Source: Bacilli bacterium | GTDB lineage: Bacteria > Bacillota_I > Bacilli_A > RF39 > UBA660 | DNA length: 64,000 nucleotides | Assembly (NCBI GenBank): GCA_017626405.1 | Contig: JAGAIS010000001.1 | Span: forward strand, 422,885 to 486,884 | Direction of reading: 5' to 3' | Shown: in pieces, positions 1-64,000 of the stretch | Numbering within the stretch: the first letter of the stretch is position 1 | Layout: each line of letters begins with the position of its first letter | Translations under genes and position numbers: made by a program | The notes under the pieces: model-generated | Seen by the model: only the letters and a program-made list of their open reading frames with translations | What the model was told of the DNA's origin: nothing | Database searches by the model: none

Positions 1-1
1 T

Positions 2-1663
2 CCAACGACTCCAACAGTTACTAAGAGTAGTGATGCTACTTTAAAAAAATTAGAAGCAAGTGGATATACATTATCGCCTGCATTTGATAAAGGTATTACA
101 TCTTATGTAGTTGAAGTTCCATCTTCAGCTACAACTGTACTACTAAAGGGCGAAAAAAATGATTCGAAGGCTAGTGTTACTGGTCTTGGAAATATAACTC
201 TAACTGGTGATGAGACAAAAGCAGATGTTGTTGTTACTGCTGAAGATGGAAAAACAAAAACTTATACAGTATTAATTAAGAAAAAGGCGGATAAACCTAG
301 CGATGTTACAGTTAAGAGAGATGTAACATTAAAGAAATTAGATGTTTCGGGATTTACATTAACTCCAACATTTAAACCTAGTGTTACATCATATTCTATG
401 AAAGTAAAAAATAGTATTACTGCTTTAAATGTTACTGCTATTCCAAATGATGAAAGTTCAAAAGTTACTATTACTGGAAATAGCAATTGGAAAGAAGGAG
501 TAAATACAATTAAGATTAAAGTTGAGGCCGCTGATGGTAATACGAATATATATGTAGTAAATGTAACTAGAAGTCCAAAAAATGAAGCAAATACTACGGG
601 GTCAGTAAAATCTAGTGATAATAAACTATCTAATTTGATAATAGGTTCCCCTCACGAGATAAGTCCAAAATTCTCAAGTGATATAGATACCTATAATATT
701 ACTGTTCCTTATGAGGTTGATAAATTAGATTTAACACCAGTATTAAGTAATGAGAAAGCCACTTATAAAATAACTGGTAATGGTGATTTTAAAGTTGGTC
801 AAGAAAATGTTGTTACTATCGAAATAACTGCTGAAGATGGATCAAAGAGAATAGTTATATTAAATGTTATGAGAAATACAGATTCTTCAGAAACTGATTT
901 AGATGATATTATTATTGATGGTTATGATATTGAACCTAAATTTGATCCAAAGAAAACAGATTATACTATCGATGTTCCAAGTGATGTTGATAAATTAGAT
1001 ATTAAAGCTACTTCTAAATTTTCAAATTCCAAAATTGAAATTATTGGTAATGAAAATTTAAAAGAGGGAGAAAATACAGTTCTAATTAAAGTCACTGATA
1101 AAAATGGATATGTTAAGTATTATCAAGTAAAAGTAAATAAGGCTGCTAAAGAAAAAAAGATATTTGGTTTAACTTATTTACAATTTGCAATCATAGGATT
1201 TATCATTGGTTTATTGTTATTACTTCTTTTATTACTTTTACTATTACTAAGAAAGAGAAAAGATGATAAGAATCCAATTACTCCTCAACAGACCCCGATA
1301 ATTGATTTCAAACCAGAATTTAACTTTGGTTCGAGAAATGGTACTGATGATGATGTCGTATATTCTGGCGCAACTTTAAATCAATCAAGTAATAATGAGA
1401 GTGAATACAGAGAAAGAAATATGAAATCAGTTCCATATGAAGAGACAAAAGAACTTCCTTATATAGATAAAGAAAATGCGGAAGAAGTTCCTTATGATAT
1501 GTATGATGATATTGTTACTAAAGATGAACTAATCGATGCAATTTATGAAGGTTTAGAAGAAAAGAATCCGGAAAAATTGCAAATGCTTTTAGAACAAGAA
1601 AAACTTAATAGAAAAAAAGAAGAAATGCGCAGAAGAGAAGAAGAAAGAAGAGAAAGAGACTAA
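2..1663 (+). CDS. Cell-surface protein with cadherin-like repeats, C-terminal part (5' end outside window)
   Basis: The reading frame is open from base 2 and no credible start lies inside the window, so this is the 3' part of a longer gene. It encodes at least four repeats of about 85-90 residues with the pattern of Cadherin-like beta-sandwich domains (PF12733): a 'L..L..SGY.LSP.F' start, a 'Y.V.VP' strand and a closing 'VTAEDG..K.Y.V' strand. A hydrophobic Leu-rich segment (about 1172-1255) followed by RKRK forms a membrane anchor. The tail is charged, Glu-rich and probably cytoplasmic. The first bases encode a Thr/Pro linker like that of the next gene. The repeats are presumably extracellular adhesive or stalk modules; the ligand is unknown. 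The first repeat is nearly identical to a repeat in the following gene. Confidence 0.8.
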   Translation, partial: PTTPTVTKSSDATLKKLEASGYTLSPAFDKGITSYVVEVPSSATTVLLKGEKNDSKASVTGLGNITLTGDETKADVVVTAEDGKTKTYTVLIKKKADKPSDVTVKRDVTLKKLDVSGFTLTPTFKPSVTSYSMKVKNSITALNVTAIPNDESSKVTITGNSNWKEGVNTIKIKVEAADGNTNIYVVNVTRSPKNEANTTGSVKSSDNKLSNLIIGSPHEISPKFSSDIDTYNITVPYEVDKLDLTPVLSNEKATYKITGNGDFKVGQENVVTIEITAEDGSKRIVILNVMRNTDSSETDLDDIIIDGYDIEPKFDPKKTDYTIDVPSDVDKLDIKATSKFSNSKIEIIGNENLKEGENTVLIKVTDKNGYVKYYQVKVNKAAKEKKIFGLTYLQFAIIGFIIGLLLLLLLLLLLLLRKRKDDKNPITPQQTPIIDFKPEFNFGSRNGTDDDVVYSGATLNQSSNNESEYRERNMKSVPYEETKELPYIDKENAEEVPYDMYDDIVTKDELIDAIYEGLEEKNPEKLQMLLEQEKLNRKKEEMRRREEERRERD

Positions 1664-1677
1664 TGTCTCTTTTTTTT
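1653..1677 (+). terminator. Rho-independent terminator overlapping the surface-protein stop
   Basis: The stem AAAGAGAC / GTCTCTTT has a TAAT loop that contains the stop codon and runs into a T tract. Confidence 0.8.
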
Positions 1678-1766
1678 GTAAACTTCTTGTCTAAAAAATG
1701 GTCAAATTAATGAGATTTACAATTGTATGTGGTAACATAAAATATAGAGGATATGTGGTAACTATA

Positions 1767-1928
1767 ATGAAAAAATATATAAGTATAGTTTTATCTATAA
1801 TGAGTTTATTTATATTTCCATATAATGTTGATGCTGATACAGCTACAATTTCCTATGATGGTAAGTCGAACTATTTGACGCCGTACAAATTGTTAACCAT
1901 TTACTTGGTACTACTTTGATGTATTAGG
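1767..1928 (+). pseudogene. Remnant of a secreted surface-protein gene
   Basis: A short open frame starts with a signal-peptide-like sequence (MKKYISIVLSIMSLFIF, then DADTATISYDG) that resembles the start of the gene immediately downstream (signal peptide, then AASTAKVEFNG). After about 35 codons a second frame becomes the sensible one and reads DAVQIVNHLLG, which resembles the second helix of a dockerin-like segment. This looks like an internal deletion plus a frameshift in a paralogue of the neighbouring surface genes. A functional 50-residue secreted peptide from 1767 to 1919 cannot be excluded, but no good ribosome-binding site precedes it. Confidence 0.5.
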
Positions 1929-1937
1929 AGGAGTAAA

Positions 1938-3464
1938 ATGAAAAAGTTTAAAGCAAAATTTCAAAATATATTATTAGTATTATTATTAATTAGTTGTTTT
2001 GGTGGAATTACTGATGTTTTTGCTGCATCTACTGCCAAAGTTGAATTCAATGGAAACTCTTCAGTTTCCGTTGGGTCTAATATAACTGTTAATTTAAAAG
2101 TTACATCAGTAAATTCTGATCAGGAAAGTTATAATGGTGTTGTAAGTTTAGCTGGTTACCTTTCTTTTGATTCAACATATTTAGAATATGTTTCAGCAAC
2201 TCCAGCTACTAGTCCTTATGCTTTTAGTATTAATAAGAACTATAATTATAAAATCGCTGGAATGGATTTTTCAGGAAGCAATGGAATTAAATCATCGACA
2301 GTTGTTTTTACTTTTGTATTCAAGGCTTTAAAGTCAGGAACGACTCAAGTTACATTAACTAATGCAAAGTTAACAGATTCAACTTTCCAATATACAACTA
2401 GTGTAGTTCCTAAAAATATAACAATTGGTGCTTCTAATCCAACTACACCGACAACACCAACAACAAAACCAACAAAACCAACACTAACAACGCCAACAAA
2501 AAAAACAACGCCAACAACAAAAACACCACCAACAACAAAAAAAACTCCAACAGATACTAAGAGTAGTGATGCTACTTTAAAAAAATTAGTGGCAAGTGGA
2601 TATAAATTATCGCCTGAATTTAATAAAGATATTACATCTTATGTAGTTGAAGTTCCATCTTCAACTACAACTGTAAAATTAACAGGTGAAAAAAATGATT
2701 CGAAGGCTAGTGTTACTGGTCTTGGAAATATAACTCTAACTGGTGATGAGACAAAAGCAGAAGTTGTTGTTACTGCTGAAAATGGAAGTACTAAGAAATA
2801 TGTGATTAAGGTTAAAAGAGGTAAGGATCCAAATAAACAATTATCTACAAATAATTATTTAGCTTCTCTATCGGTTAATAATGGAATATTAAGTCCAGTA
2901 TTTAATAGAGAAAAAAATAATTATGTTGTATATTTGCCATTTGAAATAGATAGTATTGAAATTGCGGCTATAGTAGAGGATACGACATATGCAACGTTAA
3001 AAGTAGATGGCCCAAATAGTTTAAATGTTGGAACTAATACTTATACTTTTACAGTAACAGCTGAAGATGAGTCTGTTAGAGTTTATACTGTTAATGTTAT
3101 TAGAGGTAGAAGTTTAGATAGTGATTCTACTAATACTTATTTAAAAGAAATAAATCTAAAAAATGGCAAATTAAAAGGTAAGTTTGATAAGAATACATAT
3201 TTATACTATTATTCTAAAACAAAGGGATTTAGTGTTAATGCAATAGCTGAAGATGAAAATAGTGAAGTTGCAATAAAATATGTCGAAGATGTAGTTATTA
3301 TTACGGTTAGTGATTCTACAAATGATTTTTCAGTTTATGTTTTATTACCTAAAGAAAATAACTCTTATAAATATATTATTGTTGGCATTATAGCTTTTGT
3401 TGTTGGTTCTATAACGGGAATTGGCATTTCAAAGTTTATAAAGAAAAGAAAAACACTTAAATAA
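1938..3464 (+). CDS. Secreted surface protein: cohesin-like domain, Thr/Pro linker, cadherin-like repeats, membrane anchor
   Basis: The 508-residue protein has an N-terminal signal peptide ending near VFAAS. Residues about 30-165 form a beta-rich domain resembling cohesins, with a 'V.VGS.ITVNLKV' start and a 'GYLSFDSTYLEYVS' middle. A low-complexity linker of Thr, Pro and Lys (about 165-205) follows, then three cadherin-like repeats (about 208-425) and a C-terminal transmembrane helix with a KKRK tail. AGGAGG lies just upstream of the ATG. It is a paralogue of the preceding gene. The cohesin assignment is by pattern only and could be a generic Ig-like fold. Its likely role is surface display or adhesion. 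Confidence 0.8.
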   Translation: MKKFKAKFQNILLVLLLISCFGGITDVFAASTAKVEFNGNSSVSVGSNITVNLKVTSVNSDQESYNGVVSLAGYLSFDSTYLEYVSATPATSPYAFSINKNYNYKIAGMDFSGSNGIKSSTVVFTFVFKALKSGTTQVTLTNAKLTDSTFQYTTSVVPKNITIGASNPTTPTTPTTKPTKPTLTTPTKKTTPTTKTPPTTKKTPTDTKSSDATLKKLVASGYKLSPEFNKDITSYVVEVPSSTTTVKLTGEKNDSKASVTGLGNITLTGDETKAEVVVTAENGSTKKYVIKVKRGKDPNKQLSTNNYLASLSVNNGILSPVFNREKNNYVVYLPFEIDSIEIAAIVEDTTYATLKVDGPNSLNVGTNTYTFTVTAEDESVRVYTVNVIRGRSLDSDSTNTYLKEINLKNGKLKGKFDKNTYLYYYSKTKGFSVNAIAEDENSEVAIKYVEDVVIITVSDSTNDFSVYVLLPKENNSYKYIIVGIIAFVVGSITGIGISKFIKKRKTLK

Positions 3465-3480
3465 TAAGTGTTTTATTTTG
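3451..3480 (+). terminator. Rho-independent terminator
   Basis: The stem AAACACTTA / TAAGTGTTT overlaps the stop codon of the upstream gene and is followed by a T-rich tract. Confidence 0.75.
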
Positions 3481-3544
3481 TTTTAATTGATTGTTAGAAA
3501 ATAATTTTTTTATTTACTCAAGTATGATATAATTATCTTGGTAT

Positions 3545-3618
3545 TGTCTCATGGCCAAGCGGTAAGGCAATGGACTCTGGATCCATTATCGTAGGTTCGA
3601 ATCCTACTGAGACAGCCA
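3545..3618 (+). tRNA. tRNA-Gln, anticodon CUG
   Basis: A complete cloverleaf can be drawn: acceptor TGTCTCA / TGAGACA, a D arm containing GCC/GGC, anticodon stem ATGGA / TCCAT with loop CTCTGGA (anticodon CTG at 3577-3579), T stem GTAGG / CCTAC with loop TTCGAAT, discriminator G and encoded CCA. An extended -10 element (TGATATAAT, ending about 3533) lies just upstream. The U at position 1 and the AAGCGGTAAGGCAA D-loop pattern agree with bacterial glutamine tRNAs. Confidence 0.95.
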
Positions 3619-3666
3619 TTTATTTGGTATTAATGATATTTTGATATATATAGGTAGGGTTTGGTT

Positions 3667-4725
3667 ATGAAGAGGATTAATAAAATACTGGAGAGTGATT
3701 TTGAAGATTTTCAATTGTATCTTTCTGTTTTTGCTAATCCTCTTTTTGATTTTCCCGATTTTCTTATTAAATATTTAAATACAGAGACTATGAAGAGACT
3801 TAAAGATGTAACTCAGTTTTGTGGTGCTGATTATACGCGACTTTTTAACACACGTTTTAAATATACGAGATATCATCATTCAATTATTTGTGCTCTTATA
3901 GTTTGGAATTTTACTCATGATAACAAAGAGACTATTAAGGCACTTCTTCATGATACGGGAACTCCTTGTTTTGCTCATACAATTGATTTTGTCTTTAAAG
4001 ATACTATTAATCAGGAATCGTCAGAAAAAAAATTATCGTTGTTAGCTAAATTAGACAGTGAATTAATGGAGTATTTAAAGATGGATGGAATTGAAGTAGA
4101 AGAACTTGATGATTTGAGCGACTGTCATATTCTCGAAAATAAACATCCTAGACTATGCGCGGATCGTCTAGATGGAGTTTTGCATACTTCATATATTTGG
4201 CTCAATGAAGATAAACTTTCAGTTATAAAAGATATTTATAAAAGTATTAGAGTATTAGAAAATGAAGATAGTTTACCAGAACTTGGTTTTCACGATGTTG
4301 ATGCTGCACTTGAATTTGCAAAGTTAGTATCTCGATACGCCAAACAATTACAGAGCAATAAAACAAAGTATATGAATCAATATATATCGGAAGTTGTATC
4401 TCTTTCTTTAAAAAGTGGATTGATAACTTTAGAAGATTTATATACGAGAAAAGAGTCGGACTTAGTTGAAATATTTCATAAGAATTTCCGTACTTGGGAA
4501 ATTTTCAGTAATTCCACTAGTGTATCTAGTAGTGATTATCCAACAGAAGATTTTTCTGTATGTGTGGATGTAAAAAGGAGAAATGTTATTCCTTTAGTAG
4601 AAATAGATGGAAAAGTATATAGACTTGATGAAGTATCTGAATCGGCTAAAGAAATATATGAAGATATAGAAGAGTTCAGTGATAAAAAATATGGATATAT
4701 AAAGAACTTAAAGAGAATAGAATAG
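3667..4725 (+). CDS. HD-domain phosphohydrolase-like protein
   Basis: The 352-residue protein has the HD metal-dependent phosphohydrolase signature. An early His lies in RYHHS, the paired HD in LLHDTGTPCFAH, and a distal Asp in ADRLDG. The 'HD-GTP-F-H' spacing and 'DRLD' resemble the dGTPase/YwfO branch, so a nucleotide or phosphate-ester substrate is likely but cannot be specified. I start at the ATG at 3667 because the AGGTAGGG site lies 8-9 bases before it; a TTG six bases earlier is too close. The gene follows the tRNA and precedes a decayed gene without a terminator between them. Confidence 0.75.
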   Translation: MKRINKILESDFEDFQLYLSVFANPLFDFPDFLIKYLNTETMKRLKDVTQFCGADYTRLFNTRFKYTRYHHSIICALIVWNFTHDNKETIKALLHDTGTPCFAHTIDFVFKDTINQESSEKKLSLLAKLDSELMEYLKMDGIEVEELDDLSDCHILENKHPRLCADRLDGVLHTSYIWLNEDKLSVIKDIYKSIRVLENEDSLPELGFHDVDAALEFAKLVSRYAKQLQSNKTKYMNQYISEVVSLSLKSGLITLEDLYTRKESDLVEIFHKNFRTWEIFSNSTSVSSSDYPTEDFSVCVDVKRRNVIPLVEIDGKVYRLDEVSESAKEIYEDIEEFSDKKYGYIKNLKRIE

Positions 4726-4981
4726 TGGTCTAAGTAGCGAACATAGATATGATCCTCAAATTCGCCAAGAGTTTATAGAAGCGGTTAATCATCACAAGGC
4801 AGTAAATTTACATCATCATGAAATTATAAAGGCGATGATTGGAAATGTTATATTGTTGAACTTATCTGCGATTATATAGCTATTGGATGGGAATTTGAGT
4901 ATAATAAACGAAAAATGTTATGAGAACGTTGAAAGTCTGATGGATTTAGAACTTGAGATGAAATTATTTAATAAGGATTAG
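4724..4981 (+). pseudogene. Frameshifted remnant of a DUF5662-like gene
   Basis: No intact gene lies between 4726 and 5055, but protein-like stretches occur in two alternating frames. The first reads EAVNHHKAVNLHHHE, the second (from 4831) reads DDWKCYIVELICDYIAIGWE, and the first frame resumes with NVESLMDLELEMKLFNKD before a stop at 4979. A 'H..RN.HHWEYW' part followed by 'KY..E.ICDW.A' is typical of DUF5662-family proteins as I remember them, so this appears to be such a gene broken by at least two frameshifts. A TAG at 4877 interrupts the first frame. A terminator overlaps the old stop codon, as in intact genes here. Confidence 0.6.
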
Positions 4982-5004
4982 TGTTAATCCTTATTTATTT
5001 TCTT
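4973..5004 (+). terminator. Rho-independent terminator
   Basis: The stem AAGGATTA / TAATCCTT is followed by a T-rich tract, at the end of the DUF5662-like remnant. Confidence 0.7.
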
Positions 5005-5055
5005 TTGTTATAATATAAGTCGTGATATAATTATTACAATAAGGGAAGTGTAATT

Positions 5056-5247
5056 ATGAATGAAAGAGTAGAGATTGAGAAACCAAAGACTCATAATGAG
5101 AATAATAAAAAATTGAAGATATTTTTAGTGTTTTTAACTATTGTAATAATACTAGTGACAGTATTCATGGTTTTAAAGAAGCAAAAAGATATCGAAAATG
5201 GAACATCTAATCCAAGCTTGCCAAACCAAGCTGAAATAGATAAATAG
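5056..5247 (+). CDS. Small single-pass membrane protein, unknown function
   Basis: I do not recognise this 63-residue protein. It has a charged N terminus (residues 1-21), one strongly hydrophobic helix (IFLVFLTIVIILVTVFMVL) and a short polar C-terminal tail. An AGGGAAG ribosome-binding site and an extended -10 (TGATATAAT near 5022) precede it, so it appears to be genuinely expressed. It is 27 bases upstream of another membrane protein gene and probably co-transcribed with it. Confidence 0.6.
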   Translation: MNERVEIEKPKTHNENNKKLKIFLVFLTIVIILVTVFMVLKKQKDIENGTSNPSLPNQAEIDK

Positions 5248-5273
5248 TATTTATATACAAACTAGGTGTATTT

Positions 5274-5903
5274 ATGTTTAATTTTAAAAAATTATTAATA
5301 GTGTTTAAGACAAATTGGAAGAATGTTATTAATGAAACTTTGCCTAAAGGAAATAGTAGCATACTTAATAAGTCCAACATAGATGATGTTTTTACCGGAA
5401 TAATTTTTATTTCTATATCATCTTTCTTATGTTGCATTTTAAATACGAATATCATTTCTTTGATTGTTTCGATTATTAGATTAATAATATGTGCATTTTT
5501 AATATATATTATAAATAAATATAATAACAAAAAAGTTAGTTCTACTATTGTATTTATATTATTTGTTGTTGCATCTTTAAATATGCTAGCGTCTTCGATA
5601 GCAAGTATTATCTATCTTTTTTCCTTGCTAATAAAACTCAAGAATGCATTGGCATTATTTACTCTCTCTTTATTTGAAACGATTGGATTTGCATTTTTAG
5701 TTGCGACTTTTATCAGTTTTTTACGACAGTCAAGAAAAGAGTATGATGATGAACATTATGTTTTAAATAATGAAAAAATAAAACTTAAAACAATTGATAT
5801 TAATGATGTTTCTATGCATGTTGTAATGAGTTGTGATATTTGTGGATCGAGAGTTATAGATTCTGATATTTTTTGTCCTAATTGTGGTAAAAAATTAAAA
5901 TAA
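5274..5903 (+). CDS. Membrane protein with C-terminal zinc ribbon
   Basis: The 209-residue protein has about four hydrophobic helices (residues about 40-150) and then a C-terminal zinc-ribbon motif, CDICG...CPNCGKK, with two CxxC knuckles. Such zinc-ribbon and membrane combinations are common in Firmicutes and lack a single defined function. AGGTG precedes the ATG. It is probably co-transcribed with the small membrane protein upstream. A new extended -10 (near 5910) follows it. Confidence 0.7.
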   Translation: MFNFKKLLIVFKTNWKNVINETLPKGNSSILNKSNIDDVFTGIIFISISSFLCCILNTNIISLIVSIIRLIICAFLIYIINKYNNKKVSSTIVFILFVVASLNMLASSIASIIYLFSLLIKLKNALALFTLSLFETIGFAFLVATFISFLRQSRKEYDDEHYVLNNEKIKLKTIDINDVSMHVVMSCDICGSRVIDSDIFCPNCGKKLK

Positions 5904-5948
5904 AAATATGATTTATGATATAATTATTTATAGTAAAGGGTGAATGTG

Positions 5949-7598
5949 ATGAACGAAAGTGGATTAATTGAACAGGTACTTAGAATAATTAATAGCAATT
6001 ATTCTAATATATATGTTATAGATATTTTGAGTGATAAAGTTTATTCATTTGATTTTAATGTTGCAAATAGTTTAATTATTAGAGAGACTTTGACTTATAC
6101 TGATTTTGTCGAAGCTGCTAAGAAGTTTATTTATGAAGAGGATTTAAATGATTATTTTGCAGCTATTTCACTAAATAAGTTAGAGATTGAAAGTCAAAAG
6201 GGAAATCAAGAGACAAAAGTTAAATATCGCAAATTAAGTCCATCGGGAGATTATCGCTTCAATGTTAATATAATTAATTATTTGCCTTTTGAGGGCAAGA
6301 AATTAATATTCATGATGAGTGAAGATATCAATAGTAGACTTGTCGATACAGAAGAAAAAGTTGAGAATTTAACTCAGAAAAATATCGAATATCAAAATCG
6401 TTTAAATGAGGAAAGTGAAAGTATTGGAAATGCTATTCTAGAAATTAATAATATTTTAGATATGAAGTCCAATAATGAAAGCATCAACACAAAGAATTAC
6501 ATTAATTCAGTATTTAATCGAGTAAGTAATTCTCATCCTGAATTAAATCAAGCAATAACAAAGAGAATGGTAAGAGATACTAATGTAGCTAAACCAACTA
6601 TACTAATTGTCGATGATTCTTCAATTATTCGAAATTCATTAAAGAGAATATTTGCTAATGATTATGAAATAGTCATGGCTAAGAATGGAAATGAAGCTAT
6701 TGAAATTATTACTAAGAATATTTTAAATAGAACTACAAATCAGGAATATATCAATATTGTGGGTATTTTACTTGATTTAATAATGCCTGGAGTCGATGGA
6801 TTTGCGGTTCTAGACTTCCTTAAAAATTTTAATCTTTTAAATAAGATACCTGTTGCTATTATCAGTGGTGACGAGACTAAAGAGACGAGAAGAAAAGTAT
6901 ATGAATATGATATTGTCGATATGTTAGAAAAACCATTTAATACAGAAAATATTAGAAGAAGAATAAGTAAGATTATCAGTATGTATATGGCAAGTGATAA
7001 TTTAAAAACTATTATTGCTTCAAAAACACACGAATTAAGTAGTGAATCACAGGAAAAATATGATAGTTTGAGTATCGTAGTTCAAAAGATGGTAGAGAAT
7101 ATTGTCAACTCAGAAAACTCTATTAGAATGAAAAAGATGGTTAGAGAAATTGCTCTAGAATTGCAAAATACATACCCTCAGTACAAATTGACTAGCAAGT
7201 ACATTGATAACATAGTGTCAACTGCACCTCTTTATAATATTGGATCTCTTGCTATACCAATTGATGCTGTAGTTTCCATTAAAAATATAAAGGAATCAAT
7301 TGATTTCGGGTTGGTAATCATGAATAATTATCTTAATGATGAAGATGAATTGAATGTTGCATCTAATATTATTAAGTATAGCTTCGAATTATATAATGGT
7401 ATGGGATATCCTAGCAATATAAGGGGAAATGAGATACCTATTGAAGCACAAATTGTAAATATAGTTGCTAGAATATGTAAGAGTAACAAGAGCTTTACTA
7501 CAACATTTAAAGCAATTACGGATACTGAAGCAACTAAATATAATCCAGATATAATTAATGTCTTAAAAACAATTAAAAAGAAAATAAAAGATATTTAG
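5949..7598 (+). CDS. Response-regulator protein with degenerate HD-GYP domain
   Basis: The 549-residue protein has three parts. Residues about 1-190 are an N-terminal sensor-like region that I do not recognise with confidence. Residues about 215-340 form a receiver domain with the acidic pair (VDDS), the phospho-acceptor Asp in LLDLIMPG and a Lys in LEKPF. Residues about 360-549 resemble an HD-GYP c-di-GMP phosphodiesterase: 'GMGYP' and 'EIPIEAQI' are kept, but the HD pair is replaced (PLYNIG instead of LHDIG) and the later 'HHE' is YSF. Loss of the metal ligands suggests a non-catalytic sensor or effector. I start at the ATG at 5949, seven bases after AAAGGGTG; a GTG lies at 5940. Confidence 0.8.
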   Translation: MNESGLIEQVLRIINSNYSNIYVIDILSDKVYSFDFNVANSLIIRETLTYTDFVEAAKKFIYEEDLNDYFAAISLNKLEIESQKGNQETKVKYRKLSPSGDYRFNVNIINYLPFEGKKLIFMMSEDINSRLVDTEEKVENLTQKNIEYQNRLNEESESIGNAILEINNILDMKSNNESINTKNYINSVFNRVSNSHPELNQAITKRMVRDTNVAKPTILIVDDSSIIRNSLKRIFANDYEIVMAKNGNEAIEIITKNILNRTTNQEYINIVGILLDLIMPGVDGFAVLDFLKNFNLLNKIPVAIISGDETKETRRKVYEYDIVDMLEKPFNTENIRRRISKIISMYMASDNLKTIIASKTHELSSESQEKYDSLSIVVQKMVENIVNSENSIRMKKMVREIALELQNTYPQYKLTSKYIDNIVSTAPLYNIGSLAIPIDAVVSIKNIKESIDFGLVIMNNYLNDEDELNVASNIIKYSFELYNGMGYPSNIRGNEIPIEAQIVNIVARICKSNKSFTTTFKAITDTEATKYNPDIINVLKTIKKKIKDI

Positions 7599-7624
7599 TT
7601 TTTTGTAAATTTAAGGTGTGTTTA

Positions 7625-7653
7625 TTGAAACATATCTTTTTATTTGTTATAAT
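7625..7653 (+). promoter_or_regulatory. Sigma-A promoter for the TasA-like operon
   Basis: TTGAAA (7625-7630), a 17-base spacer and TATAAT (7648-7653) lie just upstream of an AGGAGG site and the TasA-like gene. Confidence 0.8.
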
Positions 7654-7686
7654 TTAATTGTAAATAATAGAGGAGGAAAGTTGAAA

Positions 7687-8292
7687 ATGAAATCTAAGAG
7701 ATATTATGCACAAAATGCTGCTATTATAGTACTTGCTTTGGCAATTATAGTTATGTCAGTAGGTTATGCAGCATATAGTACTCAATTACAGTTGAAAGGA
7801 GTTACTACTGTTCAATCAAGTAAATGGAGTATTCTTTTACAAAATCCAACAAAATATTCTACAACAACTATTGCTGATGATAAAATCACTAAATTAGAAG
7901 TTAGGGATTTAGCAGTAAATTTTGCTGCTGAAATGACTATTCATGATACATTCAGCTTTACAGTAGATGTTGTTAATGATGGTACATTTGATGCAAAACT
8001 TACTGGTTGGTCTTTAACTGCTAAAAATACAGCAACTAATGAAGCTATTGCAGTAGATGAAAATAAAACTGGTGCTTCAAATTCATATTTAACATATTCA
8101 GTTAAATGGCTAGATGGTACAGCTTTAGCACAAAATGATCCGTTAAAGCATAAAGTTGCAGGAAGTTCTGAAAACGTAAAAAAATTACTAGTAACAGTTC
8201 AAACTCATGAGCCTACTAGTGTAAATGATTTACCAGCAACTAATCAAAGTTTTGAATTTGATTTCCAAATGACTTACGGAACAATATTCTAG
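7687..8292 (+). CDS. TasA/camelysin-like secreted protein with SipW-type signal peptide
   Basis: The 201-residue protein begins with a basic N terminus and a long hydrophobic stretch leading to 'SVGYAAYSTQLQLKG', the form of signal peptide processed by SipW-type peptidases in TasA and camelysins. The mature part is beta-rich with the pattern 'FTVDVVNDGTFDAKL', shared with the next gene. TasA-family proteins polymerise into extracellular fibres. The ATG at 7687 has AGGAGG eight bases upstream; an upstream TTG frame extension is not needed. It has the strongest promoter and ribosome-binding site of the locus, so it is a candidate major subunit. Confidence 0.75.
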   Translation: MKSKRYYAQNAAIIVLALAIIVMSVGYAAYSTQLQLKGVTTVQSSKWSILLQNPTKYSTTTIADDKITKLEVRDLAVNFAAEMTIHDTFSFTVDVVNDGTFDAKLTGWSLTAKNTATNEAIAVDENKTGASNSYLTYSVKWLDGTALAQNDPLKHKVAGSSENVKKLLVTVQTHEPTSVNDLPATNQSFEFDFQMTYGTIF

Positions 8293-8307
8293 GAAATAAA
8301 ATAAACG

Positions 8308-8333
8308 ATGACCATTACGCAAGTAGTGGTTAT
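8308..8333 (+). promoter_or_regulatory. Intercistronic hairpin with GCAA tetraloop
   Basis: An 11-base-pair stem (ATGACCATTAC / GTAGTGGTTAT, with two G-U pairs) is closed by a GCAA loop of the GNRA class. Only a weak T run follows. It separates the first TasA-like gene from the rest of the operon and may act as a leaky terminator or 3'-end stabiliser. Confidence 0.6.
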
Positions 8334-8353
8334 TTGTGATTTAAGGTGATAAT

Positions 8354-8893
8354 ATGGAGAAAAAAATTAATTATCCTGGCATAACAATATTTTTACTTGC
8401 GATATCAATACTTGCTATGTCTATTGGTTTTGCTGTTCGTTCAGAAAAACTGAGAATTAATGGTAGTACTACTATCGGGGAATCGCCAAGGTGGAATGTT
8501 CATTTTGAAAATATAGAAGTTTCCCAAAATAGTGTTTTTGGAGAAAGTGTAAGAAAGCCAGCTACCATAATTAATAACGAATCAACTTTTATTAATTATG
8601 ATGTAGTTCTTACTTCTTACAACGACTCATATGAATTTACTGTTGATTTAGTAAATGAAGGAAATATTAATGCAAGGATAAGCAGTGTTATGTATACATT
8701 ATCTGATGAAGCTAAGAAGTATTTAGATTATTCTATCGAATATGAAGATGGAACTAAAGTTTTAGAAGGTGATGAACTTCCAAAGAGAAGTAAGAAGAAA
8801 ATAAAAGTAAAATTACAAAATATTTTTAAGGAAGATGTAGTTGGAGAAAAACAATTTGATATATCATTTGCTTTAGAAGTTGTACAAAAATAA
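8354..8893 (+). CDS. Second TasA-like secreted protein
   Basis: The 179-residue protein is a paralogue of the previous one. It has a hydrophobic leader with 'SIGFAVRSEKLRINGSTTIG' in place of the SipW-type cleavage region, and a beta-rich mature domain with 'FTVDLVNEGNINARI'. It could be a minor or anchoring fibre subunit, as TapA is for TasA in Bacillus, although it is not recognisably TapA. AGGTGATA precedes the ATG. The gene is 61 bases from its paralogue and 20 from the signal peptidase gene. Confidence 0.7.
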   Translation: MEKKINYPGITIFLLAISILAMSIGFAVRSEKLRINGSTTIGESPRWNVHFENIEVSQNSVFGESVRKPATIINNESTFINYDVVLTSYNDSYEFTVDLVNEGNINARISSVMYTLSDEAKKYLDYSIEYEDGTKVLEGDELPKRSKKKIKVKLQNIFKEDVVGEKQFDISFALEVVQK

Positions 8894-8912
8894 GAATAAA
8901 TAGGGAGATTTT

Positions 8913-10058
8913 ATGAAGAATAAAAGTATATATATTTATGAATTAATATTATTTGCTTTTATTGCTATCTTCAAAATATTTTTTAATGATAGATTTTCAC
9001 AATTTGAAGAAATTACAATAATTCTTTTCTTCGGAGCGAGTTTGATTGTTCTATATCAAGTATTGGGTAGAAGGAAGAATAAATCATTGCTAACCGATAA
9101 TGCAATTCAGTTATCGATAATTGTAACTATGTTATTTTTCTTACTCAGTTACTTGAGTGGATTAATTTTGGGATTCCTAAAGAATTCATATTCCATTAGT
9201 GTGTTAAGTGTTTTAAAGAATATAACATGTTTTTCGGTGATGATTATATCAGAAGAAATAATCAGAGAGATGGTAGCAAAAAGATGCAATGTTAAAAAAT
9301 TACCTTTAGTAATATTAACTATTGCCTATATTCTATTTGATTTAGTATTAGTATTTAATGTTAACAGTGTTAATACTAATTTAAAAATATTTGTATTTGT
9401 ATGTAATACAGTTTTGCCAATTATTGCAAGAAATTTACTGTGTTCATATTTAGCATATAATATTGGGGCAACTCCAGGTATTATTTATCGTCTTGCTATG
9501 ACTCTATACCCTTATATATTGCCAATCGTTCCTGATTTAGGATACTATATATCAAGTGTATTTGGAATATTAGTTCCATACATTATATATATACTAATAT
9601 CTAAATTGATTAAAGATAGTGAGAAAATAAAATTAAGCCCAATAAAGAAGAATCTTTGGTACATAAATATACCTTTAATTGTGATGCTTCTTTCTGTTGT
9701 TTCACTTGTATCGGGAATATTCAAATACCAAATAATGGCAATTGGTTCAGGATCTATGGAACCAATAATACAAGTTGGTGATGCTGTAATATTTAGCAAA
9801 TTAAAAGAATCAGAAAAGATGGATGCTGATGTTGGAGAAGTATTGGTATTTATGCACAATGGCAAATATATAACACATAGAATAGTTAATAAATATGTCG
9901 ATTCTGAAGGTGAGTTAGTCTATCAGACTAAAGGAGATAAAAATAATGATAATGACAATTTCGCTGTTCATAAAAGTGATGTTGTTGGAGTTGTTAAATT
10001 GAAGATTAATTATATAGGTTTACCTAGTATTTGGGTACAAAATTTGTTTAGAAATTAA
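8913..10058 (+). CDS. sipW: SipW-type signal peptidase I with multispanning N-terminal extension
   Basis: The C-terminal domain (from about residue 265) has the signal peptidase I signature. The nucleophile Ser lies in 'GSGSMEP', and 'THRIVN' supplies His where typical bacterial enzymes have Lys, which is the ER/SipW-type arrangement; 'TKGDKNND' matches the conserved 'GDxxxxxD' box. The first 260 residues hold about seven hydrophobic helices, which is unusual because SipW proteins are about 190 residues with one or two helices. The gene sits between TasA-like genes and a DUF5305-like gene, so it probably processes their leaders at the outer face of the membrane. The role of the extension is unknown. 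Confidence 0.85.
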   Translation: MKNKSIYIYELILFAFIAIFKIFFNDRFSQFEEITIILFFGASLIVLYQVLGRRKNKSLLTDNAIQLSIIVTMLFFLLSYLSGLILGFLKNSYSISVLSVLKNITCFSVMIISEEIIREMVAKRCNVKKLPLVILTIAYILFDLVLVFNVNSVNTNLKIFVFVCNTVLPIIARNLLCSYLAYNIGATPGIIYRLAMTLYPYILPIVPDLGYYISSVFGILVPYIIYILISKLIKDSEKIKLSPIKKNLWYINIPLIVMLLSVVSLVSGIFKYQIMAIGSGSMEPIIQVGDAVIFSKLKESEKMDADVGEVLVFMHNGKYITHRIVNKYVDSEGELVYQTKGDKNNDNDNFAVHKSDVVGVVKLKINYIGLPSIWVQNLFRN

Positions 10059-10070
10059 GGAGGCTAGTAT

Positions 10071-11189
10071 ATGGAAAAGAATACTAAGAGAGCAAAAAGA
10101 ACTAATAAAAATAAAAAGAGTGAAATAGTAATGCCTAAGAAGAATAATGCTATAACTTATATTTTATTTGCTATTGCTATAATTATAACAATTATTCTAG
10201 CAGAATATTTTACTACTAAAAAAGTTGATGATATTGTATTATCACAGTTGAATTACTTTGAAACTGCCAATACAGATTTTAAAGTTTATTACAAAAAAGG
10301 TGCATTTAAGGATAAAGATTATTATGTATGTGATAACAATCATACAGATACTTGTGTAACTCAATTTGTCGATAATATAGATACGACATTTAATTACTAT
10401 AATAGTTATTCTGAAGATATAAATGGATCATATTCATACTATGTTAAAGCAACTTTAAAAGTATTTGAACCAGGAAAAGAGGAAAATGTTTACTGGGCTC
10501 CTGAATATGATTTGACAGATAAAGAGACAATTGATTTCAACAAACAAGGTAGTTATCGCATATCTAAGAATTTAGTTATCGATTATGAAAAATTCTTAGA
10601 AGAATATAATAAATATAAGAGTAAGAGTGCAATATCTACTAGTGCTAAGTTAATTGTTAAGTTTATTGTAAAGAATGATGGTGAATATCCTGGATTAAAT
10701 AGTATTGCTCATGATGCGGATATTACTATGGAAGTTCCTCTAAGTGAACAATCATTCAATATTACTTTTAGTAATTCAATAAAACCAGAAGAACAAAAAA
10801 TTGTTAATCTAGAAGATAATCAAGCTGATAGAATATTTACTAAGATTATTGCTGGATTATGTTGGCTATTTGCTGTATTATTATCGGCAATTCTATTTAT
10901 TGTTTATCGCACTAATGTAAATAAAGAAAGTTTATATTCAAGAAAACTAAAGAAGATATTAAATACTTATGATAGTATTATTGTAAATGTTGAAACATTG
11001 CCAAAGACAAGTGATTTAAGTGTTGTAAATGTTACTACATTCGAAGAACTTGTCGATGCTCAAATGGAAGTAAGATTGCCAATTAACTTCAAAGAAGATA
11101 CGAAGAAACATATTGCTAAGTTTGTTCTTGTAAGAAATAATTTGGCTTGGATTTATACTTTAGAAGAGGGTAATGAAGGTGAAAAATAA
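10071..11189 (+). CDS. DUF5305-like membrane protein of the SipW locus
   Basis: The 372-residue protein has a Lys-rich N terminus, a transmembrane helix (about residues 27-44), an ectodomain of about 210 residues with many aromatic residues and two Cys (VCDNNHTDTC), a second helix (about 264-284) and a cytoplasmic tail of about 85 residues. Topology and the 'F...GSY.I...L.IDYEKFLEEY' region resemble DUF5305 proteins, which often occur beside SipW-type peptidases in archaea and Firmicutes. A consensus AAGGAGG precedes the ATG. It may be an assembly or anchoring factor for the fibre subunits; this is an inference from context. Confidence 0.65.
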   Translation: MEKNTKRAKRTNKNKKSEIVMPKKNNAITYILFAIAIIITIILAEYFTTKKVDDIVLSQLNYFETANTDFKVYYKKGAFKDKDYYVCDNNHTDTCVTQFVDNIDTTFNYYNSYSEDINGSYSYYVKATLKVFEPGKEENVYWAPEYDLTDKETIDFNKQGSYRISKNLVIDYEKFLEEYNKYKSKSAISTSAKLIVKFIVKNDGEYPGLNSIAHDADITMEVPLSEQSFNITFSNSIKPEEQKIVNLEDNQADRIFTKIIAGLCWLFAVLLSAILFIVYRTNVNKESLYSRKLKKILNTYDSIIVNVETLPKTSDLSVVNVTTFEELVDAQMEVRLPINFKEDTKKHIAKFVLVRNNLAWIYTLEEGNEGEK

Positions 11190-12516
11190 ACTTAGGATAA
11201 TATTTAATCATTCGAGTATTATTGTAAGTTTAGTCTTAGTTATTCTTATAAGTTTCATTAGTGTTGGCTATGCTTTCTATAGTGCAGAGTTATCTTCTAT
11301 AGGAATAATTAGTTTAGATGTTACTTCCAATATAGATTGCATAGCAACTAGTTTGACAAATGGTGATAATAAAAATACTACTTATATTGATTCTTCTTAC
11401 ACAAATCAAGAATATCATAATAAGAGTATTATAAAGTCGAAAGTATATGGTACTTTCAATAGTGGATCAGGAGATTATATGACGATGGTTATTAACATCA
11501 AAAATGTATCTTCACAACCACAGACGTTTACTGAATTTGCTAGTTCATCTTCTCTCGATTCCGATGGCAATTTTTTACCACAGCCAAGACTTTTAAACAT
11601 TGTGATTGGCGATGTGTTAGAACCAAATGAATCGAGGGATATTAGGGTTATATATTATTATAAAAATAGTATAAGCAATCAGAAATCCTTTGAAGCAGAA
11701 TATACATTTATATTTGAAGATGGAAGGGTAAATGTTACAGTACCAACAATGATGGGAACTATCGATAAAAATGTATTTGATGTTAAAGATGAAGTTGTTA
11801 GTTCAAGTGTTAATATTGTCAATGCTTTTGATGTTTCTGTTAAGTATTATCTTCGCCTAAGCAATAATGATGGAATTGTTACTTTAGTTGATGGTTCTAA
11901 TAAAGTATCTAGTTATTCAAGCATATTAGATGCTGGCGAAAATGAAAATAAACCAATATATTTTAAGGTCGATTTTGGAACAAATGCTTCTGTTTCAACT
12001 ATGTTATATATAGAGACAGAAAATGGAGAGATATATGACATTCAAGAATTAACATTTAATAATAATAATAAACCTCAATCAATTATACCTATTAATATTA
12101 TTGTTGAAGCGTCTAATAAATGGCAAGGTTCTAGTTATAGTCTTTGGCTGGAAGCTGATAATTCGGCTAATGATACGCCTGTAACTGATTTTTCAATTGT
12201 TGTTAAATTTAAAGATGGTTGTGCGCTTAAAAGCTTCCAATATTATGGTACGGGAGTTGGCAAATGGAACAATTCAACTTTAACATATACTATCAATGGA
12301 ATAGATCAATGGAATACGAGAGAACATTTATCTATTCCTGAAAATACTACTCAGAGATTTGGTATCTTTAAAATGGATTTCTATGATGAATTAGAAACAA
12401 TTTATGATTATATCGATTATGTAGTTGTTCTGAATGAGATAGAAGATCCTGGCGATTCTGAAGCAGAATGTTCTTATAATGAAGATAATGAATTTGTCTG
12501 CAGTCCTGGTCAATAA
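11173..12516 (+). CDS. Secreted protein with SipW-type leader and C-terminal carbohydrate-binding-like domain
   Basis: The 447-residue protein has the leader 'FISVGYAFYSAELSSIG', the same motif as the two TasA-like proteins, and so is a likely SipW substrate. Two beta-rich regions follow. The last one (about residues 310-435) has the spacing of a cellulose-binding CBM2/CBM3-like fold ('W.GSSYSLWLEADN', 'ISIPENTTQRFG'-type strands), although this assignment is tentative. A Cys-containing acidic tail closes the protein. Its start overlaps the end of the DUF5305-like gene by 17 bases, so translation is probably coupled. A terminator ends the operon after it. Confidence 0.65.
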   Translation: MKVKNKLRIIFNHSSIIVSLVLVILISFISVGYAFYSAELSSIGIISLDVTSNIDCIATSLTNGDNKNTTYIDSSYTNQEYHNKSIIKSKVYGTFNSGSGDYMTMVINIKNVSSQPQTFTEFASSSSLDSDGNFLPQPRLLNIVIGDVLEPNESRDIRVIYYYKNSISNQKSFEAEYTFIFEDGRVNVTVPTMMGTIDKNVFDVKDEVVSSSVNIVNAFDVSVKYYLRLSNNDGIVTLVDGSNKVSSYSSILDAGENENKPIYFKVDFGTNASVSTMLYIETENGEIYDIQELTFNNNNKPQSIIPINIIVEASNKWQGSSYSLWLEADNSANDTPVTDFSIVVKFKDGCALKSFQYYGTGVGKWNNSTLTYTINGIDQWNTREHLSIPENTTQRFGIFKMDFYDELETIYDYIDYVVVLNEIEDPGDSEAECSYNEDNEFVCSPGQ

Positions 12517-12547
12517 AGAAATTAATTTATTTAATTTCTTTTTTTAT
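12515..12547 (+). terminator. Rho-independent terminator of the SipW/TasA operon
   Basis: The stem AAAGAAATTA / TAATTTCTTT is followed by a T tract. Confidence 0.75.
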
Positions 12548-12584
12548 TATTCATAAATATGATAATATATAGATAGGTGATAAC

Positions 12585-12780
12585 ATGAAAAAGATTATAT
12601 TGCTAAAGATTATTCTTCAGTAGAACAAGAAGGCCCTGTTATTTAGATGATCGAGTATTAAATAATATGAATATAAAGATAATAAGAGATAAAATATGGA
12701 AAGTTGAAGATGGAGTATTAAGACATGATTCTATTAAAACTTCATATTTGATATTTTCCTATTTAATGGATGGTGAATAG
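12585..12780 (+). pseudogene. yvcK: Remnant of yvcK upstream of whiA
   Basis: An AGGTGA site and an ATG (12585) are followed by protein-like sequence broken by frameshifts. In one frame it reads KDYIAKDYSSVEQEGPV, and after a shift YLDDRVLNNMNIKII, then KVEDGVLRHDSIK and a final stop at 12778. 'EPV..DD..L...GVKVI' and 'DGVIRHD..K.A' are typical of the C-terminal end of YvcK/CofD-like gluconeogenesis factors, and rapZ-yvcK-whiA is the usual Firmicute order. More than 250 codons of the usual length are missing, so this looks like a large in-gene deletion that kept the promoter, ribosome-binding site and 3' end. Confidence 0.65.
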
Positions 12781-12782
12781 TT

Positions 12783-13682
12783 ATGTCATTTACGACGACA
12801 ATTAAAGATGAAGTAACAAAGATAGAAACTGAAAGAGTAGAGTCTTTAGCTGAAGTAGCTGCTTTTATTAAATATAATGGCAAAATAAATGAAGATTCTA
12901 TTGAATTATACATTGAGAATAATTCGGTAGCTAGAAGAATGTTTAATTTAATTAAAAGACTTTATAAAATAAATATAACTTTAACGATTAGAACGCAAAA
13001 GAGATTTCAAACTAAAACTATGTATATTTTGACGATTAGAGATATGGAATCTATATTGTTCGATATGAATAATATAGTAAAGAATATTATGGATTATAGC
13101 ACTCCTGAGAAGGCGTCGTTTATAAAGGGAGTATTTCTTGCAAATGGTTCGATAAATGATCCAAAGAAGAGTAAATATCACTTAGAACTTTTAATAAGTG
13201 ATGAATGCTCTGCTAAATTAGTACATAAAATACTACTTAGTTTAAAGTTTTCGAGTAAGATATTAAAGCGAGATAAAGGGTATATGGTATATATTAAAGC
13301 AAGTGAACAGATAAGTGATTTTATTAAGATGTTGGGCGCTATTAACTCATTATTCTATTATGAAGATATAAGAATATATCGCGATCATAAGAACATGGTA
13401 AATCGTTTAAATAACTGTGAACAGGCAAATGTTGAGAAATCTATGAGAAGTGCCAATGAACAACTTTCTAACATTGAATACTTAAAAGACAATGATCTAT
13501 TATCTTTACTTGATGAGAAAACTAAATTAGTAATTGAATATCGCGAGAAGTATCCTGAAACAACTCTACAGGAACTTGCAGATATCATCTCTTTAGAAAC
13601 TGATGTTGTAATAACTAAATCTGGTATTAATCATCATTTTAGAAAAATCAAAGAATTAGTAGAAAGACACAAAAATAAATAA
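12783..13682 (+). CDS. whiA: DNA-binding protein WhiA
   Basis: The 299-residue protein opens with 'MSFTTTIKDEV', typical of WhiA. The LAGLIDADG-like domain (about 90-190) includes 'FIKGVFLANGSINDPKKSKYHLE', and the C-terminal helix-turn-helix region (about 220-299) includes 'TTLQELADII' and 'ITKSGINHHFRKI'. In Gram-positive bacteria WhiA affects cell division and sporulation. The gene starts two bases after the yvcK remnant, with GGTGA in the remnant serving as ribosome-binding site, so it probably relies on the promoter of the dead gene. Confidence 0.95.
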   Translation: MSFTTTIKDEVTKIETERVESLAEVAAFIKYNGKINEDSIELYIENNSVARRMFNLIKRLYKINITLTIRTQKRFQTKTMYILTIRDMESILFDMNNIVKNIMDYSTPEKASFIKGVFLANGSINDPKKSKYHLELLISDECSAKLVHKILLSLKFSSKILKRDKGYMVYIKASEQISDFIKMLGAINSLFYYEDIRIYRDHKNMVNRLNNCEQANVEKSMRSANEQLSNIEYLKDNDLLSLLDEKTKLVIEYREKYPETTLQELADIISLETDVVITKSGINHHFRKIKELVERHKNK

Positions 13683-13699
13683 CATGCATTGCATGTTAT
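13681..13699. terminator. Bidirectional terminator between whiA and clpP
   Basis: The palindrome AACATGC-ATT-GCATGTT lies between the two convergent stop codons, with T-rich sequence on the + side and A-rich sequence on the other side. Confidence 0.75.
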
Positions 13700-14265
13700 T
13701 TTATTATTTTATCTACTAAATGGTATTTTAAAGCTTCTTCAGCGTTCATATAATTATCTATTTTAGTATCTTTTTCTATTTGTTTAATACTTTTATTTGT
13801 ATTGATTGCGAGTATTTTATTTACTCTATTTTTTACTTTCTTTAAGTGTTCGGTCTGTGCTTCGATCTCTGTCGATTTACCTGATACGCCACTAGCTACT
13901 TCGTGGATCATAACTTCGGCATTCTCTAAAATATTTCTCTTTCCCTTAGTACCGCCAGCAAGTAAAAAAGCTCCCATTGAAGCAGATAAACCAACTCCAT
14001 AAGTATTGACATCTGACTTTATTAAATTCATGGTATCATATATTGCAAGACCGGCAGATACAGAACCTCCGGGAGAATTAATATATAGATGAATATCATC
14101 ATGACTAATTGAATCTAAATAAAGTAATTCAGAAACAATTAAAGAAGACATGTTATCTTCAATTTCTCCAGTCAAAACTATAATTCTTTCTTTTAATAAT
14201 CTCGAGAATATATCATATGCTGTAATGCCTTCGTTTGTATTTTCTACAATTGTTGGAATTATCAA
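13696..14265 (-). CDS. clpP: ATP-dependent Clp protease proteolytic subunit ClpP
   Basis: The 189-residue protein has the full ClpP catalytic triad: Ser in 'SASMGAFLLAGG', His in 'VMIHEVASG' and Asp in 'KIDNYMNAEEAL'. 'INSPGGSVSAGLAIYDTM' is the conserved substrate groove. Reading from a GTG at 14274 would place the ribosome-binding site inside the coding region; AGGTGA is correctly spaced for the TTG at 14265, giving the usual 'M.IPTV.E' start. ClpP works with ClpX or ClpC ATPases, which are not in this window. It is convergent with whiA. Confidence 0.95.
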   Translation of the reverse strand: MIIPTIVENTNEGITAYDIFSRLLKERIIVLTGEIEDNMSSLIVSELLYLDSISHDDIHLYINSPGGSVSAGLAIYDTMNLIKSDVNTYGVGLSASMGAFLLAGGTKGKRNILENAEVMIHEVASGVSGKSTEIEAQTEHLKKVKNRVNKILAINTNKSIKQIEKDTKIDNYMNAEEALKYHLVDKIIK

Positions 14266-14388
14266 ATTTATCACCTATTAATATTATATATAAACTAATT
14301 ATTTATATTCTGTAATGTTTTACATATATTTGGTGATTTTTGTCGTAAATATAAAATAACATGATATAATTAAAATAGGTGATACTAG

Positions 14389-15828
14389 ATGAATTTAAAA
14401 GTTTATCAAGCGGGGTTAAAGTTTATGTTGGTAAATGCTGTTAAGCGTTTATACAATGGGGAAGTAATATTTCACCATAGTCTTGATCATGGAATATATG
14501 CAACAATTATTACTAATAAGGTAATAAATGAAAATGATGTTTCTCAAATTAAGGATTGCATGTTAAAGATAGTAAGTGATAGTATTCCATTCAATAAGAA
14601 GGTTGTTACTCGTAGAGAAGCATATGATTTTTATATGAAGAAGAAACATTTTGAGAAGGCAAGAAATATCCTAAATGTAAGTAATCTTACAATTTCTCTA
14701 TTTGAATTTGAAGGACAATATAATTATTTCTATTCTCATGATATGCCAAAGACTAGTGGAGAATTATCTATATTTGACTTGTATTATATTTCTCCTAATG
14801 AGATAGTTTTATTGTATCCAACTGAGGGAGTTATTAATTTTAAATTTAGACATAAGATATATGAAGCTTTCGGCGAGTATGATGTTTGGCTAAATAGACA
14901 GAATATTAACTATGTAAGCGATATTAACAGGGAAGTTTCTTCGGGACATGTTGAAGCATTAATTAGAAAAAATGATTTAGTTATCGATAATAAACTATAT
15001 GAAATAGCTAAAGATGTAATTGCTCAAAATAAGAGAGTAGTTGCGATTGCAGGACCTTCCTCTTCGGGTAAAACTACTACTAGTAAAAAACTCAGTTTAT
15101 ATATTGCCAGTTTAGGCAAAACGGCAATTCCAATTAGTTTAGATGATTTTTTTCTAAATAGAGGAGATACTCCTAAAGATGAAGATGGGAACCCTGATTA
15201 TGAATGTTTGCAAGCATTGGATTTAAATCTATTTAATGAAGATTTACAGAAATTATTAAATGGCGAAGAAGTAGTTTTGCCAAGATTTGATTTTATTGAT
15301 GGAGTTAAATATTTCGATAATGAACCTGTAAAACTAAATGAAGATGAAATACTTGTAATTGAGGGATTACATGCAATTAATCCAGAACTTTTAAGTATAG
15401 ATTCAAATATTTTATATAAAATATATATTAGTCCTTTAACTCCTCTTAATGTTGATAGGCACAATTACATATCGACAACAGATAATCGACTTCTAAGACG
15501 AATTGTAAGAGATTTTAGAACGAGAGGAAGAAGTGCTGAAGAATCTTTAGAGAGTTGGGCTAGTGTAAGAAGAGGGGAGGAAAAATATATTTTCCCTTAT
15601 ACTGATAATTGTGATGCAATAGTTAATACAGCATATGTATATGAAATTGGAATATTGAAAGTATATGTAGAACCTCTACTTTATGATATTGATATTAATT
15701 CACCAATGTTTAATGAAGCGAGAAGATTACTGGATAGTTTAAAGACTTTTTATCCTATTCCTAGTGAATATGTAGCGAGGGATAATTTACTTAGAGAGTT
15801 TATTGGTGGATCTAGTTTTGAGGAGTGA
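14389..15828 (+). CDS. Uridine-kinase-like nucleoside kinase with ThrRS-type accessory domain
   Basis: The 479-residue protein has an N-terminal region (about 1-190) resembling the SAD-type domain of threonyl-tRNA synthetases: 'GLKFMLVNAVKRLY', 'HHSLDHGIY'. It then has a P-loop kinase domain with Walker A 'GPSSSGKTTTSKKL', 'SLDDFF' and 'VIEGLHAINPEL', typical of the uridine kinase/phosphoribulokinase family. Relatives often carry an extra TGS domain at the front; that is absent here and the start is well placed after AGGTGATA. The substrate is unproven, with a nucleoside most likely. It is followed at five bases by gap, which is probably in the same operon. Confidence 0.8.
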   Translation: MNLKVYQAGLKFMLVNAVKRLYNGEVIFHHSLDHGIYATIITNKVINENDVSQIKDCMLKIVSDSIPFNKKVVTRREAYDFYMKKKHFEKARNILNVSNLTISLFEFEGQYNYFYSHDMPKTSGELSIFDLYYISPNEIVLLYPTEGVINFKFRHKIYEAFGEYDVWLNRQNINYVSDINREVSSGHVEALIRKNDLVIDNKLYEIAKDVIAQNKRVVAIAGPSSSGKTTTSKKLSLYIASLGKTAIPISLDDFFLNRGDTPKDEDGNPDYECLQALDLNLFNEDLQKLLNGEEVVLPRFDFIDGVKYFDNEPVKLNEDEILVIEGLHAINPELLSIDSNILYKIYISPLTPLNVDRHNYISTTDNRLLRRIVRDFRTRGRSAEESLESWASVRRGEEKYIFPYTDNCDAIVNTAYVYEIGILKVYVEPLLYDIDINSPMFNEARRLLDSLKTFYPIPSEYVARDNLLREFIGGSSFEE

Positions 15829-15832
15829 TAAG

Positions 15833-16834
15833 ATGAAAAATATAGCTATAAATGGATTTGGAAGAATTGGAAGATTGGCTTTTAGAATATTAATGGATAA
15901 AAGTGATATGCAAGTAGTAGCAATTAATGATTTAACTAGTGTTGAAGATTTATTCTATTTACTTAAATATGATTCTAATTTTAAAGAATTTGATTATTCA
16001 AATATAAGTTTTAATGATGAGGGATTAATCTTTAATGGTAGGTTAATAAAGGTTTTTAAAGAAACTGATGCCAATAATATTCCGTGGGGAGAATTAAATG
16101 TTGATGTTGTACTTGAATGTACGGGACATTATACAGAATTGAATTCTGCTATGTCTCATATTAATGCAGGAGCAAAACATGTTATTATTTCAGCTCCAGC
16201 TAAAGGAGACATGAAGACAATTGTATATGGTGTAAATGATAATATATTAGATGGTACGGAACCTGTTATATCTAGTGCTAGTTGTACTACTAATTGTCTT
16301 GCTCCTGTATTGAATGTAATCGATCAAAATTTTAAAATATTATCAGGTTATATGACGACTGTTCATGCGACAACAAACGATCAGACAACTTTGGATGTAG
16401 CTCATAAGAAGGGCGCTTTCTCTCGCCGAGGAAGAAGCGCAATGGCAAATATTATTCCAGCATCTACGGGAGCAGCTACAGCTATTGGTTTAGTTTTACC
16501 TCACTTAAAAGGAAAACTTGCAGGTTCAGCTTTCCGAGTACCTGTTATCGATGGTTCTGTTATTGATTTGATATTAAAATTAGATAGTAATGTTACTAAA
16601 GAGGAAATAAATGAAGCAATACGTAGAAATGTAAATGAAGTAATGGATATAACTTTTGATCCGGTAGTTTCGAGTGATGTCGTAGGTAATACTCATGGGG
16701 CATTAGTAGATGGATTATTAACTGATGTTTTGACATCAGAAGATGGATGTCAACTTGTTAAAATTGTAGCTTGGTATGATAACGAACTAGGATATACAAG
16801 TCAAATGATAAGAACGCTTGAAAAACTAATATAA
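15833..16834 (+). CDS. gap: Glyceraldehyde-3-phosphate dehydrogenase
   Basis: The 333-residue protein starts 'MKNIAINGFGRIGRLAFR', the NAD-binding Rossmann motif. The catalytic Cys lies in 'SSASCTTNCLAPV' and the base His in 'TTVHATTNDQ'; 'NELGYTSQMI' closes the protein. Asp in 'AINDLTS' at the end of the second strand favours NAD over NADP, so a glycolytic role is likely. The ATG at 15833 follows AGGAGTGATA; an in-frame ATG further upstream lies inside the kinase gene and is unlikely. Confidence 0.95.
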   Translation: MKNIAINGFGRIGRLAFRILMDKSDMQVVAINDLTSVEDLFYLLKYDSNFKEFDYSNISFNDEGLIFNGRLIKVFKETDANNIPWGELNVDVVLECTGHYTELNSAMSHINAGAKHVIISAPAKGDMKTIVYGVNDNILDGTEPVISSASCTTNCLAPVLNVIDQNFKILSGYMTTVHATTNDQTTLDVAHKKGAFSRRGRSAMANIIPASTGAATAIGLVLPHLKGKLAGSAFRVPVIDGSVIDLILKLDSNVTKEEINEAIRRNVNEVMDITFDPVVSSDVVGNTHGALVDGLLTDVLTSEDGCQLVKIVAWYDNELGYTSQMIRTLEKLI

Positions 16835-16857
16835 GACATAGAAATATGTCTTTTTTT
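16833..16857 (+). terminator. Rho-independent terminator after gap
   Basis: The stem AAGACATA / TATGTCTT has a GAAA loop and a T tract, and overlaps the gap stop codon. Confidence 0.85.
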
Positions 16858-16890
16858 ATGCTATTATATTATTATAATAGGAGTGATTGT

Positions 16891-19197
16891 ATGAAATGTA
16901 GATATATTATATTTGCTAGTATATGTTTTATGTTTGGATGTTCGTTAGTATTTGCTGACTCTTCTAATTTTGAAGCGACTATTAACATGGAACCAGAAAT
17001 AACAGAGAATCAAATTAATCTCGTTTTAGGATTTCGTGGAGAAGAGGTAATGGCTGTATCAGAGACGATAACTTATGATTCGACAAGAATAAATTTGCTC
17101 GATGTCGTTGCAATAGATAATTTTGCTGTTACTCTAGGAGAAGAGACAATTGATGGCAAGTGGCATACGATTAAGGTATTAGCTGATAGTATGTATAGTT
17201 TTACGGATACTAACTATGCCGTTGCTGTATTTGAAGTAAAAGATAATTTTAAAAACGGAAAGTCTAATGATTTATTCCTATATAATGTTGAAGCTGTAGG
17301 ACCCGAAAAAAGTAAATACCGCTATCGAGGAGATTATCTTACTTTGACGAGAGAATCAGCATCCGAAATGTATTTTAGAACAGAAATGATTAATAATAAT
17401 ACAAAACTTAATTATTTCTTAAAGCAGTATTTAGTAATAATTGTAGTAATATTTTTAGTTATTATAGGTATAATAGTATTTATTATTCTTCATTTACCTT
17501 CAAGGAGAAAAGAGGAAAATAGACAAGAACAGATTGGAAACTCTATTAAAAGAGAAAACTATAATGGCAGTAGTGGAGAAAAGGTTATGGTAAATCCGAA
17601 TGCAATTTCGGAAATAGGAGAGGCTAAAAAGGTAATTAATCTTCAGGACGCTATAGTTGTAAGTGATTTAAAACCTTTTGAGAATAATCCAACTAAGGTT
17701 GAAAGCGAGCCAGTTATTCCAATTCCTAATGATGCAAATCAAAATGTTCAAATAGATCCTTTCAATATGAAACTTGAGGATGCTGCAAGTGCGAGTGTTC
17801 AAGAAATCCCTGAAACTATTGTGAATCCAATCCAAGATGAAGTTCAAACAGAAAATGGACATCCTCGTGTAGAAATTATTGATACTTCTCTAAACAGTAT
17901 TAATAATCAAATTCCACCTAGTACGGAACCTCCTTTAGAAAATAATGATTTAAAAGCTCCAATATTGACTGTTGAAATTGGTTCTGATGATATTGAGACA
18001 ATTGAAGATGATAATAATTCAAATAATCATCCAACAAATATAAATGGAATAATAGTTTTGTTAGTTTTGTCTATAGTATCTTTATTTTCCGCTAATGTAT
18101 ATGCCTTAGAAGATGAAAAAGAATATAAAGTTGAAGATTTAAGAGAATGTTTAGTAGGTAATATACCTTGTGAATCTTATCTTGATTACAACAGTGATGG
18201 AAATGTAGACATTATCGATTTAATGGCTACGAGAAATACCATAGATGTCAATTTTGAAAAACTCTTAAATACTGATCCTGGTTTTAAAGAATTACACAAA
18301 TTTAGTCCAAATATAAAAAATGAAGAAGTAAAAAAAACTAGTCAGGCAATAGTTGTAAGAAGTACAACTAAAAGGACGGCAATAAAAACAACGAGAGGAA
18401 CAACTTTAAAAACAACAAGAGGAACGACGACAAAGCGAACGAGAACAACAACTTCAAGAACAACAAGAACGACAAATTTAAAAACAACTACTCTTAGAAC
18501 GACAACTCAAAAAGCAACATATCAAGTTAATGTTGTAGCAAATAATGGAAAAGTAATTAGTGATAGTGCGAAAACTGTTACATCAGGTTTAACAGCAAGT
18601 TTTGCATTTTCACCAAATACAGGATACATGTTCAGTTCAGTAAGCTGTACTAATGGAGCGAGCGGTTCTTACACGAAAACTAGCAATACATTAAAAGTTG
18701 CAAATATTAAAAGTAATTCAACTTGTACAGTAAATTTTAAGCCAAGAAATGATATTAAAATATCTATTACTGGAACAAATGGAACCTACAGTCCTTCATA
18801 TAAAATAGTAAGCTATGGAGGTTCGGCAAGTTTTATAATTAAACCAAGTAACGGGTATGAAGTTGATAATGCAACTTGTACTAATTCATCATATTCATTA
18901 AGTGGAAATACTTTAAATGTATCCAATGTAACAAATGATTCTACTTGTACAGTAAAATATAAAGCTAAATACTATTCAGTAGTTGTTAAAGATACGATAA
19001 CAAATAGAGTTCTTGATACTACATCAGTTCCATATAATTATGTGTATAAAGGTAGTTTCCAATTGAATCGTGATCGTGTATCAATGTATGTTAACGGTTC
19101 GAAAGTAACTTTATCAAAAACACAAATTAGTGATAATCTTTGGAGTTATAGTTTCTCAAGAAAAGTAACAACTGATTTAGAGATTGAATTTAGATAA
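16891..19197 (+). CDS. Large surface protein: cohesin-like domain, two hydrophobic segments, dockerin-like motif, Thr-rich stalk, InlB-type repeats
   Basis: The 768-residue protein has a signal peptide, a beta-rich cohesin-like domain (about 25-170) and a transmembrane helix (about 187-210). A long acidic and Asn/Pro-rich stretch follows, then a second hydrophobic segment ending VYA near 400 that looks like an internal signal peptide. After it come a single dockerin/EF-hand-like motif (DYNSDGNVDIIDLM), a Thr/Arg-rich stalk (about 485-545) and two or three repeats of the 'bacterial repeat' type (V.V..NNGKV...., FSPNTGYMF). Two secretion-type segments in one chain suggest a fusion of two once separate genes, or a hairpin topology. 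AGGAGTG precedes the ATG at 16891. Confidence 0.75.
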   Translation: MKCRYIIFASICFMFGCSLVFADSSNFEATINMEPEITENQINLVLGFRGEEVMAVSETITYDSTRINLLDVVAIDNFAVTLGEETIDGKWHTIKVLADSMYSFTDTNYAVAVFEVKDNFKNGKSNDLFLYNVEAVGPEKSKYRYRGDYLTLTRESASEMYFRTEMINNNTKLNYFLKQYLVIIVVIFLVIIGIIVFIILHLPSRRKEENRQEQIGNSIKRENYNGSSGEKVMVNPNAISEIGEAKKVINLQDAIVVSDLKPFENNPTKVESEPVIPIPNDANQNVQIDPFNMKLEDAASASVQEIPETIVNPIQDEVQTENGHPRVEIIDTSLNSINNQIPPSTEPPLENNDLKAPILTVEIGSDDIETIEDDNNSNNHPTNINGIIVLLVLSIVSLFSANVYALEDEKEYKVEDLRECLVGNIPCESYLDYNSDGNVDIIDLMATRNTIDVNFEKLLNTDPGFKELHKFSPNIKNEEVKKTSQAIVVRSTTKRTAIKTTRGTTLKTTRGTTTKRTRTTTSRTTRTTNLKTTTLRTTTQKATYQVNVVANNGKVISDSAKTVTSGLTASFAFSPNTGYMFSSVSCTNGASGSYTKTSNTLKVANIKSNSTCTVNFKPRNDIKISITGTNGTYSPSYKIVSYGGSASFIIKPSNGYEVDNATCTNSSYSLSGNTLNVSNVTNDSTCTVKYKAKYYSVVVKDTITNRVLDTTSVPYNYVYKGSFQLNRDRVSMYVNGSKVTLSKTQISDNLWSYSFSRKVTTDLEIEFR

Positions 19198-19200
19198 TCA

Positions 19201-19229
19201 TTGACAAAATATTTATAATCAAATATAAT
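19201..19229 (+). promoter_or_regulatory. Sigma-A promoter of the ileS T-box leader
   Basis: TTGACA (19201-19206), a 17-base spacer and TATAAT (19224-19229), a full consensus match. Confidence 0.9.
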
Positions 19230-19235
19230 TTAATT

Positions 19236-19452
19236 TGTAAAGCAATTGATGAAGACGGCTTTTATTAATATCTTATAGAGAGTCTCTGGTTGGTGGAAAG
19301 AGATAAGAAATGGTAAGTAGCAAATCACTTCAGATGTGACTTGGGGATAAGCTAAGTACGTTACTCGCGTTAAGAGAATAAGATGAATATACTTCATAAA
19401 TTAAGGTGGTACCACGAATAAAATCGTCCTTATGTTTATGAAGTTTTTTTAT
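19236..19452 (+). promoter_or_regulatory. T-box riboswitch, isoleucine-specific, upstream of ileS
   Basis: The leader has the Stem I hallmarks AGAGAGTCTC and GGTTGGTGGAAAG, a specifier ATC (19324-19326) that reads isoleucine, and the T-box core AAGGTGGTACCACG (19403-19416). It then has a terminator stem (ACTTCATAAA / TTTATGAAGT) with a T tract ending near 19452. Uncharged tRNA-Ile is expected to stabilise the antiterminator and switch on ileS. Confidence 0.95.
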
Positions 19453-19469
19453 TTAGAAAGAGGGATAAT

Positions 19470-22400
19470 ATGAATAATTTTAAAGAACTAGATAAACGTA
19501 GTGTTCATGAAGTTGAAAGTTCAATCTTAGAAGATTGGAAAAAAATGGATTTGTTAAATAAGACAATAGATTCGCGAAAAAAAGACTGGGTTTTCTATGA
19601 TGGACCAATTTATGCTAACGCTAAACCTGGAATTCATCATGTATTAGCAAAGGCAATAAAAGATTCTTTTTGCAAATATAAAACAATGCAAGGATATCGA
19701 GTTTTAAGAAAAATTGGACTAGATACTCATGGTTTACCAATAGAAGTAAATGTTGAAAAAAAATTAGGCTTTAAATCAAAAGCCGATATTGAAGCATTTG
19801 GTGTCGAAAATTTTTGTAAAGAATGTAATAAAGCAACTGCATTAAATATTGATGAAATAAATAATGTAACTGATATGATGGGGCAATTAATTGATTGCGA
19901 GCATCCTTATGTTACATGTTCTAATGAATTTATTGAATCCGAATGGTGGATTATTAAAGAAATGGATAAAAAAGGACTTTTATATCATGGCAATAAAGTA
20001 TTATGGTATTGTCCTCGTTGTGGAACAGAACTTTCACAAAATGAAGTTTCTCAAGGATATGAAAATGTTTCTGTTAATACGGTTATTGTTCCATTAAAGA
20101 AGACTGATGAAGATGTGTATTTCCTTGCTTGGACAACAACTCCTTGGACTTTGATGGCAAATGTTGCTATATGTGTAAATCCTGATTTAACTTATATTAA
20201 AGCTGAATCTATGGGCTATAAATTTATTTTAGCAGAGAGTTTAGCAGATATGGTATTAGGTGAAGATTATAAAGTTTTAGATACATATAAAGGTGCTGAT
20301 TTAGTTGGAATTAAATATGAACAATTAATGCCATTTGTAGAAGTTGAAGGAAAATGTCATGAAGTTATTGCTGATGAATATGTTACTGCTGAAGATGGTA
20401 CAGGTATCGTTCATATTGCTCCTGCATATGGTGCTGATGATAATCGTGTTTGTCAAGAAAATGGAATTGGTTTTGTAAATCCAGTAGGTTTAGATGGTTG
20501 CTATACATGTGGACCTTGGGAAGGTCGTTTAGTAACTGATCCAGAATTAGAAATTGATATTATTAAATGGTTAAAAGAAAACGATAAATTATTTAAAAAG
20601 ATAAAAATAACTCATGATTATCCACATTGTTGGAGATGTCATTCAGCATTGATAAGTTATCCAAAACCAGCTTGGTATATTAAAACAACTGCTTATAAAG
20701 ATAAGATAATTGAAGCAAATAAGAAAATTAATTGGTACCCAGAATATGTTGGTACCAAGAGATTCAGCAATTGGCTTGAAAATATGGTTGACTGGGGTAT
20801 TTCTCGTAATCGTTATTGGGGATGTCCACTTCCTGTTTGGACTTGTGAATGTGGTCATAAACATGTAATTGGCTCACTAGACGAATTACAAGAAAATATC
20901 ATCGAAGATATTGATGTACATAAAATGGAATTACATCGTCCATATGTTGATGATTTACATATCAAATGTCCTGAATGTGGTAAAGTAATGGATCGTGTTA
21001 AAGATGTTTTAGATGTATGGTTTGATTCAGGTTCAATGCCATATGCTCAATTCCATTATCCATTTGAAAATAAAGAGTTATTTGAATCGCAATTCCCAGC
21101 TGATTTTATTGCAGAAGGATTAGATCAAACTCGTGGTTGGTTCTACGTACTTTTAGTTATCTCTACTATCATTTCTGGAGAATCAAGTTTTAAAAATGTT
21201 GTTGTTAATGATATGGTGTTAGATCAATATGGTAAAAAAATGAGTAAATCTACAGGTAACGTAGTTGATCCAACAATAGCATTAAAAGAATATGGTGCTG
21301 ATAATGTAAGATGGTATATGTTTTATGCATCTCCAGTATGGACACCACTTAAGTATGATGAATCGGGAGTAAGAGAAGTACATTCTAAGTTCTTTAATCC
21401 ATTTAAGAACACTTATTCTTTCTTCCAAACTTATGCTAATATTGATGAAATAGATACTGATGAATGTAATATTCCTTATGAGGATAGAGAAGAAATCGAT
21501 AAATGGCTATTGAGTAAATATAATAAATTAGTAAAAAATGTTACTGATTCTTATGAAAAATATGATTTAAATGAAGTAGTAAGAAATATAACTTCATTTG
21601 TATCAGAAGATTTATCTAATTGGTATATTAGAAGAAATAGAAATAGATTCTGGAGTAGTGAACTTGATAATTCAAAGAAATCGGTTTATATAACTACTTA
21701 TGAAGTATTAGTTGGATTGTGTAAGTTATGTGCACCAATTATTCCATATACTACTGAAGAAATATATAAGAATCTAACAGGAGAGGAATCTGTTCATTTA
21801 AGTGATTTCCCTAAATATGATGAGTCATTAATTAATGATGCTATTGAAGTTAAAATGGATTTGGTTCGCGATTTAATTTCAACAGGACGTTATGTTAGGG
21901 AAGAGACTAAGATAAAAGTTCGTCAACCATTGAGTGAATGCTTTATTGATGGTAAGTATGAAAGTATTTTAGGAGAATTAGTTAACTTAATAAGTGAAGA
22001 ATTAAACGTTAAGAAAGTTGTGTATGTAGATGATCTATCTAAATACATGAATTTCAATATTAAACCTAATTTTAAAGTATGTGGGGCTATGTTTGGTTCA
22101 AAGATGAAAGATTATCAAAATGCCTTATTAGATTTGACAAATGAAGATATCGATCTTGTATTAAAGGGAGAAACTGTTACAATTGATTTTGATGGTGGCA
22201 GATTAGATATTACTCCTGATATGGTAGATGTTAGAATTGAATCTAAAGAAGGATTCGATGTTGGAATGCAAAATAATAAATTTATCATTTTAAATACGGA
22301 ATTGACAAGAGATTTAATTCTTGAAGGATTTGCTCGCGAAGTAATTTCTAAAGTTCAAAATATTAGAAAGACAAAGAATTTAGATATTGCAGATAGAATT

Positions 22401-22562
22401 AAGTTATACTATGACGGAGATCTCGATATCTTAGAATCATTAGATAAATTCAAAGATTATATTATGGAGGAAACATTGGCTACTGTTTATGAACATGAAA
22501 GCCGTGGAGAAACAGTAGATATCAATGGTCATGATGTAACATTGGATGTTGAAAAGATTTAA
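19470..22562 (+). CDS. ileS: Isoleucyl-tRNA synthetase, eukaryote-like (type 2)
   Basis: The 1030-residue class I synthetase has the signature 'ANAKPGIHHVLAKAIKD' near residue 50, where the usual HIGH is GIHH, and 'KKMSKSTGNVVDP' for KMSKS. 'GLDTHGLPIEVNVEKKLG' and the Cys pairs 'CECGHKH' and 'CPECGKVM' place it in the IleRS2 group found in eukaryotes and some bacteria. This group is generally less sensitive to mupirocin than the common bacterial type. The CP1 editing domain is present ('FLAWTTTPWTL', 'GTGIVHIAPAYGADD'). The start follows AGAGGGATA after the T-box. A terminator follows the gene. Confidence 0.95.
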   Translation: MNNFKELDKRSVHEVESSILEDWKKMDLLNKTIDSRKKDWVFYDGPIYANAKPGIHHVLAKAIKDSFCKYKTMQGYRVLRKIGLDTHGLPIEVNVEKKLGFKSKADIEAFGVENFCKECNKATALNIDEINNVTDMMGQLIDCEHPYVTCSNEFIESEWWIIKEMDKKGLLYHGNKVLWYCPRCGTELSQNEVSQGYENVSVNTVIVPLKKTDEDVYFLAWTTTPWTLMANVAICVNPDLTYIKAESMGYKFILAESLADMVLGEDYKVLDTYKGADLVGIKYEQLMPFVEVEGKCHEVIADEYVTAEDGTGIVHIAPAYGADDNRVCQENGIGFVNPVGLDGCYTCGPWEGRLVTDPELEIDIIKWLKENDKLFKKIKITHDYPHCWRCHSALISYPKPAWYIKTTAYKDKIIEANKKINWYPEYVGTKRFSNWLENMVDWGISRNRYWGCPLPVWTCECGHKHVIGSLDELQENIIEDIDVHKMELHRPYVDDLHIKCPECGKVMDRVKDVLDVWFDSGSMPYAQFHYPFENKELFESQFPADFIAEGLDQTRGWFYVLLVISTIISGESSFKNVVVNDMVLDQYGKKMSKSTGNVVDPTIALKEYGADNVRWYMFYASPVWTPLKYDESGVREVHSKFFNPFKNTYSFFQTYANIDEIDTDECNIPYEDREEIDKWLLSKYNKLVKNVTDSYEKYDLNEVVRNITSFVSEDLSNWYIRRNRNRFWSSELDNSKKSVYITTYEVLVGLCKLCAPIIPYTTEEIYKNLTGEESVHLSDFPKYDESLINDAIEVKMDLVRDLISTGRYVREETKIKVRQPLSECFIDGKYESILGELVNLISEELNVKKVVYVDDLSKYMNFNIKPNFKVCGAMFGSKMKDYQNALLDLTNEDIDLVLKGETVTIDFDGGRLDITPDMVDVRIESKEGFDVGMQNNKFIILNTELTRDLILEGFAREVISKVQNIRKTKNLDIADRIKLYYDGDLDILESLDKFKDYIMEETLATVYEHESRGETVDINGHDVTLDVEKI

Positions 22563-22578
22563 TTTAATGTATTATTAA

Positions 22579-22611
22579 AGAAAGATTAAGATTAATCTTT
22601 CTTTTTCTTTA
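22579..22611 (+). terminator. Rho-independent terminator after ileS
   Basis: The stem AAAGATTA / TAATCTTT is followed by a T-rich tract. Confidence 0.8.
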
Positions 22612-22661
22612 AAAACACGCGTGAATATGATATAATTTTTTATAGAATAGGAAGGCTTAAT

Positions 22662-23189
22662 ATGATGGAATTTGATGAACTAACAACTTTACTTTATCAA
22701 GAAAACATAAATTGGGTCTATTCAATTATAAAAGAACTGGATGCAAAAGGAATAGAGAAGAAGGAAAAGTTTATAGCTGATCCATATGTTTTCAATAATG
22801 TAGTAGTTCTTGGTTACTATTTTTTAAATCTATATATTGTAAGTAATATCAATAATTATTCAGTAGATGATGCCAATTTGATAATGACTTCTATAATTAC
22901 GGGAGCATCAACTTATAATCAAGTTAAGTTAGAGAGTATCTATAAGAAAAAAATAGATTTATCTCAGTTAGTTGAACAATATAATTCAGTCGTAAAAAAG
23001 ACAAAGGCCTATGCCCCTAATGATGGATTAAAGGCTCGAATTGTAGCTGTAGATGAAATATATCGAAGAATATATGATAAGTTCAATAAAAGACATTTTA
23101 ATATATTTATTAAAATATTTATGGCTTCTTTTAAAGAATATGAAAAGTCTGCTAGTATTGTAATAGATAACTATTTAAAGCAAAGGTAG
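22662..23189 (+). CDS. Hypothetical protein, 175 residues
   Basis: I do not recognise this protein. It is mostly helical, with one moderately hydrophobic stretch (about residues 46-62, VVVLGYYFLNLYIV) and a basic C-terminal half (KRHFNIFIKIF). No catalytic motif is evident. An extended -10 (TGATATAAT near 22627) and an AGGAAGG site mark the start; two adjacent ATGs (22662 and 22665) are equally good. It is seven bases from the next unknown gene, so the two likely form a small operon between ileS and rpsD. Confidence 0.7.
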   Translation: MMEFDELTTLLYQENINWVYSIIKELDAKGIEKKEKFIADPYVFNNVVVLGYYFLNLYIVSNINNYSVDDANLIMTSIITGASTYNQVKLESIYKKKIDLSQLVEQYNSVVKKTKAYAPNDGLKARIVAVDEIYRRIYDKFNKRHFNIFIKIFMASFKEYEKSASIVIDNYLKQR

Positions 23190-23196
23190 TGATAAC

Positions 23197-23661
23197 ATGA
23201 AGAACGAAAAGATTAAACAAGTATTTACGGCTATTAAGGATAATGGTTTAGATGCTTTTGATGATGAATCATTAGCTAAATTGCTTTCAATTCTAAGTCC
23301 CCAAGAACTTGATGAATTTGAGAGTACTTGTTATCAAGAATTAGAGGGAATAGATGCAAGTGTTAGAATTATGAATATTAGACCCTTAGTAGAAGTATTA
23401 ATTAATACTGAACTATATCGTATTAGAACTAGTCCAGTATATGATTTATATATTGATTCGCTTAAGAATGGAACTTACTATGAACTATTTAAAAAATTAA
23501 AAGTTGAAGAACTTGCCGATTTAAAAAAATATATAAGTTATACAGTTCAAGCTGGTAATCCAACAAATGAATCGGGAACAAAAAAAATAATCAATTTAAT
23601 TACTAAGGAAATCAAGGCAAGAGATCAATCGCGTAAACCTAGATTTGAAGAAACTTTTTAG
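23197..23661 (+). CDS. Hypothetical protein, 154 residues
   Basis: I do not recognise this protein. It is hydrophilic and predicted to be mostly helical, without membrane segments or obvious catalytic motifs. The sequence 'LSILSPQELDEFESTCYQEL' and the C-terminal basic stretch give no clear family. It lies directly downstream of another unknown gene with AGGTAGTGATA as ribosome-binding site, and a terminator follows. Confidence 0.7.
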   Translation: MKNEKIKQVFTAIKDNGLDAFDDESLAKLLSILSPQELDEFESTCYQELEGIDASVRIMNIRPLVEVLINTELYRIRTSPVYDLYIDSLKNGTYYELFKKLKVEELADLKKYISYTVQAGNPTNESGTKKIINLITKEIKARDQSRKPRFEETF

Positions 23662-23672
23662 TTTCTTTTTTT
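23648..23672 (+). terminator. Rho-independent terminator
   Basis: The stem AAGAAAC / GTTTCTT overlaps the stop codon and is followed by a T tract. Confidence 0.75.
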
Positions 23673-23691
23673 ATTGATAATTTTTGACAAT

Positions 23692-23721
23692 AAAAAAATC
23701 ACTTGTGTAAGTGATTTTTTA
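23692..23721. terminator. Terminator after rpsD (works on the - strand, possibly both)
   Basis: AAAAAATCACTT and AAGTGATTTTTT form a symmetric stem around GTGT, directly after the rpsD stop codon on the - strand. A and T runs flank both sides. Confidence 0.8.
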
Positions 23722-24324
23722 TTATCTGTTGTAGAATTCAACTACTAGTGATTCGTTAATTTCAGCATTTAATTCAGCTCTTTCAGGATATCTAACATAA
23801 GTTCCTGTCATCTTCTTATCATCAAATTCAACAAATGCAGGTTTAGAAACCTTTGCTTCAAGAGAAGCTCTAATTGCTGGATGTTCTAATGATGATTCTT
23901 TAACACTGATAACATCACCAGGTTTACATTGGTATGAAGGAATATCTACCTTTTTACCATTAACTAAGATATGTCCATGGTTAACTAATTGACGAGAACC
24001 TCTTCTTGTATTAGCAAGTCCCATTCTATAAACTAAGTTATCTAATCTAGATTCAAGTAGTTTTAAGAAGTTTTCACCATGAATACCTGACATTTTAGAT
24101 GCTTTATCAAATAAACGTCTAAATTGTTTTTCATTTAATCCATACATAAATCTAATTTTTTGTTTTTCTTGTAATTGGATACCATATTCAGAAACTTTCT
24201 TTCTCATACCAGCTCCATGTTGTCCTGGAGCATAAGGTCTTTTTGCTATTTCTTTTCCATTTTCTAATGTAGAAAAACCTAAACGTCTAGATTTTTTGTA
24301 TGCTGGACCAGTATATCTTGCCAT
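23722..24324 (-). CDS. rpsD: 30S ribosomal protein S4
   Basis: The 200-residue protein has the usual S4 start '[18 protein letters not shown]', the 'YAPGQHG' motif and the S4 RNA-binding domain ('[11 protein letters not shown]', '[18 protein letters not shown]'). The N terminus lacks the four Cys of zinc-binding S4, so it is the zinc-free type. S4 organises 16S rRNA early in 30S assembly and represses its own synthesis in Firmicutes; a matching leader structure lies upstream. The gene is monocistronic. Confidence 0.97.
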
Positions 24325-24344
24325 AATTTTTCTCCTTTCTTCTA

Positions 24345-24478
24345 TTTCACGAGTAAAGGATAATCATAACTTTTTAGTTAGGGTGTTTAATTATCTTTCC
24401 CTTAGGCAGTTTAAGTTACTAGAACTATTTCAATTAAACACATTAATTAAAGGTTATGATGCTGCCAATAACTTCGCA
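24345..24478 (-). promoter_or_regulatory. S4 autoregulatory leader with pseudoknot
   Basis: Read on the - strand, the 5' UTR of rpsD contains three interlocking helices. An outer helix pairs 24453-24460 with 24363-24370 (ATCATAAC / GTTATGAT). An inner helix pairs 24432-24441 with 24383-24392 (GTGTTTAATT / AATTAAACAC). A GGCAG at 24466-24462 lies 5' of both and can pair with CTGCC at 24409-24405 in the inner loop, making a pseudoknot. This agrees with the known pseudoknotted S4 leaders of Firmicutes, where S4 binding represses rpsD. Confidence 0.8.
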
Positions 24479-24484
24479 ATTAGT

Positions 24485-24513
24485 AATATACACTAATTAT
24501 ATGCAAAAGTCAA
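24485..24513 (-). promoter_or_regulatory. Sigma-A promoter of rpsD
   Basis: On the - strand: TTGACT (24513-24508), a 17-base spacer, TATATT (24490-24485). The start site would fall just before the S4 leader. Confidence 0.85.
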
Positions 24514-24585
24514 TGTATTAGAAGATTATTTTGGCATTCTATAATTGAATTTTCGCAATTTTTTTGCTACTTTTTGTCGAAACTA

Positions 24586-24613
24586 TTGAATTGCAAAAAA
24601 TAATGTGTATTAT
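24586..24613 (+). promoter_or_regulatory. Putative promoter of the toxin-like RNA
   Basis: TTGAAT (24586-24591), a 16-base spacer and TATTAT (24608-24613). Transcription would begin near 24620, just at the GAGAAGCAAG repeat. Confidence 0.5.
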
Positions 24614-24703
24614 AAATCTCCGAGAAGCAAGATGTGCGCTTATCATTTCTTTTTCCTCAAGGACTATTAAACTTTTCAGGGGGTAGTAGAAAGAAGTGAT
24701 GTT

Positions 24704-24775
24704 ATGAAAAATAATACTTTAATTAAGTTATTATTTATTATAATATTTATTTTACTTTATATCATTATAATTTAG
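24704..24775 (+). CDS. Putative small hydrophobic toxin-like peptide (23 residues)
   Basis: The short open frame encodes MKNNTLIKLLFIIIFILLYI plus three Ile: a basic, polar N terminus and an almost pure Ile/Leu/Phe helix, the form of type I toxin peptides. GAAGTGATG precedes the ATG as a weak ribosome-binding site. A long 5' UTR (about 24620-24703) with a repeat shared by the opposing RNA suggests translational control. No family can be named; it is not recognisably Fst, TxpA or Ldr. Without experimental data it could be a chance frame in AT-rich DNA, but the surrounding symmetry argues against that. Confidence 0.5.
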   Translation: MKNNTLIKLLFIIIFILLYIIII

Positions 24776-24779
24776 AATA

Positions 24780-24860
24780 AAAAAAGCGCCTTTTCTTTAT
24801 TGAAAAGGTGCAAAACACATAAGTGGTAAGCATTAGTCCTTAAAGGAACTTGCTTCTCAC
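24780..24860 (-). ncRNA. Putative antitoxin-like small RNA convergent with the toxin gene
   Basis: The - strand has a promoter (TTGCAT 24896-24891, 18-base spacer, TATAAT 24872-24867), giving a start near 24860. An RNA of about 80 bases follows. Its 5' half folds as GTGAGAAGCA / TGCTTACCAC with an inner AGTTCCTT / AAGGACT stem, and its 3' half is a strong terminator (GCACCTTTTC / GAAAAGGCGC plus a T run). No open frame is present. It shares GAGAAGCAAG and AAGGACTA with the start of the toxin-like mRNA, and its terminator overlaps the 3' end of that mRNA. Confidence 0.55.
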
Positions 24861-24949
24861 AATTAAATTATATACTAGAATTATTAATGTATGCAAGTAT
24901 TATTTACTTATAATTAAAATTAGATTATAATTTAGTTAGAATTTGTGTG

Positions 24950-26506
24950 ATGAAAATGAAAATATTTAAAAAAATTGATGAAAATAAATTAATGTTTTTT
25001 ATTTTATTAATAGGTATTTTAGTTAGAGTAATTGGTATTGGTGCTATGCCTAATGGTTTAAATTGTGATGAGGCATCAGCAGGGTATGAGGCTTATTCCA
25101 TTTTAAACTATGGAATTGATCGCAATGGTAATTTTTTGCCGGTATTTTTAGTTGCTTGGGGTAGTGGACAAAATGCACTGCTTACATATTTAATAATTCC
25201 CTTTGTTAAAGTAATGGGATTAAATGTATTAAGTGTAAGACTTCCAATGGCAATTATCAGTTCAATATCTCTAATTATTATGTATAAACTTTTAAATAAA
25301 ATTGGCAATAAGAAATTAGCAATTATTGGTTTATTATTGTTAGCAATATCTCCATGGCATATTATGAAGAGTAGATGGGGATTGGAATCTAATCTATTTC
25401 CCGATTTAATCTTAATGTTTGTTTATTTACTTATTAGTGGTTTAGAGAATAAGAACAAATTACTATATTATAGTTCATTTATTATAGCAGGTATAAGTGC
25501 TTATTCTTATGGTACTAGTTATTATTTTTTACCGGTATTTATCATACCTTTACTTATAATATTAATTAAGAAAAAATATATTAAGCTTGGAAGTGCTGTT
25601 ATATCTTTAGGAATTGTTGGAATTGTGTCTTCACCTATCGTTTTATATGTCTTAATTAATACTTTAGGACTAAGTCAGATAAATTTGCCATTTATGACTA
25701 TTCCTGTACTAGAAGTAAATCGATATGAGAGTATTACTTCAATTTTCTCAAGTGAATTTGTATTGATGAGTATTAAAAATATTTTAAAGTGTCTAAGTAT
25801 TCTAGTTTTTCAATCTGATAATTTACCATGGAATAATATATTCCCTTATGGAATTATATATCTTCCATCGATTGTATTTACATTTATTGGAATAATAAAT
25901 TCATTTAGAAAAAATAAATCATTTAAATTAAAATATAATTATCTATTTAATATTTGGTTCATTGTATCACTCATATTATCTTTAATAGTTCCGCCAAATA
26001 TTAATCGTTTAAATATTCTTATGATACCAATTATTATTTATACAATAGAAGGTATATATATTGTTTTTAAACTTGTTAATAATAAAAAGAAAGTTGGAAT
26101 TATATTTACTTTAATGTATTTAACAATGTTTATATTATTCTTAACTCAATATGCAAGTCAAGATTATAACAAATTTAGTACATTTGAGTCAGGTTTAGAG
26201 AGTCCGATAAAATATGTTAAGAATAAGAGTAAAGATATCTATATAACAAAGAATATAAAAATGCCTTATATATATGTTTTATTCTATTCAGAATACAATA
26301 CTTTAGATTTTGTTAAAACAGTGAAGTACGAAAATGAAGGTGCAGCTTTTGAAAAAGTAAAATCTTTTGGAAAATATCATTTTGAAAATATAAGAGAACT
26401 AAAGAGTAATTCCATTTATATAATAGAAAAAAAGAATAAAGATAAATATAATTTAGATGATTATAAGATAACTATTTTTGATAATTATGTAGTTATTGAA
26501 ACATAA
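24950..26506 (+). CDS. Membrane glycosyltransferase of the ArnT/PMT (GT39/GT83-like) type
   Basis: The protein of about 518 residues has roughly ten to twelve transmembrane helices. An early acidic motif in the first loop (NGLNCDEASAGYEAYSI) resembles the DE motif of PMT/ArnT-type enzymes, which move sugars from a polyprenyl-phosphate donor to a target outside the membrane. 'SPWHIMKSRWGLESNLFP' is also typical of this family. A short extracytoplasmic domain follows the last helix. The start is uncertain: GTG 24947, ATG 24950 and ATG 24956 are all possible and none has a strong ribosome-binding site. The acceptor is unknown; surface proteins or cell-wall polymers are plausible. Confidence 0.8.
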   Translation: MKMKIFKKIDENKLMFFILLIGILVRVIGIGAMPNGLNCDEASAGYEAYSILNYGIDRNGNFLPVFLVAWGSGQNALLTYLIIPFVKVMGLNVLSVRLPMAIISSISLIIMYKLLNKIGNKKLAIIGLLLLAISPWHIMKSRWGLESNLFPDLILMFVYLLISGLENKNKLLYYSSFIIAGISAYSYGTSYYFLPVFIIPLLIILIKKKYIKLGSAVISLGIVGIVSSPIVLYVLINTLGLSQINLPFMTIPVLEVNRYESITSIFSSEFVLMSIKNILKCLSILVFQSDNLPWNNIFPYGIIYLPSIVFTFIGIINSFRKNKSFKLKYNYLFNIWFIVSLILSLIVPPNINRLNILMIPIIIYTIEGIYIVFKLVNNKKKVGIIFTLMYLTMFILFLTQYASQDYNKFSTFESGLESPIKYVKNKSKDIYITKNIKMPYIYVLFYSEYNTLDFVKTVKYENEGAAFEKVKSFGKYHFENIRELKSNSIYIIEKKNKDKYNLDDYKITIFDNYVVIET

Positions 26507-26555
26507 AATAATCTCAATAAAAAAGCAAATGTGAAAAATATTCACACTCAAAAAG

Positions 26556-26592
26556 TAGGATGTTCCAAAATGGAACAACCCATTTTTTTTAA
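26556..26592 (+). terminator. Rho-independent terminator
   Basis: The stem TGTTCCA / TGGAACA is followed by ACCCA and a run of eight T. A smaller hairpin (GTGAA...TTCAC) lies just before it. Confidence 0.75.
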
Positions 26593-26710
26593 TTTGTGCT
26601 ATATTGAAATTGAACGAAGTTACTAATAATCGTAGTTCATTTTATTGAGGTTATAAGAAAGTATTAAAACTATTTTCTTATATAAATTTATAAAGAAAGG
26701 AGGAAATTTA

Positions 26711-27157
26711 ATGAAGATATTAAAGTATAGTTTTGTAATACTTTCTGTTTCAATGGTAGCAAATATTGCTATGGCATCTGCAACTTTTACTCTTAGACCA
26801 GATCAATGGGGAATATCCGGACAAAGCGATATTCCTGCCGGAAAAACTATTAAGACGGTCGAAGTTGTAAAGGAAAGATTTGCTACTCAAAATTTTTATA
26901 ATTATTATGCAAATACACCACAAACTATTCCATGTACAGATTGCAAATTTAATGTAGAACTATATAAAAAAGTTTCTAATAATAATTGGAATAAAGTTGG
27001 TACAGTAAAAAATATTCAAATGAAACAACGAGGATATTTTTATAACAATACATCTGAAGGACCTGGAACATATTATTTATCTATAAAAAGGAATGGCTTT
27101 ACTGTTTACACAACTATTCTTATTTGGGAATGGTTTGTTCAGGATAAAATTCAATAG
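26711..27157 (+). CDS. Secreted protein of the ABC-transporter cluster, unknown function
   Basis: The 148-residue protein has a clear signal peptide ending near 'NIAMASA'. The mature part of about 125 residues is rich in Tyr, Asn and Trp, has a CTDC pair and ends with 'GTYYLSIKRNGF.VY'. Length, placement before an ABC exporter-like operon, and the closing strand pattern recall secreted proteins linked to bacteriocin-type transporters (DUF2712 or lactococcin-972 neighbourhoods), but I cannot assign it to either. A strong AGGAGG site precedes the ATG. It could be the cargo of the transporter or its sensor. Confidence 0.6.
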   Translation: MKILKYSFVILSVSMVANIAMASATFTLRPDQWGISGQSDIPAGKTIKTVEVVKERFATQNFYNYYANTPQTIPCTDCKFNVELYKKVSNNNWNKVGTVKNIQMKQRGYFYNNTSEGPGTYYLSIKRNGFTVYTTILIWEWFVQDKIQ

Positions 27158-27215
27158 TAGTTATCAAAGATAGGAGACAATTTTGTCTACCTATCTTTAA
27201 ATTTGTGAGGTGTAT

Positions 27216-28145
27216 ATGAAAAAAATTATAGTTAGAAATAAACTTTATGTTTTTATGATTGGTTTGTTTATTGTTTTTGGATTATTATCAATAATTCCAT
27301 TAAAAGATTATGCAGCAAATCAAAAAAGCTTACTAAATTATTATAATGATACAATAAATGAGTGTAAAGAAAAAGTTGATGCAGATATGACTGAACAAGA
27401 ACAAGAGATTTGCAGATTTTATTTAGAAAAAATAGATTCAACAGAATATAACATGACGGCTTATTATGGTTATGATTTTACGAGCAATTTTTATAGTAAC
27501 TATATAAGTGAATTATTAATTCTTTTGGTTATAATATTGGGAAGTACTTATTTTATTACTAAATATTTGAGAAATAGAATGATTATTAATGATATTAATA
27601 GAAAGAGTTATAAAAAAATCTTAAAAAAACTATTCTTATCTTCATGGAAATATGCTTTATTATTGCCGATTATGTTACTTATTGCATTTATATTTACATA
27701 TATTATTACTGGTAACGGTACTAATGGATATTCTTATCTTGAAAACACAATATTTGAGAATAATGTGCTCTTCTATTTTTTAGTGATTTTTGTTCAAGCG
27801 TTCGTTTTAACTTTGATACATACTAATGTTGTATTAATAGTATCACGTAAAGAACATAATTATATTTTATCAGTTATTAAATCTTATGTTTGTATTATAG
27901 GCATACTTATGTTAGTAGAAACTATTAATACCAATGTGATCTATGGAATATTCCATAGTGAAAAGTTTATTAATTTCAATATATTAAATATATATGATTT
28001 ATGTTTTTCAGACGAAGTTATAAGTTATATAGTTTGTACGTTGACAGCACTTTTTATCTCATTTATAGTGGTTTTTTTGATTTATAGAAATAAAGAAAAA
28101 CTAATAATTGATTCAGAAAAAAATGATAATAAGAATGAGGAGTAA
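27216..28145 (+). CDS. ABC transporter permease-like membrane protein
   Basis: The 309-residue protein has six hydrophobic helices. The first is separated from the second by an extracellular loop of about 80 residues (SLLNYYNDTINECKEKV...), a common arrangement of ABC-2-type permeases. GAGG precedes the ATG at 27216. It lies three bases before the ABC ATPase gene and is surely in the same operon. Confidence 0.7.
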   Translation: MKKIIVRNKLYVFMIGLFIVFGLLSIIPLKDYAANQKSLLNYYNDTINECKEKVDADMTEQEQEICRFYLEKIDSTEYNMTAYYGYDFTSNFYSNYISELLILLVIILGSTYFITKYLRNRMIINDINRKSYKKILKKLFLSSWKYALLLPIMLLIAFIFTYIITGNGTNGYSYLENTIFENNVLFYFLVIFVQAFVLTLIHTNVVLIVSRKEHNYILSVIKSYVCIIGILMLVETINTNVIYGIFHSEKFINFNILNIYDLCFSDEVISYIVCTLTALFISFIVVFLIYRNKEKLIIDSEKNDNKNEE

Positions 28146-28148
28146 TTT

Positions 28149-28790
28149 ATGAAAATAGAATTGAAAAATGTAAGTAAGAGTTTTAAAAAAATAAAAGTAA
28201 TTGATGATGTTTCAATATCTTTTGAATCAGGTCATATATATGGCTTTTATGGAAGAAACGGATCTGGTAAAAGCGTACTTCAAAAAATAATTAGTGGACT
28301 TTATACTCCAACTACAGGAACTGTATTAATTGATGGGGTTGATATTAATGCAACAGGAACATATCCCTCTAATATGCGAGTGTTAATAGAGAAACCAGCA
28401 TTTTTTCCCGATATATCTGGATTTGAAAATTTAAAACTACTAGCTGACATAAATAAAACAATTGATGAAAAGAAAATATTAGAAATATTAGAACTTGTTA
28501 ATCTAACTGAAGAAAAAAATAAAAAATACTCTAAGTACTCTTTAGGTATGAAACAAAAATTAGGAGTGGCACAAGCTATAATGGAAGATCCTGATATATT
28601 AATTTTAGATGAACCATTTAACGGAATAGAACAAGCAACAGTAGATAAACTTACTGAATATTTTCTCAGTAAGAAAAAAGAAGGAAAACTAATAATTGTT
28701 AGTACACATATCAAAGAAGATTTAACTAAACTGTCTGATAAAATATTTGTATTTGATAATGGTAAAGTTAGTGAAGCAAAGAATGTTTAA
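28149..28790 (+). CDS. ABC transporter ATP-binding protein
   Basis: The 213-residue ATPase has Walker A 'GRNGSGKSVL', the signature 'YSLGMKQKLGVAQA', Walker B 'ILILDEPFNG' and the switch His in 'IIVSTHIKE'. It resembles the ATPases of ABC-2 exporters and bacteriocin self-protection systems. Permease-like genes lie on both sides, two of them overlapping or almost touching it, so one ATPase probably serves three membrane subunits. Confidence 0.9.
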   Translation: MKIELKNVSKSFKKIKVIDDVSISFESGHIYGFYGRNGSGKSVLQKIISGLYTPTTGTVLIDGVDINATGTYPSNMRVLIEKPAFFPDISGFENLKLLADINKTIDEKKILEILELVNLTEEKNKKYSKYSLGMKQKLGVAQAIMEDPDILILDEPFNGIEQATVDKLTEYFLSKKKEGKLIIVSTHIKEDLTKLSDKIFVFDNGKVSEAKNV

Positions 28791-29496
28791 AAATTGTTAT
28801 AATAGAGTGAAAAAATACTTGAATTCTTATTCAAGTTTTGGAACAATATTTTTCTTCTTACTTATATTGGCAGTTCCAGTATTAACTTATAAAATTAAAA
28901 CTGATTTTTTATCTATATTATTATTTTCTTATCAATATATGATAGTAAATTTATTAGTTTTATTTTTATATATAACAAATATATGGAATTATTTGCAAAA
29001 AAATTTTAGTATAGCATATCAAGCCCATAGATATGGATCGGTTACTGGTGTAGTTAAAAATGTCTTAGGTGATGTATTGCTATTAATATTAGTTTTAGAT
29101 TTAGTCTTCTTTATACTAAGCATATCTTCTATAATAATGTTTAATAGTGGTTATATTATGAGCATGTATGAGACTTATAATATTCCTAATTTATATTATT
29201 TAATATATTATTTTATTATTAGATTTATATTTATACTTATAATTGCTATTTTAACATTTTTAGCGTATTATACAAATAATAAAAAATTAAGGTTTTTTAT
29301 TATGTCTTTAGTTATTTTCAATTTACTTGATTTAGGTAATAATATACCAATTACAATGAATTCTATTTTATCAGGAAATCAGTTTAGTTCTTTTGGTATG
29401 GAAATATTATCGACAATTATTATGATTGGTGTATATATTGTCTTAATATTAATTTTAAAGAAATTAATATTAAGTAAGAAAAGAGATATAGGATGA
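28783..29496 (+). CDS. ABC transporter membrane subunit
   Basis: The 237-residue protein has six hydrophobic helices and no soluble domain. I start at the ATG at 28783, which overlaps the ATPase stop codon by eight bases, because upstream start codons lie deep within the ATPase gene. Its composition matches the other membrane proteins of this operon. It is probably a permease partner. Confidence 0.65.
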   Translation: MFKNCYNRVKKYLNSYSSFGTIFFFLLILAVPVLTYKIKTDFLSILLFSYQYMIVNLLVLFLYITNIWNYLQKNFSIAYQAHRYGSVTGVVKNVLGDVLLLILVLDLVFFILSISSIIMFNSGYIMSMYETYNIPNLYYLIYYFIIRFIFILIIAILTFLAYYTNNKKLRFFIMSLVIFNLLDLGNNIPITMNSILSGNQFSSFGMEILSTIIMIGVYIVLILILKKLILSKKRDIG

Positions 29497-30149
29497 AATA
29501 TGAAGTAAAAAGTGCTGAATGGGCATTCTTAAAAACTATTATTGTATTTATATTTTATTTTGTTGTATTGTTTATTACAATGTTTGGATTTATGCAAATA
29601 CTTCATGAAGATGAAGAAATAACTGAATTAGTTAAAAAACTTTTATGTTACCCAATATTTAATAAAGATAATCCTGTAGATACATTATATATATTTGTTA
29701 ATTCTTATCTTGTTTTATTCTTTGCTGTATTTCATTTGTCGGAACATATATATTTTCACAACAATATAGCATTAAGATATAATCAAAAAAAATGGGTTAT
29801 ACATAAGTATATAGTAGGCATTTGTTTTATATTGATTTTTTCATTACTTCAATATTTATCTATTTTCTATGTATTTCATTCTTATATGCCAACTTCACTA
29901 AAGTATTATATTTATCCTATAGTTTATCGAATTATGATTATGAGTTCTGTTTATACTTTATATAATATGCTAAATACTAACAAGATAGCTTGTATTGTAC
30001 TATTATTATTACTTTTATATCCATTATTACATTTCAATATATATCTAAGTCTAGCAATTATTATTGGTACTTTTATAATTAATTTTATGTTCTTTAACTT
30101 AAGAACATTTAAATGTTTAAATGTTATAAAACGAAAAAAAGCAAGATGA
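29493..30149 (+). CDS. ABC transporter-associated membrane protein
   Basis: The 218-residue protein has about six hydrophobic helices. Its ATG overlaps the stop of the previous gene (ATGA), which implies translational coupling. No enzyme motif is seen. A terminator follows, closing the operon that starts with the secreted protein at 26711. Confidence 0.65.
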   Translation: MKYEVKSAEWAFLKTIIVFIFYFVVLFITMFGFMQILHEDEEITELVKKLLCYPIFNKDNPVDTLYIFVNSYLVLFFAVFHLSEHIYFHNNIALRYNQKKWVIHKYIVGICFILIFSLLQYLSIFYVFHSYMPTSLKYYIYPIVYRIMIMSSVYTLYNMLNTNKIACIVLLLLLLYPLLHFNIYLSLAIIIGTFIINFMFFNLRTFKCLNVIKRKKAR

Positions 30150-30171
30150 ATAATCTTGTTTTCTTTTTTAC
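30140..30171 (+). terminator. Rho-independent terminator of the ABC operon
   Basis: The stem GCAAGAT / ATCTTGT is followed by a T-rich tract. Confidence 0.8.
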
Positions 30172-30230
30172 ATAATTATTGTAAATGATTAATCATTATG
30201 TTAAAATATTAAATAGAATAGAGGGATGTT

Positions 30231-32639
30231 ATGGGAAATTTGCAAAGTCATTTTCAGATGGACTATGAGAGTATATTACCAAATCCGCAGGCTGTAATAA
30301 GTGGTCCTAAATATCGTATTACCATATTATCCGATTTACTTGTAAGATTAGAATATAGTGAGACTAGTACTTTTGAAGATCGTCCAACAGAACTTGTAAT
30401 GAATCGTAATTTTAAACTTGCTCATTTTGAGAAAAAAGAGGATAGTAAGTATTTAACTATTACGACTAAATATTTTACTTTAACTTATTTAAAGGGTTCA
30501 ATATTTGTGGGAACTAAAGTATCTCCCGATGCAAATCTTAGAATTAATCTAAACGATACCGATAAGTATTGGTATATGAATCATCCCGAAGTTAGAAACT
30601 TTATGGGCACTAGTTATTCTTTAGATGGAGAAGTATCTAAACATAAACTTGAAAAAGGTTTATATAGTACCGATGGTTTTGTATCAATCGATGATAGTCA
30701 CTCATTAATATTCAATGAAGATGGTTCATTGGGTAAGCGAAATGATAAGAGAATTGATACTTATGTATTTATGTATAAGCGTGACTTTGGTGCAGCTTTG
30801 AGGGATTATTTTACTTTGACGGGATTTCCTCCGCTAATTCCTAGATATGCTTTAGGAGTATGGTGGAATAGAAATATTGAATATAATGCTAAGGATATAG
30901 AAAATCTAACATATAAATTTTATAAGAATAAAGTTCCAATGTCTGTTTTACTACTAGGAGACAAATGGCATCGTGTAAATCCTAAGATGAAAAGTGGATT
31001 AACATTCAATGAAACTTTATTTAAAAGACCTAAGAGATTAACTGATTTTCTTCATAGTAAGGGAATAAAGGTTGCGGTATCAGTTAATCCTTTTGAAGGT
31101 ATCTCAGAAAAAGAAGATTACTATTTACCATTTAAATCGGCTAGTGGTCTTGAAGGCTCTGGTACTTTGCCATTTAATTTATTCAATAAGAATGTATTGA
31201 GTGCCTATTTCGATTATTTAATACATCCGCTTATGAATTATGGGGTTGATTTCTTCTTTATAAATTACAATAATCCAAAAGATCTTGTTTCTTTAAGGGC
31301 CTTAACTCATTATCATTTCAATGATTTTAAACAAATTCAAAATCGTCGTGGAATGGTTCTTGCAAGAAATGGTCTTATAGCATCTCACAGATATCCAGTT
31401 CATTATACTGGCGAGACTTTAGTTAGTTGGAGCAACTTGCAAGCACTTCCTGCATTTAATTCCAATGCTTCAAATATCGGAATTTCGTGGATAAGTAATG
31501 ATATTGGTGGATTTACTGATGGAGTAGAAGACGGAGAATTATATTCGCGATTCTGTCAATTCGGTTGCTTCTCACCAATCTTAAGACTTTCAGCTGATGA
31601 AGGTTACTATTATAAAAGAGAACCATGGAGATGGGATATAACGACTAATTCAGTTGTTTCACAGTATTTAAGATTGAGACATTCCTTAATTCCTTATCTT
31701 TATAGTGAAGCTTATCGTTATAGTAGAACAGGTTTACCATTAGTTCAACCTCTTTACTATCGATATCCAGAAATATATGATGAACCACTTTATAAGAATG
31801 AATATTACTTTGGAGATTCATTATTTGTGGCACCAATTACAACGAAGATGGATCGTGTAATGGAAAGAACAATTCAAAAGTTATATTTACCTGATGGTAT
31901 TTGGTATGATTTTACAACCGGTAGAAAATATATTGGAGGGAAACGATATACAGCATTTTATAAGTTAGAGTCTTATCCTGTATTTACAAGAGCGGGATCA
32001 ATAATACCTTTAGCAATACTTGATGAAAAGAATATCAATGATACAAATCCCCCAAAAGTTATGGAGATACAAATATTCCCTGGTGAATCTAATACTTATG
32101 AGTTATATGAAGATGATGGTATTAGTTCTTTATATGAACAAGGTTATTACTTAGTTACTGATATTGACTATACTTATCAAAAGAATAACTATACAGTAGT
32201 TATTAGACCGGTAGCAGGTAAGAGTGGAATAATAAATAATTATCGTGCTTATCGAATAAGGTTTAAAAATACAAATGAACCTGATAGCTTTGATGCTCAT
32301 ATTGGTTCAGAAAGTGTAAAAGGAATAGAGACTTATGTGGATGATAACGATTTTGTTATTGAACTTCCAAGTCTTTCTACATTAAAACAGATTACACTTT
32401 CTATAAAGGGTAAAAACTTAGAGATAGATGCCGCAAGTTTATTTACTGATGATATATCATCAATCTTAAATGATTTGCCAATTCAAACAAAGACTAAAGA
32501 TATTATAGGAAAAATCTTATTTAATGATGATGATATTAAACAAAAACGTATTAAAGTTCGTAAATTAAAGAAATATGGTGTAAGTCAGAAATATATTAAT
32601 TTATTCTTAAAACTTCTTGAATATTTAGCTGATGTTTAG
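30231..32639 (+). CDS. Glycoside hydrolase family 31 protein with changed catalytic residues
   Basis: The 802-residue protein has the GH31 layout: N-terminal beta-sandwich, then a TIM barrel with 'GVWWNRN', 'SHRYPVHYTGETLVSW' and 'NIGISWISNDIGGF', and C-terminal beta domains. Family members usually have 'W.D' for the nucleophile, but here the motif reads FFINYNNP with Asn near residue 345. The acid/base Asp of 'SGDT' is Glu (TGET, near residue 395). The Asp in NDIGG, which lines the substrate site, is kept. The enzyme may be inactive on ordinary alpha-glucosides or bind glycan without cutting. The first gene downstream is under a T-box, so it is a separate unit. Confidence 0.8.
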   Translation: MGNLQSHFQMDYESILPNPQAVISGPKYRITILSDLLVRLEYSETSTFEDRPTELVMNRNFKLAHFEKKEDSKYLTITTKYFTLTYLKGSIFVGTKVSPDANLRINLNDTDKYWYMNHPEVRNFMGTSYSLDGEVSKHKLEKGLYSTDGFVSIDDSHSLIFNEDGSLGKRNDKRIDTYVFMYKRDFGAALRDYFTLTGFPPLIPRYALGVWWNRNIEYNAKDIENLTYKFYKNKVPMSVLLLGDKWHRVNPKMKSGLTFNETLFKRPKRLTDFLHSKGIKVAVSVNPFEGISEKEDYYLPFKSASGLEGSGTLPFNLFNKNVLSAYFDYLIHPLMNYGVDFFFINYNNPKDLVSLRALTHYHFNDFKQIQNRRGMVLARNGLIASHRYPVHYTGETLVSWSNLQALPAFNSNASNIGISWISNDIGGFTDGVEDGELYSRFCQFGCFSPILRLSADEGYYYKREPWRWDITTNSVVSQYLRLRHSLIPYLYSEAYRYSRTGLPLVQPLYYRYPEIYDEPLYKNEYYFGDSLFVAPITTKMDRVMERTIQKLYLPDGIWYDFTTGRKYIGGKRYTAFYKLESYPVFTRAGSIIPLAILDEKNINDTNPPKVMEIQIFPGESNTYELYEDDGISSLYEQGYYLVTDIDYTYQKNNYTVVIRPVAGKSGIINNYRAYRIRFKNTNEPDSFDAHIGSESVKGIETYVDDNDFVIELPSLSTLKQITLSIKGKNLEIDAASLFTDDISSILNDLPIQTKTKDIIGKILFNDDDIKQKRIKVRKLKKYGVSQKYINLFLKLLEYLADV

Positions 32640-32645
32640 TATAAT
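32617..32645 (+). promoter_or_regulatory. Promoter of the leuS T-box leader, inside the GH31 gene end
   Basis: TTGAAT (32617-32622), a 17-base spacer and TATAAT (32640-32645) overlap the stop codon of the GH31 gene. Confidence 0.8.
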
Positions 32646-32651
32646 TCAAAT

Positions 32652-32860
32652 AAGCGAAGCATTTCGCATTCAAGCAAGAGATGAAAGAGTAGTAAATTAA
32701 TAATTGTTTTAAAGAGAGTTATCGTTTGGTGAAAGATAATAAATAATGTTAATTGAACTTGTTTTCTGATGTGTTAGGGTGATTTCTTTAAAAATCATTT
32801 GAGTACAAAAAAGGCTGGTACCACGAAAATTCGTCCTTGGGTTTTCGTGGTATTTTTTTA
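32652..32860 (+). promoter_or_regulatory. T-box riboswitch, leucine-type, upstream of a membrane gene and leuS
   Basis: The leader has AAAGAGAG and GTTTGGTGAAAG, which are Stem I elements, and the T-box core AAGGCTGGTACCACG (32811-32825; one extra C compared with the ileS leader). It then has a terminator stem (CCACGAAAA / TTTTCGTGG) with a T run ending near 32860. A likely specifier is CTT (32758-32760), a leucine codon, but the exact register is not certain from reading alone. A small GCGAA / TTCGC hairpin sits at its 5' end. Confidence 0.9.
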
Positions 32861-32875
32861 CTTAAGGAGGTAGTT

Positions 32876-33220
32876 ATGGAATATATATTTAGTTATTTGA
32901 TAATACTAATGGTATTATTCCTGGCAATTTATATATTTGATTTTGCAATTAAGCATAAGAATAATTCTCTTGGAACGCAGAAGAGTTTTCAATATATTGT
33001 TCGAAAATATGATTTAAAGATGAATAAAGAGAGAGTAAGATTATTATCTAAGATTATTTGCTTTGTAAATGCTTTTATAATATCTATTCCTATAGCTGTT
33101 ATAATTATTTTAGATATTGATTATTATGTATCCTTATTTATATCATTTGCATTATTTATAGTACTTATCTTAGTATGCTATAACATAATTGGAAGTATTT
33201 TAAAAAAGAAAGGTTGGTAA
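32876..33220 (+). CDS. Small membrane protein between the T-box and leuS
   Basis: I do not recognise this 114-residue protein. It has an N-terminal helix (residues 2-24), a basic middle (about 25-60) and two further helices (about 62-105), ending KKKGW. AAGGAGG is ideally placed before the ATG at 32876. It is the first gene after the leucine T-box and ends two bases before leuS, so it is induced with leuS when charged tRNA-Leu runs low. No amino-acid transporter family matches by eye. Confidence 0.7.
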
Positions 33221-33222
33221 TT

Positions 33223-36045
33223 ATGGAATATAATTTTAAGAAGATAGAAAAAAAGTGGCAAAATTATTGGGAAGAGAATCAAACATTTAAAACTGATATT
33301 TGGGATTTTTCAAAGCCTAAATATTATGCATTAGATATGTTTCCTTATCCATCAGGAGTAGGATTACATGCTGGACATCCTGAAGGTTATACAGCAACTG
33401 ATATTATTTCTCGTATGAAGAGAATGCAAGGATTTAATGTATTGCATCCGATGGGATATGATTCTTTTGGTTTACCTGCTGAACAATATGCAGTTCAAAC
33501 GGGAAATCATCCGAGTAAATTTACTAATGAGAATATTGAAACATTTACTAAACAATTGAAAGAATTGGGATTCGATTATGATTGGAATAGATGTATTGCA
33601 ACATCAGATCCAGCATATTATAAATGGACTCAATGGATTTTTAAGAATCTATATGAAGATGGATATGCTAAGTATGTAGATATGCCAGTTAACTGGTGTG
33701 AGGAACTTGGTACAGTTTTATCTAATGATGAAGTAATCGATGGTAAAAGTGAACGTGGAGGATATCCAGTTATTAGAAAGAATATGCGTCAATTGTGTAT
33801 TGATCAAGCTGCATTTGCTGAAAAATTACTTGACGGACTTGAGTGTATTGATTGGCCAGAATCGACAAAAGAAATTCAAAGAAATTGGATTGGAAAATCA
33901 ATTGGAGCTCATGTTGATTTTAAAGTTGATGGATATGAAGATAAATTTACTGTATTTACGACAAGATGTGATACACTTTTTGGTGCAACTTATTGTGTAT
34001 TAGCGCCAGAACATGATCTTGTTGATAAGATAACAACTGATGAAATGCGAAGTGAAGTTGAGGCCTATAAGGCAGCATGTGCTTTAAAGAATGATATGGA
34101 GAGAACTGAACTTAATAAAGATAAGACTGGTGTATTTATTGGTGCTTATGCTATCAACCCAGTAAATGATGCGCGTATTCCAATCTATATCAGCGATTAT
34201 GTTTTAGCAAGTTATGGAACAGGAGCAATTATGGCAGTTCCTGCTCATGACGATAGAGATTATGAATTTGCTACTAAATTTAATATTCCAATCATTCAAG
34301 TATTAGAGGAAGTTACTGGTACACCACATGAGGGAGAAGAAACTAAAACTTCGATTGTTGCAATTGTCTATGATGAAGAAAAGCAAAAATATTTAACTAT
34401 CAATTGGGGAAGTAATGGGGGAAGATTATTCATCGGTGGATCACGTAGGGATTGTGAAACTCCACTTGAATGTGCCCTAAGAGAAATCGAAGAGGAAACA
34501 GGTTATATTGACTTAGAATTTGTTCGTGAACTTCCAAGAATAAATCATCATTATTATGCTTACAATAAAGATAAATACTTCAATATTGATTGTACTGGTT
34601 TACTATTTAAACTTAAGAGTGATAAAAAAACACATCAAAATCTTGACGATGATGAAAACTTTAGCGTTGAATGGGTTGATGAAGATGTAATCATTAATGA
34701 AGTAAAAGATGAACTACACAAGAAGACTTATGAATATTCTAAGAATCAAGCTGCTATGACAGGTGATGGAATTCACATCAATTCTGAATGGTTAAATGGT
34801 TTAAATAAGATGGATGCTATCGATAAAATGATCGATTGGTTAGAAAGTCATAATGCTGGTAGTAAAAAGGTTAACTACAAGATGCGTGAATGGATCTTTG
34901 CTCGTCAAAGATATTGGGGCGAACCAGTTCCAATTGTTCATATGGATAATAATGAAACACATACATTAAGTGATGAAGAATTACCATTAGTTTTACCTGA
35001 ACTAGATGATTATCGCGGTCACAATGGAAAGGCTCCTCTAGAGAATGCTATAGAGTGGAAAAACTATAATAAAGATGGAATTAAAGGCGTTAGAGAAACT
35101 TCAACGATGCCAGGAAGTGCTGGATCTAGTTGGTATTTCCTAAGATATATCGATCCTGATAATACGGAAGAGTTTGCTAATCAAGAATTGCTTAAACATT
35201 GGATGCCTGTTGATTTGTATGTCGGAGGACCAGAACATGCTGTTGGACATTTAATGTATTCGAGAATTTGGAATCATTATCTATTTGATAAGGGATTAAG
35301 TCCAGTAGAAGAACCATTCAAAAAACTTGTACACCAAGGAATGATTTTAGGAGAAAACGGAATTAAGATGGGTAAAAGATTCCCTAAATATGTCGTTAAT
35401 CCATCAGATATCGTTCGTGACTATGGGGCAGATACTTTAAGACTTTATGAAATGTTTATGGGACCACTTGAAGCTTCTAAACCTTGGAGTTCATCGGGAG
35501 TTGAGGGAGCTAAGAAGTTCTTAGATCGAATTTGGCGTCTATATACAGAAGAGAATAAAATAACTGATGAAGATAATAAGAACTTAGAGAAAATCTATCA
35601 TGCAACTGTTAAAAAGGTTACTAATGATTTTGAATCTCTTTCATTTAATACGGCAATTAGTCAATTGATGGTATTTATAAATGCTGTTTATAAAGAAGAT
35701 AAATTCCCTAGAGTTTATGCTGAAGGATTTATAAAACTATTAAATCCAATTGCTCCTCATATTACAGAAGAGTTATGGAATACTGTCTTAGGACATGATG
35801 ATACTATTGCGTTCGAGTCTTGGCCAGAATATGATGAAGCAAAGACAATAGATGATGAAATTACTATTGGAGTTCAAATTAATGGAAAACTTAGAGGAAC
35901 AATAACAGTAAGTCTAGATGAATCAGAAGAAAGAATAAAAGAAATTGCTTTAAATGAAGAAAATGTCAAACGACATTTAGAGGATAAAGAAGTAGTAAAA
36001 GTAATCGTTATTAAAGGTAAAATAGTAAATATCGTCGTTAAATAA
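33223..36045 (+). CDS. leuS: Leucyl-tRNA synthetase with inserted Nudix domain
   Basis: The 940-residue protein is a bacterial LeuRS: '[18 protein letters not shown]' (HIGH element), '[12 protein letters not shown]' and '[15 protein letters not shown]' of the CP1 editing domain, '[11 protein letters not shown]'. Between editing-domain residues about 367 and 507 sits an insertion carrying a complete Nudix box (34435-34506: GG, five residues, E, seven residues, REIEEETGY). Ordinary LeuRS has about 30 residues at this place. The KMSKS motif is KMGKR near residue 715; both Lys remain. The ATG at 33223 follows AAAGGTTGG. Editing and synthetic domains both look intact, so the Nudix part is an addition. 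Confidence 0.95.
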
Positions 36046-36069
36046 AAAGGAGAAATTCTCCTTTTTTTG
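36044..36069 (+). terminator. Rho-independent terminator after leuS
   Basis: AAAAAGGAGAA / TTCTCCTTTTT stem with T tract, overlapping the stop codon. Confidence 0.85.
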
Positions 36070-36119
36070 TGTTTTTGGCAATTTATGGTATAATATGCGG
36101 AAATTAAGGGGGATTTAAA

Positions 36120-37172
36120 GTGTTAACTTACAGCGAAAAAGAAAAATTAAAATTGGAGATTAACAAAACTTTGTCAATAATGGACAATGATAGTATACAA
36201 AAATTTTTATTTGATAGTATTGCTCATAAAAGTGGATTTGATGAAGGTTTATCGTGTGGTCCATTATACTTATTTGCTACGGAAGATATGCGTACTTATT
36301 ATAAAGAATTTGATCATCCTGAGACATTTTTAACTATTGGAGCAAGTGGAGATCAATTACTAAATGCTATATTATTGGGCGCTAAAAGAATTGATGTTTT
36401 TGATTCAAATCCGCTTTCAAAAAGAGGATGTGCACTAAAGATAGAAGCTTTTAAATCACTTACAAAAAAAGATTTTATGAAGTATTATCGAAGGTTTTCT
36501 GCTGGCATATTTAACAGATTTTCATCTAATTTAAGTGAGCAGGATTCGATATTTTGGAATTCTTTATATGACATAAAGGATGGAGAAGATATTGCTCGCG
36601 ATTTATTTGTATACAAGAGATTAGAACCTGAACTAATTAAAAAAATAAATCCATATTTAGATGATGAAAACTATGAGAAGTTAAAGAGTATGATAGATGG
36701 TGTTGAAATTAATTATATTGATGCTCCTCTTTATTCATTACCTATTCATTTGGGAAATAGATTATATGATGGTATTACTTTATCTAACATATATGAATAC
36801 TTAGTATTTGGTGAGAATGTTAATGAAAAAGAAGTAAATGTCTTTTATGAATTTATAATGGGAGAAATATATTCTCGTTTAACTAAGGGTGGTAAAGCAA
36901 TGATTGCGTATTTATATGCATTTAATGACGATATTAAAGCTTATGTTGATAAATTGTTTGAGGAACATCCTGACAAATTTTTACCTTCGGGAGCAATACG
37001 TTTTGAAGATATGGCTTTTTATCTACAAGGGTTGACTTCTCAAAATAGATCATATTCATTACTTTATGATAGATTTAAAGATGAAAATATAGAAAAAATT
37101 CAAACTGAACATGTTGAGTATGGACAGAGCATTGATATGTCTCATGATGTTGCTATGTTGTTAAAGAAATAG
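36120..37172 (+). CDS. DUF3419-like SAM-binding protein
   Basis: The 350-residue protein has 'LTIGASGDQLLNAILLGAK' followed by 'IDVFDSNPL', a nucleotide/SAM-binding Rossmann motif in the form seen in DUF3419 (BtaA-like) proteins. 'YEFIMGEIYSRLTKGGKAMIAY' is the later strand. BtaA proteins transfer an aminocarboxypropyl group, but this protein is only distantly similar and the function is open. It starts with GTG at 36120, preceded by AAGGGGGA. A terminator follows. It is not obviously linked to its neighbours. Confidence 0.7.
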   Translation: MLTYSEKEKLKLEINKTLSIMDNDSIQKFLFDSIAHKSGFDEGLSCGPLYLFATEDMRTYYKEFDHPETFLTIGASGDQLLNAILLGAKRIDVFDSNPLSKRGCALKIEAFKSLTKKDFMKYYRRFSAGIFNRFSSNLSEQDSIFWNSLYDIKDGEDIARDLFVYKRLEPELIKKINPYLDDENYEKLKSMIDGVEINYIDAPLYSLPIHLGNRLYDGITLSNIYEYLVFGENVNEKEVNVFYEFIMGEIYSRLTKGGKAMIAYLYAFNDDIKAYVDKLFEEHPDKFLPSGAIRFEDMAFYLQGLTSQNRSYSLLYDRFKDENIEKIQTEHVEYGQSIDMSHDVAMLLKK

Positions 37173-37193
37173 ATAAAACTATTTCTTTTTTTT
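37163..37193 (+). terminator. Rho-independent terminator
   Basis: The stem AAGAAATAG / CTATTTCTT overlaps the stop codon and ends in a run of nine T. Confidence 0.85.
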
Positions 37194-37239
37194 TAAACAT
37201 TTTTATATTTATGCATATACTTTATTAGGAGTGATTCGT

Positions 37240-37746
37240 GTGGCTTATTATAAGGAAATTGTTACAAAGACAGTTATAGGTAAGGGAAAAAAGACGATAA
37301 GAGCGGTAAATGTTGCTTCCTTAAATGGGAGTATCGATAATGTTTTAGGTTGTTGGGTTATCAACCATAGATTCAAGGGATTCATTAAAGACGGTGTGAT
37401 ATATTTATCTGGAAGCTATGATGTTAATATTTGGTATTCTTATGATAATAATAGTAAGACTAATGTTATGATAAATAATTATTCTTATGAAGAACCGATG
37501 AATGTTAGAATCAATGATAATTCTAGTATTTCAAATGATTCAGAAATCATTGTTAGGGCGTTAAATCAACCTAGTGTCACTAATGTCGAAATCGATGGTA
37601 GTGAAATTAAGATTAATATTGAGAGTGAAATGGGAGTAGAAGTTATTGGGGATTCAGTTGTAAGAGTTTCAACAACTGATGATTATGACGATTATGAAGA
37701 GATAATTGATGAAGACATTAATGTAAGCGATGATTATTTAAAGTAA
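37240..37746 (+). CDS. cotE: Outer spore-coat morphogenetic protein CotE
   Basis: The 168-residue protein matches CotE along its length: 'YYKEIVTKTVIGKGKK' at the start, 'VLGCWVINHRFKG' near residue 35, 'GSYDVNIWYSYDNNSKT' near 60-76, and an acidic C terminus. In Bacillus CotE directs assembly of the outer spore coat and is made in the mother cell. GTG at 37240 is chosen because AGGAGTGA is six bases before it. The upstream region has no sigma-A -10 but has CATATACT (37214-37221), reminiscent of a sigma-E -10 without a well-spaced -35. Its presence points to an endospore-forming ancestor or a living spore former. Confidence 0.9.
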   Translation: MAYYKEIVTKTVIGKGKKTIRAVNVASLNGSIDNVLGCWVINHRFKGFIKDGVIYLSGSYDVNIWYSYDNNSKTNVMINNYSYEEPMNVRINDNSSISNDSEIIVRALNQPSVTNVEIDGSEIKINIESEMGVEVIGDSVVRVSTTDDYDDYEEIIDEDINVSDDYLK

Positions 37747-37754
37747 TGAGGAAT

Positions 37755-37783
37755 TTGACAAAACTCGGATAAATGGTTATAAT
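37755..37783 (+). promoter_or_regulatory. Sigma-A promoter
   Basis: TTGACA (37755-37760), a 17-base spacer and TATAAT (37778-37783): full consensus, upstream of the 154-residue protein. Confidence 0.9.
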
Positions 37784-37807
37784 AGTTTAGCAGAAGAGGG
37801 GGATATT

Positions 37808-38272
37808 ATGAGAGATGTACATGATGATAACTATTATAAAATATACAATGGATCTGTAAAAGTAGATGGAAAATTGGAAAATTTCGGTTTATTAACTTTT
37901 TATGATAATGAGACAAAGAGATATATTGATAAAGAAGTAAAATTAAATGATTCTACACTTCTTGATTTAATTAAGGGTAAGTTGCCAGATATGGTAAGTG
38001 TAGTATTGTATAGTAGAGGAATAGGATTAGTAGATGATTTCGAAATCTATGGAAAGCCAGTTAATGTTGGTCGAACAATTTACTTTGGCAAAATGGTGAA
38101 CGTTGCTGATTATAACTTAGTAAATCCAACACCTTTATTCTTACCATTAGATAGAAAAGTTTGTATGCTTGATTGTGGGGAAGTTTTAATAGATATTGAG
38201 CCTAATAGTGATACTTCGGACAATGTATTAAAACAATTTGATAAGCAGTCTTCTAGACTTCAAAGATTATAA
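37808..38272 (+). CDS. Hypothetical protein, 154 residues
   Basis: I do not recognise this protein. It is soluble and probably beta-rich, without membrane segments ('VSVVLYSRGIGLVDDFEIYG', 'VNVGRTIYFGKMV'). It follows a perfect-consensus vegetative promoter and AGAGGGGG, so it is likely to be well expressed. It lies after cotE but has its own promoter, which argues against a dedicated spore-coat role. A terminator follows. Confidence 0.7.
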   Translation: MRDVHDDNYYKIYNGSVKVDGKLENFGLLTFYDNETKRYIDKEVKLNDSTLLDLIKGKLPDMVSVVLYSRGIGLVDDFEIYGKPVNVGRTIYFGKMVNVADYNLVNPTPLFLPLDRKVCMLDCGEVLIDIEPNSDTSDNVLKQFDKQSSRLQRL

Positions 38273-38280
38273 CTAAGAGT

Positions 38281-38310
38281 AGCAAGTCTTAAAATAAGAT
38301 TTGCTTTTTT
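38281..38310 (+). terminator. Rho-independent terminator
   Basis: The stem AGCAAGTCTT / AAGATTTGCT is followed by T6. Confidence 0.75.
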
Positions 38311-38382
38311 AATTGAATAATAATAATTATTATGCTATAATTATTTCACTGATGTGCGCTTTATATAAAAAGGAAGATTGAT

Positions 38383-40017
38383 ATGAGTAAAATAAGAATA
38401 TTTGGGCTTGGAGGCCTAAATGAAAGTGGAAAAAACACTTATGTTGTTGAAGTAGATGAAAAGATATTTGTCCTTGATTGTGGACTTAAATATGCTACGG
38501 ATTCAATGTATGGCATAGATTATATCTTGCCAAATTATAGTTATTTAATAGAAAATAAGAATAGAATTGTTGGAGTATTTATTACGCATGCTCATTTAGA
38601 ACAAATGGGTGGTGTAATGGATTTATTAAGTGAAATACCAGAACTTAAAGTTTATGCGACTAAATATACAAAAGAATATCTTATATTAGAAGGTATAAAT
38701 GAAAAAAATATAATAGAGATAAAGGCACATAAGAAGATATCTTTTGGCAATGTTTCAGTATTTCCAATTAATGTTTCTCATTCTGTTCCCGATGCTGTAA
38801 TGTATGTTATTAATACTAATGATGGAGCAATATGTTATACGGGAGATTTTATAATTGATCCAACTATGGGTGGTGCTTATGCTATGGATTTGGGAAAAAT
38901 TGCCTATGTTGGAAAACAGGGAGTTCTTTGTCTTCTAAGTGAATCGTCATTTTCTGAACACTTTGGGCATACTAGTCCTAACCATCGTTTGACAAGTTGG
39001 TTTAAGGATACAATGAACCATAATGATGGAAGATTAATTATTTCTGTGCTTCCAGTTCACTTACATACTATTCAGGAAATCTTTAATGCATCTGTTAATA
39101 TGCATAGAAAAATAGTAATAATGGGCAAAAAGTTGCAAAATATCGTTAATATGTCGATAAAACTTGGATATTTGAATGTTAATCCAAATACAATTGGCGA
39201 TTTAAATGATATTGAAGATAAGCGAACTATACTCTTAGTATGTGATGATCGCGAGAAACCTTATGCAACAGTCGATAAAATTGTTCATGGAGCTGATAAG
39301 TTCATACATTTAAAACAGACTGATACAGTTGTGTTTGCTGAACCTACATATGATGCTGTTGAAAAAGCACTTGTTCATATTCAAGATGAAATTGCAACAT
39401 TTGGTGCCAATAGTATTACTATTCCAAAGAATAAGACAATTCTCCATCATGCTTCATCAGAAGATTTGATGATTATGTTGAATCTCGTTAAACCTAAATA
39501 CTATATGCCTGTTAAGGGTGAATATAGGCTTATGGTTAACAATGCTAATTTGGCAACAACTCTTGGTATGAAACCGGAGAATCTACTTCTTAAACAAAAC
39601 GGAGATATCGTAACATTTATCGATGGAAAGTTACAAGATAATTTTGAATCGATGGTTGTCGATGATGTATTAATCGATGGTAAATCCAGTGATGATGTAG
39701 GTGAACTAGTAATTAAAGATCGTGAGATGCTTGGTGAAAATGGAATTATGTTGATATCGGCAACGTTAGATAAAAAGACTAAGAAAATACTTGCTGATCC
39801 TGAAATTACTACGAGAGGATTTATCTATGTTAAGGATTCTCTTGAGATGATTGAAGAGATTAAGAGAATATCTATAGAAATAATTGAAAATAATACAACT
39901 CCTAATTATGTAGATTATAATAAAATTAAAAATGAGATAAGAGAAGAATTAAGCAAATATTTCTATCATGAAACTGAATGTAAGCCAATGATAATTGCTG
40001 TTATTCAAGAAGTATAA
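38383..40017 (+). CDS. Ribonuclease J-like protein with degenerate metal site
   Basis: The 544-residue protein is a metallo-beta-lactamase/beta-CASP protein of the RNase J type: 'GLGGLNESGKNTYVVE' start, 'HSVPDAV', 'TGDFIIDPT', 'GFIYVKDS' near the C-terminal dimerisation domain. The metal motif HxHxDH is HAHLEQ (His69, His71, Glu73, Gln74), and 'PVHGEY' has become PVKGEY. These changes recall RNase J2, whose own activity is weak and which works with J1. A second, intact RNase J would be expected elsewhere in the genome. GGAAG precedes the ATG. Confidence 0.85.
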   Translation: MSKIRIFGLGGLNESGKNTYVVEVDEKIFVLDCGLKYATDSMYGIDYILPNYSYLIENKNRIVGVFITHAHLEQMGGVMDLLSEIPELKVYATKYTKEYLILEGINEKNIIEIKAHKKISFGNVSVFPINVSHSVPDAVMYVINTNDGAICYTGDFIIDPTMGGAYAMDLGKIAYVGKQGVLCLLSESSFSEHFGHTSPNHRLTSWFKDTMNHNDGRLIISVLPVHLHTIQEIFNASVNMHRKIVIMGKKLQNIVNMSIKLGYLNVNPNTIGDLNDIEDKRTILLVCDDREKPYATVDKIVHGADKFIHLKQTDTVVFAEPTYDAVEKALVHIQDEIATFGANSITIPKNKTILHHASSEDLMIMLNLVKPKYYMPVKGEYRLMVNNANLATTLGMKPENLLLKQNGDIVTFIDGKLQDNFESMVVDDVLIDGKSSDDVGELVIKDREMLGENGIMLISATLDKKTKKILADPEITTRGFIYVKDSLEMIEEIKRISIEIIENNTTPNYVDYNKIKNEIREELSKYFYHETECKPMIIAVIQEV

Positions 40018-40020
40018 AAT

Positions 40021-40043
40021 GATACATTCGTGTATCTTTTTTT
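40021..40043 (+). terminator. Rho-independent terminator
   Basis: GATACA-TTCG-TGTATC hairpin with T7, directly after the RNase J-like gene. Confidence 0.85.
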
Positions 40044-40096
40044 CTTGAATAATGATACAATAAATATTAAAATAAAATTAATAGGATGTGATACTC

Positions 40097-41362
40097 ATGA
40101 ATTTATTGCCGGCAGATACCTATATAGTTGAAAACTCATCTGTTTTAACGGAGATAGAAAGACGAGTAATCATCAATTTGTATGAACCGATAATTGGATC
40201 TAATTCAGTAAGTTTATATCTAACTCTTTGGAGTGACTTGGATAAAATGGAATTAATTAGTTCTAATTATACACATCATCATTTAATGACAATTTTAAAG
40301 AGTGATTTAGACACAATTAAACTTGCAAGAGAATCTTTAGAGGCTGTAGGTTTAATTAAAACTTACGTAAAAGAAAGTGATAATATAAATGAATATATTT
40401 ATGAATTGTTTTCACCACTTTCGGCTTATGAATTTTTAAATCATCCTGTATTAAGTGTATTATTACTAAACAATATTGGAGAAATTGAATTCAACAATAT
40501 AAAGAGATATTATCGAAAGAGGAGTATCCCTAAAGTAGATTATAGGGAGATTACTTCTTCGATGAATGAAACCTTCAAAGTTGTCGAAAGTTCAAAAGTA
40601 ATCGACGATAGCATTAGAAAACTCAATAGATTGGGAATTAATTTGGATAATAATCTAGACTATGATTTAATTGAAGCAAGTATTCCTTCGGGTTTACTCA
40701 ATGCTAAAGCTCTCAATAAGAAGACGAAGGAGTTAATCAATCAACTAGCTTTTGTCTATAATTTAGATTCCATTAAGATGAGTAATATAATTATTGCATC
40801 TATTGATACTGTAGGTTTAATTGATAAAGAAAAATTAAGACAGAATGCAAGAAGTAATTATCAATATAACAACAGTGGAGATTTACCTACACTTATTTAT
40901 AGAACTCAGCCAGCTTACTTGAAGACTCCTAGTGGAGATACTTCAAATAAGGGGAAAATAATATATGCATTTGAGAATACTAGACCTTATGATTTCTTAA
41001 AGCTAAAGAATAAGAATATTGAACCTACGCCGAGAGATTTACATATTCTAGAACACTTAGCAGTTGATTTTATGCTTCCTGCCGGTGTTATTAACGTATT
41101 AGTTGATTATACTCTAAAAGTAAATGATGGAGTATTATCAAAAGGATATCTAGAAACTATTGCATCAGAATTTTCGCGCAAAGGAATAAAGACTGTTCCC
41201 GATGCTATGAATACATTAATTAAAAATAGAAACAAGGTTAAAACGAAGAGTACTAAGAATGTCGTTAAAGAACCAGCTTGGTTAAATTTAAATGTCGCTC
41301 CAGAAAAAATGAGTGATGAAGAAATAGAAGAATTGCAAAATATGTTTGAAGAATTCAGGTGA
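40097..41362 (+). CDS. dnaB: Replication initiation and membrane attachment protein DnaB (Bacilli type)
   Basis: The 421-residue protein has the DnaB/DnaD layout: an N-terminal winged-helix region (about 15-130) with 'IINLYEPIIGSNSVSLYLTL', and a C-terminal DnaD/DnaB domain (about 295-390) with 'PTPRDLHILEHLAVDFMLPAGVINVLVDYTL'. In Bacilli it loads the replicative helicase together with DnaD and DnaI. dnaI follows four bases downstream, the usual Firmicute order. The ATG at 40097 follows AGGATGTGA; an in-frame GTG lies nine bases earlier. Confidence 0.9.
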   Translation: MNLLPADTYIVENSSVLTEIERRVIINLYEPIIGSNSVSLYLTLWSDLDKMELISSNYTHHHLMTILKSDLDTIKLARESLEAVGLIKTYVKESDNINEYIYELFSPLSAYEFLNHPVLSVLLLNNIGEIEFNNIKRYYRKRSIPKVDYREITSSMNETFKVVESSKVIDDSIRKLNRLGINLDNNLDYDLIEASIPSGLLNAKALNKKTKELINQLAFVYNLDSIKMSNIIIASIDTVGLIDKEKLRQNARSNYQYNNSGDLPTLIYRTQPAYLKTPSGDTSNKGKIIYAFENTRPYDFLKLKNKNIEPTPRDLHILEHLAVDFMLPAGVINVLVDYTLKVNDGVLSKGYLETIASEFSRKGIKTVPDAMNTLIKNRNKVKTKSTKNVVKEPAWLNLNVAPEKMSDEEIEELQNMFEEFR

Positions 41363-41366
41363 TTAG

Positions 41367-42269
41367 ATGAAAAATATTAATGAATTGAGCAAAAGTGAAG
41401 CTAGTGAACAGATACTAAAAAAAGAATTTAATAAAGCTTTAAAAGATGAAGAGTTCATAAAATTAGTTAACAAACTTGGAGTTACAGAAGATGTAGCGTC
41501 TAGATATACATCAAAACTTGAAATGACGGTTCAAAATTTAAAAAACTGTAGTAATTGTAAAGCTTTGGAGGAATGCAAAAATTCCGTAAATGGATGTGTA
41601 TTGTATCCTGTCAAAGATGAAAATCTATTGAGATTTGATTATGTTGCCTGCAAATATAAAAAGAAATTCTTGAATGAAGAAAAATTAAAACCTGTTGTAT
41701 TTGAAGAACCTGATGCTATTAGAAACGCGAGAATGGCAGACATTGATTTGAATGATAAGAGAAGAGCACATGTAATCAAATGGGTAAAGAATTTCTATAA
41801 TGAATATAAGACAAATAAACACTTAAAAGGGTGCTATCTACATGGATCTTTTGGTAGTGGAAAATCATATATCCTATCTGCTTTGATTAATGAACTTGCT
41901 AAATCGGGAGCTAAGTGTGTTATTATCTATTATCCATTAATGTTAAGTATATTGAAAGAATCCTTTAATGATGACTTTGATATTAAGATGAATAGTATTA
42001 GAACTGCCGATATTCTTCTTATTGATGATATTGGTGCTGAAACAGTTACAGGATGGAGTAGAGATGAGATACTTGGAACTATTTTGCAATATCGAATGGA
42101 TCAAAATTTACCAACTTTCTTTACTTCAAATTTGACAATTGATGAACTTAAGGTTCATTTATCAAATACAAAAAATACTGTTGATTTTGTCAAAAGTGAG
42201 AGAATTATCGAACGCGTTCGTCAATTAACTGAGGATTTAGAATTAATTAGTGAAAATAAACGTAAATAA
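41367..42269 (+). CDS. dnaI: Primosomal helicase loader DnaI
   Basis: The 300-residue protein has an N-terminal zinc-binding segment (CSNC, C, C, C between about residues 56 and 92) and a C-terminal AAA+ ATPase domain with Walker A 'GSFGSGKS' (about 160), Walker B 'ILLIDDIGAE' and sensor region 'TFFTSNLTIDEL'. DnaI is the helicase loader of Bacilli. It is translationally close to dnaB. A weak hairpin (AAAGTG / CACTTT) follows. Confidence 0.92.
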   Translation: MKNINELSKSEASEQILKKEFNKALKDEEFIKLVNKLGVTEDVASRYTSKLEMTVQNLKNCSNCKALEECKNSVNGCVLYPVKDENLLRFDYVACKYKKKFLNEEKLKPVVFEEPDAIRNARMADIDLNDKRRAHVIKWVKNFYNEYKTNKHLKGCYLHGSFGSGKSYILSALINELAKSGAKCVIIYYPLMLSILKESFNDDFDIKMNSIRTADILLIDDIGAETVTGWSRDEILGTILQYRMDQNLPTFFTSNLTIDELKVHLSNTKNTVDFVKSERIIERVRQLTEDLELISENKRK

Positions 42270-42285
42270 AAAGTGTCAACTAATA

Positions 42286-42314
42286 TTGCACTTTAATACT
42301 TAATACATTATAAT
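42286..42314 (+). promoter_or_regulatory. Sigma-A promoter of the surface protein gene
   Basis: TTGCAC (42286-42291), 17-base spacer, TATAAT (42309-42314). Confidence 0.8.
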
Positions 42315-42342
42315 TTACTTAGAATAAGGGAAGTGTTTTTCG

Positions 42343-43545
42343 ATGAAGAAGGTTAGTTTGTTGTGTTTAGTTATTTCGATGTTTTTATTAACCACAACGG
42401 TAAATGCTGCAGTTCCTGTTGCTTCTAATAATTTGGATGCGACGACATGTATTAGATTTGCCGAAGGGTTTAAAACAATCAATGCGTTAAATGGAGCTAG
42501 GGGGGATTATTACTATAAATCATGTTATAGATACGATTGTACTTATGGTGTGTATAATCGAGTTAATATGACTAGTTCTAGCGGTTATAGATGTAATAAT
42601 GGAAATGGTAATCCATACGTTACGACATCTAGTAGTGGTTGTAAAAGTTATACGGGTACTTGTAATACTAATAGGGCATATTATTGTACTACTGTAGAAT
42701 ATATTGATTGTCAAAAGAACGCGGATGGATCAGCATATGCTACTATAACGACAACTACAACAAGTAAGAAAACTACGACAACGACGAGAAAGACTACGAC
42801 GACAACAAAAACAAAGACAAAGAGAACTACAACAAAGAATAATAATACGACAAAAACTACTACAATACCAACAACTACGACAACAACAACAACAACTGAG
42901 CCAAAAAAATCCAGCAATTGTGATCTTAAGAGATTAGTTATCTTTGAAACAGAAATTAAAGTAGATAATAAAAAGAACAATTATACAATAAAAGCTCCTT
43001 ATGATATAACGAGTTTAGATATTATTGCTGAACCGGCAGATAAACTTGCTACTGTTGAAATAACGGGAAATGAAAACTTGCCTAATGAAGAATCTAAAGT
43101 AAATATCAATATAACTGCTGAAGATGGAACTAAGAAAACTGTTACTATTACAGTTAAGCGCTATAATGGTGAGAATGACGATTGTTCATTAGCTAATATT
43201 TTTATTGAGGATTATCCATTAGATTTTGATAAAAATACTTTAAATTATACCTTAAAATTACCTAAGAGTACAAAGTCTTTGGATTTAGAAGTAATTCCTA
43301 CTGATGAACTAAATGCTAAATACGAAATTAAGGGTAATGAAAAGTTAAAAGATAATAGTAAGATTGAAATAATTGTCGTAGCTCAGGATGGAACAAAATG
43401 TAATTATACAATTAAAATAAAAAAAGCAAATAATACTTGGAAGTATATTATATTAATAATTCTATTAGTAGCTGCTTTAATCACTAGTTCATATTTCTTA
43501 TATAAATATTTAAAGAAGAGTAAAGGCAGATATAAATACGAATAA
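42343..43545 (+). CDS. Secreted surface protein with Thr stalk and cadherin-like repeats
   Basis: The 400-residue protein has a signal peptide (to about residue 22) and a Cys-rich domain of about 110 residues with eight or more Cys. A Thr/Lys stalk of about 55 residues (about 137-190) made largely of ACA/ACT/ACG codons follows, then two cadherin-like repeats (about 195-360) and a C-terminal transmembrane helix with a basic tail. It shares the repeat type and anchor with the proteins at the start of the window, but the Cys-rich head is different. It lies directly upstream of the pilin-like cluster, so a link to surface fibres is possible. Confidence 0.75.
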   Translation: MKKVSLLCLVISMFLLTTTVNAAVPVASNNLDATTCIRFAEGFKTINALNGARGDYYYKSCYRYDCTYGVYNRVNMTSSSGYRCNNGNGNPYVTTSSSGCKSYTGTCNTNRAYYCTTVEYIDCQKNADGSAYATITTTTTSKKTTTTTRKTTTTTKTKTKRTTTKNNNTTKTTTIPTTTTTTTTTEPKKSSNCDLKRLVIFETEIKVDNKKNNYTIKAPYDITSLDIIAEPADKLATVEITGNENLPNEESKVNINITAEDGTKKTVTITVKRYNGENDDCSLANIFIEDYPLDFDKNTLNYTLKLPKSTKSLDLEVIPTDELNAKYEIKGNEKLKDNSKIEIIVVAQDGTKCNYTIKIKKANNTWKYIILIILLVAALITSSYFLYKYLKKSKGRYKYE

Positions 43546-43548
43546 TAG

Positions 43549-43574
43549 AGATGTAAAATACATCTCTTTTTTAT
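43549..43574 (+). terminator. Rho-independent terminator
   Basis: AGAGATGTA / TACATCTCT stem with AAA loop and T6. Confidence 0.85.
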
Positions 43575-43602
43575 TGATAGCAAGTTTAATCAATAGTATA
43601 AT
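43574..43602 (+). promoter_or_regulatory. Sigma-A promoter of the pilus-like cluster
   Basis: TTGATA (43574-43579), 17-base spacer, TATAAT (43597-43602), directly after the preceding terminator. Confidence 0.8.
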
Positions 43603-43624
43603 TTGTTTAGAATAGGTGATTAAT

Positions 43625-44101
43625 ATGTTGAGAAATTCTATTAATGGAGCATGGCTATTTGGAATTATCATTACATTTATGGCAATCCTTATTGCCTATA
43701 TATCAATTTCTATAAATTATAGTAAGGCTTATGAGATGAAAACTAAGATGATTACAATTATAGAAGAATACGATGGATTAAATCCCTCTACAGTTGAATA
43801 TCTTAATAGAATAGCTGCCAACTATGGCTATCGTAAGACAAATACTTGTAAGGTAGAAAATGGAGAAAAATTCGTTGGAATTCGCGATGGAGTTCCAACA
43901 ATTAATCCTTCAGAGTCACAAAATATTTGCATTACGAGAGAACTCAAGGAAGGCAGCGAGAATATTGAAAAGAAATACTATTATAATCTTGAGGTATTCT
44001 TTGGATTTGATTTGCCACTTTTGGGAAATCTATTTACATTTAGAGTATCTGGTGAAACTAATGCAATTTACTATCCGGCAGATTCCGATTATTTTAGATA
44101 A
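43625..44101 (+). CDS. Pilin-like/TadE-like membrane protein
   Basis: The 158-residue protein has a short N terminus, one hydrophobic helix (about 12-33) and an extracytoplasmic domain with two Cys, closing 'FRVSGETNAIYYP'. The layout matches TadE/TadF-type pseudopilins, and the protein is clearly paralogous to the one at 44464. I start at the ATG at 43625, after TAGGTGAT. Its position next to an Flp-like small pilin and a TadZ-like protein supports a Tad-type apparatus. Confidence 0.65.
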   Translation: MLRNSINGAWLFGIIITFMAILIAYISISINYSKAYEMKTKMITIIEEYDGLNPSTVEYLNRIAANYGYRKTNTCKVENGEKFVGIRDGVPTINPSESQNICITRELKEGSENIEKKYYYNLEVFFGFDLPLLGNLFTFRVSGETNAIYYPADSDYFR

Positions 44102-44127
44102 ACAATGTAAAATTTTTGCATACATTG

Positions 44128-44156
44128 TTGAATATGAAAAATAATAATAGTATAAT
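44128..44156 (+). promoter_or_regulatory. Sigma-A promoter of the small pilin gene
   Basis: TTGAAT (44128-44133), 17-base spacer, TATAAT (44151-44156). A hairpin AACAATGTA / TACATTGTT lies just upstream and may end the previous transcript. Confidence 0.8.
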
Positions 44157-44184
44157 AAATTTATAATAAAGGAGAGATGTTTAA

Positions 44185-44442
44185 ATGAAGGACGCAACAG
44201 GCGAATTAAGTATGACAGCAGTAGCTGTAGTAGCAATCGCAGGGATTGCAGGTTTATTCGGAACTTTTGTATGGCCTCAAATTAGAGCTAATATTACAAG
44301 AAATACATATTGTAGTCAAGCAAATTGTGATGCTACAACTTGTGATGGTCAATGGTGTACTTGTACATATCTTGACAACGAAGGTAATGATCAAACTGTT
44401 AGATGCCCTGATGAAAGTTCAAATGATGACGTTATAAATTAA
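44185..44442 (+). CDS. Small Flp-pilin-like protein
   Basis: The 85-residue protein has 'DATGELSMTAVAVVAIAGIAGLFGTF', a short polar segment followed by an Ala/Val/Gly-rich helix as in Flp/Tad pilins and class III pilins. A Cys-rich C-terminal half with six Cys follows. It has a dedicated consensus promoter and an AGGAGAG site, as expected for an abundant major subunit. The Cys pattern is not usual for Flp pilins and may form disulphides. Confidence 0.6.
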   Translation: MKDATGELSMTAVAVVAIAGIAGLFGTFVWPQIRANITRNTYCSQANCDATTCDGQWCTCTYLDNEGNDQTVRCPDESSNDDVIN

Positions 44443-44463
44443 AAATAAAGGAATGAGAATATC

Positions 44464-44955
44464 GTGAGAGAAGCAATTGGAGCTACCTGGATAATGGGTA
44501 TAGTTATCGTATTTATTGCTTTATTTTCTGGATATTTGGCATTCTCAGTTAACTATTCTAAAGCTTTTAAAGTAAAAGATGGAATTGTTGATAGAATTCA
44601 AAAACACAATGGACCTAATCAAGCTGCTATTGATGATATCGCTGATTTAATGGATGAAGTTGGCTATAATTCGACAGGAAAATGTAGTGGTTTCTTTAAT
44701 GACAATTCACTATCATTTATTGGAGTTACAAGAAATTTTGTTACTCCATCACCTTCCGATGATGACAAATTCAACTATTGCATTCAAAAAGTTGAGGCAA
44801 TAAATCCAGAAGGACAATTATCAGCTGCTTATTATTCGGTTTATGTGTTTTTTTCATTATCTATTCCTGTAGTTAATGAAATGTCACTATTTAATGTTTC
44901 TGGTGAAACAATTAATATTTATTTTCCCGAAGAGGGAGATAACTGGTTTAGATAA
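44464..44955 (+). CDS. Second TadE-like membrane protein, paralogue of 43625
   Basis: The 163-residue protein begins 'REAIGATWIMGIVIVFIALF', parallel to 'RNSINGAWLFGIIITFMAIL' in the gene at 43625, and ends 'FNVSGETINIYFP'. It starts with GTG at 44464 and uses GGAATGAGA as ribosome-binding site. It is probably a minor pilin or pseudopilin in the same apparatus. Confidence 0.65.
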   Translation: MREAIGATWIMGIVIVFIALFSGYLAFSVNYSKAFKVKDGIVDRIQKHNGPNQAAIDDIADLMDEVGYNSTGKCSGFFNDNSLSFIGVTRNFVTPSPSDDDKFNYCIQKVEAINPEGQLSAAYYSVYVFFSLSIPVVNEMSLFNVSGETINIYFPEEGDNWFR

Positions 44956-44967
44956 GAGGTTGGATAT

Positions 44968-45954
44968 ATGAATGTTGTTACATCAAATGAAAATAAAGAA
45001 ATAATCGATAGATTAGACATAGATATTATAAAGAGAATTGATGGTCAATATGAGTTAAGAGAATTACTAAGTAAATTTGTTAATTTATATTTCAATAAGA
45101 TGATTGTTGATATTACTTCTATTAAAGATTATAAAGATTTAAATGTTATAGCATCTTTAGCTAAAGCAGTAGATCCATCGAGAGTAATATTACTACTAAA
45201 TGATGATCCCGAAGTAAATAGTTCATTTTACATGTCTAATTTAATTAAGAATGGTTTTTATAATTTTACTCGTAATTATGAGGGTATTAAATTCTTATAT
45301 AGTAATCCTAATAATTATGATAATGTTAAACATTTGCTTTTAAGTGATGAAGAGCAAACGAGAAAACAAGAAGAGTATAAAGAGGCTCATGAGGTTGTCT
45401 ATCAAGAAACTGGGGCGAGAAAAGTTATTGGACTTGTCAATTTAACTAATCATGCTGGTGCGACTAGTTTAACTAACATGATGGTTCGCAGTTTAAATCA
45501 GGCTGGTATAATGGCTGTAGGACTTGAAATGTTTAAACAAGATTTGATGTTTTATCATGATCCAAATCTTTCGGCTTGCTTTAATCGTCAAGATTTAGAG
45601 AGCAAGTTAAAACTATATGAAGATGTTTCAGCTGTCATTATCGATTTAAATGAATTTGGTGAAGCGGATAAATACTGTGATGAAATATTATATTTGATAG
45701 AACCTTCGTATGTTATGCTTACTAAACTATTGAAGAAAAATAGAAATGCATTTGCTGAACTAAAGGATAAAAAGGTCGTTTTAAATAAGAGTTTTGTCAA
45801 TGATCAAGAAATACCGGATTTTGAATATGAATCAAGAATAAAAGTATTTGATAATATACCTCCTTTAAATGATAGAGATAAGAATATTCAAAATATTAAT
45901 GATCTATTGATAAAATTAGGATTTAATATTAATAATGTTGTCAATAACTTGTAA
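44968..45954 (+). CDS. TadZ/CpaE-like protein with degenerate P-loop
   Basis: The 328-residue protein has a receiver-like first half (about 1-120) and a second half resembling a ParA/MinD ATPase: 'VIGLVNLTNHAGATSLTNMMVRSL' at the P-loop position and 'AVIIDLNEFG' at the Walker B position. The usual 'KGGxGKT' is 'NHAGATS', so nucleotide binding is doubtful, as in some TadZ proteins. TadZ places the Tad machinery in the cell. It follows two pilin-like genes and is 13 bases from the last one. Confidence 0.65.
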   Translation: MNVVTSNENKEIIDRLDIDIIKRIDGQYELRELLSKFVNLYFNKMIVDITSIKDYKDLNVIASLAKAVDPSRVILLLNDDPEVNSSFYMSNLIKNGFYNFTRNYEGIKFLYSNPNNYDNVKHLLLSDEEQTRKQEEYKEAHEVVYQETGARKVIGLVNLTNHAGATSLTNMMVRSLNQAGIMAVGLEMFKQDLMFYHDPNLSACFNRQDLESKLKLYEDVSAVIIDLNEFGEADKYCDEILYLIEPSYVMLTKLLKKNRNAFAELKDKKVVLNKSFVNDQEIPDFEYESRIKVFDNIPPLNDRDKNIQNINDLLIKLGFNINNVVNNL

Positions 45955-45959
45955 TTTTG

Positions 45960-45989
45960 TTGACAAAAATGTAAAATGTAAATTATAAT
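45960..45989 (+). promoter_or_regulatory. Sigma-A promoter
   Basis: TTGACA (45960-45965), 18-base spacer, TATAAT (45984-45989), before the small membrane gene at 46014. Confidence 0.85.
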
Positions 45990-46013
45990 GTATATAAGGA
46001 AAGAGGTAATTTT

Positions 46014-46349
46014 ATGTTAGGATTTAGCTTAGGCGACTTTTGTACACAAACTTCACAAATATTAGGTTTCGTAGGATGGATATTAACTATCGTTAAAATA
46101 TCAATGCCATTAGTAATTATTGGTTATGGAATTATGGATTTAGGAAAAGCAGTAGTTGCATCTAAAGATGATGAAATTAAAACTGCTACTAAGAGATTAT
46201 TATGGAGAGCTGTTGCTGGTGTTGCAATATTCTTGATGCCTTCACTAATATTATGGTTATTTGGTACAATAAGTGATTTCAACGAAGCATATAATGAAGG
46301 TTTCCAACCTTGTGAAACTTGTCTATTATATCCTTGGGATTGTGATTAA
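46014..46349 (+). CDS. Small membrane protein of the pilus-like cluster, TrbC/VirB2-like topology
   Basis: The 111-residue protein has two hydrophobic helices (about 16-45 and 65-88) separated by a charged loop (SKDDEIKTATKRLLWR) and a Cys-containing tail (CETCLLYPWDC). Two-helix arrangement and length resemble VirB2/TrbC-type pilins or 'PrgI/TM' components, but the match is topological only. It has its own consensus promoter and AAAGAGGTAA as ribosome-binding site, implying high expression. A terminator closes the cluster. Confidence 0.65.
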   Translation: MLGFSLGDFCTQTSQILGFVGWILTIVKISMPLVIIGYGIMDLGKAVVASKDDEIKTATKRLLWRAVAGVAIFLMPSLILWLFGTISDFNEAYNEGFQPCETCLLYPWDCD

Positions 46350-46358
46350 TATAAAAAC

Positions 46359-46387
46359 AAAAGCTAGAGTTATCTAGCTTTTTTTGT
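46359..46387 (+). terminator. Rho-independent terminator
   Basis: AAGCTAGA / TCTAGCTT stem, GTTA loop and T tract. Confidence 0.85.
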
Positions 46388-46495
46388 GTAAAGAAATAAT
46401 TAAATTATTCGACAAGTACTTCTTACTATATTATAATATCTTTGTAATCGACAAAAAAATTATTATGTTTTTGTTATTATTTTCATGGTGATTTT

Positions 46496-46663
46496 ATGAA
46501 AGTAAAAGTATTTGATTGTGAACATGAAAAAGATTTAGAAGCAGAAATAAATAATTTTATTGGGGAAGTTGAAGTTATAGACATTAAGTTTAATGTATCA
46601 ACTTCGATGTTTGGCGAAGAACAGATTTATTGTTTTTCAGCAATGATTATTTATAAAAGTTAG
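46496..46663 (+). CDS. cse60: Sporulation protein Cse60-like
   Basis: The 55-residue protein reads 'MKVKVFDCEHEKDLEAEIN' and ends 'QIYCFSAMIIYK', matching the Cse60 family (short proteins of spore-forming Bacilli; Cse60 of Bacillus subtilis is controlled by sigma-E). GGTGAT precedes the ATG. It overlaps nothing and ends 11 bases before the flippase gene, which is in turn most similar to the SpoVB group. A TATAAT at 46430 offers a vegetative promoter; I see no clear sigma-E site. Confidence 0.75.
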   Translation: MKVKVFDCEHEKDLEAEINNFIGEVEVIDIKFNVSTSMFGEEQIYCFSAMIIYKS

Positions 46664-46673
46664 GTGATTAATC

Positions 46674-48308
46674 TTGAAAAAGAGTGGTTTTGTTGAGGGA
46701 ACTCTTATAGCAACTCTTGCTATTGTAATTGTTAAAATACTTGGAATGTTATATGTTATTCCGTTTTATTCGATAGTAGGATCAAATGGGGGAGCTCTAT
46801 ATAGTTATGCGTACAATATCTATTTGATTTTTTTGGGTATTTCTTCAGCAGGTCTACCTAATGCTATTAGTAAAGTTATAAGTGAATATAATACTCTTCA
46901 AATGATCGATGCTAAGGAAAGAGCATATAAGAATGCTATTAAGATAATGAGTGTTATTTCGATAATAGCTTTTTTAATACTTTTTATTTTAGCTGAAGAA
47001 ATAGCTATGTTTATAATTGGAGATTTAAAGGGCGGAAATACGGCTCTAGATATTGCTTTTGTTATAAGGTGTGTTAGTCCTGCCGTTTTAGTCATTCCAT
47101 ACTTGAGTATCACTAAAGGTTACTTACAGGGCCATAAATATGTAAGTCCATCATCAACTAGTCAGTTGATTGAACAAATTGTTAGAATTGCTGTTATTTT
47201 AATTGGTTCTTTTGTTGTATTAAAAGTTATGCATGGAGAATTGAGAATTGCTATAGGTATTTCGGTTATGGGTGCTTTATTTGGTGGGATAGCAGCAATT
47301 ATCTATTTGAAACGCGTAGTTCATAAGAATAAAGATAAACTCGTAAGCAATACTATTAAAAAAGATAATATAAGTAATAGGGAAATCACTTTAAAGATTA
47401 TTAAATATGCCATTCCTTTTATCATTATAAATATTGTAACTAATATATATACATTTACTGATCAAATATTAGTTCTAAGAACTCTTGAATATTTGAATAT
47501 CGATACTAAGACCGTTGAATTTATTGCATCGTCAATATCTACTTGGTCACCAAAGATATGTATGATTATAAATGCTATGGCGATGGGACTTACGATGTCT
47601 TTAATTCCAACGATAGTATCTAGTTATACAGAAAAGAATTTTGAGGAAGTAAGCAATAAAATCAATCAATCAATTAGTTTAGTAATATTTATATCACTTC
47701 CACTTGTTTTGGGATTGATGATTTTATCAGTAGGCGTTTGGCGAGTATTCTATGGATATAATTTAGTTGGTGCAGGTATTTTAAGGTTTGCTGTTATTTC
47801 GGCTCTTTTAGCTAATGTCTATATGGTTCTATCGACAATTGCTCAAAGTTTAAATAAATATAAACTAGTATATGCAATATCGCTAGTAGGATTCGCTTTA
47901 AATGCACTTTTAGATATTCCAATAATGTTGCTATTTAATAAACTATCGCTTCCTGCTCATTTGGGAAGTATTGCAGCTAGTGTGATTGGCTATATAGCAA
48001 GTATTTTAATTGGCTTAATAAGTCTACATATAAAGAATAGAATTAGTTTCCGAACACTTTTTATCAATTTAGTTAAAATGATTATCCCTGCTATGTCTAT
48101 GACAGTTATATTGATTCTAATTAATCATTTTATAACTTTAGATTTACATAGTGTGATTAATTCTATTATTCTTATAGCAATTGATACAATTATAGGTGGC
48201 ATTATCTATATTGGAATAAGTTATAAGATACATCTATTAAATGATATCTTTGGAGATGAATTAATATCTAAGATATTAAAAAAACTTACCTTAGGTAAGC
48301 TTAAGTAA
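46674..48308 (+). CDS. MATE-like lipid flippase of the SpoVB/MurJ group
   Basis: The 544-residue protein has about fourteen transmembrane helices. Its N-terminal sequence 'GTLIATLAIVIVKILGMLYVIPFY' and 'SSAGLPNAISKVISEYN' are typical of the SpoVB/YtgP/MurJ-type polysaccharide flippases. These move lipid-linked cell-wall precursors across the membrane. Start TTG at 46674 follows TAGGTGAT. The gene is adjacent to cse60. Whether it is the vegetative MurJ or a spore-cortex SpoVB cannot be told from sequence alone. Its 3' end meets the - strand coat-like gene tail to tail, with no spacing. Confidence 0.9.
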   Translation: MKKSGFVEGTLIATLAIVIVKILGMLYVIPFYSIVGSNGGALYSYAYNIYLIFLGISSAGLPNAISKVISEYNTLQMIDAKERAYKNAIKIMSVISIIAFLILFILAEEIAMFIIGDLKGGNTALDIAFVIRCVSPAVLVIPYLSITKGYLQGHKYVSPSSTSQLIEQIVRIAVILIGSFVVLKVMHGELRIAIGISVMGALFGGIAAIIYLKRVVHKNKDKLVSNTIKKDNISNREITLKIIKYAIPFIIINIVTNIYTFTDQILVLRTLEYLNIDTKTVEFIASSISTWSPKICMIINAMAMGLTMSLIPTIVSSYTEKNFEEVSNKINQSISLVIFISLPLVLGLMILSVGVWRVFYGYNLVGAGILRFAVISALLANVYMVLSTIAQSLNKYKLVYAISLVGFALNALLDIPIMLLFNKLSLPAHLGSIAASVIGYIASILIGLISLHIKNRISFRTLFINLVKMIIPAMSMTVILILINHFITLDLHSVINSIILIAIDTIIGGIIYIGISYKIHLLNDIFGDELISKILKKLTLGKLK

Positions 48309-48614
48309 TTATACCATATACATCGAATTGGCAAAGTTATAATCTGTATTGTTTGTAATTTTTGGCATAGAACTTTCTAATTTAGAAATACGAGAATCTA
48401 ATAATTTAGTTTCTCTTTCTAATTTAGAGATGCGAGATTCTAAATCTGATTCGATTGATTGATTATATGGATTATTAGTTATTGGCATAGTCTGCATATT
48501 CATACTTGGTTGCATATTCATGTTTGGCTGCATGTTCATGTTTGGTTGCATATAGTTGTTGGCATATGAACTGTAACCATATTGAGAAAAGAAACTATTT
48601 CGATCTTTTTTCAT
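48309..48614 (-). CDS. Gln/Asn/Met-rich repeat protein, possible spore-coat protein
   Basis: The 101-residue protein has a basic start, a Tyr/Ser-rich segment, then tandem repeats of the six-residue unit NMQPNM (about residues 20-40) and a coiled-coil-like heptad region (about 55-85, 'LESRISKLE' twice). AGGAGG precedes the ATG at 48614. The upstream sequence contains CATATATTA with AC 16 bases before it, the layout of sigma-K promoters, although the -10 is very near the ribosome-binding site. It may belong to the spore coat; the family is not recognised. Confidence 0.6.
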   Translation of the reverse strand: MKKDRNSFFSQYGYSSYANNYMQPNMNMQPNMNMQPSMNMQTMPITNNPYNQSIESDLESRISKLERETKLLDSRISKLESSMPKITNNTDYNFANSMYMV

Positions 48615-48669
48615 GATATTCCTCCTAGTATAATATATGCTATAATATGAATTTAGTGAGGTTATTTTT

Positions 48670-49308
48670 ATGAGATTGAGAAATGTAAAAAATGCAGTTA
48701 ATATAGTTAATGAGTCTAGATACACAATTGACTATCAAAGTTTAAAGGAATATCGAGGAAGAATTAAAGAATTATTTGGAAATAATAATCCGATATGTTT
48801 AGAAGTAGGCATGGGAAAGGGAGACTTTATTATTGGAATGGCTGAAAAGTATCCAAATGTTAACTTTATTGGCATAGAGAAATATGAAAGTGTCCTTGTT
48901 CGTGCAGTTCAAAAGTTAGAGGACAAGGAAATGCAAAATTTAAAGCTAGTATGTATGGATGCTGTATTCTTAGATTTAGTATTCGATCATGAAATATCAA
49001 CGATATTTTTGAATTTTTCTGATCCTTGGCCAAAGAATCGCCATGCAAAGAAAAGGCTTACTAGTGAGAATTATCTAGAACGTTATGATGAGATTTCTGT
49101 TGGGAATACTCATATAATTCAGAAAACTGACAATATTGGGCTTTTTGCTTATTCGATAAGCAGTTTAAGTGAATATGGCTATACGATAAAGAAAGTATCT
49201 TTAGATCTTGCAAATGAAGATATCGAAACAATTGAAACTGAATATGAGAAAAAATTTAAAAGTAAGGGTGTTAGAATTAACTATCTAGATGCTGTAAAAA
49301 AGAATTAA
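48670..49308 (+). CDS. trmB: tRNA (guanine-N7-)-methyltransferase TrmB
   Basis: The 212-residue protein has 'LEVGMGKGDFIIGMAEKYP' (SAM-binding), 'NFIGIEKYESV', and 'NFSDPWPKNRHAKKRLT', the TrmB catalytic stretch. It makes m7G at position 46 of tRNA. AGTGAGG precedes the ATG. The 55-base gap to the divergent repeat-protein gene holds both promoters. A terminator follows. Confidence 0.95.
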   Translation: MRLRNVKNAVNIVNESRYTIDYQSLKEYRGRIKELFGNNNPICLEVGMGKGDFIIGMAEKYPNVNFIGIEKYESVLVRAVQKLEDKEMQNLKLVCMDAVFLDLVFDHEISTIFLNFSDPWPKNRHAKKRLTSENYLERYDEISVGNTHIIQKTDNIGLFAYSISSLSEYGYTIKKVSLDLANEDIETIETEYEKKFKSKGVRINYLDAVKKN

Positions 49309-49330
49309 AGGGTAGTTAATTCTTTTTTTA
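49298..49330 (+). terminator. Rho-independent terminator after trmB
   Basis: AAGAATTAA / TTAATTCTT stem and T7. Confidence 0.8.
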
Positions 49331-49432
49331 TATGCTATAATTTTAACAATAGGAGTAGTTGTTAATCATTTGAGTATTTTAAAAGTCCAAAATATTTGCT
49401 ATAATGTAATCGTAAGAGAATTAGGTGAATTT

Positions 49433-50095
49433 ATGAAGAAAGTACTATTATTATTTACTTCTTTAGTTTTACTGACTGGTTGTATGAGAATAGATAAGAC
49501 TGATATAGATGATTTAGTTGCAGGAATCTTATCATCAAAGATCGATGTCTATAATCATACGAATAAAGGTTTTAAGTACTATTTACCAAATAATCTAAAA
49601 TCAATAAAACGAGATGAATATAATGAAATACTTAAAGATAGAAACTATGAATATTATTTATATGTCGATTTAGTATCTTACTATAATAAGAGTATTACTA
49701 ATTATAAAGAAGTAGATGGTTCATATTATAGTAAAATATTAGTTAATGATAATAATCGTGGAGTAATTAATATTGTTCCAACTAAGGATAAGTATTTAAT
49801 TACAGTTGAATATAATTACGCAACAGTTAATGTCGTAGTTGAAGAATCGGATATTAAGAATTCTCTATCGAATGCTTTAATAGTTGTTTCTACGATTAAG
49901 TATAATGATGATATTATTAAGAAAATGCTTGAAGAGAATGAATTTTCATCTAGTTCAGAGATTGTCAATATTTTCGATACTGTAAGTAAAGTTGAAGAAT
50001 CTGAAAGTGGAAGTGCTAATCTTGAGAATGAAGATGACTATAATTATGAAGAAGAAGTAGATGATGAAATCTATGATCCTGATGTAATTAATTAG
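49433..50095 (+). CDS. Lipoprotein, unknown function
   Basis: The 220-residue protein has a lipoprotein signal peptide with lipobox LLTGC (Cys at residue 17). The mature part is hydrophilic with many Asp, Tyr and Asn and an acidic tail (from about 190). I start at the ATG at 49433 after AGGTGAAT; an upstream in-frame ATG lies ahead of a promoter-like element. It is followed closely by the acidic protein, DUF948 and YtxH genes and may be part of the same envelope-related unit. Confidence 0.75.
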   Translation: MKKVLLLFTSLVLLTGCMRIDKTDIDDLVAGILSSKIDVYNHTNKGFKYYLPNNLKSIKRDEYNEILKDRNYEYYLYVDLVSYYNKSITNYKEVDGSYYSKILVNDNNRGVINIVPTKDKYLITVEYNYATVNVVVEESDIKNSLSNALIVVSTIKYNDDIIKKMLEENEFSSSSEIVNIFDTVSKVEESESGSANLENEDDYNYEEEVDDEIYDPDVIN

Positions 50096-50111
50096 AGAGG
50101 ATGTAAAAAAT

Positions 50112-51272
50112 ATGGGTTTTATGAGTAAAATAAAAGGTATTCTATTTGATGAGGATGAGATAGAAGTTCAAGTTGATAGTGATGAATTACCTGGTATGCC
50201 ACCTAAAGAAGTTAAGCATTTAGATCGCAAAGTCAGTAGTGGTATTATTGAACATCATCGTGTAGAAGAAGAGGAAGAAGACACTATTAAAGAAATAAAA
50301 ATACCTTCATATGATGAACAAGAAGATATTAGATTAGTTAAAGATACAAGTAAGGTTGCTCTTTTAGATGACGATGAAATGGATCGAGATTTTCCTGTTG
50401 AACATAAAGAAAAGGAAGAATCTCCTACTAGAACTCTATATGATTTTGATGTAAATAAGCGATATGGATCTAGAAGTAATGGTTATGAAGAGAATAACTA
50501 CTATAAATCAGTTGAAGAAGTTAGAAAAGAGTATAATATTGGGACTCCAGTTAAGAAACATACGGAAGAGATTAAAGACTATCGCAAGATGTTGAATAAT
50601 GATGCTGAGAGTACTAAGAAGCCATTTACTGTAACGCCTGTTATTTCTCCAGTTTATGGAATATTAGATAAAAACTATAAAGCTGAAGATATCGAAGAAA
50701 AAAGAGAATTGATTAGCAAGACTAATTCAGGTGTTAAACCGAGAATGTTTGGACCTGTTAGTTATAATGATGAACCTCTTCCAATGACTAAAAAAAGTGA
50801 AAGTCCTTTAAAAAAGGATTTGGTCGAATTAAATACAACTATTAATGAATTAATTAATGATTCAGTAACTAGTGAAGATGTTCAAAAGGCAGTAAGTGAA
50901 AAGGTAGATTATTATAAGGAAGAAGAGATAGAGGAAGATATTCCTCTAAGTGGCGATGTTCCCGATGATGATGAAATAATAAAGACTGATAATTATGATG
51001 ATTATGATGCTACTAGTATAGAAAATGAATATATTGGGAATAATAATATCGAAGATGCATTTGATTCAACTGATGAATATAAGAGAATCAATGAAGTTGA
51101 TGATTTGAAAGAACCACTTGATAATACAGAACCATCTATCGATATTGAACAATTAATCGATAAAAAAGATGATGATGACGATGATCAAGATTTGAATAAT
51201 ACTATTGAAACTGATTTATTCAATCTAATAGATTCAATGTATAAATCAGACGATAAAGAAGAGGAGGAATAA
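50112..51272 (+). CDS. Acidic, largely disordered protein with conserved PVISPVYG motif
   Basis: The 386-residue protein is mostly Glu/Asp-rich and appears disordered. One ordered-looking block (about 176-196) reads 'FTVTPVISPVYGILDKNY', which I recall as a conserved motif in several Mollicute-related and Bacilli proteins of unknown function. No catalytic motif is visible. It is the first of a tight run (gaps of 1 base or overlaps) with DUF948, YtxH and a 62-residue protein. A scaffolding role at the membrane is possible but not shown. Confidence 0.65.
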   Translation: MGFMSKIKGILFDEDEIEVQVDSDELPGMPPKEVKHLDRKVSSGIIEHHRVEEEEEDTIKEIKIPSYDEQEDIRLVKDTSKVALLDDDEMDRDFPVEHKEKEESPTRTLYDFDVNKRYGSRSNGYEENNYYKSVEEVRKEYNIGTPVKKHTEEIKDYRKMLNNDAESTKKPFTVTPVISPVYGILDKNYKAEDIEEKRELISKTNSGVKPRMFGPVSYNDEPLPMTKKSESPLKKDLVELNTTINELINDSVTSEDVQKAVSEKVDYYKEEEIEEDIPLSGDVPDDDEIIKTDNYDDYDATSIENEYIGNNNIEDAFDSTDEYKRINEVDDLKEPLDNTEPSIDIEQLIDKKDDDDDDQDLNNTIETDLFNLIDSMYKSDDKEEEE

Positions 51273-51273
51273 A

Positions 51274-51600
51274 ATGGAAGTTCTAACTCAAGTTTTACCA
51301 ATAGTTATAGACATCTTATTAATTATTTTAATTACAGTTGGTATTATTTTATTAATCAAGTGCATATATGTAATTGATAAGGCAAAAGCTGTTATACTAG
51401 ATGTTGAAGAAAAAGTGAATAGTCTTAATGCCTTATTTAATATAGTTACAGTTCTCAATGATAAGATTGCTTTATTGAGTGATAAAGTATATGGTATTAT
51501 CGAAGCTGTTATCGATAGATTTTCGAGAAAGAAAGATTTAGATGATGATGAGCTAATCGATGAATATGAGAAAAAAAAGAAAGGAAGAAAGAGCAAATGA
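51274..51600 (+). CDS. DUF948-like membrane protein
   Basis: The 108-residue protein has one N-terminal membrane helix (about 8-30), a coiled-coil-like segment (about 38-75) and a Lys/Glu-rich tail, the layout of DUF948 proteins. These often stand beside YtxH-domain genes in Firmicutes, as here (the next gene overlaps by four bases). Function is unknown; a general stress link is reported for the Bacillus relatives. Confidence 0.75.
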   Translation: MEVLTQVLPIVIDILLIILITVGIILLIKCIYVIDKAKAVILDVEEKVNSLNALFNIVTVLNDKIALLSDKVYGIIEAVIDRFSRKKDLDDDELIDEYEKKKKGRKSK

Positions 51601-52001
51601 GTAAAGAAAAAGGAAGAGGATTAGGAAAGTTAGTAGCTGGTTTAGGAATCGGGGTTGGACTTGGAATGTTATTTGCCCCAAAGAGTGGTAAAGAGACAAG
51701 AAAGGATATCAAAGATGCTTCTGATAAAGCTATTAAGAAAGTTAAAGAAGTCGATTTGAATAAATTAAAAGATGATCTTGTATCAGAATATAATAAACTT
51801 GTAGCAGAACTTAAAGATATGGATAAAGAAAAAGCTAAGAAGTTAGCTACAAAAAAAGTTGAAGAATTGACTACAAAGGCAAATGATCTAATTGAAACAG
51901 CTAGGGAAAAGAGTTCTCCAGTAATTGAAAAGACAGCTAAGGATATAAAGAAAAAACTTGCTGATGTTTTAAGCGATTTAGCTGATAAATTAGAGGATTA
52001 A
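51597..52001 (+). CDS. YtxH-domain protein
   Basis: The 134-residue protein has a glycine-rich membrane segment 'GLGKLVAGLGIGVGLGMLFAP' followed by 'KSGKETRKDI', the YtxH domain (PF12732) signature. A long Lys-rich helix follows. YtxH proteins of Bacillus belong to the sigma-B and sigma-H stress regulons. Its ATG overlaps the DUF948 stop by four bases. Confidence 0.85.
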   Translation: MSKEKGRGLGKLVAGLGIGVGLGMLFAPKSGKETRKDIKDASDKAIKKVKEVDLNKLKDDLVSEYNKLVAELKDMDKEKAKKLATKKVEELTTKANDLIETAREKSSPVIEKTAKDIKKKLADVLSDLADKLED

Positions 52002-52189
52002 TGACTAGAATAAATGGTGTTCCATCAGTTACTCCTGTTGAAAAAATAATCGAAGCAAGAATAATTGGATCGCGAAAGCAAAAAAAAGATAATAATAAGG
52101 AGAATGAGGATCAAGAATCTCAAGATATGGGATTCTCTGAAATTCTTTCTGAAGAAATTGAAAAGACAAAGAGAGTTCTTAGAAGATAG
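52001..52189 (+). CDS. Hypothetical small protein of the YtxH unit
   Basis: The 62-residue protein is hydrophilic and I do not recognise it. Its ATG shares one base with the YtxH stop (TAATG), so translation is coupled. The charged sequence (KQKKDNNKENEDQE) suggests a flexible peptide. It ends the operon. Confidence 0.6.
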   Translation: MTRINGVPSVTPVEKIIEARIIGSRKQKKDNNKENEDQESQDMGFSEILSEEIEKTKRVLRR

Positions 52190-52247
52190 GACTTTCTTTT
52201 TTTTTATAAATAAAGTATAATTATTAATAGAATAGAGAGGTGTTTTT

Positions 52248-53348
52248 ATGGTTTGTACAAATTGTAATACAACTATTGATGATAATTCTTCAGTTTGTCC
52301 TAATTGTGGGTTTCAATTAAACACTAATACAGAAGAGATTAATAATGATGAAGAAGTTATAATGATAACTGAGAATATGGCACCTCCCGAGCTTGCTGTT
52401 AATCAAGAGAATATGATGGCTGGTGCTGGCGATTTAAGTAGTGGAGATAGTATGAGTTCATATGCACCTCCCGAGAAAAATGAAGAGGCAATAGAAGATA
52501 CTACAGTTAAGATTTCCGATCGTGTAGATTTTTCGATTCCTAAAGTTACAGCACCTGTTGAAAGTGATGCTCCAACGGATGGAAGTGTTCCAATAATCGG
52601 TGAACAGACGACTATTTTAACGAAAGAAGATTCTCCTAAAGAAGAATTAACTCAACTTAAAATTGGTGGTAAAGTATTAAAGTTTAAAACGGGAAAAAAT
52701 TTAAGTTTACCAATAGTTTTGATAATTGCTATTCTTACGTTGATAATTGGTGTCTTTATTGGAAAAATGTTATTTTCAAAGAATTATTGTACAACGACAA
52801 CTAGAAAAAATACCAATACGACAAAAGTAAAATATGTGTCTGATGGTAAAAATAACATTACTAATGTTGGTTCATTTACTTATAGTATTCCCGAAGACTA
52901 TATCTACGATAAGAGAGAAAAGGGATTACTAGTATATGATAACAAAGATACATTTAGAATATATATTAAGACGACTAATGGTTCCTATGAAGATATGAGT
53001 GGAGCCAAATTAAGTATTAGAGAGACTTTGAAGGAAAATGGAACAACAGTAAATAATATTAAAGAATTGAATATTTCAGAAAAGGATTATTTAATTATTG
53101 AAACTATTCGTGGTACTTCAAATAAGTTAGTGGCTTTTAGCGATGCTTCTAATGACTATGTATATTATATAGAAATAGTTAATTCTAGTAATAACTATGA
53201 TTATGATGTCTTGGATATTGCTGCTGATATTGTAAAGAATGCTAAATATCAAAAAGTGGAATCTAAGATGGAGGGAGCAAGTATTAATGATGTTTCTGAT
53301 TTGGCAATTAAAGCATCACTTGAATATAAAGCTCTTAATAATAATTAA
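52248..53348 (+). CDS. Zinc-ribbon membrane protein with extracytoplasmic domain
   Basis: The 366-residue protein begins with a zinc ribbon (CTNCNTTIDDNSSVCPNCG), then an acidic linker, a single transmembrane helix (about 155-177) and an extracytoplasmic domain of about 180 residues. The last part contains a 'FSIPEDYIYDKREKGLLVYDN'-type fold similar to lipoprotein-like DUF families. Cytosolic zinc ribbon plus external domain is a common Firmicute design; function unknown. GAGAGGTG precedes the ATG. Confidence 0.7.
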   Translation: MVCTNCNTTIDDNSSVCPNCGFQLNTNTEEINNDEEVIMITENMAPPELAVNQENMMAGAGDLSSGDSMSSYAPPEKNEEAIEDTTVKISDRVDFSIPKVTAPVESDAPTDGSVPIIGEQTTILTKEDSPKEELTQLKIGGKVLKFKTGKNLSLPIVLIIAILTLIIGVFIGKMLFSKNYCTTTTRKNTNTTKVKYVSDGKNNITNVGSFTYSIPEDYIYDKREKGLLVYDNKDTFRIYIKTTNGSYEDMSGAKLSIRETLKENGTTVNNIKELNISEKDYLIIETIRGTSNKLVAFSDASNDYVYYIEIVNSSNNYDYDVLDIAADIVKNAKYQKVESKMEGASINDVSDLAIKASLEYKALNNN

Positions 53349-53377
53349 TTGACTAATGAATATTATTAAGATATAAT
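53349..53377 (+). promoter_or_regulatory. Sigma-A promoter of the tyrS T-box leader
   Basis: TTGACT (53349-53354), 17-base spacer, TATAAT (53372-53377). The start site would be near 53384. Confidence 0.85.
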
Positions 53378-53383
53378 TAATTT

Positions 53384-53515
53384 GTTGATGAAGAACGGAT
53401 TTACGACCCGGGAGTCAAATCGTTATGTCGCGTTAAGATAAAGAGTGTATGAGCAATCATGAAATAGGGTGGTACCGCCAAATTAATTGGTCCCTATTGA
53501 ATGGTTGTTTTTTTA
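53384..53515 (+). promoter_or_regulatory. T-box riboswitch, tyrosine-type, with very short Stem I
   Basis: The T-box core AGGGTGGTACCGCC (53466-53479) and a terminator stem with a T run (to about 53515) are present. A TAC codon (53402-53404) lies in an internal loop between AACG / CGTT and GAC / GTC helices, so the specifier reads tyrosine. Stem I spans only about 31 bases and lacks the AG bulge and distal loop seen in the ileS leader. The predicted start site leaves no room for a longer one. Confidence 0.85.
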
Positions 53516-53539
53516 TTAGAAAGGTTTAGAGGTGAATAT

Positions 53540-54721
53540 ATGAATTGTTATGAAGATTTAGTGTATCGTGGATTGATAAAAGATATGACTAATAACGAAG
53601 ACTTTATTGAAAGATTAAATAAGGGAGGAATGACTTTCTATATTGGAACAGATCCAACAGCAGACTCTCTACATCTTGGACATCTATCATCATTTTTAAT
53701 ATGTGAAAGACTTGCACGTTTTGGTCATCATCCAATTGTTTTAGTTGGTGGAGCAACGGGGTTGATAGGAGATCCAAGACCAACTAAGGAAAGAGAAAAA
53801 CAAGATACTAGTGTAATTTTTAAAAATATTGAAGGAATAAAAAATCAATTAAAGAAATACTTTCCTAATTGTGAAATGGTTAATAATTATGATTGGACAA
53901 AGGATATTACATTTATTGATTTTCTTAGAGATTATGGAAAATATTTTAATATTAACTATATGATTAATAAAGATATTATCAAGAGAAGATTAGATGAAGG
54001 AATATCTTATACGGAATTTTCTTATATGTTAATGCAAGCGTATGATTTCCTTTGGTTATATCAAAATAAGAATTGTATAATGCAAGTTGCTGGGCAAGAT
54101 CAATGGGGAAATATTACTTCCGGAGTAGAACTTATTAGAAAAGCTCTTAATAAAGATGCTTATGCCTTTACAATGCCTTTAGTAACTACTAAATCGGGAG
54201 TTAAATTTGGCAAGAGTGAAGGTAATGCTCTATGGCTTGATAAGGATAAAACTAGTCCATATCAAATGTATCAATATTTAATTAATTCAGAAGATGAAAT
54301 GGTTATTGATTATTTGAAACGTTTTACTTTCCTTTCTAAAGAAGAAATTGATGACTTGGAAGTAAAGCATAAAGAGAAACCAGAAAATCGCGATGCTCAT
54401 AAAGCTCTTGCTTTTGAAGTTGTTAAATTCTTACATGGTGAAGAAGAGGCAGTTAAGGCTCGTGAAGCGAGTGAGGCTATATTTAATGGAGGAATATCTG
54501 ATGATATGCCAACATTTGAGGTAACTAGTAAGAATATCTTAGATATTTTAGTAGAATGTGAATGTGCTACATCTAAATCAGAAGCTAGAAGACTAGTACA
54601 GCAAGGTGGAGTTAGCATAGATTCAAAAAGAGTTGATGATGCTAATCTAATTGTCGATAAACTTGAATTTATTCTTCAAAAGGGAAAGAAAAAAATAATT
54701 AAAGTTATTGTTAAGGAATAA
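53540..54721 (+). CDS. tyrS: Tyrosyl-tRNA synthetase
   Basis: The 393-residue class I synthetase has 'LHLGHLSSFL' (HIGH element), 'GGATGLIGDPRP', 'QVAGQDQWGN' and 'KFGKSEGNALWLD' (the KFGKS form normal for bacterial TyrRS). The C-terminal S4-like domain (about 330-393) has 'KSEARRLVQQGGVSID'. The ATG at 53540 follows GAGGTGA. It is controlled by the T-box leader just upstream. A terminator follows. Confidence 0.97.
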   Translation: MNCYEDLVYRGLIKDMTNNEDFIERLNKGGMTFYIGTDPTADSLHLGHLSSFLICERLARFGHHPIVLVGGATGLIGDPRPTKEREKQDTSVIFKNIEGIKNQLKKYFPNCEMVNNYDWTKDITFIDFLRDYGKYFNINYMINKDIIKRRLDEGISYTEFSYMLMQAYDFLWLYQNKNCIMQVAGQDQWGNITSGVELIRKALNKDAYAFTMPLVTTKSGVKFGKSEGNALWLDKDKTSPYQMYQYLINSEDEMVIDYLKRFTFLSKEEIDDLEVKHKEKPENRDAHKALAFEVVKFLHGEEEAVKAREASEAIFNGGISDDMPTFEVTSKNILDILVECECATSKSEARRLVQQGGVSIDSKRVDDANLIVDKLEFILQKGKKKIIKVIVKE

Positions 54722-54746
54722 TTAATTTATTCCTTATTTTATTTTC
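54713..54746 (+). terminator. Rho-independent terminator after tyrS
   Basis: AAGGAATAA / TTATTCCTT stem and T-rich tract overlapping the tyrS stop codon. Confidence 0.8.
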
Positions 54747-54774
54747 TTGTTATATAATTAAAGTAGGTGATATT

Positions 54775-55830
54775 ATGAAACAAAAAGATTATAATGTTTT
54801 AGTTAATCATAATATGTTAGTATATTGGTTAATAATTTCAGTTGTATTAGTTATATCTTATTTTATAGAAGTAATAAAGGGATTGAGAACTATTCCTTAT
54901 GTTATTATATTTTCTTTATTTACTATAATACCATTAGTAATTACTTTTTTAGTTAATAAAATGTATGGTGGATATAATGAAAAGGTAAAGTATGTTTTTG
55001 CTGTCGGATATTTAATATTTTATACGTTTACTTTGATTACTACTCAATCAGATTTATCATTTGTCTATATAATACCAATGATTTCAATATTATTAGTGTA
55101 CTGTGATAAAAAGTTAATAAGCGGAGTATTTAGTTATGCTACTATCATAAATATATTTATTATAATTGCTCGTTTAAATTCATCAATGCCTATAATCTAT
55201 ACAAGAACATTAGATGAAGTTATTACTTTCTATGAAATTCAAATAGCGTGTTTAGTATTATCAGGAATATTTCTTTATAAGACAACAAATTTATTAATTA
55301 TTAGACAACAAAAATTTGATGAATTGACGAATGATATTAATAAGGATGCTTTAACTAGTTTAAACAATGTTCGTTTCTTAGAGGCAAATATTAATAAAAT
55401 ATTTAATATAAAACATAAGAAAAGTTTACATATTGCTTTTGTTGATATTGATGACTTTAAACATTTTAATACTTTGTATGGTCATAAATTTGGCGATGAA
55501 GTGTTAATTACTCTAGGTAAAATAATAAAAAATAGTATTAGCAAGTTTAAAGATACTTATGGCATTAGAGTAGGTGGCGATGAATTTGTTATTATATCGA
55601 GATCTATCAGTTATGAAGAATTCTGCAGTTTACTTGAAGAAATAAGAAATAAAGTTGAAACTACTAAATTAGAATATGAGAATAAGAGAGTTGGAATATG
55701 TATAAGTATTGGTGCAGCATCTCGTGATATCGATTCTGGAGATACATTTTTAAAAATATATAATTTAGCAGATAATAGAAATAATGAAGCTAAGAAAAAA
55801 GGAAAGAACACTATTGTATATAAAGATTAG
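54775..55830 (+). CDS. Membrane-bound diguanylate cyclase (GGDEF)
   Basis: The 351-residue protein has about six N-terminal transmembrane helices (about 12-170) and a C-terminal GGDEF domain (about 185-350). The active motif 'RVGGDEFVII' is intact, as are 'DALTSLNN' and 'DIDDFKHFN'. It should make c-di-GMP from two GTP. An RxxD inhibitory site five residues before GGDEF is not seen. AGGTGATA precedes the ATG. It may act together with the degenerate HD-GYP protein at 5949, which would be a receptor rather than a phosphodiesterase. Confidence 0.92.
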   Translation: MKQKDYNVLVNHNMLVYWLIISVVLVISYFIEVIKGLRTIPYVIIFSLFTIIPLVITFLVNKMYGGYNEKVKYVFAVGYLIFYTFTLITTQSDLSFVYIIPMISILLVYCDKKLISGVFSYATIINIFIIIARLNSSMPIIYTRTLDEVITFYEIQIACLVLSGIFLYKTTNLLIIRQQKFDELTNDINKDALTSLNNVRFLEANINKIFNIKHKKSLHIAFVDIDDFKHFNTLYGHKFGDEVLITLGKIIKNSISKFKDTYGIRVGGDEFVIISRSISYEEFCSLLEEIRNKVETTKLEYENKRVGICISIGAASRDIDSGDTFLKIYNLADNRNNEAKKKGKNTIVYKD

Positions 55831-55862
55831 ATATGTTATTATAGTCCCCAAGAAGTGATTTT

Positions 55863-56345
55863 ATGAAAGAAAAAATTGAAGGGTTACTATTTGTATGTGA
55901 GACTAGTCTAAATGCTAATAAGGGCGAAAATGCCAAAATATTTGAACATATTATTTTTATTAATAACATGTTTTCTATAACTTTTCCTGGTAATCCAAAT
56001 GCTTTACCAGCTACTGAGTATTTTTATGAGATAATGTCTTCCTATATGAATGAAAGTGAGGCAGAATTTTTATTCTTTGAAAAAGCAGTTAAATATCTCG
56101 ATTACTTATTGGATCATCTAAGTGAGGTTGATGAAGAAATCCTTATTGAGATTGATGAGGGAATAGATTATCTTGAAGATTTATTTGCTACGAGAATATT
56201 GAGTACCGTTCAAGTATTTGAACATTATAAAGGTATAATAGAGAGTGGAATTTTGACAAATAGCAATTACTATATTACTAATTTTTCTGATCGTTTTGAT
56301 GAAGATGAGAAAAATAAATTGTTAGCTTGTATTCCGGAAGTATAA
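55863..56345 (+). CDS. Hypothetical acidic protein, 160 residues
   Basis: I do not recognise this soluble, probably helical protein. It is rich in Glu and Asp (for example 'EVDEEILIEIDEGIDYLEDL') and has no membrane segment. It follows the GGDEF gene by 32 bases with AAGAAGTGAT as ribosome-binding site, so it may be co-transcribed with it. A bidirectional terminator follows. Confidence 0.65.
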   Translation: MKEKIEGLLFVCETSLNANKGENAKIFEHIIFINNMFSITFPGNPNALPATEYFYEIMSSYMNESEAEFLFFEKAVKYLDYLLDHLSEVDEEILIEIDEGIDYLEDLFATRILSTVQVFEHYKGIIESGILTNSNYYITNFSDRFDEDEKNKLLACIPEV

Positions 56346-56372
56346 AAAAAGAGGATTTAATCCTCTATTTTA
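56344..56372. terminator. Bidirectional terminator
   Basis: AGAGGAT-TTA-ATCCTCT with A run before and T run after, serving the genes on both sides. Confidence 0.8.
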
Positions 56373-56688
56373 ATTGACTAATATATTTTTTTAATGCTCT
56401 AGCATCAGGGCCAAATATTATCTTTAATTGATTATCAATTTCAACGATACCTTTAGCACCAAGCTTTTGAATACCTTCTTTATCAACTTTAGTAACATCC
56501 TTTAAAGTAACTTTAAATCTGCTCATATTTACCTCAGTATCTAAGATATTATCCTTTCCTCCTAGGAAACCAACTAACTTGTTTACTTCTAAGTTAAAGT
56601 TCTTATGATTTAATTTTACTATTACTAATGATATTACTAATAATACTGCAATTATAATTACTAATCTAACTATATTCGTTATATCCAT
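56365..56688 (-). CDS. Membrane-tethered PTS EIIB-like protein without active-site Cys
   Basis: The 107-residue protein has one membrane helix (about 7-24) and then an EIIB-glucose-type domain (about 34-105): 'LVGFLGGKDNILDTEV', 'VTLKDVTKVD'. In EIIB the sequence is 'NI..V..C.TRLR' with a phosphorylated Cys; here the place reads EVNMSRFKV, with no Cys. No EIIC or EIIA is nearby. It therefore cannot act as an ordinary sugar phosphotransferase. A sensory or structural role is possible. Confidence 0.7.
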   Translation of the reverse strand: MDITNIVRLVIIIAVLLVISLVIVKLNHKNFNLEVNKLVGFLGGKDNILDTEVNMSRFKVTLKDVTKVDKEGIQKLGAKGIVEIDNQLKIIFGPDARALKKYISQLK

Positions 56689-56818
56689 ATTTTTATCACC
56701 ATTTAAATCATACTATAAAATTAATAAATTTGCAATCTTTATAATAATGCCAAAATTCAATAATGTTGACTAAAATATTAATTATTTATTATAATAATAA
56801 GAAGAAAGAAATGATTAA

Positions 56819-57682
56819 ATGAAAAGAATAATTTATAGAATGTTAGCTTATGTACTAGATTTAGCATTTGTATCAGTTATATTGCTCGGAATAGGTTATA
56901 TTAATTTTGTTAATCCTGAAAGTGAAAAAATAAATTATACTTATCAGGAGTACTATAATATTAATAATTCATATACTGAATTAATGAAAAATATTGATGA
57001 TTATTTTAAAGATGGAAAATTAACTCAAGAAGAATATGAAGATATCGTATGTAAGTATCCTAATTTCTTTGATTGTTTTAATGATATTACTCTAAATGAA
57101 GATATTAAAAATAAAGAAATTGATGAGGTTAAAGAGGATTTAAATAAGAGAATAACTAAATTAAATAATGACTATGGATATAAAATAGAAAAACTAAATA
57201 TTAGAACTTCTGTTATAAGTATAGTTGTATATATTTTATATTTTGGTCTATTGCAATATATATTAAAGGGACAGACAATATTTAAAAAACTATTTAAATT
57301 GAGAGTAATTGATAATGAACATCCAAAGAAGAAAGTACCATTATGGAAATACATTATCAGAAGTATATTAGTATGCGAATTAATTATTTCCATTGTCGAT
57401 TTAATACTTTTAGTTACTTTAAATCAATCTAGTTATATTATTGGAAATGGATGGTTATCAAATATTAAATATGTCTACGAAATGGCATTCCTAGTTACAA
57501 TGATTATAAGAGATGATGCTAGAAGTATTCATGATTTACTATTAAATACGAGAGTTGTTAGATTTAATTTAGCAGGCAATATAATAGATGAAAAACTATT
57601 TAATGATGGTGACAGTGATTATGAGAGTGTTACTAATAAAAATAATAAGATTGTATCAAAGAACGCCAATAGAGATGCATAA
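56819..57682 (+). CDS. RDD-family membrane protein
   Basis: The 287-residue protein starts 'KRIIYRMLAYVLDLAFVSVI', with Arg and two Asp spaced as in RDD proteins. About four hydrophobic helices follow, interrupted by a long extracellular loop rich in Asp/Asn (about 40-125). A later 'GQTIFKKLFKLRVID' and 'RDDARSIHDLLLNTRVV' fit RDD C-terminal halves. The C-terminal 30 residues are polar and overlap the start of the yidD gene in another frame. Confidence 0.8.
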   Translation: MKRIIYRMLAYVLDLAFVSVILLGIGYINFVNPESEKINYTYQEYYNINNSYTELMKNIDDYFKDGKLTQEEYEDIVCKYPNFFDCFNDITLNEDIKNKEIDEVKEDLNKRITKLNNDYGYKIEKLNIRTSVISIVVYILYFGLLQYILKGQTIFKKLFKLRVIDNEHPKKKVPLWKYIIRSILVCELIISIVDLILLVTLNQSSYIIGNGWLSNIKYVYEMAFLVTMIIRDDARSIHDLLLNTRVVRFNLAGNIIDEKLFNDGDSDYESVTNKNNKIVSKNANRDA

Positions 57683-57839
57683 TAATTGTAAGTTTATTCC
57701 TAGTTGTTCAGAATATATGATTGGATGTTTAGAAAATTACGGGATATTAAAAGGGCTACCTAAAGGAATGTATAGAATACTTAGATGCAATCCTTTTAAT
57801 AGGGGTGGATATGATCCAGTAATAAAGAAAAATAAATAG
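57621..57839 (+). CDS. yidD: Membrane protein insertion efficiency factor YidD
   Basis: The 72-residue protein has 'LLIKIIRLYQRTP', 'NNCKFIPSCSEYMI' and 'RILRCNPFNRGGYDPV', the complete YidD signature with three conserved Cys. I start at the ATG at 57621 with GGTGA eight bases upstream; a longer frame from 57588 adds residues not seen in YidD proteins. It overlaps the 3' end of the RDD gene by 62 bases in a different frame. The normal partner, yidC, is not in this window. Confidence 0.9.
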   Translation: MRVLLIKIIRLYQRTPIEMHNNCKFIPSCSEYMIGCLENYGILKGLPKGMYRILRCNPFNRGGYDPVIKKNK

Positions 57840-57841
57840 AC

Positions 57842-57872
57842 TAAAACTATTCTTTTAAAGAATAGTTTTTAT
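57842..57872 (+). terminator. Rho-independent terminator after yidD
   Basis: AAAACTATTCTT / AGAATAGTTTT stem and T tract. Confidence 0.85.
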
Positions 57873-57901
57873 TTACTGAAAAAGTATATCAAGAATTATG
57901 C

Positions 57902-57928
57902 ACTAAAAAGTTATTTACTCATAAAATA
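57902..57928 (+). promoter_or_regulatory. Putative sigma-K promoter of cotZ
   Basis: AC (57902-57903), a 16-base spacer and CATAAAATA (57920-57928) match the sigma-K pattern mAC-N16-CATANNNTA. No convincing vegetative promoter is present. Short patterns like this also occur by chance in AT-rich DNA. Confidence 0.5.
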
Positions 57929-57957
57929 TAGTGAGAATATATGAAAGGGTGAAAAAT

Positions 57958-58419
57958 ATGAATAATGTGGATAATTGTAACAATAATACTAATTCAATTG
58001 CTGATATTTTGAAAGTAATATTAATTCTTCAACAAAATGCTTGTCCTGAATCTTGCTTAGATTCATGTGATAGACCACTTCTTGGAGGAGGTCCTAATTG
58101 TCTTGTTTGCAATACTAGACCAGTAATGCTTTATAGTTGTTGTGGTAATGGAACTCCATGGAGTATGCCAACTTGTAAAGATTTAACTCTATCTTGTAGT
58201 AATCCTCAAACTTCAACGACAAACTGTGAATGTTCAAATGTATTTAGAGTTGAAAAACTTGATGGCAATGCAGCAACATTTAGAGTATTAGTTCCAAATC
58301 CTGAAGATTCTTGCTGCAATAGTCAACCTTACTTGAGTACTAATAGTTTCTTCACAATGGATTTAGGCTGCTTATGTGCTATAAGATGCTTAAATGATAC
58401 TTATGTAGACTGCGTTTAA
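57958..58419 (+). CDS. cotZ: Spore coat protein CotY/CotZ family
   Basis: The 153-residue Cys-rich protein has an N-terminal helical part ('SIADILKVILILQQNACPESC') and a C-terminal part 'FRVEKLDGNAATFRVLVP' and 'FFTMDLGCLCAIRCLND', which are the conserved stretches of the CotY/CotZ family (PF10612) of spore crust proteins. It contains about 17 Cys. AAAGGGTGA precedes the ATG at 57958. Together with cotE and cse60 it indicates sporulation capacity, now or in the past. Confidence 0.85.
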   Translation: MNNVDNCNNNTNSIADILKVILILQQNACPESCLDSCDRPLLGGGPNCLVCNTRPVMLYSCCGNGTPWSMPTCKDLTLSCSNPQTSTTNCECSNVFRVEKLDGNAATFRVLVPNPEDSCCNSQPYLSTNSFFTMDLGCLCAIRCLNDTYVDCV

Positions 58420-58436
58420 TACGCAGTTTTATTTTG
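58409..58436 (+). terminator. Rho-independent terminator after cotZ
   Basis: GACTGCGT / ACGCAGTT stem overlapping the stop codon, then T-rich tract. Confidence 0.8.
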
Positions 58437-58459
58437 CTCAGTTTAACATAAATTTTATT

Positions 58460-58639
58460 ATGAGAATATTTATTATTAAATTGTTTTTAATGTTCATTAT
58501 TAGTTTTATGTTAGTAATAATAATACTTAATCTAAATTATTTTACTATTGGGTATAATATATTTTATTATGTTAAAAATATAATTGGATATGTTATAGGA
58601 ATAATTATTTCTTTTATTTTATTAATTAGGATTAGGTGA
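58460..58639 (+). CDS. Small two-helix membrane protein, tentative
   Basis: An open frame of 59 codons encodes a strongly hydrophobic peptide with two helices (about 4-22 and 40-57) and an RIR end. No good ribosome-binding site precedes its ATG. Its final codons contain the AGGTGA ribosome-binding site of the next gene, and its stop lies five bases before the next ATG, an operon-like arrangement. It may be real, or a chance frame in AT-rich sequence. Confidence 0.4.
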   Translation: MRIFIIKLFLMFIISFMLVIIILNLNYFTIGYNIFYYVKNIIGYVIGIIISFILLIRIR

Positions 58640-58643
58640 TTAT

Positions 58644-59183
58644 ATGTATTATTATGATATTTATGTCTGCTTTAATGATAATTATGTGAGTGTTTATAAT
58701 TGGGATTCTTCATTAGTAGAGAGAATTCTAAAACTAAGGGTTGTTAGAGTAGAGGATATTAAAGTATATTTAGAATATGATTTAAGTATTGATTGTAAAG
58801 ATGAGATTGTTTTATTAAGCGATACCATTAATGCTATTGTAGTAGATATTAAAGATAAAAGAATAGTAGGCATTTCTTCTTTAAAACTTAGTGATGAAGA
58901 TGAGGTATGCAAGTTAGCATCGATATTGCCGATAACGAGCATTAATTTAGAAATAAAAAAACATAAAGATTTAAAGTATAAAAATAGTTGTGATAATACT
59001 AAAAAGAAAATATTTGAAAGTAGTGTTCAAAATGGAAGTGATGACTACATTAAATATTTATATAATTATGTATTCAATAAGAACTCTTCAAATATTGGAG
59101 TTATGAAGAAAAAATTGTTAAAGGACATTGATACTAATTTTGGTGAAAGTTATTTAAACCTCTATAAAATAATTTACAAATGA
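58644..59183 (+). CDS. Hypothetical protein, 179 residues
   Basis: I do not recognise this protein. The first half is predicted to be beta-rich ('EIVLLSDTINAIVVDIKDKRIVG') and the second half helical and basic. No membrane segment or catalytic motif is seen. AGGTGATT is a good ribosome-binding site. It lies directly upstream of the LemA-like gene (25 bases) and is probably co-transcribed with it. Confidence 0.65.
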   Translation: MYYYDIYVCFNDNYVSVYNWDSSLVERILKLRVVRVEDIKVYLEYDLSIDCKDEIVLLSDTINAIVVDIKDKRIVGISSLKLSDEDEVCKLASILPITSINLEIKKHKDLKYKNSCDNTKKKIFESSVQNGSDDYIKYLYNYVFNKNSSNIGVMKKKLLKDIDTNFGESYLNLYKIIYK

Positions 59184-59208
59184 TGTATTATATATATAGG
59201 TGATAATT

Positions 59209-59727
59209 ATGAAATTATTTACTTATCTCTATATTTTTCTATTTGTAGTAGGAGTAATTACGTTAATAATCTATTATATATTGGATAATAAGCTTAAGAT
59301 GGAACAGGAAACTAAAGTATTAGATGCATTAATTCCCAAAGTTAAGAATTCCCTAATAGAATATTTAAATATATATTACAAATATATAAAAAAGAATAAG
59401 AAGTATTTAAGTGACGACTTCTTTAATAATATTACAGATAAGTATAATAGAATAAAGGAAAAAGAACTGATTGCCGATGTTATATTGGAATATCGAAGTC
59501 TTGAAGATGAATTAGAAAAATTTATTATTATCTTGGAAGATTCCAATAAATTAAAGAGTGAATCTTTAAGTGAAATAGATGAATATAAAAAAGACTTTGA
59601 AATAGTAAAAAAAGAATATAATGAAAATGTATTAATTATGAATAAATATAATAATATTTTTACTTCTTTCTTTATATCAAAGATTTATAAATTTAAAGAT
59701 TATCCTTATTTTATTTCCAAATATTAA
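59209..59727 (+). CDS. LemA-like membrane-anchored helical protein
   Basis: The 172-residue protein has one N-terminal membrane helix (about 4-24) and then a long, mostly helical ectodomain. The C-terminal 'YNENVLIMNKYNNIFTSFFISKIYKFKDYPYF' region (cut into its parts YNENV, YN.I and F.DYP.F) follows the LemA pattern of paired Tyr-Asn and a final 'F'. LemA proteins have N-out topology and unknown function. The ATG at 59209 follows AGGTGAT. A bidirectional terminator follows. Confidence 0.6.
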   Translation: MKLFTYLYIFLFVVGVITLIIYYILDNKLKMEQETKVLDALIPKVKNSLIEYLNIYYKYIKKNKKYLSDDFFNNITDKYNRIKEKELIADVILEYRSLEDELEKFIIILEDSNKLKSESLSEIDEYKKDFEIVKKEYNENVLIMNKYNNIFTSFFISKIYKFKDYPYFISKY

Positions 59728-59756
59728 AAAGAGTGTTATTTAACACTCTTTTCTAA
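59728..59756. terminator. Bidirectional terminator between the LemA-like gene and gatD
   Basis: AAAGAGTGTT-ATTT-AACACTCTTT, with A and T runs on the two sides, between convergent genes. Confidence 0.8.
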
Positions 59757-60446
59757 TTTAAACATTTTTAAGTATTCATTGTAAGCCTGATATTCAGGAG
59801 TATCAGTTATTTCCTTGTATGGATATTTTTTTTCATCAAAGAAATCTTTAATAATTTTATCCAATAGTTTAGGATTTCTAATTAGAAGGGGACCAATACT
59901 AGAAGTACCATAGAAGTTATTTATATGAAGTCCTTCATATTTAGATTTTTGGTTATCGGCATTACCACTTATTACTTCAAATAGATGATTCTCGTTTATA
60001 TCGTTAATTATTGATCTATTTTGAAATGCTATAATAGGTCCATCTACCAAATAGGTCTTATATACTTGTTCGCCGACAATTCGATTTCTAACTGTCTTGG
60101 ATTTAAAATTGAAGATATCTAATGCTTCGCGTCCATTAATTGATGTACCAAATAGACTTAGAGCATTACCGGTTGCTATAATAAATTTTTTCTTAATTAC
60201 TTTTTTTAACTCAGTTTTATATCTCAATATATCTGCGCGAGCTATTTCTAAAGAGTTCTCTGTACCACATCCAATATAGATGAAGTCGTATTTGTTGAAA
60301 TCAATCTTGCTTGATTTACTTACATTGTCGACCATTACCTTGGCACCTTGTCTCTTTAATGCTTCACTTAATGCTAAGACATTTCCGCGTTCTCCATAGA
60401 GGTTCATTAAATCATAATATAAATGAGCAATTCTAATTAGTTTCAT
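59736..60446 (-). CDS. gatD: GatD-like glutaminase subunit with lost catalytic residues
   Basis: The 236-residue protein is the GatD partner of MurT by order, length and fold: 'IAHLYYDLMNLYGERGNV' start, 'DFIYIGCGTEN', 'GLHINNFYGTS...GPLLIRNP'. In active GatD a Cys in 'CGGYQ' attacks glutamine and a His in 'HGP' completes the site. Here the first reads ATGNALSLFG (Thr92) and the second SSIGP (Ile184), so both catalytic residues are missing. Arg in KTVRNRIVG, which binds substrate, remains. The ATG at 60446 follows GGAGGAAAAAC. It overlaps murT by 14 bases. Confidence 0.85.
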   Translation of the reverse strand: MKLIRIAHLYYDLMNLYGERGNVLALSEALKRQGAKVMVDNVSKSSKIDFNKYDFIYIGCGTENSLEIARADILRYKTELKKVIKKKFIIATGNALSLFGTSINGREALDIFNFKSKTVRNRIVGEQVYKTYLVDGPIIAFQNRSIINDINENHLFEVISGNADNQKSKYEGLHINNFYGTSSIGPLLIRNPKLLDKIIKDFFDEKKYPYKEITDTPEYQAYNEYLKMFKLEKSVK

Positions 60447-61866
60447 GTTTTTCCTCCTCATTTAATAATTTTTTTAATAAACCAGTCATATCGAAACATA
60501 CCATTGTAAATATTTTACCTTTACTTTTTTTCTTTACGAGTGGTATTAAATGATTTAAATCATCAGTTAAAATTATTTTATCAGATTGAATATTAGCATA
60601 TTTTAATCTCACATATACATCGTATCTAAATCTTCCAATACAGAATATTTTATCGATACTTTTATCATTTAATATTTCGAAGTCTACATCATATAACCAT
60701 GAGATATCATTGAAACTGTATCTTCTCGATACATTGTCGAATCCGAGAATGACAGTTTTAGTTCCATTAGTCTTCTTTATATAATTTAGAGATTGCAAAT
60801 AGGAAAGTGCATTTTCATTTTTCGATTCGATCATTTCAACTTTTCTCTTACCTAAATAGTACTGTTTCATTCTCTTTGATTCCATAATATATTTATTTAA
60901 ATAATCTTGAATATTCTTAGTAGTTAATCCAATTTCACTGCAGATAGCAAATGTTGCTAGAGTATAGTAACAGCAAAAGAAGACATCTTTATTCAAGTGA
61001 ACTATAGATTTATTAATCGTCATAAAGTTTTTTTCTAAATTGATATCTTTAGCTTCATAATCGACATTGCCTCGTTTAAATTCACATTTAGGACATTTAT
61101 AGGAACCTATATGACCATAATGATAGTAATTGTATTTTAACTTAGTATGACATAGAGGACAGTAAGCTGCATCAAATGTATAACTCATTGGTATTTTATA
61201 AGAATCATTAGTCTTAGCTATACCATAAGTAATTACTTCTCCCTTATTCATATATTTTAGTCGATTGACGATTGGATCATCGGCATTGATAATGAGTTTA
61301 GTATTAGAATCAATAGAATCGGCAATTTTATTGAATATGATATCAGCATCTCCATTTCTCGCTGGTTGGTCGCGCGTAACATTGGTAATAACTAAGTGAG
61401 TAGGTTTTACTTTATTAAATATACTTTTAATGTAGGATTCATCTAATTCCAATAATAATACATCAGCATCAATTTTTTTAGAGAACGCTTTTGTATTATT
61501 TAGTATTAGGGTTGTTGCTGCATTGTATACGTTGGAACCATTTTTATTCCATACAACTTTATAGCCATTACCAGTTAGAACATGCGCTATTAGTGCAGTA
61601 GTTGAGCCTTTTCCTGAAGAACCAGTTACACCAATAACAATTTTAGGATAATGTAATCGATCTAGAATATCTTTATTATAGATCGTTGCATAATAACCGG
61701 GAGTAACTGTTGCATCTTCCTTAAATACTGGTTTTAATATATAACATCCAAAAGTAAAAACTTTGTTAATTATGATAGTAAATGTATCATTTTTTAGTAA
61801 AGGTTTACTTATTCTGCATAAAAATCTAACGATGCTAATAATTATATTATAAAGGATTTTTTTCAT
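60433..61866 (-). CDS. murT: Lipid II isoglutaminyl synthase, MurT subunit
   Basis: The 477-residue protein is a Mur-ligase-like enzyme with ATP-binding 'GVTGSSGKGSTTALIA', 'LELDESYIK', 'VTNVTRDQPARNGD' and a MurT-type zinc finger (CPLCHTKL ... CPKC, about residues 243-265). MurT activates the D-glutamate of lipid II and uses ammonia from GatD to amidate it. The motifs look intact. The ATG at 61866 follows GGGTGAT. The pair murT-gatD is in the normal order; the partner GatD, however, lacks its catalytic Cys and His. Confidence 0.92.
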   Translation of the reverse strand: MKKILYNIIISIVRFLCRISKPLLKNDTFTIIINKVFTFGCYILKPVFKEDATVTPGYYATIYNKDILDRLHYPKIVIGVTGSSGKGSTTALIAHVLTGNGYKVVWNKNGSNVYNAATTLILNNTKAFSKKIDADVLLLELDESYIKSIFNKVKPTHLVITNVTRDQPARNGDADIIFNKIADSIDSNTKLIINADDPIVNRLKYMNKGEVITYGIAKTNDSYKIPMSYTFDAAYCPLCHTKLKYNYYHYGHIGSYKCPKCEFKRGNVDYEAKDINLEKNFMTINKSIVHLNKDVFFCCYYTLATFAICSEIGLTTKNIQDYLNKYIMESKRMKQYYLGKRKVEMIESKNENALSYLQSLNYIKKTNGTKTVILGFDNVSRRYSFNDISWLYDVDFEILNDKSIDKIFCIGRFRYDVYVRLKYANIQSDKIILTDDLNHLIPLVKKKSKGKIFTMVCFDMTGLLKKLLNEEEKHETN

Positions 61867-61971
61867 GATAATCACCCAGTAAAATTATACCACAAATAGT
61901 TTATTTTTAATCATAAATTGACAAAGAATACTATAACTAGTAAAATATTTGCGATGGAAAGGTGTGAGAGT

Positions 61972-62673
61972 ATGATTATTAAATCTTATAAAGTTAGTGA
62001 ACAACCTAAAATAAAGCACAAAATATCGGAGAATGAATTATATAAGCAATATTTAACGGAAAGCAGAGATTCTCTAAAGATAATGAAAATGCAAAGTCAG
62101 GCATATAAGGAATTGCTCATATTTCATGACTATAGATTATATCGTGAATATTTAGTTGATTTGAGTAAATTAATGGGCGATGATTCAATTATTAATACTC
62201 CATTAGAAGTATATAGTTATTTAGGTCATGTTAGAGGGGTTTTGCAATCTATTCAAGCAGGACAAATGAGTTTTGATTCTCTAGCACCTAAATTAGATCT
62301 TGATTCTCTATTGAAATCTTTAAAAGTTTTCTATTCAGAATTAACTTCTATTGATTCACTTGATTTAACTCATGTTACATCACAGGATATTGTATATGGA
62401 GGTAAAGTGGAAATATTCAATCCGGAACATATTAAAATAGTTAAATGCGATAAAAGAAAGAATATCGGACATATAAATAGAGAAATAATCAAAGGTATTT
62501 TTGGACTTGATAGTATTTCTAAATGTGATGCCGATATAAAAGATATATTAGAGAGTACTATAGTTGGAGAAATTGGAGCGGATATCTTATTGAGTGAGAT
62601 ATCTAAATTAGAAAGCAAGAGAAGAGGGAAGGCTAAATATTTAAAACATATTAATAGTAGTTATATAAAATGA
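61972..62673 (+). CDS. Hypothetical helical protein paired with a kinase-like gene
   Basis: I do not recognise this 233-residue protein. It is soluble and mainly helical ('RDSLKIMKMQSQAYKELLIFHDYRLYREYL' parts), with a basic C terminus. AAAGGTGTGAG precedes the ATG at 61972. The next gene overlaps by four bases (ATGA), so they are co-translated and probably work together. Confidence 0.65.
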   Translation: MIIKSYKVSEQPKIKHKISENELYKQYLTESRDSLKIMKMQSQAYKELLIFHDYRLYREYLVDLSKLMGDDSIINTPLEVYSYLGHVRGVLQSIQAGQMSFDSLAPKLDLDSLLKSLKVFYSELTSIDSLDLTHVTSQDIVYGGKVEIFNPEHIKIVKCDKRKNIGHINREIIKGIFGLDSISKCDADIKDILESTIVGEIGADILLSEISKLESKRRGKAKYLKHINSSYIK

Positions 62674-63407
62674 GAACTAGGCAAGTAGATAGTGTATTAG
62701 ATTTAATTAAAGGATCTTGTTTTATTGGGGCTGGAACAACGGGATTCTGTTTTTTGCTTCCAAATGAGAAAGTAGTAAAAATATATTATGATTCATATAG
62801 AACGAGACTTCTTTTTTCTAGATATGGGAGTAAGCTAATGGATTTTTTTAAATACATTGGCTCTTTTAGTGATGAAAACTTTTATGGACCTACGGAAGTT
62901 TTACTTAAAAAGGATAAAATTATTGGCTATATTATGGATTTATCTTATGGCAAGACAATTAGACATATGAGTGGAAATATTGCTATTGACGATATTGAAA
63001 GAATGGTGGATATCTTAATTAAAAATGTTAAAGAAGTATCTAGAAGAAACTTGCGTATAGCTGATACGCATCAGAAAAATATTATGTATAGCTATATATT
63101 TAGAATTATTGATTTAGATGACTGTTATTATTGCCGCAATTATTCTTATGAAAAGTTAGTTCAATATAATATGGAAAGCTTATTATTTGTCATTACAAAA
63201 GCTCTATTTAAAGTTAGAGACTCTAATGATGTTTATTTTAAAAATTCAAAACTTGATGATTTATATAAAAAGTCTGTCTATCAAAATTATGAAGAGTATT
63301 TTGAGTTCTTGGAATATTTGCGCAACTATGGAACAGATTTAGCTGATTTAAGACTTGAGGGGGTTCATTATTCACTAAAACATGAGGATTATTATTCGAA
63401 GTTTTAA
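62670..63407 (+). CDS. Protein-kinase-fold-like protein
   Basis: The 245-residue protein has kinase-like marks in the right order: a Gly-rich loop (FIGAGTTGFCF, about residue 19), a Lys in 'VVKIYYD' (about 36), a catalytic-loop-like 'IADTHQKNIMYS' (Asp and Asn kept, about 130-138) and a metal-site-like 'IIDLDDC' (about 148). It lacks the usual HRD and is short for a Ser/Thr kinase, so it may be an aminoglycoside- or CotH/YrzF-type atypical kinase. It sits just upstream of ftsA, separated by about 60 bases with its own promoter-like TATAAT. Confidence 0.6.
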   Translation: MRTRQVDSVLDLIKGSCFIGAGTTGFCFLLPNEKVVKIYYDSYRTRLLFSRYGSKLMDFFKYIGSFSDENFYGPTEVLLKKDKIIGYIMDLSYGKTIRHMSGNIAIDDIERMVDILIKNVKEVSRRNLRIADTHQKNIMYSYIFRIIDLDDCYYCRNYSYEKLVQYNMESLLFVITKALFKVRDSNDVYFKNSKLDDLYKKSVYQNYEEYFEFLEYLRNYGTDLADLRLEGVHYSLKHEDYYSKF

Positions 63408-63468
63408 CATTATTCTTCTCATTTTTTAACTTTTATTGTATAATTAGGTTAATAGTAGGTGATGAAGC

Positions 63469-64000
63469 TTGAAGGTATTAGCTAGTATTGATATTGGTAG
63501 TGAAACTATAAAGATGGTTGTTGCCGAAATATTAGGTGATGAATTTAACTGTCTATGTGCTTTAGAAGAGGAATCTAGAGGAATAACTAATGGTTTAATT
63601 ATGGAACCTGACGAAACTGTTTATGCAATAAAGAAACTATTGAAGAGAGTTCAAGATGATCTTGGTTTTAAGATTACTAAGGTAATTGTCAATATTCCGG
63701 AGGAAGAGGCAAATTTTAAAATTGGCAATTCTAGTGTCAAGATCACCTCGGAAGATAAGGAAATAGTATCGACCGATATAATTCATGCTCTGCAAGCAAG
63801 TGTAAAGGGAAATATAGATAATCATTTTGATTTAGTGACAGTAATACCTATTATGTTTAAAGTTGATGATACAAAGACGAGATTTCCTAAGGGAATGAGA
63901 GGAGATTCACTTTCAGTTAAATCTGTCGTCGTAAGTGCTCCAAAAAAAGACATCTATTTAGTTGCTAAAATTATGGAAAAGTGCGGACTTGAAGTAATCG
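63469..64000 (+). CDS. ftsA: Cell division protein FtsA, N-terminal part (runs off the window)
   Basis: The frame starts with TTG at 63469 after AGGTGATGA and stays open to the last base. It begins 'LASIDIGSETIKMVVAEI', the actin-fold phosphate-1 motif of FtsA. The SHS2-like region follows, with 'ESRGITNGLI', 'VNIPEEEANF' and 'DLVTVIPIMF'. FtsA tethers FtsZ to the membrane at the division site. The 177 codons present cover less than half of the protein (usually about 420 residues); ftsZ would be expected just outside the window. Confidence 0.9.
   Translation, partial: MKVLASIDIGSETIKMVVAEILGDEFNCLCALEEESRGITNGLIMEPDETVYAIKKLLKRVQDDLGFKITKVIVNIPEEEANFKIGNSSVKITSEDKEIVSTDIIHALQASVKGNIDNHFDLVTVIPIMFKVDDTKTRFPKGMRGDSLSVKSVVVSAPKKDIYLVAKIMEKCGLEVI

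Follow-up and report, generated by a model that had tools for sequence, protein, structure and literature searches.

A recurrent operon for a putative donor-strand surface fibre in uncultured gut Bacilli, with a signal peptidase fused to an eight-helix membrane domain

Gene content and recurrence of the locus

In the window, the whole stretch of 64,000 nucleotides that was analysed, five genes on the + strand form an operon that runs from a promoter-like site at 7625-7653 to a last stop at 12516, with a terminator reaching to about 12547. The name SipX is given here to an enlarged signal peptidase with an eight-helix N-terminal membrane domain. The features are as follows, a slash marking the predicted cleavage site of each leader.

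7625-7653, + strand: promoter-like TTGAAA-17-TATAAT with a TG extension, a consensus match only
7687-8292, + strand: TasA1, putative fibre subunit, 201 aa, leader ...SVGYA/AYS; subunit-family profile 117 bits / 148 bits
8307-8334, + strand: hairpin after TasA1, dG -15.1, z -5.3
8354-8893, + strand: TasA2, putative fibre subunit, 179 aa, leader ...SIGFA/VRS; model pLDDT 90.9
8913-10058, + strand: SipX, 381 aa, consisting of an N-domain (aa 1-245) and a signal peptidase (aa 246-381)
10071-11189, + strand: DUF5305 protein, Pfam PF17231 at 59.2 bits
11173-12516, + strand: larger leader-bearing protein, 447 aa, leader ...SVGYA/FYS; N-terminal part at 25.7 bits to the subunit profile
12515-12547, + strand: terminator-like hairpin with a T run at the operon end (hairpin 12515-12545, dG -8.5, z -2.5)

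The promoter-like site, with 11 of 12 matches the best in the region, and the hairpin after the last gene agree with the single, terminator-closed operon described by the first-pass annotation. The three related leaders listed there are present (...MSVGYAAYS from the ATG at 7687, ...MSIGFAVRS from 8354, and ...ISVGYAFYS from 11173), as are the Ser and His of the peptidase (Ser281 and His322 in the 8913-10058 product) and the DUF5305-like protein, which scores well above the 29-bit Pfam cut-off. The strong hairpin at 8307-8334 was absent from that account.

The same gene order, which the first pass had suggested looking for in other genomes, recurs in 100+ loci, and the operon arrangement is therefore not due to chance. 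The N-terminal membrane domain is found again in more than 100 uncultured gut bacteria, among which the gene order hardly varies; these relatives, many of them recovered from the guts and rumens of mammals, are metagenome-assembled Bacilli that bear the labels uncultured Bacilli, Erysipelotrichaceae, Tenericutes, or Candidatus Faecisoma. Contigs were scanned with a five-row alignment as the query; the peptidase of the window alone found nothing. Of 41 loci in a first set, 36 have a subunit-type gene as the immediate upstream neighbour of SipX, 38 have DUF5305 immediately downstream, and in 27 DUF5305 is followed by another secreted protein. The second set, 69 named loci whose flanks were long enough, gave 59/69 and 65/69 for the two adjacent positions; a few loci come from genomes represented in both sets, and a few members of the second are labelled Clostridia, Oscillospiraceae, or Saccharibacteria, which may be mislabelled bins. 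The loci hold one to four tandem subunit copies.

A peptidase match exists in 160 of the 193 genomes of family f1; among the matches listed, roughly a hundred span nearly the whole fused protein. Full-length SipX and DUF5305 are both present in 81 genomes and both absent in 83, with 15 discordant (4 and 11 with a single one); the Fisher p of 4e-33 is not literal, since the genomes are related, and the genome lists were compiled by hand. In the class-wide sample, the full-length fusion occurs in f1 and in two listed genomes outside it (G212 and G265), where the DUF5305 gene adjoins the fusion gene, and the remaining listed class members carry stand-alone peptidase domains.

The host genome (1.25 Mb, 88.7% complete) has four matches to penicillin-binding transpeptidases and five to sortases, the latter on contigs C2, C4, C8, and C10, which rule out a wall-less host. 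The gene adjoining the operon at 5940-7598 encodes a response regulator with an HD-GYP-like output, in which the HD metal motif reads APLYNIG, not the usual LLHDIG; the same altered-HD regulator is found in the same-genus genome G161 (L147). We rejected this regulator as a part of the module and treat it as a neighbour, because it stays beside whiA in the cassette-less relative L158. A T-box leader (RF00230, 97.9 bits) is located at 19237-19434 of the window.

Subunits, leaders, and the hairpin between genes

By profile match, TasA1 and TasA2 are members of one family, with TasA1 the probable major subunit, and both contain the G-[YFW]-A cleavage region of a SipW-type leader. Of 145 leaders, which were selected for G-x-A, 64% have an aromatic residue at P2', 124 have Leu at P6', and 117 have Ile at P8'. 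LepB cleaves TasA less readily when P2' is aromatic, and this residue is part of the fit of TasA to SipW (PMC10269814). The G-[YF]-A site is expected to be poor for an ordinary signal peptidase, because the second mature residue is mostly aromatic.

TasA2, the one substrate modelled of the three, shows a leader helix, unpaired residues 29-48, and then an Ig-like β sandwich with an opening for a donor strand; the N-terminal strand is free. Such an N-terminal strand is used in TasA assembly (PMC9674648). In a Foldseek search against 350,542 PDB chains, the top matches of the model were FimG, FimF, the Sulfolobus thread 7pnb, and CFA/I, with further matches to the Pyrobaculum bundling pilin 7ueg and, at rank 23, the TasA fibre 8aur. 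The E-values are marginal (best 1.2e-3) and the TM-scores low (0.3-0.44); despite the marginal E-values, the enrichment of donor-strand pilins among the fold matches of this model appears specific. The subunit profile finds the archaeal bundling pilin AbpX at E 1.1e-4, which makes AbpX the nearest solved sequence relative; the subunits had no match to the camelysin Pfam model, nor any by sequence to solved TasA. The substrates had been described as TasA-like, and a structural comparison with TasA had been proposed: the fibre-type fold is borne out, and the subunit profile lies nearer to AbpX than to Bacillus TasA.

In the 447-aa protein, both the leader and the N-terminal part match the subunit profile. 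Its relatives in the same slot are variable, with lengths of 250-2200 aa and lectin-like, fibronectin, Listeria-Bacteroides, and other surface modules, and a role as tip or adhesin is plausible. The carbohydrate-binding-like end previously ascribed to this protein was not recovered, having no Pfam or PDB match, and no LPXTG-like end was seen among the listed C-termini of the large cassette proteins.

A strong hairpin is present in 55 of 71 testable gaps between subunit and SipX genes (median z -3.4), versus 21 of 60 control gaps (median z -1.3). The median length is 60 nt for the gaps between subunit and SipX genes and 11 nt for those between SipX and DUF5305. The hairpin of the window follows TasA1; in most relatives it lies between the subunit and machinery genes. 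With a median of 13 pairs the stems are long, and most have no T run. Since at least five T occur in the next 8 bases for only 10 of 57 gap hairpins, we rejected a simple terminator and prefer mRNA protection or partial attenuation. Judged from sequence, the hairpin is probably a stoichiometry or attenuator element that keeps subunits above the machinery. A comparable break exists after bsaA in C. perfringens (PMC7395162).

The enlarged signal peptidase and the DUF5305 protein

Residues 246-381 of SipX form a signal peptidase of the ER/archaeal type (S26B; SEC11A, E 4e-22), in which Ser281, His322, Asp342, and Asp348 are each invariant in 121 relatives. SipX passes the curated archaeal-type model TIGR02228 (78.3 bits, cut-off 51.85) and fails the Bacillus SipW equivalog NF046067 (65 bits, cut-off 190), as do the stand-alone paralogues. 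The initial designation as a SipW-type peptidase is thereby upheld for the ER/archaeal kind and not for Bacillus SipW, and because the curated tests fail, we do not file the locus under TasA or Bacillus SipW. In a tree of the peptidase domain, the fusions form a clade (45/46, support 0.78) that contains none of the 21 stand-alone members. The N-terminal extension is absent from the 21 stand-alone relatives compared, in line with the earlier remark that it lacks an equivalent in Bacillus SipW.

Two further loci in the same genome contain peptidases of this kind. A second, conventional SipW operon (L132:2947-8604, contig C2) comprises a response regulator, a likely histidine kinase, a leader-bearing protein of 186 aa (VGATFAYFS), a stand-alone peptidase, and further membrane-anchored proteins. 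A third ER/archaeal-type signal peptidase (L131:6239-7959, contig C5) lies between two small leader-bearing proteins, neither of which matches the fibre subunit profile.

The extension itself, residues 1-245, forms eight helices in the structure model, not the seven first counted, before the peptidase's own anchor. As read from the sequence, Lys/Arg residues are abundant in the loops that follow helices 2, 4, and 8, which places the peptidase domain outside. Helix 4 carries a Glu-x-x-Arg pair, with E115 invariant (121/121) and R118 nearly so (120/121); these buried residues, together with conserved prolines, are maintained across 121 divergent sequences. Pfam searches with 42 members of the N-domain gave no consistently matching family and no CPBP or Rce1-like match in any. 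Foldseek aligned the domain with four chains of Rce1 4cad (probability 0.89-0.98, about 263 columns, E 0.056), and hhalign against a CPBP profile built from proteases of related genomes gave 89% (P 2e-6, 223 columns), or 86% with fewer sequences. All hhalign controls (reversed 0.6%, block-permuted, and unrelated polytopic) scored lower, the best permuted one coming close at 41.2 vs 45.5.

CPBP proteases carry EExxxR in TM4 (PMC11980579). R118 aligns with the Arg of this motif, and the two alignments place the Glu in different registers. The CPBP motifs EExxxR, FxxxH, and HxxxN are absent from the N-domain, which has ExxR only and no conserved catalytic His. The eight-helix domain of SipX is a previously undescribed membrane domain that, as far as remote sequence and model comparisons indicate, probably resembles the CPBP (Rce1) fold with both catalytic histidines lost, and would be at most a derived, probably inactive relative. 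We favour a CPBP-derived scaffold over a protease, because neither catalytic His is conserved. APH-1 is a scaffold, and we draw a parallel between it and the N-domain. Elsewhere in the genome (L145:13909-15477, contig C4), two adjacent CPBP-type membrane proteins of 292 and 229 aa are encoded, the second weakly scoring.

The DUF5305 protein has an N-terminal membrane anchor, an extracytoplasmic domain, a second membrane helix, and a conserved cytoplasmic tail; short versions of 185-230 aa match the second half of the Pfam model only, at about positions 117-217. At the whiA site in the window's own genus, the full cassette is present in the window and L154, a subunit with DUF5305 and without SipX in L147 and L155, a subunit only in L157, and nothing in L158; in L156, DUF5305 adjoins whiA and the contig is cut close upstream. 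Full-length SipX occurs somewhere in all nine own-genus members, so the mini-loci could be processed in trans. An extra subunit and DUF5305 pair without an adjacent peptidase lies at L145:8276-9885 (contig C4) of the host genome. Because DUF5305 goes with the subunit and not with the peptidase, we favour a function in the fibre as partner, base, or sensor, and gene association suggests that it is probably a dedicated partner of the fibre. We rejected the idea that DUF5305 is a diverged subunit, the profile comparison giving just 6%. A literature search found no mention of DUF5305.

Proposed assembly and comparison with known systems

We consider it likely that the operon makes a donor-strand surface fibre, with the SipX N-domain as scaffold, DUF5305 as base or partner, and the large protein as tip or adhesin. 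TasA1, TasA2, and the large protein would be exported by Sec and held at the membrane by their leaders until SipX cuts after G-[YF]-A. The cut would free an N-terminal strand (L-x-I) that completes the Ig sandwich of the following subunit. The CPBP-like domain, its protease residues lost, would most likely serve as an in-membrane scaffold holding uncleaved leaders and/or DUF5305 beside the catalytic domain. DUF5305 would most likely be the membrane partner or base, the large protein would form the tip or act as an adhesin, and the hairpin after the subunit gene would probably keep subunits in excess over the machinery.

Three other explanations were weighed against this one. The low TM-scores of the subunit model, sub-threshold subunit matches to generic Ig-like repeats such as DUF11, and the variable, adhesin-like last gene are compatible with a SipW-dependent secretion cassette without a fibre, whose products stay unpolymerised as monomeric adhesins or matrix proteins; we regard this as unlikely, given the unpaired L-x-I strand right after the cleavage site, the donor-strand pilins enriched among the top fold matches, the AbpX profile match, and the tandem subunit copies with a hairpin that would raise subunit supply. 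A conventional TasA-like fibre, in which the membrane extension is just a lineage-specific anchor of no special role, would fit the L132 operon, where a stand-alone peptidase goes with similar leaders in the same genome. It seems rather unlikely to us, as an extension kept in 121 divergent sequences with an invariant buried E/R pair and conserved prolines, on peptidases that form a clade apart from the stand-alone ones, argues against a plain anchor.

SipX might also be a double protease, the eight-helix domain acting as an altered but active CPBP intramembrane protease that makes a second cut, for example in the released leader. The Rce1-like fold, the CPBP profile match, and an E115/R118 pair conserved like the signal peptidase catalytic residues speak for it, but the domain has no conserved His at the catalytic position, ExxR in place of EExxxR, and no match to the Pfam Rce1-like model, and we hold a second proteolytic activity to be quite improbable.

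The best reading is a novel form of the TasA/AbpX donor-strand fibre system, set apart by its fusion of a scaffold with the peptidase, by DUF5305, and by the position of the hairpin. We tentatively extend this reading, as a possibility that we ourselves doubt, to SipX and DUF5305 as a membrane assembly platform for monoderm donor-strand fibres, where the CPBP-derived pseudoprotease would gather leader-anchored subunits, the peptidase would release strands stepwise with assembly, and the DUF5305 base would signal via its cytoplasmic tail. Such a platform would correspond in function to the usher, and we know of none in any TasA/AbpX-type system. The TasA and archaeal-thread papers name no usher (PMC9674648, PMC9715654). 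For the membrane assembly of TasA/AbpX fibres, SipX and DUF5305 thus become two concrete machinery candidates; DUF5305 gains its first testable role, and surface fibres are predicted in a widespread, uncultured, small-genome gut lineage.

The tapA-sipW-tasA locus of B. subtilis and the sipW-calY locus of B. cereus likewise place a dedicated ER-type peptidase beside leader-bearing β-sandwich subunits whose cleavage sites are flanked by aromatic residues, and these TasA/CalY loci produce donor-strand fibres (PMC9674648, PMC10151520). Unlike in Bacillus, the window has the order subunit-peptidase-DUF5305-large protein, a peptidase of about 380 aa with an eight-helix domain, and no camelysin Pfam match. 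The N-domain is similar to CPBP/Rce1 (4cad) in its eight helices and in a polar pair in helix 4 that recalls EExxxR in TM4 (PMC11980579), but differs in the missing histidine motifs, the ExxR spacing, and the fusion to a signal peptidase. In S. pyogenes, the signal-peptidase-type protein SipA (4n31) is needed for pilus polymerisation, according to the PDB title; SipX, in contrast, keeps Ser-His, and its system shows no evident sortase dependence. Archaeal bundling pili (AbpX 9sj2/9rhp; 7ueg) share the fold class with the window subunit and include its nearest solved sequence relative, whereas the host here is a bacterial monoderm; the comparison covers the subunit. The sipW-bsaABCRSD operon of C. 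perfringens encodes a SipW-dependent filament, with a terminator/readthrough dividing the subunit gene from the downstream genes (PMC7395162); it differs in having a stand-alone SipW as the first gene and an included two-component system, and an operon of that kind is found elsewhere in the present genome, at L132.

Follow-up and report, generated by a model that had tools for sequence, protein, structure and literature searches.

A GatD homologue without glutaminase residues is conserved beside MurT across a clade of Bacilli

We show that a GatD homologue without glutaminase residues is conserved in that state across a whole clade of the class Bacilli, where it nearly always lies beside MurT. 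It is carried by gut bacteria that are uncultured and make up a large group. In folds and operon the pair matches MurT/GatD, but the catalytic Cys and His are absent and the C-domain signature of MurT is different; read from the sequences, a changed reaction is likely but unproven. The textbook MurT/GatD reaction is probably no longer performed by this pair. We assign a probability of about 0.4 to the reading that GatD serves as a structural subunit and that MurT couples its acceptor to an amine bearing a carboxylate.

Identification of the pair

The window, by which we mean the whole stretch of 64,000 nucleotides analyzed here, encodes both proteins on its minus strand. The gene murT is directly upstream of gatD, and the two overlap by 14 bases:

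59736..60446, minus strand: GatD homologue without the glutaminase Cys and His, 236 aa; an alternative in-frame ATG at 60461 gives 241 aa.
60433..61866, minus strand: MurT homologue, 477 aa from ATG; a GTG start at 61875 is also allowed.

The gatD frame had been described beforehand from the letters alone; it is open at these coordinates and contains both of the motifs quoted for it, ATGNALSLFG and SSIGP.

The pair resembles the known lipid II isoglutaminyl synthases MurT/GatD of S. aureus, S. pneumoniae, S. pyogenes, and M. tuberculosis in being encoded by two adjacent genes and in having the same folds. The GatD homologue matches S. aureus GatD (6gs2) at E 3.8e-22 and the NCBIfam model NF045636 at E 1.7e-25 with 89.8 bits; the curated score is 400 bits, a cut-off reached in 0/296 genomes of the class, those with canonical GatD included. 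Its predicted model (pLDDT 93.8) superposes on 6gs2_A with Z 27.6 and an rmsd of 2.7 over 233 aligned residues, and groups with GatD by fold, the best non-GatD structure entry reaching only Z 18.7. The MurT homologue matches S. aureus MurT at E 4.1e-52 and the families Mur_ligase_M (PF08245, 1.9e-13) and MurT_C (PF08353, 3.2e-21). Its predicted model (pLDDT 90.0) superposes on S. pyogenes MurT (9sqj_AAA) with Z 35.3 and an rmsd of 3.1 over 390 aligned residues. Further likeness lies in the zinc ribbon, the P-loop Lys, the acceptor Asn, the Mg acids, and the GatD-facing gate, all of which the pair shares with canonical MurT/GatD. The pair differs in lacking the glutaminase Cys and His and the middle Gly of the oxyanion stretch, and in three MurT motifs described below.

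Loss of the glutaminase site

The catalytic residues of GatD are replaced at both positions, while the glutamine-capturing Arg has an equivalent:

60165..60173, minus strand: GatD T92-G93-N94, the former nucleophile elbow, with Gly at the position of Cys94 (S. aureus) or Cys107 (S. pneumoniae).
59895..59897, minus strand: GatD Ile184, at the position of the catalytic His (H189 in S. aureus, H206 in S. pneumoniae).
60081..60083, minus strand: GatD Arg122, corresponding to the Arg that captures glutamine (R128 in S. aureus, R142 in S. pneumoniae).

The core of the preliminary description, a GatD homologue without catalytic Cys and His beside MurT, is thus confirmed, and it extends to 151/151 clade members, which lack both residues. 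Its Ile at the His position is Ile184, in the motif SSIGP. Its Thr at the Cys position was one residue off: in an ungapped alignment of 159 sequences the Cys column falls on Gly93, with Thr92 just before it, where canonical GatDs have Ile or Val. The predicted model agrees with this assignment: a strand covers 88-93 and a helix 94-99, so that the elbow lies at 93/94.

Of the 159 distinct GatDs, 8 have Cys in the Cys column and the other 151 have Gly; a His in the His column is confined to those 8. The 151 GatDs with Gly, referred to here as dead, have a conserved site pattern of their own, with Thr before the Cys column in 150/151 and Asn after it in 141/151. The canonical Gln near the elbow has become Glu or Asp in 113/151, the triad Asp32 is Glu in 139/151, and the middle Gly of the oxyanion stretch is replaced in nearly all. 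Other elements persist: the glutamine-capturing Arg (Arg142 of S. pneumoniae) is retained in 132/151 and the Tyr plug in 145/151. The roles of both elements in S. pneumoniae have been described (PMC6085368, excerpt).

A Cys and a His supplied from elsewhere in the chain had been named as grounds for withdrawing the original claim. No such residues were found over all alignment columns, and a displaced catalytic Cys or His is rejected: the best Cys column among the 151 dead GatDs reaches 15%, and their sole well-conserved His column, His8 (83%), is near the N-terminus. No earlier report of a GatD without the catalytic Cys was found in the titles and abstract openings returned by a literature search, which does not prove absence.

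Distribution, phylogeny and selection

The loss of the glutaminase site is clade-wide. It had been suggested that GatD be compared across RF39-like genomes to see if the loss is shared, and this comparison gave Gly in 151/159 distinct loci, obtained from 186 loci by removing near-identical GatDs. A match is present in 24/60 relatives, in 42/296 genomes at the class level, and in 86/241 genomes of the order; seven of the last were set aside because their matches were partial and of low significance (E 5.8e-9 to 1.9e-5) and, judging by size, probably flavodoxin-like, which leaves 79/241. Among the loci listed for those 79 genomes, Cys and His are intact in only three genomes (G030, G070, and G211). 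We also kept 80 of 304 named public-genome loci; all 80 are of the dead type and have a MurT relative, in a sample gathered by a pattern favoring the dead clade. Outside the window's family, Cys and His are retained in all 25 canonical loci used, including those of the 159-GatD alignment. We therefore reject both a loss confined to the window's species and a loss common to all relatives, as both residues persist in three loci from the window's own family and in the canonical loci from other families.

Four loci outside the window's family are exceptions in lacking Cys and His. Two of them, L228 and L229, group inside the dead clade. The other two, L230 and L231 of family f17, represent a second kind of dead GatD, with Glu for Cys (AIEQGYKYLG) and Arg for His (RGP); the MurT at these two loci lacks the gate Asp and keeps the canonical motif length.

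In a tree of 174 pairs, all dead GatDs fall in one clade (0.963 for GatD, 0.644 for MurT, and 0.915 for the concatenation). Three loci of the window's family with intact Cys and His (L019, L148, and L154) group with canonical loci of another family, and these canonical pairs were possibly acquired by transfer. A single loss is thus the simplest history.

The dead GatD is maintained together with MurT. MurT adjoins GatD in 181/186 loci; the five without it are L016 and L132, where the contig starts, L160 and L184, which are short contig pieces, and L024, where none occurs in the locus. Omega (NG86) for GatD is 0.037-0.34 among the 20 listed of 30 unsaturated pairs, indicating strong purifying selection, and 0.026-0.19 for MurT among the 20 listed of 46 unsaturated pairs, again indicating purifying selection. 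Open frames at the loci, together with omega values far below 1, lead us to reject a pseudogene. GatD as a structural partner, one of the four options first offered for this pair, is supported by this selection, by the adjacency of MurT, and by the conserved interface residues Gly21, Tyr17, and Pro186; the set of options as a whole is only partly supported.

Changes in MurT

The MurT partner keeps its catalytic residues and differs from canonical MurT at specific motifs:

61603..61623, minus strand: MurT P-loop G82-S-S-G-K-G-S88; canonical GTNGKTT, with Thr60 replaced by Gly.
61084..61161, minus strand: MurT zinc-ribbon cysteines C236-x2-C239 and C258-x2-C261.
60802..60828, minus strand: MurT E347-S-K-N-E-N-A-L-S355, aligned gapless on MurD D-S-K-x-T-N-x-x-S; absent from canonical MurT.
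60718..60729, minus strand: MurT S380-R-R-Y383, specific to the dead clade; Arg381 aligns on the Arg read as the MurD Lys348 position and on the MurC Arg380 position.
60706..60708, minus strand: MurT Asp387, the GatD-facing gate, equivalent of S. aureus Asp349 and S. pneumoniae Asp355, kept.

MurT had been described as having intact ATP and zinc motifs. This stands for K86, E140, D142, E143, and the cysteines C236, C239, C258, and C261, but not for the P-loop, which reads GSSGKGST with Gly at the canonical Thr60. A GKGS P-loop occurs in FolC. In the C-domain, the canonical motifs KNP[TA]G and ND..DG are replaced by SKNENALS and DNVSRRY; the form shared with relatives is SKNENxxS and SRRY.

We compared 146 dead-clade and 24 canonical MurT sequences, each longer than 300 aa. 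The ATP, acceptor, and Mg residues are almost invariant in the dead clade (K86 in 146/146; N112 and each of E140, D142, and E143 in 145), as are those of the loop and gate (D166 in 145, R170 in 144, D387 in 137, and D393 in 145 of 146). An Arg at 381 or 382 occurs in 138/146 dead-clade sequences versus 1/24 canonical ones. The motif K-x-x-N/T-x-x-S/T is present in 141/146, and its S/T in 0/24 canonical sequences. Glu351 is found in 142/146, and an acid (Glu or Asp) at 347 in just 81/146. Lys349 and Asp387 delimit a stretch of 39 residues in 138/146 dead-clade sequences, compared with 34-36 in canonical MurT.

The dead clade contains departures from this pattern. The Arg at 381/382 is missing in 8/146 dead-clade MurTs and also in L229, outside them; second copies in G034, G187, and G169 are among the MurTs without it. 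These three genomes carry two MurT/GatD pairs, and the copies L025, L167, and L180 lack SRRY and have KGLN or KGQN in MurT. At L053, a dead-clade MurT with a broken C-domain motif (KLIELEDSIS) lies beside a dead GatD.

The new C-domain motifs align with amino acid positions of other Mur ligases. In full-length hhalign comparisons with MurD of related genomes (probability 97.97), E347-S-K-x-x-N-x-x-S355 falls on D-S-K-x-T-N-x-x-S and Arg381 on the Arg of GGLDRG; with MurC (probability 95.73), Ser380-Arg381 falls on a loop Ser-Arg. These profiles hold two MurD sequences and one MurC sequence, with identity checked for one of the two MurD proteins and for the MurC, and the alignments are remote and may be off by one residue. 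A comparison of the MurT C-domain alone with MurD and MurE gave no usable alignment, and the full-length MurE alignment did not clearly place the SRRY loop. In MurD, Lys348 and Thr321 hydrogen-bond a carboxyl group of glutamate-like ligands (PMC3527612, excerpt), and glutamate recognition in MurD/MurD2 is set by Lys348/Arg358 (PMC8788868, excerpt). In MurC, the incoming amino acid is bound by His376, Arg377, and Arg380 (PMC3060825, excerpt). By our own reading of the motifs, MurD Lys348 and MurC Arg380 would correspond to the Arg aligned with MurT Arg381. The likeness to MurD/MurC consists of a D/E-S-K-x-x-N-x-x-S loop, as in MurD, and of an Arg that profile alignment tentatively places at the amino acid carboxylate site. 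Unlike these ligases, the window's MurT has no match to the UDP-binding N-terminal domain (PF01225) at E 0.1, has a zinc ribbon and a GatD partner, and is a MurT in overall sequence.

The nucleophile of the pair

Changes in the MurT C-domain at MurD/MurC amino acid positions place a changed reaction first among the options originally listed for the pair, where it had been one of several; the substrates proposed below come from sequence. With SRRY and E/D-S-K-x-E-N-x-x-S at the positions of the incoming amino acid in MurC and MurD, the probable reaction of the pair is addition of an amino acid or of another carboxylate-bearing amine. GatD would almost certainly be unable to hydrolyze glutamine and would survive as a structural partner required by MurT. 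MurT would still activate a carboxylate with ATP, most plausibly the alpha-carboxyl of D-Glu in lipid II, and the nucleophile may be an amino acid, a peptide, or another carboxylate-bearing amine, no longer ammonia from GatD. The glutaminase site would then have lost its use and disappeared a single time, at the root of the clade. In some walls D-Glu carries glycine or diamine substituents.

Some observations run against this reading, among them the remoteness of the MurD/MurC alignment, the MurTs without the Arg, the canonical motif length at L230 and L231, and the acid at 347 in just 81/146. The retained glutamine-capturing Arg, Tyr plug, and negative gate of MurT suit ammonia entry at least equally well, and the association between GatD loss and MurT change amounts to one evolutionary event plus side branches. 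The new MurT Arg could contact the acceptor instead. Nor is this Arg easily put down to an acceptor with different diaminopimelate: the genome G030, whose locus L019 has intact Cys and His, combines canonical MurT motifs with a MurE carrying DNPR, the motif that marks diaminopimelate in MurE.

Gut ammonia is high, and it is quite possible, if somewhat less probable than amine addition, that a dead structural GatD accompanies a MurT that amidates D-Glu in lipid II with free NH3/NH4+ from the ammonia-rich gut. The negative gate and the Tyr plug fit this, and so does the S. aureus GatD-C94G mutant, which has the same Gly as the window's GatD and which lost glutamine use while keeping NH3-dependent activity at pH 8.5 (PMC3266927, excerpt). 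The same excerpt reports S. aureus MurT alone to be inactive. Human CPS1 offers a natural precedent, having Ser for the catalytic Cys and using external ammonia (PMC4655335, excerpt); our GatD model matches its fold (5dot_A, Z 14.0, rmsd 4.1, 194 aligned). As here, a class I glutaminase domain is retained in CPS1 as a dead module (PMC4655335, excerpt), but CPS1 is another synthase with a fused domain and a Cys-to-Ser change, whereas GatD is a separate subunit with Cys to Gly and His to Ile or Leu. Free ammonia, however, leaves unexplained both the new MurT Arg pair (138/146 versus 1/24) and the new motif (141/146 versus 0/24). The conserved motif of the dead GatD pocket (Thr 150/151, Asn 141/151) also argues against it, as does the finding that S. 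aureus MurT/GatD used no ammonia at pH 7.5 (PMC3266927, excerpt).

Glutamine could still be the donor if another cellular glutaminase supplied ammonia to MurT/GatD, an option raised in the preliminary description. The retained MurT interface and gate would suit such a supply. Its class I version fares poorly in the window's genome (88.7% complete), where searches for PF00117 and PF07685 gave no match, against both families in 14/14 control genomes, and we regard the option as improbable.

Reduced Mur pathway and gene neighborhood

The window's genus has few of the other Mur enzymes. PF08245 matches just one protein of the window's genome, MurT. Across the nine genomes of the genus (G000-G008; for example, loci L107-L112 and L245-L248), searches with PF08245 and PF01225 found MurC and MurD in 0/9, MurE in 2/9, and MurF in 1/9; G005 has one more PF08245 match, outside these counts. 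MurB (PF02873) is found in 0/9 versus 8/8 of the other family genomes searched, and at L245 and L248 it is missing from between divIB and murG. MurG-type matches and transpeptidases are each present in 9/9, MurA was found in G000, and a family search confirmed MraY in G005. For the order RF39, absent pathway steps and scavenging of muropeptides have been predicted (PMC10868615, excerpt).

This setting bears on a salvage role, in which the pair would attach a preformed stem peptide to lipid-carrier muramic acid, as Mpl does on UDP-MurNAc. With such a ligase the window's genus could do without MurB-MurF, MurT being the sole Mur ligase found in G000; the missing UDP-binding N-domain match is compatible with it, and S. 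aureus MurT acts on a lipid-linked substrate. The pair, however, is also present in genomes with more Mur ligases, and no UDP-MurNAc would be expected without MurB, which makes salvage very doubtful. More broadly, the lineage may have reverted from an amidotransferase to a Mur-type ligase: having regained an amino-acid-binding nucleophile site and shed the glutaminase, it would now attach an amino acid or salvaged peptide to a lipid-linked muropeptide, with dead GatD as an obligate scaffold. We hold this to be unlikely, though well ahead of salvage in the strict sense.

Many of the 80 named loci have murT-gatD beside ftsA/ftsZ-like genes or beside QueH-, DivIB-, MurB-, or MurG-like genes, with cluster names assigned by eye; elsewhere, family searches confirmed MurG and MurB. 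The window itself has an FtsA-domain gene starting at 63469, followed by an FtsZ-like gene. Such neighbors, ftsA/ftsZ in some loci and divIB/murG in others, would agree with a MurT/GatD that has no catalytic role in the wall and acts as a scaffold or regulator near FtsA/FtsZ; conservation of the MurT ATP, Mg, and acceptor residues in 145-146/146 speaks against this, and it is the least probable of the explanations considered.

Other genes of the neighborhood are as follows. A gene at 59200-59727 has a sub-threshold LemA match (6.8e-5), and in several members of the genus gatD is followed by one of similar size (cluster 28). At 57931-58419 lies a Cys-rich protein similar to spore coat protein Z (PF10612, 6.2e-14), and a family of this similarity recurs near murT-gatD in 12/80 loci (cluster 12). 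A YidD-type protein (PF01809, 7.6e-24) at 57588-57839 overlaps the end of a gene for an RDD-family membrane protein. In another genome of the genus, an open frame reported as 24,374 aa (G006:C2:72668-73096) is a giant gene or an artifact of Ns.

Significance

MurT/GatD is commonly treated as a glutamine-dependent amidotransferase and as a drug target. Annotation would label the proteins described here GatD and infer amidated walls; with the glutaminase lost across a whole clade and the loss under selection, that inference no longer holds. The dead GatD also provides a natural equivalent of the C94G mutant, ready for use in tests with free ammonia. If the donor has changed, the pair would exemplify a natural reversal from amidotransferase to amino acid ligase; it would also be a candidate for the enzyme that places substituents on the alpha-carboxyl of D-Glu. 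For a genus that has MurG and penicillin-binding proteins but, by family search, no MurB, MurC, or MurD, the source of lipid II becomes a question. Should the reversion to a Mur-type ligase hold true, the pair would be the last such ligase in most genomes of this genus, and an unrecognized wall chemistry may depend on it.
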